Source: Micractinium sp. NFX-FRZ
Lineage: Eukaryota > Chlorophyta > Trebouxiophyceae > Chlorellales > Chlorellaceae
Reading direction: 5' to 3'
DNA length: 64,000 nucleotides
Assembly: GCA_029339195.1 (NCBI GenBank)
Contig: JAPTJF010000202.1
Location: forward strand, 1 to 64,000
Shown: positions 1 through 64,000 of the stretch, in pieces
Layout: every line of letters starts with the position of its first letter
Position numbering within the stretch: position 1 is the first letter of the stretch
Notes under the pieces: generated by a model
The model's input: the letters and a program-made list of their open reading frames with translations, nothing else
What the model was told of the DNA's origin: nothing
The model's database searches: none
Translations under genes and position numbers: made by a program

Positions 1-623
1 AGGGATAGTCAACTTCCCTGAGTAAGGAACCCAGGGATATTGTTTCACCCAAGTACTGGCCACAAGCAAGGTGGGGAATTTGAAAACCCGGGCTTACAAT
101 GTAGGGAACTAATGCGGGAGAACCAGTCGGATCTACTGGTGCGGGCTGTACCGTATGCATGGGGTGGTGATGGCCGGGAGGGCATTTGCTGGCGAGGCAG
201 CTTGCTTTCATTACAGGTGGCACTCACCCGTCAGCCTGCCAGGGCAGGTACCGCACTTGCTGCTGGCCAGAGAGCAGGGTTTTGGGGGCAAGGGAGGGGT
301 CTACACTGCCACAGCGTCAGCTTCCTGTGGTGGCAAGAGGGTTCCCTCCGCAAAGGGGCATTTCACCGCTGCCTCCAGCCTTTGAACAGACCGGTAGCAA
401 GGGTCTGACTGTGCCACTGCCGTGTTCAGTGAATGAACATCATGCCGGAAGGGACGACACGCCCCCTGCACTACCAAAACCTCCTCGCAGATAGATCCCT
501 ACGCCGCTGTGGTACTTGCAGGCGGGCGCCACAGTGGATGATGCAGCATGGGTGGTACATGATCTGCCCCCTATTCTCATCACGTATATTTCTGGGCACC
601 ATGCACGCGGTACTGGCGTACTG
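1..623. other. Non-coding stretch, nothing recognised
   Basis: I see no convincing coding exon in this left edge. Open frames on both strands are short and have no recognisable motif. The right part is probably the 3' untranslated region of the minus-strand gene ending at 817. Confidence 0.4.
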
Positions 624-628
624 TTACA
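624..628 (-). terminator. TGTAA-type polyadenylation signal, gene A
   Basis: TGTAA on the minus strand, about 190 bases after the stop codon of gene A. TGTAA is the usual nuclear polyadenylation signal of green algae. The assignment rests on motif and position only. Confidence 0.45.
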
Positions 629-816
629 CATAATTTATCAGGGGAAGCATTCGTGAGCAAAGAGAAGCAATGATGTGGGCGCTCAATGGAGCGAGCGCCT
701 TTGCCGCCGCTGCAAGCACCGCTGCTGCTGCCGCTGCCGCCGATGCAGCCATAGGTGAACACAAGTGTGCACTCAAGAGTGTGGGGCAGTTAGACGCCCA
801 TGTTCTGGCCGACGGT

Positions 817-3800
817 TCAGTCAGCGGCCGCTCCCGTGTGGAAGGAGCGGGGCGGAGTGACAACTTCCCCAGTTGCTGGATCCGCCAGAGCCAGCGCGCC
901 ACAGGAGGGCAGGCCCACCACGTCAGCAGCCTGTGCAAAGCGAGAAAGGAACCTGCAGAGCTGGTAAGGGGCGAGGGAAGGAGGATGTGTCGGTCGGGCA
1001 GGCAGCCAGCAGCTCAGCAGCGGCTGCTAGCACAGCGCCCAAAGTCGCAGGCCTGCAGGCCGCTGCCTCTCCGGCCGCTGCCGCTCTCCCTTCCCCTGCG
1101 TACCCTGCTACCTTGCCCACCTGCAAAGACCCACCGCCAGCCCACTCACAGCTCGATGGCAGGCATGTTGCTTGGCTCGCCCCTGGGGTTTGCGCCAGCC
1201 AGTGCAGCCAGCAGCGCAGCTGCCGACTCGTCAGGGCAGGCGCTGCGCGTCCCAGGCAGCGCCGCCACCGCCCACTGAGCCTGCCGGCCTCCTTCCCGCA
1301 CGGCATGGTACAGCTGCTGGCCTGCTGCCTGGGGGCTTGCACAGATCCAGTAAGACAGCTGGAGGGTTTGCTTGGCGTCGGGGGATGCCCCACTGCCCTT
1401 TGCGCCTGTGCTAAAAAAGGCGGTGGCACGGGCAAGGCAAAGCAAGCGAGTCAGTGATGGGGGCAGGGGCAGCATGCCTGGCAGCATGCCTGGCAAGAAC
1501 AGCATGCTGTGCAGCAGGGGAAGTGCACGCAAACCAGCCCTCTCAACCACCAACTGCCAGCGCAGGCAGAGCAGGCAGGCACCTCACCGTACTTGATGCC
1601 TGCCTCGGGCGTTTGCCAGAGGAAGGTGGTGGGGTCGAACTCCGGGCAGGCGGCTGCCTCCGGCTGCACCTCCAGCCCAGCATACAGCCTGGCGCCAGCT
1701 GGCATGCCATCATCGACTGCGCCAGCTGGCGGGCCGTCACTTCCTTCACGTGCCGGCGCCATGCCGGCGGTGCTTGTGGGCGGCACACTTTCCCTGGCTT
1801 GAGGCGGAGCGCTGTCTTCAATCGCAGGCGGAGCGCTGTCTTCAACTGCAGGCTGCATGCTATCGCTGAAGAGGGGCGCCACACTGGCGCTCCGGGGAGG
1901 TCTGCTGTTTTCAGCTGCGGGAGGCATGCTGGCTTTGAATGCAGGCGGCATACTGCCCCTGCCTGAAGGCATCAGGCTGCCGCTGGCTGCAGGCTGCATG
2001 CTTCCACGGCTGCTTTGCGTTGCCGCGCTGTTTTCGGGTGTAGGCGGCATGCTCCCTCCAAGCGCTGCAGGGCAGGCCGGAGGGCAGCGGGCACCAGCCA
2101 AGGCATGTGTGTGTCGCCACCCGGCTGCCCATGCATGCAGGTCCAGGTCAGTGCCTTTCAGCCAAAGCCGGCCCACCTTTGGGCGTCGCGTTGTCCTCAG
2201 CTGTGCTGTCAAACACGGCGGCATCCTCCACAGCACTGCCAGTGTGGATGTAATATGTCCTGGCGCTGTCAGCTTCCACGACTGCCAAGGTGGCACAGGC
2301 AGGCACCCCCACGGCATCAGCCGCCTGCATGATGCTCCGGAAGAGCCTGCACAGGGGCGGCAGGAGGTTGGATGCCAGCTGGCAGGAGAGCAAGCTACTG
2401 CCCACGTATCACACACATGGTCAGTTGCATGCATGGGTCAGCTCGTGGGAGCACCTTGGCTAAGATCACATACATTTGCAACGGCAGGTACACTGCACCA
2501 GCTGGGCGAAGCAAGGACTTACTCCTGGACTGCTGGCAGGCCGCCTGGGCGGACCGTGAAGAACGCCTCCTGCAAGGCACTGCCCGCCTCGCTGCTGCAG
2601 TTGGCGTTGAGCAGCGCCTGCACCCAGTCCTGTGCCTCCTGGCCTCCCCCCTCTGCTGCCGCCTGCAGCTTGCGGCCCGCTGCCTGGGGGTCCTGGCACA
2701 GAGCGCGCATGAGGCCCGCCACGCGGAGAGGCATTGGCGCCACCCTGCTGCTGTTCGTGTCTGGCATGGCATAAGGGAGGCGGACAGGAAGGGGAAGAGT
2801 CACGACTCTGGCACTTGGACCGAAGTCAGCTGCCCCAGTTCTTGCACCCTGAAAGCAACGGCCCGCCCTGCATCGCAGCCCATGTTTCTACTGATCTCGG
2901 TGCGACCCTCTCACCATACTTGATGGCAAAGGGGTCTTCCCGCCAGGTGGTGCCCTCAGGGTCAAACACATCGCAGGCGGCAGTGGAGCCCCCCGTCCAG
3001 TTGTAGGCAAGCATGTACGTCATGTTTAGCTGGGCAGCCTCCAGGGCAGGGGCTGGGGCCCGCTCTGGCGCTGGGGCGGCTGCGCAGCAGGTTGCACGGG
3101 CGGAAGTGGGAAGGCCAAAGCCATCTGAGCGGGGGTGTAAGCTAGCTTATGGCGGCGCCACCAGGAGTCGCCCCGACAAGCAGGTGGGAACAGGCTCTGC
3201 GCCAGTATTGCCCCAGGAAGCTAAAAGCAGCGCCCCACCTGCGATCTCGCCACCCGTGTGCAGGGCGTAGCTCTCCAACAGCTCCCCTGTGGCGCTGTCC
3301 TGGAGCACAAGCGACAGGCAGGCAGGGCGGCTGGCTGCAGCGACGAACCCTTGAGCAAACCTGCAGTGGTGGGGGCAGGAAGTAGGCAGCATAGGTAAAC
3401 CTGCATGTGCGCAGGCAGGCTGGCAGGCAGGCAGGTGGGGCTAGCAGGGCGTGCATAACAACCACACGTGCAGAGTTGGCCGCCCCGCAGCTTGCTCACG
3501 CTTCGACCGCCTGGAAGTCAGCGAGAAGTTCAGTTCTGATCAAAGAATCGAGGACGCGGCAGCCAGACTGAAGGTAAGCCTCCACTGCCGTGCGGGCCTC
3601 CGCGCCGCCCATCTTCACGGCATGCTGCAGGCGCTGGGCCCACGCTGCCTCGTCAGAGCAGGGGGTGCTCAGCAGCTGGTCCAAGATCGAGGGGTGGACA
3701 GCAGGGCCGCTGCTTGACGCACCTACAGGGCAGGGTTACTAAGCAGTATAATTGAGGTGAGGCAGGGGTGAAAAAACTTCTCCCAGAGAGGAGAAGCTAT

Positions 3801-4534
3801 GACAAGACTGAACTGCCAATAAGCCTCGGCGTCACTGACGTGCCATGTGCAGCTGCCTCACCGTAGCGGGGGCCCGGAGGAAAGGTCCAATTGCCTGTGG
3901 CGGGATCTGGCTGGGCGCAGGCGGCAGTCGTGTTGCCAACCATGAGCAGCCATTGGAGGTGTACTGCCGGGTCGGGGAGTGACTCTGCAGGGGCAAGTTG
4001 GACACGCCAAGAGGGCGCGTACAGGCAGGAGCACAACTGACCTCTGAGAGACAGTACCAACTCAACTGGCAAACTGCAGGGTAAAGATTTGGCAACCGCA
4101 CATGCAAGAGCTGCACGCGGCATGTGCACCCTTCCCAAATATTGCACACGGTCTCACCGGGCGCAGGTGCGGCTGGCGCTGCCGCCGGCGCTGCGTTGTC
4201 CATGAGAACACGTTCGGCATCAGGGGGCAATGACACACTGTAACTTAGCTCTGAAAGCTCCGCAGCGGGTGGTGCAATGTGGCCTGGGACCTACAAAAAT
4301 CAAGTGAAACTAGTGAATGCGTGACATCCGCAGCGGCGCCTGCTCAGTGGCAAGGGGCAGCAGGCAGGGCAGCAGGCAGGGCTGCTGCAGGGACCTCCGC
4401 TCAGCGCAGAGGTCCAGCTGCCCCACGCCCGATTTCTGAGGTCTATCACGCACCTCAGCGAGCAACCTCGCAGCGCTGCAGCAGAAGAGGGCCGCGAAGC
4501 AGGCGAGCGGCAGAGCTCGGCGGGCGGCTGGCAT
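817..4534 (-). CDS. Gene A: secreted protein with three tandem alpha-beta-gamma module sets
   Basis: Spliced gene of an unrecognised family. Exon 1 (4534-4454, 27 codons) begins with ATG and encodes a signal peptide (MPAARRALPLACFAALFCC...). Exon 2 (4290-4158) is a Pro/Ala linker. Three module sets follow. Set 1: alpha 3984-3862 (ESLPDPAVHLQWLL, ending in a phase-1 intron), beta 3722-3500 (PCSDEAAWAQRL, then MGGAEARTAVEAYL), gamma about 3360-3239 (FVAAASRPACLSLVL, then YALHTG). Set 2: alpha about 3049-2915, beta about 2775-2517 (LCQDPQAAGRKL), gamma about 2400-2150 (AADAVGVPACATLAVV, then YYIHTG). Set 3: alpha about 1710-1590, beta about 1415-1153 (ICASPQAAGQQL), gamma about 950-817 (AADVVGLPSCGALALA, then FHTG), with stop TGA at 817-819. 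Between sets 2 and 3 lies a Ser/Pro linker repeating SM(P/Q)PA and EDSAPP (about 2080-1720). The single-set relatives are genes B-F at 52-64 kb. The long Pro-rich stalk of those genes is absent here. Function is unknown; secretion is inferred from the signal peptide. Ends are well supported, some inner junctions are approximate. Confidence 0.72.
1720..2080 (-). repeat. Coding Ser/Pro repeat linker in gene A
   Basis: The minus-strand frame repeats short peptides such as GSMPP, GSMQPA, ASMPPAAENS, DSMQPAVEDSAPP and AIEDSAPP. At DNA level two near-identical copies of about 24 bases lie side by side at about 1805-1852. It probably forms a flexible, possibly O-glycosylated spacer between module sets 2 and 3. 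Confidence 0.55.
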
Positions 4535-5260
4535 GGCTGCTCACGTCGCCCACGGGGAGCCGCAGAGCATGATACGCGCGTTGAGCCAGAGAAGAGCCAG
4601 AGAAGAGCCAGAGAAGAGCCAGAGACGAGTGCGGGAGGTCCAGAACAACTTGCAGCGGTGGCCGCCTGCGCTGCTTTCTTGCTGCTGCGAAATGTGCCAG
4701 GAAAGGGAGTCAGGGAGGGCTCTCTGGGCTGTTTGCACTGAGGGGTGCCCGCTCAGCTCCCTGTCTGGACCGTCGGTCCTGCAGCTCGCCAGACATGCTT
4801 CCGCAACACAGCTCCACTCACGCCAAAATGCACTACACTCCAACTCGACGTCCCAGCAATCCTTTGGCGGTGGGGTGCCTGCTGCTCTTCCTCACAGCAC
4901 CGGGCCCGGACAGCCCGACCAAGCGGATTGGTGCCCGACTCTTTGTTGCTAGCCTCGCTGCTGCCAGCTGAGCCCGTGCAACCTTTGGGCAAGCGCTGGA
5001 TGTGTTCTTAAAACAGTGCAAATGTGCAGCTGCAGAGAGAATACACATGAACAGATGCACGCACAGGAATCTTGGAATGGACGGATGGATAGGTATCAGA
5101 GGGGGAAGCTCAGAACGGGGAGAGGAGCCGTTCCCCTCGACGGCATGCACTCACTGCACTGTCACTCTCGACATGCTCCAAAGGCCTGGGATAGGATGAG
5201 GGCTGGTGCCTGCCTGATGGCAGGCGGCCCACCTACTGAGCGCGTTAGAAAGGAAGGTGG
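4535..5260. other. Intergenic region between gene A and the mannanase
   Basis: Holds the presumed promoter of gene A on the 4535 side and the 3' end of the mannanase gene on the 5260 side. The only structure seen is a short tandem repeat at about 4584-4636. No TGTAA signal was found after the mannanase stop. Confidence 0.4.
4584..4636. repeat. 11-base tandem repeat (agagaagagcc)
   Basis: About four head-to-tail copies of agagaagagcc, the last one altered (agagacgagt). It sits 50 to 100 bases upstream of the gene A start codon, in its likely promoter or 5' untranslated region. No function is implied. Confidence 0.7.
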
Positions 5261-8200
5261 TCAGGGCATCGCGCCCTGAGCAGCCTGCACGGCAGGTTGG
5301 TCCTCCAGCAGCGTCACCACAGAGCCGCCAGCGCCAGCCCCCGGAGCGGCCCCCGGGGCGACCGCCGGCGCAGCCGGCGCAGCAGGGGGCTCCGCGCCTG
5401 GCGTGATGCGTGCCAGCTCAGCGCCGTACCGCGCCACGTAGGCGGCCTCAAAGTCGGCAAACACCTGGGCGACCTCCGGCTTGGCGCGGGCGGCGCCGTC
5501 GGGCTCGGTGTAGGTGACGTTGCCGCAGGCGCGTGCCACGTCCATGTCGAGGCGATAGTAGGAGGCCCAGAAGCCGCAGGGGAAGGAGAAGACGCCGCCG
5601 CGGTCGTTGGTGGAGTTGCACAGCACCTCCTGGCCCCAGCTGCAGTAGGGGGAGCCACATAGAGGAGGGGAGAGCGAGAGGGGTTGAGAGGGGGCATGAG
5701 GGGAGGGTGAACGCTGAAAGGAAGCTTGCAGTTTATCGATCGGGTGTACCACCGCAGCCCCGCCCCCCCCTGGGCCCCCACGTGCATGCCGACCCTTCTC
5801 TGCGTCACTCCTGCTGGGTGTTGTGAGCTCACCAAAAGTTGTATGTGGGGCACTGCTCGCGCTTGAGGTAGCACTGCTGCAGGACCTCGTTGATCACAAA
5901 GCTGCAGGGGGGAGGGAGGGTGGGGCGCAGGTGGGGCAGCGTGAGAGGGGGCTTCAAGCAGCAGGCAAGGAGGCAGCAAGGGAGGGCAAGCGAGGAGGTG
6001 CAAGCCACCGCCGCCGCCACGCCTGTGGTCTGGCCAGCACAACCAGCCTCACCTCTCGCAGTCGGGGGTCTCCTGGCAGGCCACCATGCACTCCTGCAGC
6101 AGGGGGGGGGGGAGAGGGAGCAAACGTCAGGCTCTGCAAGGGGGGGTCGGGCAGCCAGCCTGGCACATGCCTGCCTGCTGCACACTGGGACCCTGTTCAG
6201 CTGCACCTCCTCCCTGGCCGGTGCCTGGGCCCCATGTGCTGCCCATGCTCGCCCCTCGCCCGCCCGCCCCGCACCTGCAGGGTCACGTTGCTGCGTGAGC
6301 CAAACGCGCCCGCCCCCTGGGTACGGAAGAAGGCAAACGACTCCATGGGATCGTACAGGAAGCCTGCAGGGGGAAGAAAGTTAAGGAATACAGTACAGTT
6401 AATAGTGGGCTCGTGCATGGTAGGGTGCGGGGGAAGAAGGCAAAGGACTCCATGAGGTCGTACAGCCTGATGCAGTGGCAAGGGAGTTGGGGAGAACAGT
6501 CGAGGTCAAAGTGGGCTCGCAGTGCAAAGCATGTACGGTGGGGGTGAAGAAGGCACAGAGGCCAGGGTGCCCGATGATCCTGGCCACGCCCTGCCCTCTT
6601 TTTGTTGACCACCCACAAAAGTGGTCCAGGCGGGCCAGGGAGCGGTGGAGCCGGCATCACAGGCACATGCATGCGCAACACAGCCCCGGAATGCAGATAC
6701 CCCTTCCACACCACCTCTTGGTACTCACCAGGGGCGGAGGCGGGCCAGCTGACGTCGTAGCCGGCATCGCAGGCCAGGCCCTGGGGCTCGCTCCAGTACT
6801 GGAAGAGAGGGGGAAGAGAGGGGAGGCGGAGGGGTGGGGGTTAATTGATTTGGGTGATCACGCTGGCACGTGAGATGCAGCAAGGTGTTAGAGCAAGGGG
6901 GAGGCTACCGTTGTGTCAACACTCCTGCCGGCAGCTGTCCAACCACACCCGCAATGCAGCCCTCAGCCCTGCCCAGGCCCTTCACTTCTCCGACCACCCA
7001 CCAGGGACTCCAGGGCGGCGAGCGCATCAGGGTTGGGTTTGCACGTCTTGCCATCGCCGTCGTAGCCCCTGCAGGTTAGCGAGAGGAGGCAGGGTGGGCA
7101 GGGGGCAGGTGCAGTTCAGGATGGCTGGCGGGCAAATGTGAGCTGGCATGCTGGCAGCCGCCGTCACACTGCGCATGGCACCGCCCTCCATGCCAAAGGG
7201 TTTGGCCCATAGAGCCACGCACCCCGGCACAAAATCCCCAAAGCCCTTTGCCTGCACCCCTCCCCTCCGGTCCCTCTCTCCCACCCCACATCAACCAGGC
7301 TAACTCCTCTTCCCCTGTGCACCAGCCCCGCCAACTCACCACCAGCACTCGCAGGTGTAGCCAGCGTCGGAGTCGACGCAGGTGGCGTGCGGGTCGCAGC
7401 TGGCGGTGCCGCGCACACACTCGTTGATGGGGGTGTTGCAGTCGGGCCCCTCCTTGCCTGCAGGGGAGGGCAGTGCGTGGGGGGGTACCGGGCGAGGCGC
7501 TCTCGACAGATTGCTGAGGCCCTGGGGATCTATGTTGGTGCCCATTTCTGCTCAAACTGGGCAGTACAAACTGCCGTTGTTGGCGGCCCTGCAGCACAGT
7601 GCCCAAGCGGCAGCCCTGCACCTCACGCATCCTTCCTCCCTCCCTTCCCTCCCCTCCCGCCCACCGGTGCCTGCCCTGCCGTCCACCCAGGTCTGGCTGC
7701 AGTCGGGGGCGGGGTCCACGGGGGCCGCCTTGTGGGAGGCCAGCACGCAGCCGGCGATGGGCTCCTCGTTCAGCTTGGCCACCACACGGGCGTTCTGCAG
7801 GATGGGCTTGAAGGCGTCGTCGGTCTCATAGATGCCTGGACACGAGGGAGGGAAGGCAGGCAGGCAGGCAGAGGAGGGCAGTTGGGATGCGGGAGCTAAC
7901 ACCTGGGCTGCTGCCCCCAGGCATGGCACACTGCATCCAAGCACAAGTTGCATTTTCTCCCCTGCCACCGACCCACGCTCCCCAGCCCCAGAGAGCGCGT
8001 GATTGTCCACTGCGGCTGCTCACCGAACAGGCCCCGGCCGCCGCCCTCGGAGGCGGGCGCCTCCTGCCCCAGGTTGAACCACTGCCAGAAGAGGGAGCCC
8101 TTGAGGCCGGAGGCGGGGTCCGCCATCAGCTTGTCGATCTCGGCGTAGGTGGCCTGAAAGAGGGAGGCATGTGAAAAGGGTAAGGCATGTGAAAAGGATA

Positions 8201-11200
8201 AGGGGGAGAAGAGCGAATGGGTGCAAAGTGGGTGCGGGGTGGGGAGGCGGAGAGGGGGGGTGCGGCGCCCCAGGCACAGCGGGCGCAGAACATCACGCCG
8301 CAGCTCAGTCTTTGCACGGCCCACAGATCCCACGGCACAGCACGGCATGTGCGCAGCACGAGCAGCCCCCCCGTCACCTCCAGGAACGAGTTGCGCTCCT
8401 CCAGCGAGGCAGACACAAACTTGCCGCCGATGGTTGCGTTGTCGGTCACCCACTTGCCAAACTGCGGGGGGTGGGGAGGGCAGAAGGTGGGCATGTCGGG
8501 TGGGGGCTGAGTGGAGGTGTTGGGAAGCAAATATGATAAAGGAGTACCTGGGGCGTCTTCTCCACAGCGGCCGCAATCGCACCCCTCCGCACCCTCCCTT
8601 TGATATGCACCCTGCCGCACTCTTGCTCATGACACCGTGCTTTCAAAACCCACACCACCCCCCTTGATACTGCTCCCTACAACCCCGCACAGGAGTCAGT
8701 GCCCCTCACCTCCTCCAGCACCCAGGGGCGGTAGACACGGCATGTCAACCGTCTCACCCGACATGTTCAATTCTCAGACACCCTGCCACGCTGCTCCAAA
8801 TAGAATTCAGTGCCCCCTCACCTCCTCCAGCACCAGCGGCTTCTTGAGCACGTTGGCAGCGTCGCGCGCGTGGTCGGTGATCCAGCGGATGAGCCAGGCG
8901 GGGTCCACCTGCTGCCAGTTGTCCACCTGAGGGGCAGGGCGGCAGAGAAGAGAGGCGAGAGGGGAGGGGGGGATGGGGCACAGGGTCAGGCAAAGCAGCA
9001 GGGAGGCTGCAGGCAGAGGGGTGGCGCTTGCAAGCGTGGTCTTGGCAGAACAGCGGCTCTGGCGCAGCGGCCATAATGTGCTGCCCTGCCCAGTGGAACC
9101 ATCAGCAGCGCCGGTTGACGGCAGCGGCAGCGCGCCGCTTACCCAGGCGTGGATGGTTGCAAAGTCGATGGCGGGGGAGGAGTGGTCGGCAATGAAATCC
9201 TGGCCCTCCTCAGCGGCCCACTCAGTCCTGCAGGGGGGCAGGAAAGCCAGGGGGAGGGAGTCAAACATTAGACTGATGGGAGGCTGGAGGAGGGGGCCGG
9301 CGGGAGAGGGGGTTGCAACAGGCGTCCCCAGGCAGGCAGCAGGCGCAGGCGGGGTGTGGTCGGGGAGGGTGCAGGCGGGGCTCACCAGGGCTGGCCGGGG
9401 TTGGCGGCGTTGCCGCAGCAGGCGTAGAAGCCCTCCTCGCCGGTGGTGACCAGGTGGTTGGGGTCGACACTCTTGGTGAAGCGGGCCATCTCGTCGTACC
9501 AGGCCGCCACGGTGCCGTTGGGGCAGCCCTTGCAGCGGGGCTCGTTCAGCAGGTTCTGTGCGGAGTGGAAACATGCGTAACGGTTTCAGCCGGAGCAGGG
9601 CAGGGGCAGGTTTCGGGTGGAGCAGAGCTTCGCCACGAAGCAAACAGTACAGCCAGACTGCCAGCCAGGCAGAAGCTCGCTCGTGGCAGCCAACCAAAGC
9701 ATAGTCCCCTCCCCGTCTGAACCGGCCACCCTCCCGCCCGTTGCCCTCCCACCCACCCAAGCCAGGATGGTGGGGTCGTCCTTGAAAGCGCGCCCGTTGA
9801 TGGTGTTCACGCGGTTGGCAATCGTCTCCACAAAGTCGCGGAACCAGCCCTTGATCTCCTCGTTCGTGTAAAAGTCGACCTGCAGGAGCGAGGCACCGTA
9901 AGCCACGCGATGACCACGCCTTTGGTGGGGGCCCGAAGGGATGGGGGCACATGCAGGCGGGCAGACGGGAGAGGCGGGTGGAGTACAGGCACAGCGATGG
10001 TCGGTGGGTCCAAGGCGCACCAGCCCGCCTGGGAAGAAGCAGGTGCTTTCAAGGCCGACACTTGCGTCCCCCGCCTGCGCAGCCCTCTCTTACCTGCTGG
10101 TCGGTCCCCGCCCATTTCAGATACTCGGGGATGCCGCCGGTTGGGGTCCAGTTGGAGGTGAAGGCCAGGACGAGCTGCAGGGGCTCAGGAGGGGGACAGC
10201 AGGCAGGGGCAGGTGGTGAGGCACACTTGGAAGCGGTGAGTCACCCCAATAGGTGAAGGCCAGAATGAGCTGCAGGGGCGCAGGGGACAAAGGGCAGACA
10301 GGCAGGCGGTCGGGCGCGTGTCGGAGCGGCTAATGGATCCAGGAGGTGAAGGCCGGCATCAGCCGAAGGAAGGGCATGAGCTGGTGTGAGGTGGGCAAAG
10401 GTGGGCAGGCAGGACAGCATTCAGCGTAGGGGAGGGTGGTGAATAGGGGAGAAGAGGGCGGGCCCCTCCCGCGGGGCACGCCCGGCCCTCCCTCTCAGAC
10501 CGCCCAGCCCACCTCGCCCCTCACACAAGTCCTGACCGCACCCCTCACCCGGATGCCCTGCTTGCGCGCCTCGTCCAGCAGGTAGTCCAGCCCCCGCAGG
10601 GCGGCCTCGTTGTAGCGCCCAGGGGCGGTCTGCGGGGGGCGCGGGGGAGGGGGGTGATCAGGGGGATGACCAGCAGTGCACCCGGGGTTGACGGCGGTAC
10701 GCGGGATTCATGCACCGAGGGCAGGGCGCGCGCACAGGCAGCCTGGCCGCATGCGAGCTCCTTGGTGGGTGCTCGTGTCCTAGCCCTGCCGTAGCAGCCG
10801 CCCCAGGAGGCAGCCTGCGCGCTCCCGCCCCTCCCGCCTCCCCGCCCCGCTCACCTGCACCGCGTACTGCGGGTTGACAGAGTGTGCCCAGGTGCGCATG
10901 ACGTTGAACCCGGATGCCTTGCCCTTGGCCAGCAGGTCGCGCACCAACTGCGGGGGGTAAGGCATGGGTGGTGGGTGGCAGGGGACGAGGGGAAGAGGAG
11001 TTTAGTGTGCCACACTTTGCAAGAGGCATGGCGGGTCGCGCACCGGCGGAAGAGAGGGAAGACCGGGGGGAGGAGAGTGCGGGGGAGGTGGGTGGCGAGA
11101 GTGGCGCGGGATGGTGAGCACGCAGAAGAGGGTTTGAGATTAGCAGGCTGGTGCAAGCATGAGCAGGGTGGGCGCAACTGCAAGGCCCGGCCTTGCGGCG

Positions 11201-11880
11201 CCCCAGCCGCCCGCCCCACCTGCGGCCCGGTCTGGTTGGCGGGCAGGGAGGCGCCAGAGAGGAAGGGCGCGCCGGCGGCGGCCTCCACGACCTCCCACTG
11301 GTTCCAGCCGGCCAGCAGGAAGCGCTCGCACCCAGCCACAAACTCTCCGTTCTCGATGGTGATAAAGTATTCGGTGTCGCCCACTGGGGCGGGGTTCGTC
11401 GGCTCCGCGGTGGCGGCGAGCTGCAAGCAGCGGGGAGGCGGGCGGGAAGGAGGGTGAGCGCGGCCCGCACCGCAGCATGTTTGGCATGTGAGGGCCGCAG
11501 GGAGAAGCGCGTATGGCGTCCGTCGAGACGAGCAGTGGCAGCCGTGGGGCGGTGGCGGGCGCGGCGGGCGGCGCAGCGGCAGCGTGGCGGCGGGGGTTCC
11601 TTGTGGCGCTGGCTGGCGCAGGAAACGCCCCTCACGAGCCAGAGCAGAGAGCTTCTTGCTGTGCCTGCCTCTATGAGAGCTCGCATAGTGAGAGCAGGGC
11701 CTGTGGGCCGAACGGGCTGGGGGAAGGCTCCAAAGCAGGGCGAGCGTGCGTTCGCTCCCCCGGGTAGCCACCTTCCCACTCCCTGCTCACCCTGCGGGCA
11801 CCAGCAGCAGGGCTCAGGCAGCAGGCCGCCAGCAGAAGCATCAGCGGCCCAGCTGCCGCAGCTGCTCGTCGACCCGCCAT
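5261..11880 (-). CDS. Secreted GH5 endo-beta-1,4-mannanase with EGF-like and Cys-rich C-terminal domains
   Basis: Multi-exon gene. ATG at 11880 opens a signal peptide (MAGRRAAAAAGPLMLLLAA...). The catalytic part follows: YFITIENGEFVAGC and LLAGWNQWEV (about 11390-11280), GFNVMRTWAHSVNPQYAV (about 10915-10860), EARKQGIRLVLAFTSNWTP (split near 10170), NRVNTINGRAFKDDPTILAW (about 9820-9765), NLLNEPRC (about 9556-9531) and PLVLEE/FGKWV. In GH5 mannanases the acid/base Glu is in NEP and the nucleophile Glu is in the LEEFG block; both are present, and an intron cuts directly after LEE (near 8818). FWQWFNLGQE (about 8090) fits the last barrel strand. After the barrel come a calcium-binding-type EGF motif (CNTPINEC, CDPHATC, YTCECW, GYDGDGKTC; 7450-7030) and Cys-rich exons (ECMVACQETPDC, LCNSTNDRGGVFSFPCGFW) that might be PAN/Apple-like. 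The Ala/Pro-rich end stops at 5261. It should hydrolyse mannan in the wall or medium. The family call is firm; the tail domain name is not. Confidence 0.88.
6323..6780 (-). repeat. Tandem ~105-110 base echoes of exon edges in mannanase introns
   Basis: The edge of the exon encoding LYDPMESFAFF (6323-6366) recurs in altered form at about 6426-6470, acceptor side included, with a weaker third start near 6541. The interval sequence between them is also repeated (gtgggctcg at about 6404 and 6508). The next exon (CDAGYDVSWPAS, about 6737-6779) has a decayed partner at about 6630-6665. The spacing is about 105-110 bases throughout. Confidence 0.6.
8698..8850 (-). repeat. Duplicated splice-donor region of the mannanase nucleophile exon
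   Basis: The true exon end encoding LVLEE and its GTGAGG donor lie at about 8811-8835. An echo containing cctcacctcctccagcacc lies about 113 bases downstream in the intron (about 8706-8724), where it again reads as GTGCTGGAGGAG followed by GTGAGG. Confidence 0.6.
10150..10370 (-). repeat. Three ~95-base echoes of the mannanase LVLAFTS exon start
   Basis: The acceptor and exon start (ctgcag then CTCGTCCTGGCCTTCACC on the minus strand) near 10155-10185 is repeated with changes near 10244-10275 (ctgcagctcattctggcctt) and, more weakly, near 10340-10370. The copies are about 95 bases apart, inside the upstream intron. Confidence 0.55.
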
Positions 11881-12346
11881 CGAGAGTGCGCGCGCGTGCA
11901 GGGGTGCGCGAGGCCTGGGTTTGCTGCAAGCTGCTCAGAGCAAGCAGGCAAAACGCAGAAGAGCCTCGAGCAGGCCTGTGCACAGGCCGAGAGTGTAGTG
12001 ACTGAAACGTGTGAAGGCTGCTCAGTAGCACGGACGCCCTCCCTCAGTGACAGAAACGACTGAGAGGAGAGTGAACGAGCGAGGCAGGCGAGGCCGAAGG
12101 GCCCACCGTGGGATGACAGCTGTCCCATGCGGCCGGTTGCGTCAGCGCCGCTGGGCGCATTGTTGCGCTGCCAAGGTTGCACCTGCTCATTACATCCACT
12201 TGCAAGTTTGCCCCATTGCGCTCGCCAAACTCCCATATTCTGTGGTGTTAACATGCATCTTCCGCACAGAGAAGAACGGAGCACATGCCAGCAGGCAGGG
12301 GCAGCAACCCGCGCAACTGCCCGCAACTGCCGGCAACCGCCGCCGC
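11881..12346. other. Intergenic region: mannanase promoter side and NIT1 3' side
   Basis: Between two minus-strand genes. It carries the NIT1 polyadenylation-type motif at 12190-12194 and must hold the mannanase promoter. No other motif is supported. Confidence 0.4.
12190..12194 (-). terminator. TGTAA-type polyadenylation signal, NIT1
   Basis: TGTAA on the minus strand about 153 bases after the NIT1 stop codon, at a distance typical of algal 3' ends. Confidence 0.45.
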
Positions 12347-14574
12347 TCATGCGCCGTCGTCACCCGCCGCTGCAACCACTGCGTCTGCAAGCACCGCCGG
12401 CCGCCCCAGCAGCCGATGCTCTTGCACCGGCATGCGTGTGCGTATGGACTGCAGCTTGCCTAGGTCGAGTTCAGCCACGGCAATGCCTGTCGCCAGGGGG
12501 TCGTCCAGCCTGGCAACCACCTCCCCCCAGGGGTCGATGATCAAGCTGTGCCCATAGCTCTCCCGCTTCTCGTTGTGCCGCCCCGCCTGCGCCGCCGCGA
12601 CCACGTAACACTGCGGCAGGGGAGGGCGGCGTGAGGGGAGCGCAGAATGGGAAGCAGGCACAATTGCAGCCGAGTTGGTGGCAGGCTAGGAGGGGGAGGC
12701 CAGCAGGCACCCCACGAGCACCCAGCGAGCTGGCCTTGCACTGCACCTCATCTGTAGCAGCTGCTCCCCAGCACCAACACATGCCCCTCCATCCCCGACG
12801 CTTCAGTTCCCACCCATTCTGACACCCACCCACCTGCGTCTCTATGGCGCGCGCCCTCAGCAGCACCTCCCAGTGCGCCCGCCCCGTGGCCACAGTGAAG
12901 GCCGAGGGCACCAGCAGCACCTGCATGGAAGGGAGATAGGGCGTCCATCACACAAACCCAATTCTAGCATTCATCGACCCCTGATGGGCGAGAGGGCTGG
13001 GTTACCAGCTCAGGGAAGGGCCGCACCCCGTTCCCACGTCCAGGCCCAACTGCTGATGCCCGCTGCTGGGGCCAGCGTGAACTTGAGCGGCCTTTACGCA
13101 AATCCCCAACAGCATGGCCAGCAGCACCTGTGCCCCAAGGTCCCAAGCCAGCCGCTGGTAGAGCTCTGGGAAGCGGAGGTCGTAACACACAGAGAGGCCC
13201 AGCCGGCCGGCGGGGCTGTCGCAGGCCGCCAGGTGCTCCCCTGCTGCAGTGAACCTGCACAGTGTGGTGGTGTAAGGTGGGGGCGGGCACAGGGGTGTGG
13301 GCCGAGAGCGGCACAAGTTGCAAGCAAGCGGTGGGGCAGGGGGCCCGCGTCCCGCCTCTGCGGCAGCAGCAAGAGCAGCAGCAAACGTACAGCTGGCGCG
13401 GCAAGCATGCGGGCGCGAAGCCGCGGCAGCGAGTGGTGGCGTGGAGGTGGGGGGCACCGTCCGTTGTTGCTCACTGTCCCCGGCACTGTACTTATCCTGA
13501 ACAACCCAGTAAAGCTCCCATTTGTCCAGCACTTCACACGGCATCACATCCTGCCTGCCCTTGGCCAACCCACAGCCCAGCACCCGTGCCAGCGCCCACC
13601 CCTTTCTCCTCCCTCTTCCTGCTGCATGCCCCGCCCCCATGGCGGCCACCCACCGGCTCTCCATGAGCACTGCACCGCCGGGCACATCCACGTTAAACAA
13701 GTGGATCTTCCTGTAAGTTGACGCAATGCTGCCGCTGGCATCGATGATGACGTGGCAGTTGTAGATATGCTCCAGGTCAGGCCCCCGCTCCTGGAAGCCG
13801 CCCACAGACAGCCAGAGGCCGGTAGCGGCGGCCAGGCGGCGGTATCGCCCCAGGGTGGGCCCATCCAGCGGCTCTGCCACAGCAAGCGACTGCGGGGTGA
13901 TGAGGTGGGGGGTGGGGGGAGGTGGGGGGAGGTGAACGCGCGGGTGTGTACGGCAGCGCAACTGTTAGGAAGCAGGCTAGCAGGTTGGCGGCAGTGCTCT
14001 TTTCAAGCTGGCTCTGCAGATGTGAGGCAGGGAAGGAGTCGGTGCAACCACCGCAAGCAATGGGGTGTGTGCTGGTGCGCCACACCAATGTGTGCTGGGC
14101 CTACCTCTGTGAACGCCGTTCCAAGGAAAGACACGTTTTCTGGGAGGAACAGCATCTTGCAGCCCTGCTCCAGTGCTGCCTGCAAGAAGCCGAGGAAGCG
14201 CGAGATAGAGGGGCGGTTGGGTGGCCAGACAAGGACAACCGTGGCACCTGCTGTGTGCGCCTGACTTTCGCGCTGCTCCCGCAAGAGTTGTGTAATGCAA
14301 GAAAGGCGCATACCTTGGCCAAGCCCTCCACAGTCGATGCATTCGCTGCCGTATCCCCAACCGAGGTCATCTGTGCGACGGCAACACGGCACCGCCCGCT
14401 GCCGCTGGCGGAGGCGCCCGAGGCGGCTCTTTCCGCGGCTGTGGCCGCCGCCTCCAGCCTCTCAGCCGCTTGATCCATGGGCGCCGCGCTCTGACAGTGT
14501 GCTGTGCTGTGGGCGCGAGCAAACAGGCCACGACTGAGCGCGAGCGGCGGTCGGCAGGTCAGGGCTCGCAGCAT
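12347..14574 (-). CDS. NIT1: NIT1-type deaminated glutathione amidase (nitrilase superfamily)
   Basis: Carbon-nitrogen hydrolase of the NIT1 branch, which repairs glutathione that has been wrongly deaminated by transaminases. The Glu-Lys-Cys triad is visible: Glu in [11 protein letters not shown] (about 14160-14130), Lys in [14 protein letters not shown] (about 13710-13680) and Cys in [15 protein letters not shown] (about 13195-13150). Further family blocks are [20 protein letters not shown] and RAIETQ (about 12915-12840), then [20 protein letters not shown] and [13 protein letters not shown] (about 12610-12500). The C-terminal block MPVQEHR ends near 12420 and the stop is at 12347. The first ATG (14574) gives an Arg-rich leader, [20 protein letters not shown], consistent with organelle import. 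A second in-frame ATG lies near 14478 ([11 protein letters not shown]), so cytosolic and organellar forms are possible. At least six exons. No Fhit domain is attached, unlike the invertebrate NitFhit fusion. Confidence 0.9.
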
Positions 14575-15513
14575 TGATCTGCGCCTTTAGGGCGACACGC
14601 GAAAGAGTTACCGAAATGGGCGGCCCAAAAGCCGCTAGCCGCGGCGTCCCACAGCACCGGCAGCAGCGGGCGCAGCACAGTCCTGGTGTCAGCGCTGCTT
14701 GCCCGGCGGCTGCTGATGCACCTCCCCAGAGTGATATTGCATATGGTTGCCAATTGAGGCAGTACATAGTGCGGGTGGAGTGCCTGGGGACGGTAGATAG
14801 TGGAGGAGTGCCGGCAGCCGCCGGGCACCGTGAGAGCGGTGGCGGCCGGGCAGACGAGAGGGGCAGACAGACGTCCGAGCTCACATGCACGGGCGAAAGG
14901 GAGGGACGCATGAAAGGCAATGGCCCAGAGGCCGGAGAAAACTGGTGGGCTGCTGGGGGTGAGAGGCGGAGGGGGGTGGGTAGTACTGTGGGCAGGGGCT
15001 GCCGGTGATGTCGGCGGCGTGCTGTGCCCAGAGCCTGCAAGCTTGTCAGGAAAGGGAGATGAAAGGAGATGAGCCTGGAAATCGCAAGGGGTGGGTGCAG
15101 GGGGTAAACAGGGGCCATTGAGGGTACGAGAGAGGGGGCGGGAAGAAAAAGCAATGCGGGAAGGTGTGGGGCGGAAAAGGGGGAACAGGGGGGAAAAGCG
15201 GCAGGGGCGAAAGGGAAAAGGAGGGGATGCGTCCACGGGCGCGCTGGTCTTGTTTTATGTAGTGGCATTCAAAAAGCAGGCCTCCTGGCGGCTGCGTCAT
15301 TCGTGCACCGGATCACGTGACCCAGCTGCATAAAAGAGGGCTGGCTGTTCGTTTGGTCTCTAGCGAGGGTGCGGCGCGCAGCCGCAGCCGGGCGTTGCTG
15401 CCATGCGCCTGTGCGCAGGGGTGCTGCTCAGTACAACAGCCATGGGAGCGGCTGCTGATCCTCCCGGCTGCTGCCAACACTGCGTCTCCATCTTCTGCTG
15501 CTGCCGGCTGCTC
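14575..15513. other. Intergenic region between NIT1 and the helicase
   Basis: About 940 bases holding the NIT1 promoter at the left and the helicase 3' end at the right. The middle (about 15060-15230) is purine-rich on the plus strand with many GGGA/GGAA runs. No coding exon, RNA gene or TGTAA signal is evident. Confidence 0.4.
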
Positions 15514-18500
15514 CTAACCCTGCATCTGCATATGGTGCTGCTGCTGCTGCTGCTGCGCCTGCTGCTGCTGTTCAAAGTGCTGCTGCTGCTCCTGCTGCTG
15601 CTGGTCGTAGAGGGCATGCCAGTACTGCAGGGGCAGGGCAGGGTGGGGCGGGCAGGGTGCGTCGTAAGCCTTGTGCCATACACACCACCATGTCATGGGA
15701 GCCGAAAGGCTGGCTGGAAGGCAGGCAGGCACACTGGGCAGCAGGCAGGCAAACATGCGTTGCCTGCGGAGCACACACCGGCGAGAGGGCACGTGAGCAG
15801 CGTGGCGCCAGCACCCACCTGCTTGTACTGCTCCCACATCTGCTGCCACTCGCTGTACTGCCGGTGCCACTGCTGCCATTCCAGCTGTTGGTAGCGCGCC
15901 AGCAGGGGCGCCGGCACCGCCACCCAGCCCCCTTCAGGGCTGGCACTGCCGTCACTTGCACTGCTGGCATGGGCGGCAGCTGCTGCTGCTGCAGCTTCGC
16001 TGGAGGCAGCGTGCTCAGCACCGGCAGGCGGCTGGCAGACCCAGGCAGCGGCCGACAGGAGCGGTGGTGGGGCGGGGGGAGAGGGTGGGGGCGGCGGCAG
16101 AGTGGCTGCCACCACAGCCTCTGCGGCAGGGCCGGGCACAACGGTGGCCTCGGCGCACGCTGCCGACGCTGTGGCGGCTGCGGCTGCTGGCAGCGCTGTT
16201 TGTTCGCTGCTTGAGAAGACGCCCTCGGATGGGTAGCAGCCATAGTAGGCATAGTGCTGCAGGGCAGGAGGTAGGAGGGGAGGGAGGCATGTGGGTAAAG
16301 ACAGGCAAGGCCCGGGGCAGGCTGGAAGGGCAGGTGTAGGGCAGTGCCCACAAGCACACCCAGTCAGGCGCAGGCAGCGAGCCATGACGCTGTGGCGGCA
16401 GCCATTGCAAGTGCCTGCAAATCGAGCGCCCATCCATCCACACAGGCACGCTAGTGAGGCACTGACCTGCATCCAGAAGTCGCTCCACTGGCGCTGCTGC
16501 TCGGCCGCAGCCGTGGCCGCGGCGGCTGCAGCCTCGTCACTGGCGCACGGCGCGGCGCCTGCTGCTGCTGCTCCACCGTGTGCAAGCTGCAGCTGCGCCG
16601 CCTCGTCCTCTGCCTCCTCCTCTGCCTTCTCCTGTTCTGCAAACATCTCGAGGGCAGCTGCCTCTGCCGCCCTGACAGCTGCCGCCTCGTCCACGCGCCG
16701 ACGCGTGGCGCTGAGCTGCGCTGAGCCCAAGGGGCGGCGCTGGCGGGGTACCGCCGGCACAAACTCACCCTCCTCCTCCTCCTCCTCGCTGCTGTCCCCA
16801 GCTGCATCTGCTGCTGCTGCGGCTGCTGCGCCGGCGCTGGCGGTGGCAGGAGGCGCGCGCGGCGTGCCGCTGCTGCCGGCCCCCAGCCGGCCTTGCACGT
16901 CCTTATCAACGCTGCGCACCACTTCCCAGTAGTGCCCCTGGCTAGCCTGCTTGGCGCGCTGTGGTTGCTGCACTTGCTGGGCCTGCTGCAACTGCGCTCC
17001 CTGCGCCGGCCGCCGCGCCCTCTCTACCGCAGCCGACGGCTTGGCGCCAGCAGCTGCTGCACGGGCAGCGGGGCTGCCGCCGTTGGCTCGCCGGTGCGGG
17101 CGCAGCTCAAAGTCGGTGCTGGCTTCGGCCGCCGCTGTGGCCGCCGCGTCTGCCTGCCGCCTCTGCAGCTCCCGCTGCTTCTCGCTTGCTGCAGCCTGCT
17201 GCTGCTCCTCTGCAAGCCAGGAGTCCCTGAAGCTTGGCTCCTCCTCATCCCCGCTGCCGCTGCCGGCGCGGCGGTGGTAGGCGCTTGCCGCCGCGCCCGG
17301 GCCGCCGCCGTCGCTGCCGCCGTCGCTGCTGCCGGCGGCCTGCGCTGGGAGTGACGCCGCCTCTGCAAGCCCGGAACTGCCTTCTTCAAAGCTGTTGTGC
17401 CACAGGGCACGCACCTGCTCCCCCTGGGACAGCTGTGCCCTCCCTGGGATGGGCGCCGGTGGGCTGCTGATGCGCCCGCTCCCGCTGCTGCTGCTGCCGC
17501 TGCTGCTGGCGCTGCCGGTGCTGCCGATGCGGCGCAGCGGGTTGCCGTCGGGCACGGTCGGGACATCCCAGGTCGGGCCAACGGTGCCGCCCTTGCATTG
17601 CGCAAAGGCTGCCGCAGTCGCAAGCGTGGCCGCGCCGCCGTCGCTGCCGCTGCTGCCGCTATAGTCATCGTCTGATGTAGACTCCCAGCTGTCAACTGAG
17701 TCAGCGCTGCTGTCATCCGCTGACGTGGCGCCAGCTGCCGCCCCTACCCGCCCCCGGCTGCTGGCCTCTGCCGCCGCCACTGCGGCGGTGAGGGATGAGA
17801 TGGCCGGCTTGGCTGCCACCGGAAGCGGCACTGCCGGGGCCGGGGCGCCCGCCGCATCCGCAAGGGGCGCGCTGCCTGTGCCGTCAGCTGATACATGCAC
17901 AGCTGGAGTCCCCGTGCCTGCTGGCTTGGGCACAACAGTGTAGCTGACGTCTATTGAGGAGTCGCTCCCCTGCCGCTGGAGGTGCTCCTGCTGCCGCACG
18001 TGGCGCTCAGCAGTGGCGTCCGCCTCAGCTGCCACCTCGGCCTCGTCGCGCCCGCCGTAACCGCCACCCCCCTCCGCCTCCTCCTCCTCCTCCTCCTCCC
18101 CCTCCCACAAACTGGCAGTCGCAATGTCAGCAAGCGCGCCTCCGCCGCTCCCCAGGCTGCCCGCCGCCAGCGAGGCGGCAAGCGGGCCGCCAGCGGCGGC
18201 CGGCGTGTCTGGCCCCATGCCGCTGACGCACGCTGCGCCTGCTGCGCCCGCTGCCGCGACGGCTGCTGAGCTGGCACCCTGGATGGGGTACTGGGAGTAC
18301 CACTCCTCTGGGATGCGGTCTGGCAGCTCGCAGGCCTGCAGGGGAAGAGGGAGAGCGGGGGAGGGCAGGGGGAGGTGAGGGTCCCAAGCACAAGCAAGCA
18401 GACACAGCGTCGTACGCGACAGCAGCACGTGCAAGGGCGCGGCGACATGCTGCACACACACAGTTTCCGCGAGCGCAACAGCCAGGACGAAACCACAGGC

Positions 18501-20009
18501 AGCACATCGTTGGACTGTGCAAGCTGCCGGGCAGGTAGGCAGGCAGGCAGGCAGCGCACCTGGCCGCCCGACACCTCCCGCAGGTACCCCTCCATCCTTT
18601 CCAGCTGGCCCTGCCCCTCCAGCAGGGTCACTGCCATGCCGCGCGTGCCAAACCGCCCCGCGCGTCCCACCCTGCAGGCGTGGTCCAAGTGGGGAGGCAG
18701 GCAGGCAGGCAGGCAGCGGGTCGGTGCGGCCACGTGCACAGAGCACAGGTGGGCGGGGCGCTGACAGCCGATGCTGTCGTTCCGACTGCATGCTAACTGT
18801 CCTCTAGACTGCCCCCGTGCTGCCTTCCTGACCGCCCCCCGCTGCCTGCGCTGGCACGCCTCCTGCCACCAGCCGCTCCCCATCTCGCGCTGCCCAATCT
18901 TCCACACACCTGTGCATGCCTACCCATGGAAGATTGACCAGCAGGCTGGCCATCCACACCATCCAAACCATGCAACCAGGCCATGCACCCATGCCCAGCC
19001 ACTGCCGTGATCCTCTCCTCCACCTGGGCTCCTTGCCCCGCCCTGCTCACCCTTCCCCACCCCAACCCTCCATCCTCCTCCCCCCCACCAACCAACAAAC
19101 CACCCCCACCTGTGCATGTAGGTTGCTGAGTCCCCGGGAAGCTCCAGATTGATCACCAGGTTGACCCGATCCAGGTCCACACCCCGGGCAGCCAGGTCAG
19201 TGCTCACCGCCACGCGCAGCCTGCAGGGCGGGCAACGAGGCGGGGTGTAGCGGTTAGTAGGAGGGAGGGCTGGCGGGGGGGCAAGGAGGGGCGGTTGGGG
19301 GGGCAGGGAGGGGCAATCGGTAAGGAGGGCGAGCAGCGGGGCGGGGTTGAGTTGTGGTTAATTGCATAGGGCAGCGCGGAACACAGCAGGGGTGGGGATG
19401 GCACAGCAGGCGGCCTGGGGTGCCGGCTGCCTTTCAGGCCCAAGCGCCCCGTCTCAAGCTCCGCACGCAGCGTTGCACAAATGCAATTTCACTGCCCCGG
19501 CCCCCCGCCCCAAGCCTGGCGCGCACCCCACCTGAAGTCTCGGAGCGCATTCAGCGCCTCGATGCGCTGCAGCTGAGAGCGCTGGCCCGACAGGTAGGCC
19601 GCTGGGTAGCCAGCGGCCAGCAGGCGGTCAGCCACCTCCTCCGCATCTGCAGGCACAGCGCAGCAGGCACAGCGGGCACAGCAGGGGCAGAGCACTGTCA
19701 GCCGGTGCAGCAGGCAAACCAGGCAAAGCACGCAACGAGCGTGTGTCAGTGCCAGGGAAAGCGCGCCGGAACACACCACAGCATCTTCACGTGTCACACC
19801 CTTGGCGTTGCCCTGCCCGCTGCAACCCTGCCAGCTGGCCCCTGCCAGCCCGCCCCCGCCACCGTACCTGCGGTGTACTTGCAGAACACCACTGCTTGCT
19901 GGAAACTGACGGAGGACAGCAGGCTCAGCAGCGCCGCCACGCGTGCGTCCAGCGGGGATCCAGCTCCGGCACCGCCTACCGCACCCACTGCAAGCTCTTG
20001 CGGCTGCTG

Positions 20010-20040
<31 letters not shown>

Positions 20041-21676
20041 GTGGACGCTCCGCCTGCGCCTGCGATGCCGCCGCTGCTGCCAGTACTGCTGCTGCCGATG
20101 AGCTTGTAAAACTGGCGCACGCCCAGGAGTGAGGTGTCGTCGGCGCACAGCAGCACCTCCTGCTGCCGCCCGCGCATCAGGCGGCGCAGCTGCTCCAGCG
20201 CGGCGGGGGCGTACGTGGCCGACAGGGCCAGCGTCTGGCGGCGGGCGGGGGTGGCGGCAACAATGGCCAGCACATCCTTCCGGAAGCTGTCTGCAGGCCG
20301 GGCGGGGCGGGCAGATGGGGCACAGGCAGGGTGTGCAGGAAAGGCTGGTCAGCGCAGGTGCATGGCACATCCAACGGGGCAGGAATTAGGACAGGAAGCC
20401 AGCCACTGTTTGGTTAACTTTGAGCTGCAGCAGACGCAGCGGCGAGGCGTGGCTGCAGCATATACGGCAGCAGTAACGGCGGGGGCAGCGGCGGCGGCGG
20501 GAGCAATGGACGGTTCTGCACAACCTGGCTGGGCCCTGCTCGGCCTGCTTGGCACGGCCATGCATGCGCAGCTGCTGCCTCTATCTTCGCTGCCCTCACC
20601 CAGGCCTACCGCGCTCAAGCTCAACAACCACAACGACAGCGTTGCACTGCCCGACAGCTGAGCAAGGCACCCACCTCCCAGCAGCTTGTCTGCCTCGTCC
20701 AGCACCAGCATGCGTATGCTGTCGGTGCGCAGCGCCCCACGCTGGATCAGCGACAGGATGCGCCCGGTGGTGCCCACCGCCACGTGGCAGGCCCTGCAGC
20801 GGGGGCAGGAGGGTGGGGCAGGGGCGGGGCAGGGGTGGCCATGATTGCAAGCGGCGGCAGAGGGCAGCTTGGATCCCCGCGATATGGCATGAGCAGAACA
20901 GATCTGGCAGAGCAGTAGATGAGGGGCCCAAAAGGCGAGGGGAGGGGCGCGCTGCCGGACCCGGGATCGTCCCGGAGGGCCGTGGAAGAGCAGGCTGATC
21001 GTACCAGCGGGCACATTGCACGGGCCGCCAGCAGCAGGCACGTGGCGGCACAGCAGGCACGGCGCATGGCTGCAAGTGCGCTGGCTGCCCACCTTCGCAG
21101 CTGCTTCTCGTCCTCCTCCACAGGCAGGCCGCCAATGAAGGAGCCGCAGGCGAGGCCTGGGGGCGGCAGGGCAGCTGCCACGAGAGCCACCGCCTCGCTC
21201 GCCTGTAGCGCAATCTCCCGCGTTGGCGCCAGCACCAGCACCTGTACGCACAATACAGTCATGCAGCACATGTCAGCAGCCTGGCCGGCAAGCCTCCAGC
21301 CAGTGCAAGACAGCTGTCCACAGCTGGGCGGGGCAAGCTGGCGTCACCGCCCGCCAGCAAACCGGCGGCGCACTGCATGCGTGGTCGCGACCATCACCAC
21401 CCCCGGTTCTTTGTTGCTCACCTGTGGCGCGCCGTTGGCAAGGTCAACCCGCTCCACTGCTGCCACAGCAAACACCAGCGTCTTGCCAGTGCCTGCCTTT
21501 GCCTGCGCTATGAGGTCTGTGCCCATGCGCGCCAGCGGCAGCGCCGCCTCTTGCACCGGCGACGGCCGGCGGAAGCCTGCGTCCCGAAGCGCCTGCTCGA
21601 TGAGCGGCGGCAACATCAGGGTTGCGAAATTCTTGGTGGCCGCCACTACGTCCAAGGTGCGCCGGGGCGGCTGCAT
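15514..21676 (-). CDS. DDX20/Gemin3-like DEAD-box RNA helicase with very long low-complexity tail
   Basis: All DEAD-box motifs can be read: Q motif GFRRPSPVQ (residues ~34-42), motif I AKAGTGKT (~59-66), Ia PTREIA (near 21225), FIGGLP, Ib TTGRI in place of [16 protein letters not shown] (near 20700), III SAT (near 20220), [19 protein letters not shown] (near 19190) and [12 protein letters not shown] split by an intron near 18670. The block [16 protein letters not shown] with [12 protein letters not shown] and [14 protein letters not shown] follows animal DDX20/Gemin3 closely. That protein is the SMN-complex helicase of spliceosomal snRNP assembly. A Gln run from CAG repeats (about 20010-20040) lies between the two RecA lobes. 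After lobe 2 comes a very long Ala/Ser/Glu-rich tail (18330-15514) with acidic runs, [18 protein letters not shown] near the end and a final Gln-rich exon. ATG at 21676, stop at 15514. The family is firm, the orthology likely. Confidence 0.83.
15535..15606. repeat. CTG/CAG trinucleotide repeat, poly-Gln end of the helicase
   Basis: Imperfect (CTG)n on the plus strand. In the helicase frame it reads as interrupted Gln runs ([19 protein letters not shown]) near the C-terminus. Such tracts vary in length between strains. Confidence 0.75.
20010..20040. repeat. CTG/CAG repeat coding Gln in the helicase core
   Basis: A near-perfect CAG repeat on the minus strand gives nine Gln followed by EQQPQ. 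It lies inside the linker between the RecA-like lobes, outside the conserved motifs. Confidence 0.75.
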
Positions 21677-21924
21677 GCTCGCGGCGACCCTCCCTCAGCC
21701 CCCCTCAGCTCCCCCAGCAGCTCAGGACGGTCGTGATAGTCATGCAGGTAACCTAGAGACGTTAGAATGCGCCTCGGATGCCCGCCGCCACCGCCCTAGG
21801 CCGCCATGGACCGTGCGGTGTCGTGCTGCGGGCCGGCCTTTTCAGCTGGGTTGAGATCACAGGGCGCACTGCCTTGTCTGCGGGCGCTGCACCACGTGCA
21901 GGGCGGCACAAATCGGCCAATAGC
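21677..21924. promoter_or_regulatory. Short divergent promoter region
   Basis: The helicase start (minus, ATG at 21676) and the membrane-protein gene (plus, ATG near 21925) are head to head within about 250 bases, so both are probably served by one bidirectional promoter. No TATA box is evident. If the upstream in-frame ATG at 21778 is used, the gap is only about 100 bases. Confidence 0.55.
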
Positions 21925-23530
21925 ATGCAGGTCGCCTCGGTAGAGGAGCTGGAGCTGCAGCAGACGATAGACCGCAACAGGTGGGCAGGGGTGCCACAAG
22001 GTGCACTCGAAGCCTGTGCTTGACGCTCATGCCAGGAATATGTCGCTAGGAAGGCGCCAAGCGCCAGGCGAGCGCCCGAGGTGTTGCCCACCTGCCTGCG
22101 CCGTCCCTCTCTTTCTCCCGTGCAGGGGAGAGCTCAAGCAGGTGGCCGCAAAGGCGGGGCGCACCTGGCTGGGGTCCACGACAGCCACGGAAGAAGGCAC
22201 CGAGCAGGTGCGAGTAGGCGCCGGCGGGCGGGTGCGCGGGGCGCTGGCGCTGACAAATGCAACTTGCACTGCCGGCTGCAGCCAGCACGCCACTGTTCTA
22301 GCGCTCATCCATGCATACAGAGAGGTCGGTAAGGGAGTGGGTTATCATCTTGCCCCAGCCGCCTGCCCCAGCTTGTAGCTCCCCCCAACGCCTCACCCTG
22401 CCTGCTTGCGTCATCGCCCCGCCCCTCTGCAGCTCTACTCTGCACTCGAGCGCCAGCTGCAGCAGCCCGCCTTCGAGGCTGAGCTGGCGCGATCGCAGCA
22501 TGAGCTGGCAGGGCAGCCCAGGCAGCAGGCGCAGCGGCAGCAGCGGGCGCAGCCAGGCAGCCCTGGCAGCGAGGTGCTGACACAAGATTGGTGGGAGCTG
22601 AAAGAAGACGGGGAACTGAGGGGTGCGTGGGAGGGGCGAAATACATGGGCTGAAGGGCTCCTGCTGGGGTGGGTACCGGGGTGCCCTGCTGTGCCCGCCA
22701 TGCCTGACCCTGGGCAACGGGGGCGCAGCGGGCCTTCATGTGCTGCCTTCTGCTCCGCCTTTCGCTGCCTTTGTGAGCTTCCTGCCAAAGTGGTCGGTGA
22801 GGCGGTGAGCCGAGTCACGCGTTGTGTTGCCGACCAAATGGGGCATGTTTGCTCAGCCGCCCTCTCCCTCTCAACAGCGCCTTTTGTTTGGTTGCTCGCT
22901 CCTGATGCAGTCAGCGAGCAGACGGGGGACTATGTGTTTGTGGAGCGGGACGATGTCGTGCGCGCCCTCTCAGCCTTCATCGCAGAGTACATTGGTGAGG
23001 CGGAGTCAAGGGGTGGGGGGAGGGCTGCGGGACAGTGGATGGTGCGGAGGAGAGTTGTCACATTGGGTAAGGTTGGGGAAGGAAGGAGCGCATGCAAAGC
23101 ACATTTGTGAGGGGGTGAGGGGAGCGGGGGAGGAGGAGGGCTTGCATAGATTGTGGTTGGAGTGGTGGGGTGGGATGAATGCACACGCTCCTGCCCTGGT
23201 GGCCACCGCCGCCGTCCTGCCCCCCTCTAACCCCCGCTGTCTGCCCGCCTTCCACCCTCCCACCCTCCCACGCCTTTCATCCCCCCGCCAGTCTCCCTCC
23301 CCGAGGCGCGCAACATGGAACCTCGCCAGCTGCAGCGCGCCGTGGTCATGACGCTGGCCGAGCTGCGCAAGGGGCGGGTGCGGCGCCTCATGGACTGGGG
23401 CCGCTCTCTGTACCGCCTGGGCGCCGTGGGCTATGGCGCCTTCACCTGCTTCACCAACCCGTGGGTGGCCAAGGCCGTGCTGGCGGCGCTGTGGAGCTGC
23501 CTGCGCCTGATGGGGCGCCTCGTGCTGTGA
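21925..23530 (+). CDS. Conserved-looking protein of unknown function with membrane-associated C-terminus
   Basis: Five exons join in phase. Exon 1 from ATG near 21925 encodes MQVASVEELELQQTIDRNR. Exon 2 (22125-22207) encodes GELKQVAAKAGRTWLGSTTA. Exon 3 (22434-22620) encodes ALERQLQQPAFEAELARSQH and ends TQDWWELKEDGELRG. Exon 4 (22910-22994) encodes SEQTGDYVFVERDDVVRAL. Exon 5 (23290-23530) encodes MEPRQLQRAVVMTLAELRKG, then RVRRLMDWGRSLYRLGAVGY, and finishes with a hydrophobic stretch GYGAFTCFTNPWVAKAVLAA to the stop. The regular spacing and lack of low complexity suggest a conserved protein, but I do not recognise the family. A basic helix followed by the hydrophobic tail suggests a tail-anchored or peripheral membrane protein. 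An in-frame upstream ATG at 21778 would add 49 residues. Confidence 0.68.
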
Positions 23531-24201
23531 GGAGATGTACCAAGTAGTGCCGAAGTAGTCTTGCCTGGCTGGCGAGGCAATCGCTGTGCCGCGCCGCACA
23601 GCGCAGAGCCCCCGCCCTGCTGCTCTCCCCACCAGCACGTGTGTACTTTTGTGTACTTTTGTGTACCCTTTCTCCCTGCCCTTGTGCACCTGTACTGCAT
23701 CCGCTGCTGGCCGCTGCATCATTTGTATGTGCGGTGTCAGCCTCCTGGTTCCCGCCATTCGCTGTCACGCTTCCCCCGTGCGCGAAATCATTCACCTGCA
23801 GCCGTGCCTGCCTGCCGCCCGCACATCTTCTGCCTTTTCGCACGCCCCTCCTTCTACGACCCAAGTCACTGTAACTGAAGCACAAGCTCGGTGATGGGGT
23901 GGCATGCCGAGCTGCTGGCTGTGTACACGGGGAATATGCAGGCACACCTGTGTGGACACCGCCGGCGGCGCGCTCAACCTGGGGCAGCCTGGGGCACCCA
24001 CGGCTGTCAGTGGTGTGTGGCGGTGCCCGGTGGTCTAGTTGCATTGCGCCCCTGCATCAGCGGCGGAAGCCATCTTCATTTGCAAGTGTGCAGAGATCTG
24101 AGAGGACCCGCCACTTCAGCCACGCTTCCGGCAGTTGGATGCCACTTTTCTTTGGGCCCAGAATACATCCCGCGGCCTAGTTGCGAAGACTTCGATACGC
24201 A
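23531..24201. other. Intergenic region before the beta-helix gene
   Basis: Contains the 3' untranslated region and polyadenylation-type motif of the preceding gene, a small repeat (acttttgtgt twice at about 23645-23664), and the promoter of the following gene. No additional coding exon is supported. Confidence 0.4.
23870..23874 (+). terminator. TGTAA-type polyadenylation signal
   Basis: TGTAA about 340 bases after the stop codon at 23530, on the coding strand of that gene. Confidence 0.45.
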
Positions 24202-27200
24202 ATGGCCATGTGGACATACCGGCTCGTAAACGGGAGAGGGCGGTCCGGCATCTTTGCGCGGCGTCATGGGCCCGCCCCCTGTCAGGGGTGGACGTGTCCG
24301 GGAACACATGCGCTGCGCCCACACCGTGTGCTGCAGGCAGCGCGGCTGCCGCAGCTGCTGCTGATGGCAGTATTGCTGACGGCGCAGCAGGCCGCCTGCG
24401 CCGACTCGGACACCGCTGCGGCTGCCGCCGCAAACTCGGAACTGTGGGGCAAGGACGGCGAGAAGTGGAGCCCTGCAGGTCCCCTTCCAGACTTCTCATT
24501 TGCAGGCAAGTCCCCGCATCACTGCATCCAGGGCCCAGGTCTCACTGGCACTTCCCGCACCAACAAACCCACAACAGACTGTTTGTGCCAGCACTCGTGC
24601 GGTCGTGCCCACCCTGCTGAGGCGGCGCGCCCACCTGTGCCCCCTCCCCCTCTGCAGGCTACAAGCAGGGCAACGAGGCACTGCCTCGTCCCCCAGTCAC
24701 AAAGAACGTAGAAGAGTTCCGCACCTCCCGCAGCATGAGTGATACAGCCATGATTAAAGCGGCCCTCGCCTGGGCACAGCGGCAGCCCGTGACCAAGGGT
24801 GCGCCCCACCTGCGGCCTAGCGCCGCCCTGTGTGCTAGCTGCTGCTGACCCTGTCCCCCCTGCCTCTCTGCCACCCCGCTCGCTGTGACTGCATCTGTAC
24901 AAAGGGCGCATGTGCCCGGGAAGATGCGGCTTGCCACCGTGTCCTGCTGCTGCCGCCCTGCTGCTGCTGCTGCTGCTGCTGCAAATCCGTGCGGCTTGGT
25001 GCTGCCGTCTTGCGCAGGTCCGCCCACTGACCTATCTGCAGGTGGAAAGCACTGGGGAAGCGCACCATTGCTGGAGAGCATCACCCAACCAGGGTGCCCA
25101 GGAGCCTCCTGCTCTGCACCAGTCCAGCCTCCAGCCTGCCGACCTGCTTGCTCCCCGCCCCGCCTCGCGCGCAGACTGGATTGTGCTGGCGCTGCCGGCC
25201 AAAACCCTGACCATCACTGAAACGATCTTCATCCGCCGATCCAAGCTGGTGCTGCGGGGCGCGGGCATGGGTGCCACCGTGCTGTACGTGCCCAAGAGTG
25301 AGTGGAGGTGCAAGCGGTGCCATGGGGCGCATAGGAGTGAATGCCGGCAAGCTAGGGGTGTGTGCTTGCTCGATTCTGGTGCAGGAGGGGCCGCGGGGCG
25401 ACCCCTGTGCTTGCTCGGCTGGGCTGCGTTCATATGCACAGCTGGGCTGTGTGCCAGGCGTGCCTGGCGCTGCTGCTCGTGTGGGGCCAGCTGGGGCTGC
25501 CCATGCTGCCTCAACCCTCCAGCAAGGTGCCTCCCTGCGCTGCTACTGCTGCTGCAGGCCTGACCCAGGTGTATGGCAAGCACCCAGGCACTCTGTCTGG
25601 GGGCTATGTCTTTGATGGTGAGCTGGCGCCGCGCCCCTGCATGGGGCGGTGTGACCGCTGAGCTGGCGCTGAGCTGGAGTTGTGCTGAGCTGGCACAGCA
25701 TGCAGCTGCGCGGTGTTCACGATGTGCCTCATCTCGGCAGCGGTGCAGTTTGCTGTGCGGCGGCAGGCACACGTGGTTGCCTGCCTGGCTGGGTGCATAG
25801 AGCTCGGCGGCGGCAGTGCGGCAGCGGTGGCAGGCCAGGCGGCCTGCCGCGTCCCTGCCCGCCTCTCTCACCATCACCATCAATCACCCTGTTGGTTTCA
25901 CCCTGCTGCAGGCGCGTTTGTCACGATGCAAGGGGACTACAAGCCGGGCAATGCCCTGGCGCGCGTGCGGGTCGCCGCCAAGAAGGGGGCGCGCACCGTG
26001 CAGGTTCGGCCGCTCCCGCCAGGCCGGCGCTGGGTGGCGTGCTGCTGAGCCCTGGGGTTGCATGCCGGCGCCTCGGCCTTGCTCTGCTTGGCAGCTTGCG
26101 GGCAGCCCGCCTGCCTTGCAAAGCCACCCAGCCTGTCAGCTTGTCTGTATTAACCCCTGTATTCGCTTCCCACGCCCACGTCACCTCCTGGACCACCACA
26201 GGTGGACCGCCCCGGCGCCCTGAGGGTCGGCCAGTACTACGACGTGTGGTGGACCGACGTGAACGGCAAGTTCAACAACGCAATGTGAGCTGGGAGCCAG
26301 CCCAGCGTGCCCAGCATGCCCGGCCGCCCCAGGCAAGCAGGCATCCATCGCGGGGCGAATGAGTGAAGCAGCCGTGACACATGGCACGCACGTGCAGATC
26401 AGGCAGGGGCTCACAACCCAGGCATGTACCTTCCCGGCCTCCACGCCGCCCCCATGTGTGCGCACCCCACTCATTTGCGATGGGTCGCAGGTACGACAAC
26501 CGGATTGTTGCGCCCACCAAGTACCGCAACTCGATGCGGTACCGCTTCGTCACCAAGGTCCTGGCCATCTCCGGCAACGTGAGTTGTTTCTGCCGCTGTG
26601 TATTGGTGCCCCGTGAGCGCGGCAAGGGGTGTGGTCTGGCCCGGTTGCTTTGGCAAGAGAGCGCATCCACGCCCATCCTCACAGGGCTCCCCCGCCAGTG
26701 GGCACCCTCACCCTCCCCCTCGCCCGCAGAGCGTCCCGCTGGAGCGCCACCTCCCCTGCACACCTCAAATAGCGGGGTGGCTGTGCACATGTGCCCTCCC
26801 TCACCCCTCACAACGCAACCCCCCTCCCTGCCCCTCTCCCTCTCCCTCACCTTCACCGTCTCCCTCGCCCGCAGGTCATCACGCTGGAGCGCCACCTGCC
26901 CTACGCCATCGCGGCGGGGGTGAACACCGTGGAGTTCTACCAGGGCAGCGGGTCGGTGGTGGACAGCGGGGTGGAGGACCTCACCTTTAAGTTCAAGTGG
27001 GAGCTGTACGCGGGGCACCACCTGGTGAGCTGCATGACAGGCGAACTCCAAGTTGGTTGGTGAACTTTTAAGCAAATTCGAGTGGGAGCTGTCACGCGGG
27101 GCACCACCTGGTGAGCTGTGCTGCACTGCACTGCTCAAAGAGGTGGTGTCGGCAATCAATATTGACCTTTACGTATGAGTGGGAGCTGGGGAGCAACGTG

Positions 27201-29969
27201 GGGCACCCCCTGTTGAGTTGTGGGTCTCAATGAGTTGGCATTATCTTCCAGTTACTGAAGACCTTCAAATTCAAGTGGGGAGCTGTATGTGGGGCACCAA
27301 ACGGTGGGCTGTTGCGCTCAGCGCGCTGGTTCTCACGGGTCGCCGCCTGCCTGCCTGCCTGCCCGCCGAGCTTGCACGCCCGTGCGCGTGCGTGCTGCTC
27401 TCCCACAAAAGACCAGGGTCGGCGCCGCCCTCACATGCTCTGCTGCCCGCTTGCCTCCTCACACGCCGTGTGCAGGAGAAGGGGTGGAACGCCGTCTATG
27501 TGGTCAGCTGCACCGACTGCTGGGTGCGCAACATTGGCACCGTCAACGCCGACAGCGTGGTGCTCATGTCTCGTGAGTCTGCCTTGCGGGGGGTGTGGTT
27601 GCCACTGCTGCCGCTGCTGCTGCTGCCGCTACGCATTGGCTCCACCCCACTGTGCAGTGCAGCGTGCCACAGCGTGAAGGCCGGTACCCCCACGCCGTCT
27701 GGAGGCCTCCCCCCCTTGCGAGCTCCCGTTGCTCGCCCCCTCTGCCGCCCAGCGCCACTCCCCCATAGCATGCGTTCTCGCGCCCCCGCTGCTGCCGTTC
27801 CGGCTCACCGCCACGGCCTGTGTTGCCAAAACACAATGTCCCTGTATCGTCCCGTCAAATTTGCCGCAGGCTCCACTTCAGTGACTGTGACGGGGATCAA
27901 GATGGAGGTCAGCAAGACGCGTGCCAACAACATCCCCAACGCCTACAACGAGCGCGCCGACACCGATGGCCACTGGGGCGTGCAGATGGGTGAGCAGTGG
28001 CCGGGGGGCGGTTCCAGCTGGCTGCTACACAGCGCCACGCGTGTCACGGCTTGCCGCGCGCAGCATCCAATTGGGCTGCAGTGGACACAGGGACTTGACC
28101 CGCCCTTTCCTAGGCATGGGTGCCTGTATGGCTGCCCGCAATGTGTCTAGCTGCTTGGCTGCAAGTCCTCAATGCCATTGGCGCACCGTTGGCGCTGCCC
28201 TGCCACTGCAGGCCACTCCTTTGACGTCCTCGTGGAGAAGTTTGACGTCCGTTGCAGGTCCGTGGCGCATGTGTGCCTGTGTGTGTGAGGAAGCGCTGCA
28301 GCCAGGGCGCTGGCAGTACACAAGCCCGTGCCTGCGTGCTGCCTGCCCAGTGGCGCCCACCCCTCCCAGTGCGCATGTTGCCTTCAACTTGCGTGCACAC
28401 GATCGATCGCTCATCCGCCCCACCCCCGCCCCCCACCATGAGGTCGTGCCTCAGTGAAGGGAGCTGCCGCTTGTCCTGCTTCCCTGGTAGCCCTCCCTGC
28501 CCGCCCTGACCCCTTGGTACCGGCCCCGCCCTGCCCCCCTCTCCACAGCATGATGCACGACATGGGGACGGACACCTCCTCCAAGTACGTCGTGTTCATG
28601 GACGGCAGGATGAAGGACGGCAACCTGGACCTGCACAGGTGGGGCTGCCAGGGCTTTAGGTTTTAGGATCAGGGGGCCTCCCTGCAACAGGCAACCTGGA
28701 CCTGCACAGGTGGAAGGTGGGGGGTGGGGGGATTACAAGTGCGGTTGCTGCCTGCACAGGTGGGGCAAAGGGGGAGGTGGGTGGCAAAAGGAGGGTGGGG
28801 TAGTCAGTCCACACCCGCACACGTTAGTAGGTGGATGGGTAGGGTTGGTTGCTGCATGGACTTCTGGTGAAGCCGGGGAGAGATGAGGCTGTCTGGCTGC
28901 TGCACAGGGCCTGCTCGCAAAGCGGCAGCTGACAGCGGGCCACGTACCAGCTGACAGCCATGAAGGCGGGCGGTCTGCACTCCTCACCCTGCGGTTGGCT
29001 GGCAGTTGCCGCTCTTGCCGCACGTGCCCTTCACCCTCTGCCGTCGCCCCCCACCCTTGTCCCTCCCCTGCCACTGCCTGTACTGCCTGCCAGGGGGCTG
29101 TCAGGCCCCAGCCTGTACACCAACATTGACGTGGGGAGGGGCACTAATGCTCTGGCCAGCGGAGGTCCCGCGGCCTCTGGCCCCAACGCAGCTGCCGGCA
29201 CCACTTGGTGGAACATCATCAGGTGGGGGCTGATCCGCCGCTGCCGCTGTACCTCGTACTTTGTGCGCTGCCGCTGCCGCTGCTCCTGCCGCTGCCGCTG
29301 CCGTCGCCGCTGCTGCTGCCGCTACTTCTGCTGCCGCCTCCGCTGTCTTGCTGCCATGTTGCTGTGCCACAAGCTTGTTTGATGTCGCCCGCCTTGCCCC
29401 CTCCCGTTTGCCCGCCCCACCCCCTCCTATCTGCCCCCCATCCCCCACCTCCTGCAGCGACCAGCCCGTGGATCCCCCCCGCTCCAACGGGCCAGCCGGT
29501 TCCTGCACCTCCTTTGGACCCGTGATCAGCCTTGTGGCGGTCAACATCAAGGCCAGCCAGGTGGGGGCAGCTGCCCAGCTGCTGCTGATGTAGTACTGCT
29601 CAATGTGGTACTGCCTCAATGGTGGGCGGGGGCAGAGACACCCCGCCAGGGGCCCACGAATGCGCCCGCCCACCACTGCAGCGAAGACTCGCCAGGCGCA
29701 CACCACCTGCCCCGCCCCGTCTTGCCCACTTCACACCAAGCTTCCTGCCCGCCCCTCTGCTGTGCTGCCCCGCCCTGCCCTGTGCACCGCGCACCAAGCT
29801 TCCCGCCCTCGACCCCTGTGCTGCCTGTGCTGCCGCCCGCTGCCACCGATGCCCGCAGGTGGGCAAGATGTGCCGCACTTGGAGGTATGAGAGGAGCGTG
29901 AGCCAGCCCAAGAACATTTTTTCGGCGCAGCTGCAGCGGAGGAGGAAGGCCGCTGCCGCCGCCGTGTGA
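24202..29969 (+). CDS. Secreted right-handed beta-helix (pectin-lyase-fold) protein
   Basis: About 14 exons. A hydrophobic leader lies near the N-terminus (LLLMAVLLTAQQAACADS, about 24355-24410). Exon 1 ends at 24505 with an AG/GCAAGT donor, a GC-AG intron (24506-24657). Exon 2 (24658-24798) encodes GYKQGNEALPRPPVTKNVEE. Exon 3 (25175-25297) encodes DWIVLALPAKTLTITETIFI and LVLRGAGMGATVLYVPKS, typical of the first coils of a pectin-lyase helix where a flat wall is followed by a capping motif. Later exons give GARTVQVDRPGALRVGQYYD, VITLERHLPYAIAAGVNTVE, NAVYVVSCTDCWVRNIGTVN, TSVTVTGIKMEVSK and SFDVLVEKFDVRC, each a likely turn. The C-terminus ends KAAAAAV at 29969. It may be a polysaccharide lyase or hydrolase acting outside the cell; I cannot place catalytic residues or a CAZy family. 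The start is the first ATG in frame and is uncertain, because the leader is unusually deep inside the protein. Confidence 0.75.
26727..26910 (+). repeat. Intronic echo of the beta-helix exon start VITLERHLPYA
   Basis: The true acceptor and exon start (cgcccgcag, then GTCATCACGCTGGAGCGCC) lies at about 26869-26910. A decoy at about 26727-26768 reads cgcccgcag followed by AGCGTCCCGCTGGAGCGCC. Both are preceded by similar ccctcaccctcccc tracts. Offset is about 142 bases. Confidence 0.65.
26985..27312 (+). repeat. Three decayed copies of the beta-helix exon end KFKWELYAGHHL
   Basis: The exon end plus donor at 26985-27035 (TTCAAGTGGGAGCTGTACG...CACCTG/GTGAGC) recurs, increasingly altered, at about 27063-27118, 27163-27217 and 27258-27312 in the following intron. 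Later copies contain frame-breaking indels, so they are not coding exons. Confidence 0.65.
28612..28715 (+). repeat. Duplicated donor region of the beta-helix exon GNLDLHR
   Basis: ggcaacctggacctgcacag followed by gtgg occurs at about 28619-28642 (the true exon end) and again at about 28690-28713, with a shorter ctgcacaggtgggg trace near 28753. Either of the first two could act as a 5' splice site. Confidence 0.65.
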
Positions 29970-30727
29970 CTGTGACATCCGCCCAGCGGTGCCATGACCC
30001 AACTCATTTGATGCTGAAGACCAGAATATCACATGCGCGGAGCGGCAGTGCCGCGGCAGTCTGTTCAGACCCCAGCTTCAGTGACTGGCACTTCCATTCT
30101 TGCCCTCGGGTGTTTTCAAACACTGCTGTCACTTCCACACACACACACCCCTGTTATCACATGCTTCTTCGTAGCGCAGCCTTTCGGACTTTACCGACTG
30201 TTCTACTCAAGCTCAGTTATCCATTCAGGCCAGGCACTCGGCACTGCATAACACACGCTAATGCTGGCGAAGCTCATACACTGTTCTCCTTGCTTCATGT
30301 CTCCACTGTTCCTGCTGTAACACTTCTACTGCGCCAGGGACGTATCAGGAGGTGAAGAGCTCTGCTCGTGCGGAGCATGAAAGGCGGGTGCATTTGCAAA
30401 GGGCAGGTGATGAGCATTGTAGTAGGGAGAGGCACCACTGTGCGTGCAAAGTGTGCAGAAGGAGGTTCAGCCGCAGCAGGGCAGCGCCGAGTACACAGTT
30501 GAGCCGCAGCAAACATGCGCTCTTCTTTGCAACAGCGCCCCGTGGTGCGGGTCCGCTGCCTCCTAGCGCCTCACCGTGGGCGATTGCATGTACTGCATGG
30601 GGAACGGGTGCGGACAGGTCAGCATGACAGCAGCTATTAGGCAGAATTGCATGTAGCACTGCGGCGGGCTGGCCAGCCCGCAGGCAGCCGTGTGCTCCAT
30701 TTCGGATGACGCCGCAGAGCCTGGACT
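29970..30727. other. Convergent intergenic region
   Basis: Lies between the 3' ends of the beta-helix gene (plus) and the first SYLF gene (minus). It contains a TGTAA motif at 30315-30319. The right part may include an unrecognised last exon of the SYLF gene. Confidence 0.4.
30315..30319 (+). terminator. TGTAA-type polyadenylation signal, beta-helix gene
   Basis: TGTAA on the plus strand about 345 bases after the stop at 29969. Confidence 0.4.
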
Positions 30728-33344
30728 TCAACCTGGGCAGGAGTGCGCTGTTTGTTCTAGAAGGTGGCCAGCCACACCTGTTTGGGGCCCTGTGCCCTGC
30801 CCACTGCCAGCTCGTGCTGTGGCACCCCAGGTTGGCCCCACCCTCCCAACCCAACCGCCCTGCATGCTCGCCTGTGTCAGGGCAGCGTGCACCGCCTTCA
30901 TTGGCTCTGGCACCGCCACCTTGCCCTCCAGAATGGCCTGCACCTCATGTTGGCGGTGGTTGCGGTGAGCGTTTCAAGGGTGTGTGTTTGTTTGCTTATT
31001 GTTGTTAATGGGGGGCCAAGGCCACGACCATCAAACTGTGCCTGCGTGCGCCACCAGGCGCCACCAGGCGAGCCCTCTTGGCATCCCAGGCACCCGGTAC
31101 AGCACCGCCTGGCCAGCTGCTGCACACCTGGGGGGTAACATCTGCTCCATACACGGCCAGGTTCATCTCGGGGTCCAGGCGGGACTTCATGCCTGCAGGC
31201 GGTACCGCCAGAGCCAGGTCAGCAGGGCAGGGTTGGCGGCCCCCTCGAGTGGCAGTGAGCTGCTTGTTGCCATGGGCTGGCTGTCTACAGGCATGCCATG
31301 TACTGCCCCATTTGCCCCACCCTTGATGGAGAAGTCGATGAGGGACCCGGAAGCCACGGAGTAGCTGTAAGAATCCTGGCCCAGGTCGAAATCGGAGTCC
31401 GAGCTGTGGGTCGCCACTGCACAGCAGGCACAGCATGGGAGTCTCAGGCAACAACGCCAGCATGCCTAGAAAGCATGTGGAGCCAGCTGAGCAGCACTGC
31501 GGACCGAAGCACAATCGCAAGGTTCCACGATGCGAGGCAGTGCCAAGGCGCGGCTGTGTCACTGCGTGCCCAGCGTGAGCGGTGTAAGCAGGCGCAGCCT
31601 GCTTGTTGCGTACAGCGTGCAGCAGGGTGCAAGACGCGCACCGGGCAGGGCATGCACAGCAGGCTGCCACGCCAGGCTGTCTCGCCATCCGCTCCAGGCT
31701 GCACCCTCCCCTCCTCCCTCCCACACCATGCAGCCGGGGGACGCCGGGGGCCCTTCACCCCACATCGGGCCCATGCCTCCCCACCCTCCTCCCACAACCC
31801 ATCAACCTCATCATCCCGTGGCCGCGCCTCATCATCCCGTGGCCGCGCCGCTGTTAGCATGACGCCTGCCCGCCCTACCCTGCTCTGTCCCATACCCCCA
31901 CAGCTTGCCCCGTCCAGGTCAAGGTACGCCACTGCAGCTCAAGGCCATGCTTGCAGGCCAGCCAGGCGCAGCGGCCCACTTGGCGCAGCAAGTCCAGCCA
32001 GGGGCGCACTTGCGCCGGGGCCTCCCCTTAAGTGTGCCCCCCTGCCCCCACCCCCATCCCACCCCCCACCCCACCCCCTCTCACCCTTGCCCAGCGGCCC
32101 CACTGCAGTCAGGTCTCCGCCGAAATCCGACTGGCTCTGCGCGTAGCACGCCACCGCCTCTGGCGTGCTCAGCACCACCAGCGAGTCGATGTGGGAGAAG
32201 CCGAGGCTGAGGCCCAGCCCGGCTGAAGTGCAGGGAGCAGGGGGGAGGGGAGGGAGTGGCGGTCGGAGGATGTTTGTTGGACGGGCAATGGCTGGGCTGG
32301 CAAGTGGGCTGGCAAGCTGCGGGAGGTCAGTGCGGGCAGCGGCACGGGGGAGGGCAGGCTGGGAGCGGGGGAGAAGGGGTGGGGTGGGGTGGGGGGGCTG
32401 GCGCTGGTGGCGGGCCTGGTTCAGCCACCGGCGGTGGTGTGGGCGCTGCCCAACGGAGCTGCTGGCCATGGCCCTGTTGAGGGGCGCATCGCTGGGGTGC
32501 CCTGCCTTTCTGTGGCCACCCAGCTGCTGCTCACCGGAGAAGGTGCTGATGAAGAGGGGGGCGGACCAAGTGAGGACTCCGTCGGGCCCCTGCACACACA
32601 CATGTGTGGTGTGAATGTATGGGCACAGCGGCAGTCGACCAGCAGCATTGTAGTCGTGCCAGCGCCCAAAACCTGCCCTTTCTTGCTCCGTATACCCGGG
32701 AGGTTCTGCCTGCCACGTGCATGTGGTCCAGGAACATCCCTCTGTTGCTGGAGACTCTGTTACTGGAGGTTGTGGCTATCCGGCCGTGACTACCACTACC
32801 TCGTACCGCCCCCCTGCGAGGGATGGGAGGCTGCGAAACGAGATGCAGTGCAGCAGCACCCACCTTGTACCTTGCCATCACAAAGCCGTGGCCCACGTCC
32901 ATGGTGACCACAGCCCCCGCCTTCTTGACAAATGTGAAGGCCAGGCCAGCGCACTGCGCCAGATCCCTGCGGTGGAGCCGGGCGGGCGAGCGGCACGTGA
33001 GCGGCGAGCGCGCTCGGCGCACCCGGTACTGCAGGCCTGCGGATGAGAGATCCCAAGATATGAGGGCCCCGCCAAGGGCGGCAGGCAGGATGCGGCGAGG
33101 CGCACTATGAAGTAGGCAGCTAGCGTGTATATAAATATATGTGCTCAGCAAGGTTCTCGCACAGGCACCTTCAGAGGATACCCGCGCGCCTGCAGGCAGC
33201 TGCACCGCCCAGATGGCCCCCGGCTCACTCTTGCGGCATGCGCTGCCCACCCACGGGCTGATTCTTGCTTGACACCTTCTCAATCACGCCCACGGCGCGA
33301 GTTGCCTCCTCCTGGACCTGGCTGGCGTGGCTGTCGGCGCTCAT
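30728..33344 (-). CDS. SYLF-domain (Ysc84/SH3YL1-type) lipid-binding protein, copy 1
   Basis: ATG at 33344 opens exon 1 (MSADSHASQVQEEATRAVGV, ending QRMPQE). The next exons give DLAQCAGLAFTFVKKAGAVV and MDVGHGFVMARYK (32975-32865), GPDGVLTWSAPLFISTFSG (about 32590-32535), AGLGLSLGFSHIDSLVVLST and PEAVACYAQSQSDFGGDL (about 32225-32085), DSDFDLGQDSYSYSVASG and LIDFSIKG (about 31415-31325), RLDPEMNLAVYGADVTPQ (about 31190-31135), then ILEGKVAVPEPMKAVHAALT (about 30950-30890). This order matches the SYLF domain, which binds phosphoinositides and in yeast Ysc84 and SH3YL1 links membranes to actin. No SH3 or FYVE domain is fused. The last residues are uncertain: the frame can run to 30728, or a GC donor after ALTQ could lead to another small exon. 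It is a tandem paralogue of the gene at 34.2-36.8 kb, with matching phase-2 first introns. Confidence 0.85.
31808..31853. repeat. Tandem duplicate of about 22 bases in a SYLF intron
   Basis: Two adjacent copies of tcatcatcccgtggccgcgc. Intronic and without coding meaning. Confidence 0.7.
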
Positions 33345-34227
33345 GGTGACGGGGCTGTGTGTTTATGGAGTCCCGGAGGTTCTTGGGCAGTAGAATTGCG
33401 GATCAGGAGCGTTTAGGGCTCGAAATGCGGCCGATATAGTAGGGTCCAAAGTATGGTGTGCGCTGGCGACAGCTCAACGGAAGTACCACTGGACTGTGCA
33501 CCGACCGGCAGTGATGCTCTGTGGCTGACCTAGCTGCTCAACCTGGCAGCACCGCAACCGCACTGGCACCGACTTGCGTCAGGCAGCCCCGCAAAGCCAA
33601 CCATATCACCGCTGGCGCTGCCTTTGCTTCCGCCCCCCGCCCCCGCCCGCCTGGCGCTTGCATGCATGCGTTGGACGCCGCCAATTTTGCACATTGGACC
33701 CATTTGATTTACAGAAAGCGGTGATAGCTGCCAGCAGGGTATGTTAGCAACCTCTTTTGTTGCCCAGTCAAGCCGCTCACGGCAGAGACGTCATCGGCAT
33801 GGTGCCGGCGCACCGGTGCCCAGCGAGCACTGCCAGCCAGCACTGCCAGCCAGCTGCAGGTGGCATGTGCGCCACATGACGACAGGTCCCGGCGCGGCAC
33901 ACACCCGGGGGAGAGTGCCAGCTTTGAGTCAATTACTAGTTGCGATGATTCTTTTTCGCTCCTGCCTCACAGGCAGCCGAGTGTTCACAGGCTGTGCTGC
34001 CCAGAAAGCGGCGCCACTGCTGGGGGGCGGGGCAGGCCGGCTGTGGCTGCCTAGGTGCACTTCACACCTGCCCCTCTTGCATGTACTGCATCGGGGGAAG
34101 GCGGGGAGGGGGGAGCCAAGCACGCAGGCCGGACAGGGAGGTCAGCGGGCACAGGACCCGCTGGCAGGTGGCAGCGTGAAGCACTGGAGCCCGGACGTGC
34201 CTGGCCCATGAGTGGCCCGTTGAGTGC
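33345..34227. other. Spacer between the two SYLF genes
   Basis: Must contain the copy-1 promoter and the copy-2 3' end. I see no coding exon, repeat or RNA gene. Confidence 0.4.
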
Positions 34228-36762
34228 CTAGTGGTGCCGTGCACATCTGAGTGAAGCGAGCCTTGTAAACCATGTAGCGAAATAAATGCACAGCCTGCGA
34301 GCTTGCCCCCAGGTGCGTGCTGCCCCCCTCCCCCCGCCCCCCCCCTTCCCACAACGGCCCACTACCTTTGTCAGAGCCTCATGCAGCTCCCGCATGGGCC
34401 TGGGAACCTCAACCTTGCCCTCCAAAATGGCCTGCAGGCAGGCGGCAGCACCAGGCAGCGGGGGCCCCAGCAGAGCGTGTCGTTGGGACCGCGGGCAGCG
34501 GAGGGCGGCAGGCAGCGGCGGCGGGCAGCATAGCGGCGCCAGGTCACCCTGCCTGCATCCCCCCCATGATGCGGTCGGTGCAGCAATACGCAACTGCACA
34601 CAAATCTGCACCCAGGCAACGGTGTGCAAGCAGAGCTGCTGCTGTGCACCGAGCTGGCTTGCCAGGCAGCCCCCCGCAAAGCACACCTGCGGCGTGGCAT
34701 CCGCGCCATACGTGGCCAGGTTCTTCCGGGAGTCCAGGCTGTACCGCATGCCTGCAGGCAGTACCGCCAGAGCCAGGTCAGCACCAAGGGGGGGACACCC
34801 CAGCACCCATGGCCACGGCCATTGGCTGGGCATGTGGGTACCTACGCCCTCCTAGCGGCAGCGGGCGCAGATGCCCCTCTTCTTGGGGCTGGCGGCGGGT
34901 GGGACGCGGCATCAAACCCTGCAACTTGCATGCACCCTTCACCTGTCAATCCGTCCACGCCTCGCCCTTGCTCAGCGGGGGGGTTGAAGTCCCCACTCTA
35001 CCGCGGGCGCTCCATCAAACTCTTCCGAAGCACACACCTCTCCATCCTTTGCCTCCCCACCGGGTTGTCTCACCCTTGAAAGAGAAGTCCAGGATGGCGC
35101 CGGCAGCCACGGAGTAGCTGAACGTCTCCTTGCCCAGCTCGAAGTCTGACATGTTGTCATGCCCCCCCACTGCATTGGAAGGAGCACGCACGCATGATCG
35201 TAAGTGCGAACAACCCGTGCACTTGTGTGTGCAGCGGGGTGGTGTAACGGAACGCACCGCCACTGCGGTGCACGGCAGGACGGAGGCCAGTCGCGGGGCA
35301 AGGGTGGGCTGGCGGGCAGGCAGGTTGGGTCGGGCGCAGGGCAGGTGGGCACGCCGGCAAGCCGAGTAGGCTGGACGGGCCCCGCCTGCAGGCAAGCAAG
35401 GCGGGCTGCGTTCGCTGGCAGGTGAGCAGGGCAGGGCAGGATGGGCACGTGCACGCCATGCCCTTGCCTGGCCTCGGCACACCCTGCACCACCCTGCCTG
35501 CCCACTGCCCAGCAATCATTCCCCGCCCCTCACACACGCCTTCCCCGCCGCCTGGCACGCCCCGCCCCGCAACCTTGCAGCGGTGACCTCACCGTTGCCC
35601 AGCGGCCCGGCCGCGGTGACGTCTGCGCTGAGGTCAAACTGGCTCTGCGCATAGCGCGCCACCGCCTCTGGTGTGTCCAGCACAACCACGGTGTCGATCT
35701 GGGAGACGCCAAGGGTCATGCCCAGCCCGCCTGCGGTGCAGAGTGCAGCGGGGGAGGGTGAACTCAGCCGGCGGGCACGTGCTTGTGCAACGCCAGAGAC
35801 GGGGCAGAGCTGAGAACACGTAACCAAAGTCAAGACATGCCTGAGCACCAGCCGCAGCAGCTGCGGTCGGACAGCAAGTGGGGCCTTGCACGGCGGCCGT
35901 GTCGCCCCCTGTCCAAGCTGGCGGCGGGAGGCAAGTCGGTGAAGTGCGCTGGCTCACCGCACCTGCCCGCCCACTCACTTTCCACCCCACCAACCCACCG
36001 GAGAAGACGCTGATGAAGAGGGGAGCTGACCATGAGACCGCTCCATCCTGCCCCTGCAGGAGGGGTCCCACCGCCGGGGAGGGGGCGCAAGGTTGTCAGT
36101 GAGCAGCGGCATGTGGCAAGCCTTGGTGCCAGTTTTGGTTGCGCTGCTGCTATAAAAAACTGTTCTTACTTTCTGCCGGGCCAATGCCAGCTGCCTAATT
36201 ATGCAGGGAGGAAGCTGCCAGCTGAGTTGCACGGCTGGACAGCCGCTCCCAGGGCACTGCCTCTCCAGCGAAGGGAAAGTGGCGGCAGGGATACTGCTGC
36301 TCAGCACCCACCTTGAGTTTGGCAAGCAGAAAGCCGTGGCCGCTGTCAACCGTGACCACCGCCCCCGCCTTTGTGACAAAAGTGAAGGCCAGACCGGCGC
36401 ACTGCTGCAGCTCCCTGCGGCGGTAAGGCGGAGCAAGGGCTGGCCAGCGTGAGCGGGCGGCACCGCCTGGGCAGGAGGCCGCCGCCTCCAAGCCTTGAGG
36501 CAAGCTCCGCCGCAAGGCAGCAGATCCCCCAACAAGCCGTTTGTTCTCACCCAGTGTGCACCCAGCTGCAAGCAAGCGACCGGAAGAGGGACTCTCCGAG
36601 AGGAACCCGCGGCACGTGCTCCCGGCCCGGTGCGCTGCCCGCTCACCGGTTGGGCATATGCTGTCCCGCTAGGGGCTGCTCCTTGTTGGCGAGCTTCCGG
36701 ATCACGTTCACGGCGCGCGTAGCCTCGTCCTGAACCTCCAGGATGAAATCTTCGGCGCTCAT
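34228..36762 (-). CDS. SYLF-domain lipid-binding protein, copy 2
   Basis: ATG at 36762 starts MSAEDFILEVQDEATRAVNV and exon 1 ends QHMPNR. Downstream exons parallel copy 1: ELQQCAGLAFTFVTKAGAVV and VDSGHGFLLAKLK (36415-36312), GQDGAVSWSAPLFISVFSG (about 36055-36000), GLGMTLGVSQIDTVVVLDT and PEAVARYAQSQFDLSADVTA (about 35730-35595), DFELGKETFSYSVAAGA and ILDFSFKG (about 35155-35075), GMRYSLDSRKNLATYGADAT (about 34755-34690) and ILEGKVEVPRPMRELHEALT (about 34432-34375). Conserved domain blocks and phase-2 first introns show that the two genes arose by tandem duplication; introns differ in length and sequence, so the duplication is not recent. The C-terminal end after ALTK is uncertain and 34228 is only the end of the open frame. 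Confidence 0.84.
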
Positions 36763-36833
36763 GGTGGACTGTGTGTGTGTGTGTGTGTGCGGACTTTTGC
36801 GTTGAAGAATAAGAAGAGGGAGGGGGGGGTGGG

Positions 36834-36889
<56 letters not shown>

Positions 36890-37018
36890 GCGCTGCTATG
36901 GGTGCAGCGGGCCCAGGAGTGAATCTGGGATGTGGGTCACGTCAGTACCGTCACCAGCTGGCGGGGCCCACCCGAAACTGGTGGTTTGAAGCAATAGCTG
37001 ATACTCTCCCTGATTCTT
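36763..37018. promoter_or_regulatory. Upstream region of SYLF copy 2 with GT repeat and G homopolymer
   Basis: Directly upstream of the copy-2 start codon. It holds a (GT)n run at about 36770-36789 and a long G run at 36835-36886. On the gene's own strand these read (AC)n and poly-C. The region should include the core promoter, but no clear element is seen. Confidence 0.4.
36835..36886. repeat. 52-base G homopolymer
   Basis: Uninterrupted run of 52 G, preceded by shorter G runs from 36821. It can form G-quadruplex structures. The real length is doubtful because such runs are prone to sequencing and assembly error. Confidence 0.9.
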
Positions 37019-37801
37019 GTGCAGCAACGCTACACAGGGGAGCACGTAACAACGCAGCTGCCAACTGCAGCGCAGATTGTCAAAGGCTTTCGCCGAATGG
37101 GAATGTGTGAAGCTGGACTGGCGCAGTGCGGGGCCGAAACTAAGTACTGGCGGCGGTGTACTGCTGGCAACCTTGACTTAGGTGGTTGTGCTTTGCTCAT
37201 GGAGTGTGGGTGCGAGACACAGACCGGCCCATGCGCAACCGCCGCCGCCGCCCACCTGGCGGCCAGCTCGCCCGCTGCCGCGCCGCAGAGCGCCTGCTGT
37301 GCCAGCCTGCAGCGGCAGGCCACCGCAGAGGCAGCGACCACAAACTCTGGAACAGCCGCCGCAGCGTGCCGGGTGGCATCAGAGTTCTCCAGCTGGCTGG
37401 CAGCCCGCAGCCTGGCCAGGGGCGTCACGCTGCAGAACTGCACTCCCGAGGACGTGGCTGTGTTCTTCGAGAGTGCGTGGTTGTCCCAGCACGGCTCGAC
37501 TCTGCTGGAGGATGGGGAGGTGCACGCTGCCCCGTCCTACCTTGCCACCTCCATCAGCCATCTGAGCGGCCTGTTCAAGCGGCTGGGACGTGAGGGGACC
37601 TATGACCATGCGCGCCAGGTATGTGCACTGAGCAAGTACATATGCCGTGCAATGCACCGACTGTTGATAAGCCAGGATGCAACTCTGCCTAGTGTGCATG
37701 TCATGCACACTAGGCAGTTCACAGGCCGTTTTATGTCATGCCATGCATGTCATGCATCTTCTCGCAGCACCCAGAACCATGTATGCTGTGCCGTGCATTG
37801 A
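37019..37801 (+). pseudogene. Truncated recombinase-like ORF (possible tyrosine-recombinase core-binding domain)
   Basis: Open frame with no clear ATG at its edge. The central part, about 37375-37617, reads VASEFSSWLAARSLARG, CTPEDVAVFFESAWLSQHG and ATSISHLSGLFKRLGREGTY. It resembles the helical DNA-binding N-terminal domain of tyrosine recombinases found in algal Crypton- or DIRS-like elements. That likeness is from memory of the pattern. A good donor (CAG/GTATGT) follows at 37617, but no downstream catalytic exon with Arg-His-Arg-Tyr signatures is visible before the inverted-repeat element. It is probably a remnant, cut off by rearrangement. It could also be an unrelated algal gene fragment. 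Confidence 0.4.
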
Positions 37802-38208
37802 CAGCAGCGTGCCAGCACGCCGTCATGTCTGTGTCGTGCATGACATGATATGCATGCTAGGCCGTTCCTGCAAGCTACTGGCGCGGCCACACCCTGCCGT
37901 TGGCTGGCAGTTCGTTGAGCCGCCAGTTTGCCCACATGTGCAGGAGAGGGAGTCCCCACTGCCTCTGTTTGGGATTATGGGAGTCCCCTGCATACACTGG
38001 TGAGCACAGGGGTGGGTGGGTGGGTCAAGGGTTAAGGCTCGGCCTGCCCCAGTAGCCCTCAAAACAGTGGCCGAGGCCTGCTGTTGAGAAGCCGCCTCAC
38101 CTCACCTCACCTGTAGTGGTCCGCTTGGAGCCATCTCGCACCAGCCACACCCAAGCCAATGGCAAAGCAGGGCGGGGAGAGTTGATTTGAGAGGTTGAGG
38201 TGGCCGAG
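37802..38208. other. Gap left of the inverted-repeat element
   Basis: No gene recognised. It includes 38125-38156, a 32-base exact inverted match to 43866-43897 in exon 1 of the sulfotransferase gene. Short palindromic tracts (tgtcatgcacac, catgcatgtcatgcat) lie just to the left at about 37690-37760. Confidence 0.45.
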
Positions 38209-38779
38209 TTGCGCGCACGCAAACTCAGCTGTACAAAAAAGAAACCGCCGCCCACCCGAAGGCAGACGCCGCGGCGGGGCGGGCGTAGTGCAAGGCACGC
38301 CCTCAGCCGCAGGGTGGAACACCTGCTTGATCGTGCTCACACCTCGGTCAGGTAAGTATGCTTGAATCGGGAAATGACCAGAGACCTGCCCCGACCGGGG
38401 GTAAGCACCTGGCCAAAGGTGGGTTATGGGGCGGCGGCGGCAGGAATGCACTGATTTTCTGCTCCGAACCGCCGTCATTTGCGTGCGCATCTCATCTCCA
38501 TTGCTGTACCACTAAGCTCTTGTCAGATAACGGGCCATCGACGACTGTTTGCTGGCTGGGGCCTTCACGCCAGTCACTGCACAAGCGCCTGCTGGCTGCA
38601 GAAGACCGACCGCTGGTCGCCAGTAGTCAACTGCAGAAAGCCGCAAGAAGAATGCCGATCGGGCGGTAAGAGGCGGGCACACAGGTGGCGCCCCCGCCGG
38701 CAGCGGCGGCGGGTGGTTGGGGGCAGGCATGGGTCGAGCGCAACCGCCGCATCACGCGTCCTGAGCAGTCGACACTGCC
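38209..38779. repeat. Left terminal inverted repeat
   Basis: 571 bases, beginning ttgcgcgcacgcaaactcag and ending cgacactgcc. It pairs with 42766-43345 in reverse complement. It has no coding signature of its own. Confidence 0.85.
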
Positions 38780-41102
38780 AGCTGCCAAATCGGCAGTGGT
38801 GTCACCAGCATCTGAGACGGCTGAGCTGAAATGGTTGCTCCTTCGGCAGCTTCACAGGGCGCCGCTGCACTTAGCCACCTGGTGCCCTGCTCCCCGTCAA
38901 ACCGATGTCCTGGGTTTGCAAAGTTTGAGAAAGGATGCAACCTCTACAGCTGCTGATGTCGAATGTAATAGTTACTTCAACAACAGACTTATCAGATCCT
39001 GAAATAGTTTTTTTTGGCGTGCCTGGCGGCATGCTGGGGGCGCTGCGTCCTGCCCCGGCACTTTGAAGCGCTTGCTTCCAGGAGACGAGACCTCAACCGC
39101 GCCTTCCGCAAACGGTTCTTGCTGCCCCAGAGAGCCCCATACTTCCCACGGAGGGGTCCAGCGCTCCTGCCCCGTCGCACCGCTGCCCCGCCCGCCCCCT
39201 GAGCCCCCTGAGTGATACTCGCTTCTCACCCGCTGTGATCCTCCTAGGTCTAAAGCATGCCGCTGCAGCGCCTTAAGACTGTCCCTCTCACCGCCGTGCA
39301 GCCGTGGTAGCGCCCGCCCTGTAGTCATGTAGCTGCTGCTTGGCTTGTACACACTATTCCAACTGAGAGCGCAAGTTGAATGATGCAATGCAATGCAGCC
39401 TGGATGGTACCGGCATTCTTGGAAGCTCTCAAGGGCGTGCGGCAGACCTGCAGGCCCTGTTGGACGACGCCTGCCCAGCTGGTTGTGGTGGAAATGCGCA
39501 GATGTCCGTCTGCGCCCGCATTTGTCTGCCCGGCAGGGGCACCCAGCTGTTGCAGATGTGCTGCTAGAAGTAAGGCCAGGAAGGAGAAAAAAGGAGCATC
39601 CCACGACTGTGGCGGATCAAGGAGGCGAGACCCTACCTATTGCTAGTCGGGGCTCAAGTCGGGGCCAATGCCCAGCAACAGCAGCGGCTGCTGTAGCCGA
39701 GTGAGGCGGAGCTGCTTGCAGCTGCCCCTGCCAAAGCATAGGCTGTGGATAAGCACGCCAGCTGAGGGGAGGCATGAGATGGGTCACAGATTTCTGCTGA
39801 CAGCAATGTCGGCTGCAGCTGATACGGCAGGTTTGGTTGAAACCGGCTCCCCATGCATGTTGCTTATAGGGGCCAGCACGAGGGAGCAGCTGTTGCTGAA
39901 CCATAACTGAGGAACGGTCTACGTGCCACAGTTTGCTGCGCCACGTGATTTGGCGCAGCACTTTTTGGCATCCCTGCTGCCTGCACTCCTCGTACCGAGC
40001 GCGCCTTATGCAGCCTTTTCAGTGATGCCATTGTGGACGCTGCCACCCTATGGCAACACCCACCTGCCGGTAACAACAGTGAATCGAGGTGCCCGCATCC
40101 TGTCTGGGTATGGACCGTGCACTGCCGGCCGGCGCTGGCACTCTGCCCCTCAAGCTTGCCTGCGCACAACTTTGTTGTGTGTGGTGTGCAAGCAGCGTTG
40201 GCTTCGCCCGCCCCTCCCCTCGCACTTTTGCGCCAGGTGTTGGCGTTGTCTCCGACCCAGTGAGAATTACTTGATGACTGTGCCTGTCTGCCTTCTTGCA
40301 TGTTCAAGAAAACCACTCACGTTGCACCCATGCATGTCCATCTTTGGTGCAATCAATGCCAACAGCTTAGCTGCTGGCTGCCTCCCGTTGTTGATGTTGT
40401 GCAGAGTGCCTAAGTGGCTTTCGTACACGGCCAAAGCAGCCGGCGTAAGGGGGAGGTGGGGAGCTCTGTGGCAAGTGCATTTGCCACTGCACCTGGGCGG
40501 CAGCGCCGTGGCAGCTACCACCGCTGCAGTGGCGGCGGCAGCGGCGGCGCGCCAGCAGCTAGTGCCTCCCCTACAGCTGCACCGGCGGCTCAGTTGCAGT
40601 TGCATGCATCCCCCAGTGGGCATGTGGACTTGCAGCTACAACAGTAGACGTTTGGGCTGGCCCCACTGGCAGGCCTGAGCGTGTTTGAGCGGGCAGAATC
40701 TCAGGAGCAAACACACATTTAGCGGGCAGTGCACACAGCTCAACAGACAGTGCAGCAAGTGGTGCAGGTCGTCCAGGCCCAACTACCACAACTGCATCAA
40801 TTGATTCAACATGGGGCAACTGCAGCTGTGAAGCAATGCACGCACAGCACAAGCACCGACAGCGACATGCCCAACATGAGCCGCAACGGTAGTAGCAACA
40901 GCAGGCACTAGAGGCCTAGCAGCAGCAGCAGCAGCAAGCAGTTCAGCATGGTGCGGAAAGTGCTCTCGTTGGTGTTTGCCAAGCCGCTCACAGCGTGGGC
41001 AGAAGGGCAGCAGCAGGCAGCAGCAGAGGAGGAAGACGCGGAGGCAGAGGCAGCAGCAAGAGCGGCTGCAGCAGCCCGGCAGCTAGCGCCAGCAACTTGC
41101 CT
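38780..41102. other. Internal part of the inverted-repeat element without recognised gene
   Basis: Open frames here, the longest at 39923-40678 on the plus strand, have no family motif, and low-complexity Gln/Ala-rich stretches lie at 40500-41060. This could be decayed 5' sequence of the LINE or unrelated captured DNA. An in-frame TGA at about 41103 closes the reverse-transcriptase frame upstream. Confidence 0.4.
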
Positions 41103-41117
41103 TGAAGGCCGCCGCTC

Positions 41118-42582
41118 ATGGAGTGCCAGTGCGGATTCAGGTCGCACCGCGGCTGTGGCGACCAGCTGTTTGTGCTGCGGCACCTCACAGCCCTTGCAGG
41201 CGCGCGGCAGATGAGGCTGTTTCTGTGCTTTGTGGATCTGCAGAAAGCCTTTGACAGCATCAACCGCGCAGCGCTGTGGGCGGTGCTGCGGTACCGCGGC
41301 CTTCCGGAGCAGCTGATCAGCGTGCTGCGTGACCTGCACAGCGACACCAGCTGCCGTGTGCGGATGGGCAGCAGCCTCAGCAGCAGCTTCAGCACGCAGT
41401 ACGGCACGCAGCAAGGCGACCCGCTGGCAGGCCTGCTCTTCAACATCTACATGGATCATGTGGTGAGGGAGGCAGCGGTCACAGCCAAGCGGGAGGCAGC
41501 CAGCCTTGGCATGCAGCTGGGTGTGCAGGTGCGGGTTTCCCTGCCAGACACCCTGCCGTGGCTTCAGCCGGAGCCGCAGGTGAAGCATGACCAGCCGCTG
41601 CGCAGCGGCAACAGCGAGGGCAGTGTGGAAATGGTGCAGCTGCTGCTAGCGGATGATCTTGCAGCAGTAGCGAGCAGCGCTGTGGTGCTGCAGCTGTTTA
41701 TGCGGCACCTGGAGGCAGCCTGCCAGCGCTGGGGCCTGGTCATCAGCGGCAGCAAGACTGAGTGCCTGGTGCTTGACCCGCGACAGCAGCAGTCGCCAGA
41801 GTGGTGGCGCCGCAGCCTCAGATGCCAACACTGCCACAGCCTGCAGCCGGAGACCAGCATGCTGGTGTGCAGCAGCTGCGACAGCGGCTGGCATACTGGA
41901 TGCCTCCAGCCCCCGCTAGCAGCAGTGCCCGAGGGCGATTGGCAGTGCCCAGCATGCGAAGCAGCGGCTGCTGCCAGCGGCGGCACAGCAGAGCACACCA
42001 GTGTGCATCACCGTGGCAGGGCAGCCAGTCCCCTGGGTGCAGCGCTTCAAGTATCTGGGCAGCCAGTTCTCCAGCGACGGAGGCCTGGACGCAGAGCTCA
42101 CCTACCGCAGCCAGCAGGCAGCCTGCGCCTTCAAGCGGCTGCACCGGCCGGTGTGGCGGCAGCGCTGCGTCCAGCTCAGCACCAAAATGCGCATCTACCG
42201 CGCCCTGGTGTCCTGTGTGCTGCTGTACGGCGGGCGCAGCTGGGCGCTCACGCCAGCGCAGCTGGAGCGGCTGGAGGTGCTGCAGCGCAAGCAGCTGAGG
42301 CAGATCTTGAAAGGCAGCAGGGCTGTGCAGCCTGACAGCAGCCAGTACATCTCTAATGAGGTGCTGATGGCGGCATGCGAGCAGCCCAGCATTGAGCTGC
42401 AGCTCACGCGCCTGCGAGGCTGCTGGGTGGGCCACGTCCTGAGAATGCCTAACTATCGCCTAGCTAAGCAGCTGTTTTTCGGAGACATTGTTTCGTCCTC
42501 CCCCGCACAGAGCCGCGCTACGCCCTCCCTCGTATCCCAGTATGCCGCTGACGTGTCCGCTAAACTTCCTGGTTCGTCCTGA
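41118..42582 (+). pseudogene. LINE-type reverse transcriptase with PHD finger, 5'-truncated and frameshifted
   Basis: The first frame (41118 to about 42000) gives CGFRSHRGCGDQLFVLRHL, motif A FVDLQKAFDSINR with its Asp, motif B QYGTQQGDPLAGLLFNIYMD and motif C LLLADDLAAVA with the Asp pair. Then follows a C4HC3 PHD finger: CQHC, CSSC, WHTGC and WQCPAC (about 41822-41957). Near 42000 the reading frame must shift by one base to continue as ITVAGQPVPWVQRFKYLGSQ, typical of the LINE thumb region, to VLRMPNYRLAKQLFFGD and the stop at 42582. The N-terminal fingers of the RT and any endonuclease are absent, and an in-frame TGA lies 15 bases before the first ATG. It is therefore a dead copy. PHD fingers are known in some CR1-type LINEs; here the finger lies after the catalytic palm. 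Confidence 0.8.
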
Positions 42583-42765
42583 AGTTGGATCCTCTTGGGG
42601 ATGTGAAAAGCTGTAACGACTAGACTAGACCAGCAAGCAGTTAAGGCCTGGCTGCAGCAGCAGCAGGCACAAGAACAGCCACCGTCGCTGCGGTAACCAG
42701 CACAGCAGGTGCAACGGAAACCACAGCAGCAACAACAAGAAGTGCAGCTGGTGCGCAACCTGGCC

Positions 42766-43345
42766 GGCAGTGTCGACTGCTCAGGACGCGTGATGCGGCG
42801 GTTGCGCTCGACAACGGGTATCCATGCCTGCCCCCAACCACCCGCCGCCGCTGCCGGCGGGGGCGCCACCTGTGTGCCCGCCTCTTACCGCCCGATCGGC
42901 ATTCTTCTTGCAGCTTTCTGCAGTTGACTACTGGCGACCAGCGGTCGGTCTTCTGCAGCCAGCAGGCGCTTGTGCAGTGACTGGCGTGAAGGCCCCAGCC
43001 AGCAAACAGTCGTCGATGGCCCGTTATCTGACAAGAGCTTAGTGGTACAGCAATGGAGATGAGATGCGCACGCAAATGACGGCGGTTCGGAGCAGAAAAT
43101 CAGTGCATTCCTGCCGCCGCCGCCCCATAACCCACCTTTGGCCAGGTGCTTACCCCCGGTCGGGGCAGGTCTCTGGTCATTTCCCGATTCAAGCATACTT
43201 ACCTGACCGAGGTGTGAGCACGATCAAGCAGGTGTTCCACCCTGCGGTTGAGGGCGTGCCTTGCACTACGCCCGCCCCGCCGCGGCGTCTGCCTTCGGGT
43301 GGGCGGCGGTTTCTTTTTTGTACAGCTGAGTTTGCGTGCGCGCAA
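42766..43345. repeat. Right terminal inverted repeat
   Basis: 580 bases, the reverse complement of 38209-38779, with a 9-base insertion (aacgggtat, 42813-42821) and scattered single-base differences. Confidence 0.85.
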
Positions 43346-43793
43346 AAAACGTTCTTCAAAAACAATAGAGGGCAGGCATACTGTAGTGCCTGGCAACCTC
43401 AGGCCGCCATGGGCCAGCCTCTCGAAAAACAAAAAGCGGAACACCGCGCTTCAATTCTTTTCTTTTGGCATCCGTCGATGCCAGGCCATGCTTGCTGAGT
43501 TGTGAAACCTGGCCTGCATTAGGGAAAACTTGCTCCTGTGCCGGGCCTGTGCCGGGCGGCTGGCGCCAGCGGTACACCGCCACCAGTACAAGGAAGGGTG
43601 AGGCCCACAGGCCCCGCTGCCAGCAGTGCACTGCGCCAGTTAGCTTCACACATTCCCGCCAGCTCAAGCATTCAACGGCGTGTGCACAGCCTTCAACAAC
43701 TTCGCTGCGGGCAGCTGCGTTGCCCGGCGGTGCCGCGGCAATCTATTGCACCTAGTTAGTGCTTCCCGCCGCCATACAACCAGCTGAGCTGAT
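43346..43793. promoter_or_regulatory. Upstream region of the sulfotransferase gene
   Basis: Sits between the inverted-repeat element and the sulfotransferase ATG and must hold its promoter. No TATA box or other motif is evident. The element may have brought the A/T-richer stretch at 43344-43380 close to this promoter. Confidence 0.35.
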
Positions 43794-45696
43794 ATGAAGC
43801 TCAAGGAGCGGCCTGGGCGCCTTCGGCCCTTGGTGCTGGGCGGCCTGCTGGCCGCTCTGGGCATCGCTTGGGTGTGGCTGGTGCGAGATGGCTCCAACCC
43901 CAGCAGTGCCCGCGCTCCAGCGGTGCAGGCGCTCTGCGGCGCGGCAGCGGTAGCGAGCTGGCCGCCAGGTGGGCGGGAGCGGCGCCGGCGGTTGCGCCTG
44001 GGCTGTCTGTGAGACGCTTCACATGTCTGCCCAGCATGATGAGTGGTTTCACGACTGCACTTGTAGCAGCAAGGCCATGGCCTGCTCCCTGCCTGCAGCT
44101 GCCACCCTTGCCTGCGCACCCCCTTGCTCGGCATCGCCTGCCCACCCCGCCTTGCCCGCCACCTGCCCACCTGCCTGCACACCCTCCGCCCTTGTCCCTG
44201 CTCCCTGCAGACGTGGTGGCTGCGTCAACAGCAGCGTCTGAAGGCAGCGGCATGCGGCACATCTACGTTGTTGGCTGCGGCCACTCGGGCACCAGCCTGT
44301 TGAAGCGCACGATCGGCAACCTGCCCGGGCTGCGCTGCCTGCCCAAGGAGACGTGGCTGTATGAGAAGATGGGCAGCAAGCCGCAGCAGCTGAAGAACAA
44401 GCTGAAGAAGTGGGACCGGCAGGCGGCGGAGGGCAACTACACGGGATGGTGGGTGCAAGGAGGCAAGGAGGGGAGGGCAGCGGGCGGTTGATAGTGGCTG
44501 GTGGCAAGTGCGTTGCAGCTCTCAGCGGTTGGCAGCAGCGTCAGAGGTAAGCAGGCCGTCAGCTGTTAGCAGGCTGTTGTAATTTTGAGCCCATGCTAGG
44601 CCTTTGTGCATGCCACGTCACGACACCGGCTGTGCGCCGGCACCGGCTGTTCAGGCAGCTTGATGCCTCCACTACCTCCACTACCCCCGCTCAGCCCCCA
44701 TTCATCACAGGCGACGCTTGCCGATCGCCCTTGCAGGGTGGAGAAAACGCCGCGGCACGTGAACCACTTGCACGAGATATTCAAGCACGACAAAGCGGCT
44801 CGGGTCGTGTTCGTCGTGAGGGATGGGCGGGACGTGGCGGCCTCTCTGTGGGAGCGAGGCTTTCCCTGGGCAGACTGCATGGGCAGGTGGGCACATGGTG
44901 ATTGCTGTTGGCACAGGCGTTTGCTGGCCGGCATGTGGGGCAGGGCCTCAGGAACCGGCTGTGGAATCAGCAGGCAGGCAAGATGGCTTGCATGGTGGGC
45001 AGCCTTGTGCAGCAGGCAGTTGGGCTGAGAGTGCGGCGAACAGCAACGGTGCAGTGAGGGTCGGGCAGCAGGGCAGAGCACCGGTACCCAACAGCAATGG
45101 TGCAGTGAGGGTAGGGCAGCAGTGCAGGCCACCGCACCCCCCTTGCCTTCCACACTCACTCACCCTGCCACCATCGCTCGGCGCCCCCTCGCCCCGCTCT
45201 GATGCCCCGCAGATGGGTCAAGGACAACAGCGCTGCGCTGCCCTTCCTGGACAACCCGCGGCTGCTGACGGTCAAGTTCGAAGAGTTTGGGAGCCCGGAG
45301 GGCGTGCTGGGCGTGCTGCGCCAGCTCAGTGCGTTTGTCGGCGTGCCGGCACCCACCGAGCGCCTGCTGCTGGCGCTGCAGCCGCCCACCGCACTGCTGA
45401 CGGATGACGAGCAGTGTGTGGCTTACGACAGCGAGGCGGCCAAGCTTGCTGACCTGGCAAGCAGCTACATGCAGCAGATGGCGGCTGGTGGCGGTGCGGT
45501 GGGTGCCAACACAACGGCAGCCAAAGGCGACGCCCCCGACCCACGGGACCACAAAAACTTGCGGGCCTGGCAGTCCAGCCAGGCCTGGGCGCCGCAGAGC
45601 TCCAGCTGGAGGCAGCGGCTGGGCAAGGAGCGGCAGGACACGTTTGAGAGGAACGAGGAGTTCCAAAAGCTGCTGCGACGCTTTGGGTACACATGA
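43794..45696 (+). CDS. Golgi-type membrane sulfotransferase
   Basis: Four exons join in phase. Exon 1 (43794-43970) has a basic start MKLKERPGRLRPL followed by a hydrophobic segment LGGLLAALGIAWVWLV, a type II signal anchor. Exon 2 (44211-44448) carries the 5'-phosphosulfate loop in IYVVGCGHSGTSLLKRTI, the binding site for the sulfate donor PAPS. Exon 3 (about 44738-44886) has WVEKTPRHVNHLHEIF and the 3'-phosphate site VVFVVRDGRDVAASLWERGF. Exon 4 (about 45214-45696) contains RWVKDNSAALPFLD, LLTVKFEEFG and the C-terminal FERNEEFQKLLRRFGYT. The order and motifs match lumenal Golgi sulfotransferases that modify polysaccharides or glycoproteins. The acceptor cannot be told from sequence. In the 45046-45130 intron an approximately 49-base unit is tandemly duplicated. 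Part of exon 1 has inverted matches on the far side of the mobile element. Confidence 0.85.
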
Positions 45697-46044
45697 TGCG
45701 AGAGCCGGCGGCGGGGCGCTGCGCTCGCGTGTTTTGCTTGCCACCTTGATACATCACCTAGCACTGCCAGTTTTCATAACGGATTGAGAAAAGCATCAAC
45801 ACGCTGACATGTGACGCAACTGACATCCGGTAGGCAGCTGGCAGGCCCTGGCAGATGTGCCGGCACCAATGCGTCGTCGGCGGGAGTGTGGCGGCGGCGC
45901 GGGACGACAGTACATGGCTGCTGCAGATGATCCTGCTGGATCGCGCATTGCTTGCGACAACCCCGCCGCATTCCATTGTGTTATCAGCACCCCGCTGCCC
46001 CATAGCAGGACTGCTTGTGCGGAGCTTGGGCGAGTGCCAGCACC
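45697..46044. other. Short intergenic region
   Basis: Lies between two plus-strand genes. It holds the sulfotransferase 3' end and the promoter of the coiled-coil gene. No TGTAA motif or other feature is evident. Confidence 0.35.
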
Positions 46045-49000
46045 ATGTGGCTGTGGGTGGGCGTTGCAGCCTTCGCCCTGCTGATTTACAAGCTTTTGGA
46101 TGATAGCAGGCGAGCGCGGGCATTGGGTAGCTGGGGGTATGGCCACCACCGCTTCATCACCCGCCTCGCGCGCCTCCAGCACGCTGGGATCCACCCGCGG
46201 CGGCTGGGAGCAATGCACAGGGGTGTAAAAAGCGAGGGCATCCGACCCACGCGCCGCAGAGTTCCCCGAGTTGGGGTCCGCCGCCACCGGGCAGGCACAC
46301 CCGGTGGCTGAAGCCTCCACTGCACCTGCACTACACAGCTCCCCCTCCCAACGCCCGTGGCTCTGTCTGCTCCCACCCGCCTGCAGCGACATCAAGAAGC
46401 TGCGCAGGGCGGTGCAGGAGCTGCAAGAGGCGGAGGGGCGCGCCGAGACGCGCTGCCGACAGGCGCAGCAGCGCCTGAAGGTGTGCCGTGCTGGCAGCCA
46501 CCTGCTCGTGTTCCATATGTGGTGGCGATGCACGGCACGGCGCTCGTTGCGATGCACGGCTGCAGGTGCACCATGCTTGGTTCCGGGAGAGGCAAGGTAG
46601 CGAGCGGTGGTTTGGCCGGCCCATGCTCAATCCCCGCTGCACCAGCATCGATCCCTGGCGCCCCACTGCTCCCCTGAAGGTTCATCCATCCCCATCATCA
46701 CCCTCAAACCTCGCAGGAAATTGAAGCGAGCACTGTGCAGCTTGAGGCTGCTGTGGATGCCCAGAGCACTTCCAAGAAGGCCAAGGATGTTGAGATCGCC
46801 AGCCTGAGGCGGCAGGTGGAGGACCTCAGGTGGGGGGGCGAGGCGGCAGCAGCACCTCGTCTGGGGGAGCGGGCAGGCAACCAGGAGGTTCAGCTTTGGC
46901 AGCTGTCAGCTGAAGTGCTGGAAGGTTGCTGCCGCTGCTGCTGTGTGACCCGGTACACACGCTAGGTGCCCCAGACAGCGCCGCCCAGCGGCATCGCGTG
47001 CCAGGTGGCAACGCTGCAGGCGACACCTGAGCCCTGGCGCCCACTCGGTTCCTGTGCAGGTCCCAGAAGGAGGAGGCGTCCCGTGCGCTGGCGCAGGCTG
47101 AGCTGGACGCCAAGCGGGCGCTGGGCAGCGTTGCCACCTACCACAAGAGCGCGCAGGTGAGGTGGTCTAGTGAAGTCACACCAAACTGTGTTTGTCAGGA
47201 CAGCGCAGGGAGGATCACACTCCCCGGGCTTGCATTGTTGAGCGTGGACAGCGTGGACAGCTGTCACAAATTTGTGCACGTGTGCAAACTGGGGCGGGCA
47301 GGGCTGCCGCCTGGCTGGCGCCCGCCTGGCGAGGAGGCGATGCAGCTGGCCACCGCTGCATTTGTTTACCTGCTGGGGTGTGTGCCCCATCTGGCCCTGT
47401 CACATCGCCTGCTTCCGACGATACATGGTGGCCTGGCTCCCGCCCGCCCTTGCTGACCCATCCCCTGCTGTGCCCTCTTTGCAGGAGGAGGAGAAGCTGC
47501 GGCGCCAGGCGGAGCAGGACCGTGCCGCGGCGCTGGCTGAGCGGGAGGAGGCGCTGGCTGCGCGTGCGGCCGCAGAGCAGCGGAAGCAGGAGGTGAGATC
47601 GGTAGCTGTGGTGGGGGGTGTGTGGGAGCGCTTTGGCACCTGCTGGTGCAGCGTGCATGCGGGGGCCGGGTGGGGATGGATTCAGGGTGCCTTGCCAGTG
47701 CTGCAGACACCTCTGCAGAACAGCGCGCAGTGTTGTGTGGTTACCCGCGTTCCGCGCCCCACCCTGCACCCCCTCCCCCGGGTGGAGGGGGGGTTGCTTG
47801 CCTCCCCGCCCACCCGTTTACCGCAACTGCCTTTCCCTGGATCCTCACCTTGCGCTCGCCGCCCGGCCCTTTCCCTCCCGCCCCAACTTCCGAACTGCTT
47901 GCCCCACAGGCTGAGGAGGAGCGCGACCGCTTCCTGGAAGGCAAGGCTGCTGTGGAGGCCGCCGCTGCCGACAATCAGCGCGTGCGTGCCGACGCCCAAG
48001 CTGCGTGGGAGGCACAGGCTGCGGCAGAGCAGCGCCAGCAGGCGGCGGAGGCAGCCCAGGCTGCCGCCGGGGCGGCCGCCGCAGCCGCTGCTGCTGCACA
48101 GGCGGCAGCCGAGGCGGCGGCGGCAGAGTCAGATGAGGCAGCGGCGGCGGCGGAGCAGCGCGCGGATGAGGCAGAACGGCAGCTGGCGGCGGCAGAGGAG
48201 GAGGCAGCTGCGCTGGCCCGTGGGAAGGAGTCCCTGGAAAGCGAGCTGGGCCAGGTGCAGCAGCAGCTGCGAGAGGCGCAGGAGTGGGGGCGGCAGGTGC
48301 AGGAGGAGCTGAGCGGACAGCTGGCAGCTGCTCGTGCTGAGCTGGCGGCTGAGTCAGCGGCTCGCCAGGCGGCAGAGGGGCGTGCAGCCGAGCTGGATGC
48401 TGCCATGGCCTCGGCGTTGGCGGATGCCGAGGCCACGTGTGGCGACGTGCAGGCTCAGCTGGACGTGATTACAGGTGACAGGGACCAGCTGAGGAGCCAG
48501 CTGGAAGGCATGGCTGGCCAGCTGCAGCAGGCTCGTGAGGAGGTGGACAGGTTGGAAGCTGAGCTGGAGGGGTCAGCCGAAGAGCGGCAGCAGCTGATGG
48601 CTGCCGCTGACGCGGCGGCGGAAAAGGTGGCGGGCCTGCAGGCTGCGCTCAGCGCAGCCCAGGAGGCTGCGGCGGCGGCGGCGGCTGAAGCTGCGGCGGA
48701 GAAGCAGCGCGCCGAGGAGGCCGAGGCGGCGGCGGCGGGTGCTGAAGAGGCTGCGGCGGCTGCCAAGGCGGCAGCGGCGGAGGCTGAACAGCTGCAGCAG
48801 CAGCTGGCGGCTGCTCAGGAGGACCTGGCGGCCGCGCAGGATGCCGAGGCCACGGCGGCCGCCGAGGCAGCTGCAGCACAGCAGCGCGCCGAGCAGGCAG
48901 AGGCGCAGGCGGTAGCCGCCACAGAGGGGGCGGCCGCCGAGGCTGCCACGCTGAGGGAGCAGCTGGCTGCCGCTCAGGCTGCCGCTGAGGTCGCCTCTGG

Positions 49001-51878
49001 TGCTTCCTCTGCCGAGCTCCAGTCCCTCGAGCAGCAGCTGGCCGCTGCCAGCGAGGTGGCAGCTGCTGTGCACACGCTGAGGGAGGATCTGGCCGCGGCT
49101 GAGCAGGCGGCAGAGCAGGCGGTGACGGATGCTGCGGCTGCCAGGTCAGCGCTTGAGGCGGCCCGGGCCGAGGCGGAGAAGGCGGCAGAGAGGCTGGCGC
49201 AGGCGCAGGAGGAAACCGATGCGCTGCAGGCGGCGGCAGAGGCGGGGCAGGTGTGTGCGGCAGCGGGCCGTGGGTTGCAACGTGGTGTAGCAGCGGTGCT
49301 GGACTGCCAGCGGTGCGTGTGATGCATGCACTGAAGGACAGGTGTCAGGCAGCAGAGGAATAACGAGCGTGCCGTCTTTCACCCTCATGCGCACTCTGCC
49401 CAGCAGAGGTGCTCACTCTTGCGCTGCTGCCTAAACAGTGCAGGTTGGGTATACCGTCTGGGACTGCGGAGACGCTGGTGACGCCACCGCAGATTATTGA
49501 ACCCCTGCGCTGCACCACGCCCCCTTGCTCCCCTACAGGCTCAGCTGGACAGCGCCCGCAGGGAAACCGACAACCTGCGCCTCAAGTTTGAGCAGCTCAG
49601 GTGCGCGGGGGGGATACCATTTTCCTTGGTAGGGGGTGGGCAGCATTGGTGCCCCTTTAAACCGGTGTGGTGGCAGGCAGCAGCCGGGGTGGCAGCAAGT
49701 ATCACGGCAGGCTGCAGCAAGCAGGCAAAACCGATGCTCGCAACTAGCCGCGTGCCCCGCACAATCCCCGCTCCACCCACCCCGCCATCGGCACGCTGCG
49801 TCTCTCATATCTGATTCAAGCCACACGCCAGCTCCCCCCCCCACCCACCCATACCGTTCTGTGCAGTGCTGAGCACGCCGAGCTGGAGCAGCAGCTGCGT
49901 GAGAGCCAGCAGCCGGGCGATGCAAAGGCGGATGCCGAGCACTTGGTGGTGGCCAATGCTGCGCTGAGGGAGCAGCTGCAGGAGGCGCATGCGCAGGTGA
50001 GGCCGGTTGGTTTGAATGAATGCTTGGGGGGCACGTGACAGGCGTGGGAGCAGTCGCAGGATGGCCACTCACATGGGACTGTGCTCTGCGTCCGGATCAT
50101 CTGATGAGGCAGCGCTTGGGGGGCAGGAGTGGGCGGGGGGTAGGAAAGCGGGGTTCGGGAAGCGGTGTGGGACACTTGGTTGATGGAAGGGAGCGCAGGG
50201 ATGGGCAGCCAGGAGAGATGGACAGTGACCTGGTGGATATTGGATGCACTGTACAACCCCAGTGCACCGCTGTCTCGGCGCGCCGCCGCGCGGCGCCACA
50301 CCCTTTCCCCCGCCGGGGGTTTGGGTGAGGCCCTCCCCCCGCCGGCTGGTGAGGTCCAGCGCGTGCCACAGCAGCCGCACCTGCACACCACGGCGCCAAG
50401 GCCTGCCCACTTTCTAGCCCCGCGCGGCCCGCGCCCCCGCGCCCCGCCCGCTGGGTTGTTCACAGAGCCAACACGCACGCACTGCGCGCCCATCCATCCA
50501 CCCTGCATTGTCTTGGCCCCCAAGCTGCCCTCGGGCTTCAGCCTGTGTGCTGAAACCCTCTTAGTGCCGCCCCACCAGCACCTGCAGCGTGAAACCCAGC
50601 CCCCACGCTGCACTCCCCCTCCCCCAGTCCTTTACAACCCTTGCCGACTCGGAGCCCCTCCCTGCCTTTACATGTCCCCGTCTCCGCTGTGCGCCCTCTG
50701 CCCCGCTGCCCTTGCCACCGCAGCTGGAGCGCCGCGCCGCCGCCCTTGCCGACAAGGAGCGCCTGGAGGCCGAGCTGCGAGCCCTCCTGGAGGCACAGCA
50801 GGCACAGCAGGCACAGCAGCACAACAGCGGGGGCAGCGGCGGGGACGGCGGGGGCAGCGAGCCAGCAGAGGGAGGGCAGGGGGATGAGGAGGAGGAGGCG
50901 GCGGCTGCGGCTGGGGAGGTGATTGAAGTGCTGAGGGGGCAGCTGCAGGAGGCGCTGGAGGCAGCGGCCAGGGTGAGTGGGGCCCTGCTGGGGGTGGCAC
51001 TTTGTGGGCAGCGTGAAGGAGGCGTTGGGGTTGTGCAAGGGGGGAGGAGGGGGAGGGTGCCGAGTGTGCGGGTGGCGGTGGACGGTGGGCTGGGGCTGAG
51101 AAGCACGCGCTGCAGGAGAGAGGGAGCAGAGGGTATGCCGGCTGCTCGCATCTGGCATCTGGCGCGCACCTGGCGCGCTCTGCTCACTGCTCCCCCTGCC
51201 TGGCCCACCCCACCCTGTTGCGCGTCCCCTTCCTTACTCTGCCTGTTGGCAGGAATGGTGAGAGCATTCACGCCGCGGCACCCATCGATCTTGTTTCTAG
51301 ATGGTCCGTCATTCTCACATCCATCTTACATGTGTGCCCTTCCTGGCAGGAGAAGGCGGAGGCCGAGGTGATGCGGCAGGGCAACAAGCGGCTGCTGCTG
51401 TCGGCGCGCCAGAAGATCACGGCGCTCACAAAGTGAGGGAATGAGGGAGGCGAGGGGGCACACACGGCTGTGGCTTGTGGGAGCGCACACAGCCTAGTGC
51501 ACAGCACAGCATGGAGCACAGGCGCATGGTCCCTTACCTGCCCCACCCTGCCTTGACTTGTGTTGCCTGCCGGCTGCCTGCACGCTCTCTGAGAGGCCCT
51601 GCTGGCAGTCAGCCGGGTTGTGCTTCCCTGCTGCCGTTCCTCCCTCGCCTGCCCCGCGCAGCAATACCCCCAGCCACCCCCGCCCCACCCCGCCCCACTC
51701 TACCCCAAGCCTGTCCCTTGCGCACTGCAGGGAGCGGGACGAGGCTCGTGCCCTGGCAAACCTCGCCTTAGATGGCAACTCCCCACTGTCCCTGCGGTCC
51801 GCCAGCCCCGAGGACGAGGGAGGCATGACACCCGGCAGCAGCAGCCGGCGGGGCGACACCGCCAAGGCTGAGTCGTGA
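46045..51878 (+). CDS. Membrane-anchored, Ala-rich coiled-coil protein
   Basis: Exon 1 (46045-46109) encodes MWLWVGVAAFALLIYKLLDD, an N-terminal transmembrane anchor. It ends GATAGCAG before a GC-AG intron (46110-46386); only this junction keeps the frame into exon 2 (SDIKKLRRAVQELQEAEGRA). Short coiled-coil exons follow at about 46718-46830, 47061-47156 and 47485-47592. A large exon (47911-49249) then has near-continuous heptads rich in Ala, Glu and Gln. Further exons lie at about 49540-49600, 49867-49996, 50725-50972 and 51350-51435, with an acidic Gly/Glu spacer at about 50820-50910. The last exon (51731-51878) ends SLRSASPEDEGGMTPGS and a basic tail. The family is unrecognised; it is built like a golgin, kinectin or other tether with a long rod off a membrane. 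The rod is so Ala-rich that homology searches will give many false matches. Confidence 0.75.
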
Positions 51879-52293
51879 TGCCGCCGCCCTTTGCTGGCGG
51901 CGGGGCTCACGTAAAAACCCTCTGGCAAGGGCCCCAGGAGTAGCGGCAGCAGCGACACCGGCAAACTCTTGAGGCCTGACTCCGGAGGATAACTCGACCA
52001 CTGCATGGCCGGGCAAGCCGTGATCTCCTTGAGGCCTTCCTGCTTATGGTTACATACAGCAGTTGTGGTTGTGCTGAGCGAGAAGAATGTGCACACTCTG
52101 TACATCAGACACTCACACAGAGAGGAAGCCGGGACAGAGAGAGGTGGGGGCGGTGTGCCACACTTACATAAGCTGCAGCCTGCTCCAGAGGCAGGATGTG
52201 TTGGGCATTGGGTCTGTGGTGAGGCGTGTCGGCTGCGCTGCCTCCCCTTGCGGCCAGAGAGTTGCTACCAGAAGTTGCTCAAGTCGGCTCCCA
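51879..52293. other. Convergent intergenic region
   Basis: Between the 3' ends of the coiled-coil gene and array gene B. TGTAA motifs on the minus strand lie at 52164-52168 and near 52048. Confidence 0.4.
52164..52168 (-). terminator. TGTAA-type polyadenylation signal, gene B
   Basis: TGTAA on the minus strand 126 bases after the gene B stop. Confidence 0.45.
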
Positions 52294-54313
52294 TCACAAG
52301 GGCGTGCCTGTGCGGTACACATACTGGTCGTACAGCTGCCCCGCGGAACCCACCACGGCCGCAGCACCGCACGCTGGCACGCCTGCCGCATCCGCTGCGG
52401 TCGCATAAGCAGCCAGCCACGCCTGGATGGAGGGCAGGTCTGCCACCGCACTGCTGAAGGTGCCAAGCGCGGCCAGGGCTACAGGAGCGGGGCAGGAGAA
52501 GGAGGGGCATGTTGAGGCATGCGCCGGCACTGCGGGCATCACCACCCCACTTTCTTATGATTGCTGCTTACAAGTCTCCAACCCAAAGCACGGCAAGTCA
52601 GCGCTCGAAACCTCAGCGGTGTAGCACGGCTGCTGCTTTGCAAGGGTGCGCCACCCAACGTAATCTGCCAAGGCCCGACCGCCTCACACTCACATGCCAA
52701 GGCCCGACCGCCTCGCACTCATATGCCAAGGCCCGACCGCCTCGCACTCACATGCGTTTGTGGCGGCGTCGGCATTGGGGCACTCTGCCTGGTCCAGCGC
52801 CGTCACTGCCACCTCTGCCGCCGCGCCGCCCTCCTGCACGGCGTCCCGGATTTGCTGGCCCGCAGCCGGTGTATCACTGCAGATTAGCTGCTCCAGCTGG
52901 CCGACTGCTGCGGGGTCGGGCTGGGCTGTGCCGTTGGCGCCTGCAGCGCGGTGGGGCAGCATGGGAGCGGGGACGAATGAGCCGGGCAGATTGGAGGGGC
53001 TGGAGCGCACGCTGTGCATGCTGTGTTCGTGAGCTGGCGGGCGATACCTCTGCGTGCACCCTTTGGGGAATCAGCCAGGCATGCTTGCCCGGTTCCCATG
53101 GCCAGCCTCCACCCCAGCCACCCACACACCTGCCCGGCAACCCACTGCCGCACACCCAAGCAGCACTCAACCCACGCACCATACTTGGTTGCGAATCGCA
53201 CCCACTCCTGCCTGGACGGATCGTACTGGTAGCACTGCACGGTTTCGCCTCCCTGGGCGGTACGGATGCTCGTCAGGATGTGGGCGTCGGCAGGGAAGGC
53301 TGCATGCAAGGGAGGGGACTCGACCGTCGCGGGCTGGGAAGCAGGCAGTTGGGTGGTCATGTGGCGGGCAAGGCGGTGTCTAGCTGGCTGGCAACCAGGG
53401 AGGGAGGCAGGCATCAGGCCCCAGCAGGCAGCAGCCGTGCTTGCCTGGGGTGGGTGGCATGGGAGGGGCAGGCACTGAGGTGGGGGGTGCCTCGGGTGCT
53501 GGGGCGCCAGCAAGGGGGGCAGGAGCTGGGGTGGGGGCTGCCTCGGGCGCTGGGGCTCCGCCAAGGGGGGCAGGCACTGGGGCAAGAGGGGCAGGGGCTG
53601 GGGTAGGGGGTACTTCGGAGGCCGGGACGCCAAAGAGGGGCCCAAAAGGGGCCTCGCCCGTGGGAGCAAATGCGACTGGAACAGGGGCAGGCGGAGGGGG
53701 CATACCGACTGGGATTGGAGGCGGGACTTCCACGGCAGGGCCCGGGGGAGGCATGGCAGCCAGAGGTGGCGGAGCAGCAGGGGAAGGCAGGGGTGACACC
53801 CCGTCCACTACGGCAGGCTGGGCCGGAGGCGGGGCCGGGACAGGCGGGGGTGGCGGGGAGGTTGGCATCAATGCGGCTTCAGGCACGACTGGGGCGGGTG
53901 TGGGGGGAGGCGGGGCGGCCGGGAGAGGAATGGTCAGCGGCGAGGGTGGCGGGGCGGGTGGGGTTGGTGGCAGCAGTACCGGGGGAGCTGGTTGGGCAAG
54001 CACCTCTGGAGTGAGGAGGCTCACGGCTGGACCCGAGGGAGCAGCTCCTGGCGCAGGCGGGGAGGGTATCTGGGCCAACCTCCTGCGAAGGGCATCGCTC
54101 TGCGCAGGGTGGTGGGGCAGCGATGCGCGGTGCGGTGTTCTGAGGTGTCACTGGAATTCCAGGGGTGGATTTGCTGCTCTTGCAGGTAACTTGCAGCATG
54201 GCATGCGCAGCGGCGCAGCTGAGCCGGCAGCAGGCAGCCAGGAGGGACGGTGTGCCGGCGGCAGACGCCGCAGTGCCGCAGCGAGGCGGCAACATCTTAC
54301 CTCGTCGCCCAAA

Positions 54314-54346
<33 letters not shown>

Positions 54347-54408
54347 GTTGCACCGAGGAGGAAGGCGCAGAGCCAGCCGGCCCGCACCGCCTGGCTGTTC
54401 CGAGGCAT
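52294..54408 (-). CDS. Gene B: secreted Pro-rich alpha-beta-gamma family protein
   Basis: ATG at 54408 gives MPRNSQAVRAGWLCAFLLGA followed by ten Ala coded by a GCA repeat, a signal peptide. Exon 2 begins at SDALRRRLAQIPSPPAP and is a long Pro/Ala stalk rich in PPP, PAP and APAPLA repeats (about 54100-53445). A GC-AG intron (53444-53300) separates it from the alpha module: FPADAHILTSIRT, VQCYQYD (53299 to about 53184). The beta module (about 52942-52752) has ICSDTPAAGQQI and EGGAAAEVAVTAL. The gamma module (about 52480-52294) has LPSIQAWLAAYATAADAAG, VPACGAAAVV and YVYRTGTPL at the stop. All module junctions are phase 1. The beta-exon donor lies within a 29-base tandem repeat. The Pro-rich stalk suggests a hydroxyproline-rich wall or extracellular protein; the role of the modules is unknown. 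Confidence 0.75.
52664..52756 (-). repeat. 29-base tandem repeat spanning a splice donor in gene B
   Basis: Three adjacent copies of ccaaggcccgaccgcctcgc plus actcacatg, with one or two base changes. The copy at the exon side contains the real donor (AACGCAT/GTGAGT on the minus strand). Another copy restores GTGAGT and one has it changed to ATGAGT. Confidence 0.75.
54316..54345. repeat. CTG/GCA repeat coding poly-Ala in the gene B signal peptide
   Basis: Ten trinucleotide units. On the gene strand they read as Ala codons (GCA) and form part of the hydrophobic core of the signal peptide, so length changes would alter secretion. Confidence 0.8.
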
Positions 54409-54875
54409 AGACGCGAGCAGACACGACAGCAGCGCGCCTCCGAGCCTTGGAACCTGCGGCTTTGCTGGTGGAGCCGGCGTTCTCATCGGTCCGTCTCCTT
54501 CAAGGACCTACCTTCATGGCGGCCGGCCACCTCAGCAGGTCTCCGAAGGAAAGCTGCTCTTGAGGTCGCAGGCAAAATGGCGTTCAATTTAGCGCAGGTT
54601 GATCAACGTATCACGTGTGCTCGGGGCTTGCTGGCTCGGCCGCGGTGAAGGAGCCCAGCGGGCACCGCAGCGGAGCCAGGCCTGCCTGCTTTGTCACCAG
54701 TGGGCCCATCTGTATTTACACGCATTCATGGTCATGCCTTGCAAGTTTTAACACATCGAAACCATCAGACGAGTGCTGGGCATCTTGGGTGGCTTCTAAG
54801 TGTCAGGCAAGCGTTACTGCATGGCACACGCACAGGGGCCCGGTCTGCCCCGGACCGCTCCCACTGCCCCTGGCG
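54409..54875. promoter_or_regulatory. Spacer between genes B and C
   Basis: Contains the gene B promoter next to 54409 and the gene C 3' end with TGTAA at 54716-54720. No other element is supported. Confidence 0.4.
54716..54720 (-). terminator. TGTAA-type polyadenylation signal, gene C
   Basis: TGTAA on the minus strand 156 bases after the gene C stop. Confidence 0.45.
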
Positions 54876-56671
54876 TCACACTGGGTTGCCGGTGTGGATC
54901 AGGTACTGCTGCACCAGCTGGCTCCCTCCCCCCCTCACAACAGCTATGCTGGCGCACAGCGGGAGGCCGATGGCGTCGGCAGCTGCCACTAGGCCGGAGA
55001 ACCAGGCCTGGACGGCAGGCAGGTCCTCTGGGGCGCCGCTGTTGACGAGGTCAATGGCCGCTGAATCTGCATGCCACACAAACCACATGAAGACGTCATT
55101 CACAGCAAAGGCGCGGTGATGATGGCGAGCGTCCTTTTGGGCAGCACACCCATCTACCCCTAGTCGTGGCAGCTTACAGCCACGACTGCAGTCTGACCAG
55201 TACTCAAGGCACACGCTTCTGGCCGGCCCAGCGCAGCCCACCAACCCGCCCGCACCCTCACATGCGTCGCCAGTGGCCTCCTTGTCGTCACACTGATCCT
55301 TCGCTTCCACAATCAGAACATGCACAGCCACTTGCGCCCGGCTGCCTCCCGCCTGAACGTCTGCAGCCAGCCGCTTGCCAGCCGCCTTTGCATCGCTGCA
55401 CACCAAGTGCACTAGCTCGCTGACCGCTGCTGCATCTGGCTTGACGGCCCCGGTGGCGTCTGCAGGGCTTGAGGCCCGTGTGGGGTCCAGGTGAGAGAGC
55501 AAATGAGGCGGGGAGGGGCCAATGAGCACTGGCCCATGATCGAGTGCTGGAGAATGCAGTGGGGCAGATGCGCACCCACACCCGGCACGCCCACCCCTCC
55601 AGAGGGCTCACCATACGCCGGTGACCTCTGCAGCTGCCAGTCCAGCTTCTCGGGCACATATTCCTTGCACCGCACCACCAGCCCAGTGTCGTACTGAACA
55701 GTAGTCGTCACAGCTGCATCGGGGGGCAGCTCTCCGACTGCAAGAAGGCAAAGGGGAGGCGAAGGGGCACGGCGGCGTGGGTTCTACCTGCCTAGGCGCC
55801 TGCATGCCCGCACCCCTCCACTTGCCGGCTCCCCAGCTGCGCAAGCTGCCACCTGCGAGAGGGAGGTGGCTGGGCTGGCAGCAGCCGTCTGGCTTGGCTG
55901 TGGGTCTCACCTGGGGCAAAGCTAGGCGGCGGGAGAGGCGTTCCTGCTGCTGTCTCCACTCCAGGGGGAGGTGGCAGCACTTGAGGGGGCGGGGGAGCTT
56001 CGACTGGAGGGGGCTCTGCCTCCGGTGGTGAGGGAAGGGTGGCAGGAGCTGGGGGGCCGCCGCTGTCAGCCGGGAGTGGAGGGGTCACAGTGGGTGACAA
56101 TGGAGGCGATGGGTGGTGCACCAGAGGAGGGAGAAGCTCAATGGTCGAGGGTAGAGGAACAGGCGCAGGGAGTGTGGGTGTGTCAGGAGCGGGAAGAGGA
56201 GCAGTGGGGACAGGAGGGGTGGGGACTGAAGGGGCAGGAGCGGGAGTGGCCACAGGTGGGCCGGGCGAAATGACGGTGGCTGTGGCAGTTGTGACAGCGG
56301 TCACGCTGGCAGCGGTCGTGGCGGCATGGTCGGGCGGCGGCAGGAGAGGCACTTGTGCCAGCCGGCGTGGCCCGAGGGTCTGCGGGGCAGCAGCGCACGT
56401 AGCAGGCTCGGAGGAGGACAACAACACGGGTGCATTCCCCTTGCAACGCATGCTGCAACGCATGCACCATCGTTCCACAGGCAGCCGGGCAGGGCGGCAG
56501 CGGAAGGCCGGCGGCGCGGCGGCACGGCAGCAAGGCTGGAGAGCGGCGGCAGCGGGGCAGGGCGGTAGCAATGTTTCGCACCTTGGGCACCACTCCGTCT
56601 GCTGCTGGACCCGCTGCTGCCAGACTCAGCACAATGCAAAGGAAGGCCAGCTCTTGCAGCCACCGAGTCAT
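54876..56671 (-). CDS. Gene C: secreted Pro-rich alpha-beta-gamma family protein
   Basis: ATG at 56671 gives a clean signal peptide (MTRWLQELAFLCIVLSLAAA). An upstream in-frame ATG near 56695 would add eight residues. Exon 2 starts TLGPRRLAQVPLLPPPD and runs through VTAVTTATATVIS into a Pro/Ala/Val stalk (56390-55912). Alpha (about 55741-55613): ELPPDAAVTTTVQ and VVRCKEYVPEKLDW. Beta (about 55464-55262): VCSDAKAAGKRL and AGGSRAQVAVHVL. Gamma (about 55064-54876): LPAVQAWFSGLVAAADAIG, LPLCASIAVV and YLIHTGNPV at the stop. Every module is bounded by phase-1 introns. RRLAQVP followed by the TVIS segment is also seen in gene D, so C and D look like the closest pair. Function unknown; extracellular location inferred from the signal peptide and stalk. 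Confidence 0.8.
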
Positions 56672-56844
56672 GGGGCATGTGCGATCGCCTTGCACGCGAC
56701 GTGCTTCCGTGTGCTACCCTCTCACGTCACTGACGCCTTGGATCCAAGGCCGTGACAACCTTGTCACCTTGGGGCGCGAACACGTCAGCAAAGGTAACCC
56801 ACTTGCCCTATCTTCTTTGACGACATTGCCATCACGTTCAAACA

Positions 56845-56849
56845 TTACA
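56845..56849 (-). terminator. TGTAA-type polyadenylation signal, gene D
   Basis: TGTAA on the minus strand 71 bases after the gene D stop, within the short gap before gene C. Confidence 0.45.
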
Positions 56850-56919
56850 CGTAGATAAGCAGAATATTTGCAAGGCCGGCGGAAGTGCGGCCATACACGC
56901 CTTATGTGTGTATGCCGTC

Positions 56920-58893
56920 TCAGATGGATCTGCCGGTGTGGATCTGGTACTGCTCCACCAGCTGGCTCCCCCCTCCCCTGACAATCGCTAGGCTGGCGCA
57001 GACCGGGGTCCCAACTCGGTCGGCGGCGGCCACCAGGCTCGAAAACCAGGCGTAGGAAGCCGGCAGGTCCTTTGGGCTTGGTGAAATGCTGACGTCGGCT
57101 GCAGCCGAATCTGCACATGACTCGTGTGGTCCAAGGGAAGGAGCAGCCGCGGCACGAGTTGAGAGGGGCAGGGACGCCCCAACTTACTGCAGTGCTGCTA
57201 GACGTGCAGTGTGTCAAGCTTGCATGCAGGCGGGCAGGCAGGCGGGCAGGCAGGCAGGGAACCAACACCAATCAATCAAGCACATGCACATCCCTCCCAG
57301 CCCACGCCGCCAGCTCACATGCGGTGCCCACCGCATCGGCACACCGAGAGTCCGCTTCTTGTAGCAGCGCATACACCGCCACCTCGGCCTGGCTGCCCCC
57401 CGCTTGGACGTCTGAGGCAATCTGCTTGCCTGCCGCCTCAGGGTCGCTGCACACTTGCTCTGCCAGCACACTGACGGCAGCCGGGTCCGGCTTGGCTGAG
57501 CCAGAGGCATCTGCGCAGGGAGAAGGAGGGGAAGGTGGGGTGCAGGCGGGTGGTGCTCTGGGGGACACTGAGGAATGGCAGGGTGGTCCGCCAGCGGCAG
57601 GCTGCAGCATCTGTAGGTCCCTGGCTAAGCTCTGGTGCAGGCGCATGGGTGAGGGTCTCTGCAAGCCGGTTCAAAGCCGGCCCACTCTGGATCCGTATGT
57701 TAGGCTCGGGGTGCACAGCCCAACCTGAGCAGTCCCCAGCTGCAACCCCACAGGTCTGCCCAGCTTTCCCGAGATGCGCACACAGGCTCGCCCTCGACAG
57801 CTGCCCAGTCTGGGCCACAGGGGGGCCTCCAGCTTGCCACAATGTATGAATGCAACCCTCGGGAGCAGGCTGCAGCTCACCATACGACTGTGAGCTCCGC
57901 ACCTCCCAGTCCAGCTTCACGGGCACGTACTCCTTGCAGCTCACAACCAGCCCGGGGTCAAACCGCAGGCTGGCAGTCACCGCTGCATCGGAAGGCAGGT
58001 CTGCAGGAGCAGCAGGGAGGGGAGGCAGGGAGAGGGTGGCAGGGTGGGCCAGGGAGTCGGTACAAAGCTCACAACCGTGCAGAACGGTGGCAGGCATTTG
58101 GAGGCACCAGGAGGCAGCTCCTCGCCTGAGACAAGGGTGGGGGAAGGCGAGGAGGCACGCTATCGAGAGTGCAAGTGAACCATGGCTCAAGGAGGCACAG
58201 GTCTGCCCGTGGCGCCTGCCCTGCCCCCCGCTGCATGCTGCTGCGCAACAGACGCTCGCTCCACCCATCCCATTACACGGAAGGCAACTGCTGGCTGCAA
58301 TGGCCAACACAGATTGCACACCTGTAGGGAACTCAGGCGTGGGGGCATCTGAGGACAATGTTTGGGGAGGTGACGATGCTGCGTCCGAAGGGGGCGCCTT
58401 CTGGCTGTCGGCTTCCGCCGGCGACGGCGGGGGACTGTCGCGAGGGGTCCTGGATGGGCGGAGCGGGGGCAGCAGCTCCACCACACCGGCTGGGGCAGCG
58501 GGTGAGATCACTGTGTCGGTGGGTGTGGTGACGGCTGTAACACCTGGGGGTGCGGGCACTTGCGCCAGTCGCCGTACGCGGGCCTGCGTGGGCGGTGCAG
58601 TGGGGGCATGGCCAGTGCACTGGGCTCTTTGCCAAGGGTATGCACCGCCAAACTGTGCCCTGGCAACAGGCAAGAAGCCCTGGCTGGCTGGGTAAAGCTG
58701 CATGCGTCTGCAGCCAGCTCTCTAGACGGCGGCACCCCCGCAGCGGCGGCACTCGCTACCGGCGGCACACACAGTGCGCCGGCAGGCTCACCTTGGGTCC
58801 CTCGCCCTTGGCAGCTGGCCCTGCTGCTGCCATTGCTGCTGCCAAGGTCAGCGCAATGCACGACCAGGCGAGCGCTTGCAGTGCCCGAGCCAT
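56920..58893 (-). CDS. Gene D: secreted Pro-rich alpha-beta-gamma family protein
   Basis: ATG at 58893 begins MARALQALAWSCIALTLAAA, a signal peptide, with a donor after GEGPK. Exon 2 starts ARVRRLAQVPAPPGV, then VTAVTTPTDTVIS and a stalk shorter than in genes B and C (58590 to about 58320). Alpha (58003-57886): DLPSDAAVTASLRF and VVSCKEYVPVKLDW. Beta (57511-57316): VCSDPEAAGKQI and AGGSQAEVAVYALL, then RCADAVGTA. Gamma (57112-56920): DLPASYAWFSSLVAAADRVG, TPVCASLAIV and YQIHTGRSI at the stop. Module borders are phase 1. The short gap to gene C (about 250 bases) is typical of the array. This member gives the clearest family consensus. Confidence 0.82.
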
Positions 58894-59231
58894 GGGGCGC
58901 GCACGCGGTGAGTTCGCACACACAAGAGCTGCCTCCGGCTAGTGCATCTCACCACAGGAGACGCCTCAGGGAGGCCGGTCAGGCTGAGGGCGGTGGGCGC
59001 GACAGCACGGAACACGTCAGCAGAAGGCTGCCTGGAACGTTGGCCGCCTCTTGCCCCTGCCTACTGGGGGGCATGCGGCACACGTTGCATCCTTGCTCAC
59101 AGATCCCACAAACATGAAAGTAAGAGGCATATAAAGGAAGGAAAATGTGTACAGCTGCAAAGGGGTGGGCCTTGGCGAGCAGGCCGGGTGGCATGCTGTT
59201 GCGGCCTCCTGCCTGCCGCCTCTCCTATTGC
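58894..59231. promoter_or_regulatory. Spacer between genes D and E
   Basis: Contains the gene D promoter at its left and the gene E 3' end at its right. No TGTAA or TATA element was found. Confidence 0.35.
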
Positions 59232-60944
59232 TCAGAGCTCCGTGCCAGTGTGGTATTGAAACTGGTCAAGGCGGCTGCCTGATCCGTCCACTACTGCAAT
59301 CGTGATGCACAGGGGGACGCCGGCCGCATTGCCCGCTGCAACCATTGACTGGAAGAATGCTTTGGTGGCCTCCAAGTCCGCAGTGCGCCCGCTGTTGACG
59401 TCATTCACCGCCGCGAGATCTACAGAGCGGGTTGTGAGAGGTTCAACCGCCTTGTTGGCGACAGGGGCAATCAAATGGGCCGCAACGGAGGCACGCGAGC
59501 TGGGAACTGCAGCGGGCAGGGAGTGGGCAGGCATGGGGCAGGCATGTCCCCCAGGCAGCGCAGCCCTCCCACACTCACAGGCCTCACTGCCGCACACACA
59601 GGCATCCGCGGCACTCACAGGCAGTTTGTGTGGCTTTGGCGAATGGGCACTTTGGTCCAGCAAACAGCGCTGCCACTGCCACCTCGGCCTGCGAGCCTCC
59701 CCCTTGGATGGCGCTCTTGATCTGCTGCCCTGCAGCCTCTGCATCGCTGCAGATCTTCTCGCCCAGCGATGCCACCGCCCCGGCATCCGGCTTGGTGGTG
59801 CCGGCGGCATCTGCAGAAGAGCAGAGGGGAGACAGGAGGGGGAGAAGGTGAGGTGAAGGCTCTGGGCAAGTCTGCCGCTCAGGTCCGCCCCGCTCGTGTG
59901 AATGGGGTCGACTTGGGGATTCTGCGCCAAACCGCCGTGTTCCCTGGCGCGGCCGCTCAGGGCACATGCTGCAGCCAGCACCCCCATTGCTTGTGCCCCC
60001 CTTGCGCTGCCCCAAGCACCCACTGCCATCCCAGCCCTCACACCCAGGCGCCTCTCTGCTCACCGTACTGTATGGAGGCCTCCTTGAAATCTTTGATGGA
60101 TGAATCGTAGTCCTTGCACTTGACCACAATGTCGCCAATCTGAATCACCGTCTTCACGCTGGCATCAGAGGGGTACCCGCCTGCGGCGAAAACACACCCA
60201 GTGGGACGCCCGGCAAGGCAGGCAGGGGCAGGCAACAGTGAGCTTGCTGCAGGCCACATGGGGGTCATGGGCGGGGTGAGCAGCGCTGCCGGCTGGTGGC
60301 TGTTTGAACACACCTGGTGCGGGCGGGGAGGGCGAAGGGCTGGGCGTGGGCGGGCTGGAGCTTGGGCTTGGACTGGGAGAGGATGGGGCTGGGCTGGGGC
60401 TGGGGCTGGGCGGTATGCCAGGCACCGGCGCTCCTGCCGGCACGACCACGACTGCGTGGAGGGAGACCGGGGCAGCAAGCTCGGGGGTAAGGGTGGAGCA
60501 GGCAACCCTGCCCGCAAGCAGGAAAAGCCAAGCAAGTCTGCTTGCCGGCAGATGAGGCCTGACTGCTCACAACACAGGCTGCTCGCCTGTTGTTGTGGTG
60601 GTGGTAATGACCGCGGCGCCTGGCGGCACCGGAGGCGTGCCCGGAGGCAGCGGCACCGGCGACTGGGCAAGCCTGCGGCCGGCCCTCCAGTCCTGCAGGG
60701 TGGCGTAAGATATTGTTGCACAACAGAAGCTTTGCGCGAGAAATCAGTGGATACAGGGAGGCGCAGCACGATGGGCGGCGGGCCGGGGGCAGGCGGCTGC
60801 CAGCGGCAGCGGCAGCGGCAGCGGCAGCGGCAGCAAGGTGCCTCCTCGCCTTCTTCCTACCTCGTAACCAGAAATCGCTGATGCTGCTGCCGCCGCTCCC
60901 AGGAGAAGCAGGCAGGCGGACGCCAAAGTCAGGGATAGCGCCAT
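59232..60944 (-). CDS. Gene E: secreted Ser/Pro-rich alpha-beta-gamma family protein
   Basis: ATG at 60944 gives MALSLTLASACLLLLGAAAA, a signal peptide. Exon 2 has GRRLAQSPVPLPPGTPPVPP and VITTTTTG (about 60700-60590). A further exon is a Ser-Pro dipeptide stalk of the (SP)n type, SPSPSPAPSSPSPSPSSSP (about 60450-60320), typical of algal hydroxyproline-rich glycoproteins. Alpha (about 60180-60066): YPSDASVKTVIQIGD and VVKCKDYDSS. Beta (about 59812-59628): ICSDAEAAGQQI and GGGSQAEVAVAALF. Gamma (59420-59232): LEATKAFFQSMVAAGNAAG, VPLCITIAVVDGSGSRLD and QYHTGTEL at the stop. Module borders are phase 1. The stalk differs in composition from genes B-D while the modules are kept. Confidence 0.8.
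60796..60836. repeat. Hexanucleotide repeat (agcggc)n in gene E intron 1
   Basis: About six or seven copies of agcggc, starting near the signal-peptide exon donor. Non-coding in the spliced gene. Confidence 0.7.
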
Positions 60945-61579
60945 CAAACCAAGCAGGCTCCGCGAGGAAGGCGGTCAAGCAGGCATGAGTTTGCAAGACC
61001 GCCCCAGGCAGCAGGATGCGGCAGCAAGCGCTGGGGGGAGTGGGCCGTGCGCGCCCAGCCCTGGGAGGGTTCTTGGTCGGAGCGAAGGCACGTCGTCGGT
61101 GGCTTGCTGAGGTCCCGGAGCAGCCAAATGGACTAGAACTGAGACGTTGAATACTTACGCGGCTCCTGCAGGAAATTGGGCAACCCACCGCAGCATGGCT
61201 CCGCACTCGCGGCACTCGCGTCATTGCGAAGTGGCGCCTGGCTGGGAACGCAAGGGTCTGTGCAGCCACCAATCAGGATTCCATGTCCCGCTCTCCCTGC
61301 TCATTGATTTACTGACCGCCAGACACGATATATACATGCACATTTTGATGTATCAAGCTTGGAATAACCATGCAGGCTTGCATGCAGGAAGGCGCCAGGT
61401 GGGGCGGTGCGCTGTGGGCAGTGGAGTCATGTGGCGTTAGTGGATCCACAGGTCCAAACCGACTTGGCCGCATGCCACAAGAGGGAGGTCAAGCCTTCCC
61501 ATTCAGATTTTTTTGCTTTTGATGATGGACCTCTGCACATTGCACCCTTCTTCTGCTGCATTGCTGTGCCTGGCTGCCC

Positions 61580-64000
61580 TCAGCCAGTGTGGTACAGGCG
61601 CTCCTCAATGACAGTGTAGTCACTCTCATCAACCAGAGCAACGGTGGCACATACCTGTGGGGGCAGGGCACAAGGCAGGAAGCAATGCAGGCGGTCGGAA
61701 GTTGGTTGCCTGCCAAAACACATTCTGAACCGTCACGTGCCTCCCTTTTCTGGGCAACTGTTCCTGTCCATTGTTTTTTGTGCAATCCAAACCGGAGTGC
61801 CCCCGGAAGCGCTCCCTCTGTCTCGCCCTCCCACCCTCCCTCCCTCCCCGGGCCGAGGCATGGCCTCACCGGGATACCGACGCGATCTGCAGCCGCCACG
61901 AAGTTGGCCATCCAAGACTGGGTGCCCTCCCAGTCAGCTGGGTCGCCTGAACTTGGAAGGGGTGAGTAACAGTGCCGCGGTAAGCGACTGCAGCCCCGCC
62001 GTTGCCACCAGTTTCCCCCCATGTGTGGAGGCAAGCGGACAGATGATGTGCACAGCAGCGGTGTGGCGGACAGGGTGAGCTGCCTGGCTGCAGGCTGTGA
62101 CAGAAGCTGTGTGGAGGAGCTCTGCTGTCACAGAGGCACCGCTGCTGCATGCTAGTGGCCATCCCAGAGGCAGTGCCGCTTCTCACCCGTGTTCACAGCA
62201 TCTCCCGGGTGGCGCATTGCACAGGGGGAGAGGAGCCCATCAAGTGTGTGTATCAGTAGACATGAAAAGGCTGGGCCTCCCAGAGAGTGCAGAGCAGTCA
62301 GCCGCACCCACTGTAGGTGTACAGCAAGCCGCGCCAACCGAAGCCCCAACCCTGGCCAGGCATGACCCTGCACCCTGAGCTACAGGCAGGCCTCCTGCCC
62401 GGCTCACCGATGGCATACTGCCGACAGCCGGTCCGTGAAGCAGCAAAAGGGAAGGTTGGGGCAGTGAGTGGGCGAGTGCGCACTTCTGAGCAAGCAGGCA
62501 CCAGCTGCTGGTCTGCATGCCAGCCCTCGTGCAGGCGGAGCACACACTGGCTCCCACAAAATGCAGCGCCGTGTGCCACACGGCTAGCAGGCATCACCCT
62601 CTCAACCTTCCACCCAACACCACGGCCAGTGCTGACTCAGCCGGGCGCTGTCAGACAGCCCCTCGCCCTAGCTCTCCACCTGGTAAGTGTCGCTGGTTGC
62701 ATATTCGTCCGGGCAATCCTGCAGGGGATGGCCGGCAGGCGGCATGGTAGGTGCAGAGCACAACAGGGGGCAGACAGACTTCCCCTGCTGCGCCTGCTGT
62801 GCCTGCTGTGCTTCTCCTACAGGAGCACAACAGCAGGAGGGGAGGCGGGCAGGCACGCTGGCGGCATCCGACAGATGCACACACATGCTCACTTGACCAT
62901 GCCAAAACCTCGTGGCAGCAACTCGTCCCCACTTGCTGCCCCACGCACCGCATTGAAGAGGGCATACACCCACGCCTCGGCCTGCTGCCCCCCTGCCTCG
63001 ACTGCTTGCACCAACTTCTTGCCGGCAGCCCTGGGGCTGTCACACATCTGTGAGGCAATATCGGATGCCTGCCCGACCTCGGGCACCTCGCTGCCTTTGG
63101 CGGCTGCAGGAGGATTGGGGAGCACCGGGGAGAGAAAGGGGGCGGCCCCCATGAGGGGCAGTGCAGGCAAGGCATAGCAGGCACTGGCAGACAGTGGGGC
63201 AAGCAGTGCACGCTAGTTGTATCAGGGATGCTTACTAGTACTAGCTCCTGCGGGTGTCAGCAAGTGGGCCGGCGCAAGCCATGCTGCCCTGCCGCAGCAG
63301 CGCCACCCCAGGGTCCTGTCCCTCCCTCCACCACCTCTTAATCTCTCTAATGCGCCCCTCCCCCCGCCCCTGTGCTCACCATACTCCTGGCTGATATCTG
63401 TGGCCCAGCCGGTGGCATCCTCCCACACGTCACAGGTCACCGAACCTTCACCCGTGCTGCAGGGGGCAGGGGGCAGGGGTGGCGGTGAGCAACGCACGAG
63501 CGGCAGCGGTGTGCAGTGCCAGACAAATGGGCAGAGCGGCAGGCAGCACGGCCAACGTGTGAAGCGCTGGGAGGGCACACACAGGCGTCCTCCCCAGAGT
63601 GCCAGCGCCCTAGCAAGCAGCCGCCTTGCCTGATGGTGGTGTACACGCCTGCAGTTGAGGGCAGGCTACCTGCAGAGGGGCCACAATATGGGGGGACAGT
63701 TGGTTGGTGACTTACCTTGGAGCCTGGCGGAAGAGCTCGACAGGAGCAAAGAGCAGAGCACCGCCGCTAGCAGATCCCCCACCACCAGCGGTGGCACATG
63801 AACAACCGTTTAGCAGCTGGCAGGGAGGCGTGCAGCCTGTGCCGACCTGCAGCCTCAGCTGCGGAGGGCGAGGGTGAGGGCTGCGTTTGGGCAGGGGGCG
63901 AGGGCGCCGGCTGCGGGCTGGCAGGGGGTGAGAGAGGTGCCTCGGCGCCGGGAGGGAGTGTGGGCAGTGGCTTCACATCAAAAGAAGGCACCGGCGACGT
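61580..64000 (-). CDS. Gene F: alpha-beta-gamma family protein, 5' end beyond the window
   Basis: The 5' end is outside the window: the frame is open to 64000 (VPSFDVKPLPTLPPGAEAP), so signal peptide and start are missing. Next comes a Pro/Ser stalk, PPASPQPAPSPPAQTQPSPS (about 63940-63850). Alpha: SLPSTAGVYTTI (about 63670-63630), then after a GC-AG intron (63629-63457) STGEGSVTCDVWEDATGW to SQEYG (63456 to about 63380). Beta (about 63105-62900): MCDSPRAAGKKL and AGGQQAEAWVYALF. Gamma is split by an intron: WMANFVAAADRVGIP (about 61945-61872), then VCATVALVDESDYTVIEERL and YHTG with TGA at 61580-61582. The protein thus ends directly at the HTG motif. Between gamma and beta (about 61970-62890) lies a long intron with no recognisable exon. 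It is the most diverged single-set member of the array. Confidence 0.72.

Follow-up and report, generated by a model that had tools for sequence, protein, structure and literature searches.

The question raised by this locus is what kind of protein is encoded by the consecutive minus-strand genes that lie close to the end of the window, that is, of the first 64 kb (64,000 nucleotides) of contig C202, which is 103,272 bases long. The initial annotation took them for a secreted family without a name, with a signal peptide, a proline-rich stalk and three ordered modules (alpha, beta, gamma), present as five genes in tandem, and supposed that they might serve in defence, adhesion or assembly of the wall. 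Our searches spanned the whole genome (66.07 Mb in 838 contigs).

Gene models and extent of the array

The five genes are indeed present. A-D splice to open proteins (Table 1), their introns being GT-AG in our hand splicing with the exception of two GC-AG introns, and the signal exon of E lies beyond the window, with an ATG read by eye at contig position 64587, 587 bases past the edge. A-D share one layout: a hydrophobic N-terminus comes first, then RRLAQ-P and a proline-rich stretch, and after these alpha, beta, gamma and the stop. E keeps this order, but it has more introns, and SVRKFQ (by eye) in place of RRLAQ. The motifs first worded for the three blocks fit B, C and D best, but alpha starts with FPADAHI in A and with LPSTAGV in E, where GIP-VC is moreover split by an intron.

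Certain details of the models deserve mention. In gene A, RRRLAQIP stands near the start of the Pro-rich exon, and a GC-AG intron follows that exon. The gamma exon of gene D starts at 59506 according to hand splicing or at 59419 according to spliced alignment, which gives the better family fit, and the 10- and 15-base exons of gene E have their likeness to F and G as sole support. The beta-gamma intron of gene A contains 3.1 copies of a 29-base unit (window 52666-52755; 95% matches), and plus-strand open frames at about 49.7-51.9 kb of the window, with coiled-coil-like stretches rich in Glu, Gln, Ala and Leu, adjoin the array and perhaps form one gene (by eye).

Table 1. Family members modelled in the window and a fragment farther along contig C202
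Feature	Position (strand)	Parts or exons	State of the model	Profile score
Gene A	52294..54408 (-)	signal 54408-54301; Pro-rich 54099-53445; alpha 53299-53180; beta 52940-52752; gamma + stop 52478-52294	complete, ATG to stop; in-frame splice	334
Gene B	54876..56671 (-)	signal 56671-56582; Pro-rich stalk with RRLAQVP 56379-55911; alpha 55737-55612; beta 55459-55262; gamma + stop 55066-54876	complete, ATG to stop; hand splice	376
Gene C	56920..58893 (-)	signal 58893-58792; stalk with RRLAQVP 58583-58322; alpha 58000-57881; beta 57510-57319; gamma + stop 57110-56920	complete, ATG to stop; hand splice	365
Gene D	59232..60944 (-)	signal 60944-60861; 60692-60587 (RRLAQSP; then GC-AG intron); Ser-Pro stalk 60451-60314; alpha 60180-60064; beta 59810-59619; gamma to 59232	complete, ATG to stop; hand splice	366
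Gene E	61580..64000 (-), part inside window	domain exons 63667-63630, 63456-63380, 63103-62949, 62718-62680, 62417-62408, 62201-62187, 61946-61870, 61654-61583	Pro-rich stretch adjoins window edge; then stop after domain exons	336
W1	826..1708 (-)	domain exons 1708-1588, 1405-1150, 952-826		298
W2	2232..2993 (-)	domain exons 2993-2915, 2760-2523, 2346-2232	alpha start not found	235
W3	3246..4534 (-)	domain exons 3982-3862, 3722-3558, 3494-3413, 3360-3246 (third doubtful)	possible signal ATG 4534	199
J2	C202 about 79.1-79.5 kb	gamma-like fragment behind proline-rich stretch	alpha and beta undetectable	133 (spliced alignment)

The number five, on the contrary, has to be given up. The array extends past the window to about 97.7 kb of C202 and has 15 genes (A-O) on one strand, plus one fragment (J2), which is probably a relic copy. 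Three diverged copies (W1-W3) lie at 0.8-4.5 kb of the same contig, all 18 of its copies (W1-W3, A-O) being on the minus strand, and the spliced-alignment profile finds 8 further loci on other contigs. Copies were located with beta and gamma exon queries (C202 to 97 kb, its start, and the other contigs), and the profile was then applied to 29 candidate regions, 27 of which score above 150; these represent 26 distinct loci (18 on C202 and 8 elsewhere), c260c being a repeat of c260b that was left uncounted. The cut-off of 150 is our own choice; J2 (133) and c213 (91) fall below it, and the count is given without the weak places C260:23443, C260:26755-27494 and C100:114587.

With this profile the 18 copies on C202 score 199-416, and the highest control scores are 75.3 in 38 pieces from elsewhere in the window, 46.8 in 19 regions read on the opposite strand and 48.3 in 19 regions after shuffling. 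The spliced-alignment script prefers residues that fit the profile, which biases exon borders towards the family, and there are two less circular checks. A profile made from B, C and D only gives the other 15 copies 185-431, and the best of 38 control pieces reaches 129.5; J2 scores 130 with it, no better than control. A database protein from Chlorella sorokiniana (P0003, see below), used alone as a query, returns 43 hits with E<=1, the best at 1.3e-14, and 41 of the 43 are inside the 26 loci.

Signal peptides were called from hydrophobicity alone. Of the 15 array genes, 12 have a hydrophobic ATG 500-1250 bases ahead of alpha, compared with 17 of 120 control pieces; A and C have weaker candidates, read by eye, and for M, W1 and W2 the upstream search by hydrophobicity found no signal exon. 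A loose all-frame scan, which also returns stray matches, shows an RRL[AL]Q-like motif upstream, a short way behind the signal peptide, for A-D, F, G, K, L and M; it might be a processing site. Proline makes up 60% of the best 25-residue stalk window in A, 56% in B, 36% in C, 48% in D and 44% in E; these windows are in frame for A-D and by eye for E, those of F-O having been taken from any frame with no control. By hydrophobicity and composition, the combination of signal peptide and proline-rich stretch that broadly defines hydroxyproline-rich or chimeric wall proteins is clear in A, B, D and E and weak in C.

A single domain with four cysteines

The alpha, beta and gamma blocks are parts of a single domain of about 160 residues, and the idea of a protein "built from modules" is not supported, both because exons are shared between blocks and because hhalign finds no mutual likeness among the three. 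In c260b one exon holds both beta and gamma, in W1, W2, c84 and c239 the exon with beta runs on into the first part of gamma, and an intron interrupts alpha in E, F, J, K and c416. The domain also reads through unbroken in deposited proteins of Chlorella sorokiniana and Micractinium.

We aligned 24 domain sequences, namely the loci above 150 except c84, c155a, c155b and W3, together with the database proteins P0003 and P0004. Four cysteines are invariant in all 24; exactly four are present in 22 sequences and five in two. The other unvarying positions are a proline, both glycines of a GG pair, and two alanines. The best-conserved polar positions other than cysteine are a histidine in 22/24 (HTG) and an aspartate in 21/24 (A-A-D), none being fully invariant, and a tryptophan is found in 20/24. 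The heads are mostly acidic, with a net charge of -2 to -21 in 22 of the 24, the others being H (+1) and P0004 (0). Read by eye, the pattern of the secondary structure would be strands, helices, and then a helix with two strands. The cysteines would plausibly pair as 22 with 140 and 60 with 93, numbered as in copy I.

Relatives in databases

The initial annotation knew no named family with this layout, and this still stands after searches of Pfam, NCBIfam (where the gene C domain was the only query and had no match) and PDB sequences, which gave no credible relative. Full-length B, C and D have no Pfam match up to E 10. For 22 domain members nothing appears at E<=0.001; nine families are listed up to E 10, the best at 0.0039, and three database homologues give nothing significant either (best E 0.052). 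We took HpaB (E 0.0039, one of the 22 members) and PhageMin_Tail (three members, best 0.023) for chance. The gamma block resembles the helix-strand-strand part of GlcG/HbpS, but PF03928 is not among the nine families that the 22 members match up to E 10, and we rejected this candidate. Kinship with TAL effectors is an artefact of summed repeats in the PDB profile search: 24 chains reach whole-chain E-values down to 1.3e-14 by summing many near-identical repeats, but the best single repeat unit, among the 4 alignments listed, has an i-Evalue of only 0.19. The titles and abstract openings that our literature searches returned contain no description of this four-cysteine family.

Relatives do exist. 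Searches of 5.8 billion proteins returned P0001 (E 2.8e-8), P0002 (3.4e-12) and P0003-P0006 (7.4e-48 to 5.4e-7). The search that gave P0003-P0006 was limited to lengths of 0.55-1.75 times that of the query and could miss stalked full-length relatives; the family is probably under-counted outside this genome. As far as searched, relatives outside Chlorella and Micractinium are known only as unnamed records of metagenomes or databases. Since the best relatives are proteins of Chlorella sorokiniana and Micractinium, the source is presumably a chlorellacean green alga. Scans of prokaryote genome contigs with short-peptide patterns from single queries, which have limited sensitivity, gave none.

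Two of the database proteins are instructive. P0003 has the whole uninterrupted domain, the four cysteines, a hydrophobic N-terminus and RRLA, as in the array, but it has a Lys/Arg/Ala/Ser-rich tail and no proline-rich stalk. Its deposited name, "Holliday junction ATP-dependent DNA helicase isoform B", is backed by no significant Pfam match. P0004 (hypothetical protein ABPG77_000691 of Micractinium sp. CCAP 211/92) has the domain through HTG, with the four conserved cysteines plus one, but its deposited model includes no long stalk. Because both proteins are without a stalk, the stalk is dispensable, and the head is therefore the defining part of the family.

As for the overall plan, there are two known systems to compare. 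Pherophorins, the matrix proteins of volvocine algae, are secreted and consist of a globular part and a proline-rich rod, and in all these respects the array proteins are similar. However, PF12499 (DUF3707) is not matched at E up to 10 by full-length B, C and D or by the 22 domain members. Pherophorins are called hydroxyproline-rich matrix proteins in PMC10762512. Our whole-genome search for pherophorins was empty, and its controls were empty as well. Hybrid proline-rich proteins of land plants carry a signal peptide as well, but they have an eight-cysteine motif (8CM), in contrast to four cysteines in a larger mixed domain here. PMC2216038 describes them as having a cysteine domain at the C-terminus, behind a proline-rich part. 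A secreted proline-rich protein with a globular cysteine domain is a kind known in plants and algae; it is the head domain that is the new part.

Possible functions and evolution

On balance, and with modest confidence, we favour the interpretation that these genes of a Chlorella/Micractinium-type alga encode secreted wall or matrix proteins, in several copies, each with a disulphide-bonded head on a proline-rich stalk. The signal peptide would bring the protein into the secretory pathway, and processing perhaps occurs at the RRL[AL]Q-like motif which many copies have soon after it. Next would come the proline-rich, probably O-glycosylated stalk, in A-E at least, and the C-terminal end would be a single compact domain, about 160 residues long and closed by two disulphides. 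Anchorage in the wall or the extracellular matrix would be the task of the stalk, the head would bind wall polysaccharide or a neighbouring protein, and the paralogues would supply related but differing heads. We infer the disulphides, glycosylation, wall location and binding role. We prefer this interpretation because the proteins are secreted, because A-E have the stalk, and because the head with its four cysteines lacks the set of invariant polar residues that is typical of an enzyme; since no polar residue besides cysteine is fully invariant, the domain seems suited better to a structural or binding task than to catalysis.

It is less probable, yet worth keeping in mind, that these are secreted recognition or defence proteins, acting against bacteria, grazers or chloroviruses, whose many copies let the heads diversify. 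The proteins are secreted, their relatives have, as far as searched, the restricted distribution described above, and the tandem array is large, with several neighbours mutually closest in the tree (25 rows; c84, c155a and c155b left out). Support is strong for the groups B-C, E-F-G, J-K and N-O and moderate for H-I. Only 8 of the 22 inner branches of the tree are well supported; A joins D rather than B, c416 joins J-K, and P0003 and P0004 are unplaced. The grouping of neighbours fits stepwise tandem duplication, but the array as one clade lacks support in the tree. The duplications are not recent, because synonymous divergence in the seven neighbouring pairs is 0.66-1.68, the larger values being rough.

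However, the domain is conserved on average, which speaks against fast-changing heads. In neighbouring pairs dN/dS is 0.21 (N-O), 0.25 (H-I), 0.29 (J-K and E-F), 0.30 (F-G and B-C) and 0.32 (C-D), and the highest values among the 22 closest pairs listed are 0.60 for c155a-c155b, whose models are doubtful, and 0.54 for I-K. The range of 0.21-0.32 in the seven neighbouring pairs means that the genes are kept and that there is no rapid diversification of the domain taken as a whole. Selection for change is not seen in these domain-wide pairwise averages; the average is purifying selection, and such averages are compatible with change at single sites or in the stalk. Viral contigs also contain no relative, as judged by short-peptide pattern scans of single queries with limited sensitivity.

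In our opinion it is rather improbable that the proteins are extracellular enzymes or ligand carriers, with a site formed by the HTG histidine and the A-A-D aspartate and tethered by the stalk. The conservation of these residues, and of the tryptophan, speaks for such a role, but no polar residue other than cysteine is fully invariant, and neither the 22 members nor the three database homologues match a Pfam family at E<=0.001 (the best being the single-member HpaB match at 0.0039). Finally, chance alignment or dead repeats have next to no probability: GC-rich algal DNA does have many long open frames on both strands, and parts are missing from J2 and from some of the models beyond the array, but control scores are far lower, dN/dS is well under 1 over spliced exons, the domain is present in deposited proteins of two other algae, and P0003 as a lone query recovers the array.

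If the wall or matrix interpretation is true, at least 26 loci with one uncatalogued domain are a candidate set of outer-coat proteins of Chlorella-type algae, which are cultivated at scale. A family profile would then re-annotate misnamed or unnamed genes of Chlorella and Micractinium, and the four-cysteine domain would offer a solvable fold. One may go further and speculate, with considerable doubt, that the head is a new disulphide-bonded fold which arose in the Chlorella-Micractinium lineage and became the main head of wall or matrix glycoproteins there, in the role that pherophorins have in volvocine algae; the array could then be a toolkit for surface properties, such as autospore wall assembly, flocculation, and contact with partners or viruses.

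As for the rest of the window, GC content is 61-71% per 2-kb step across it, and a U1 spliceosomal RNA gene, found at 38203-38359 on the minus strand (81.4 bits), marks the DNA as eukaryotic. A 69-base run of nearly all G (91% matches) lies at 36818-36886.
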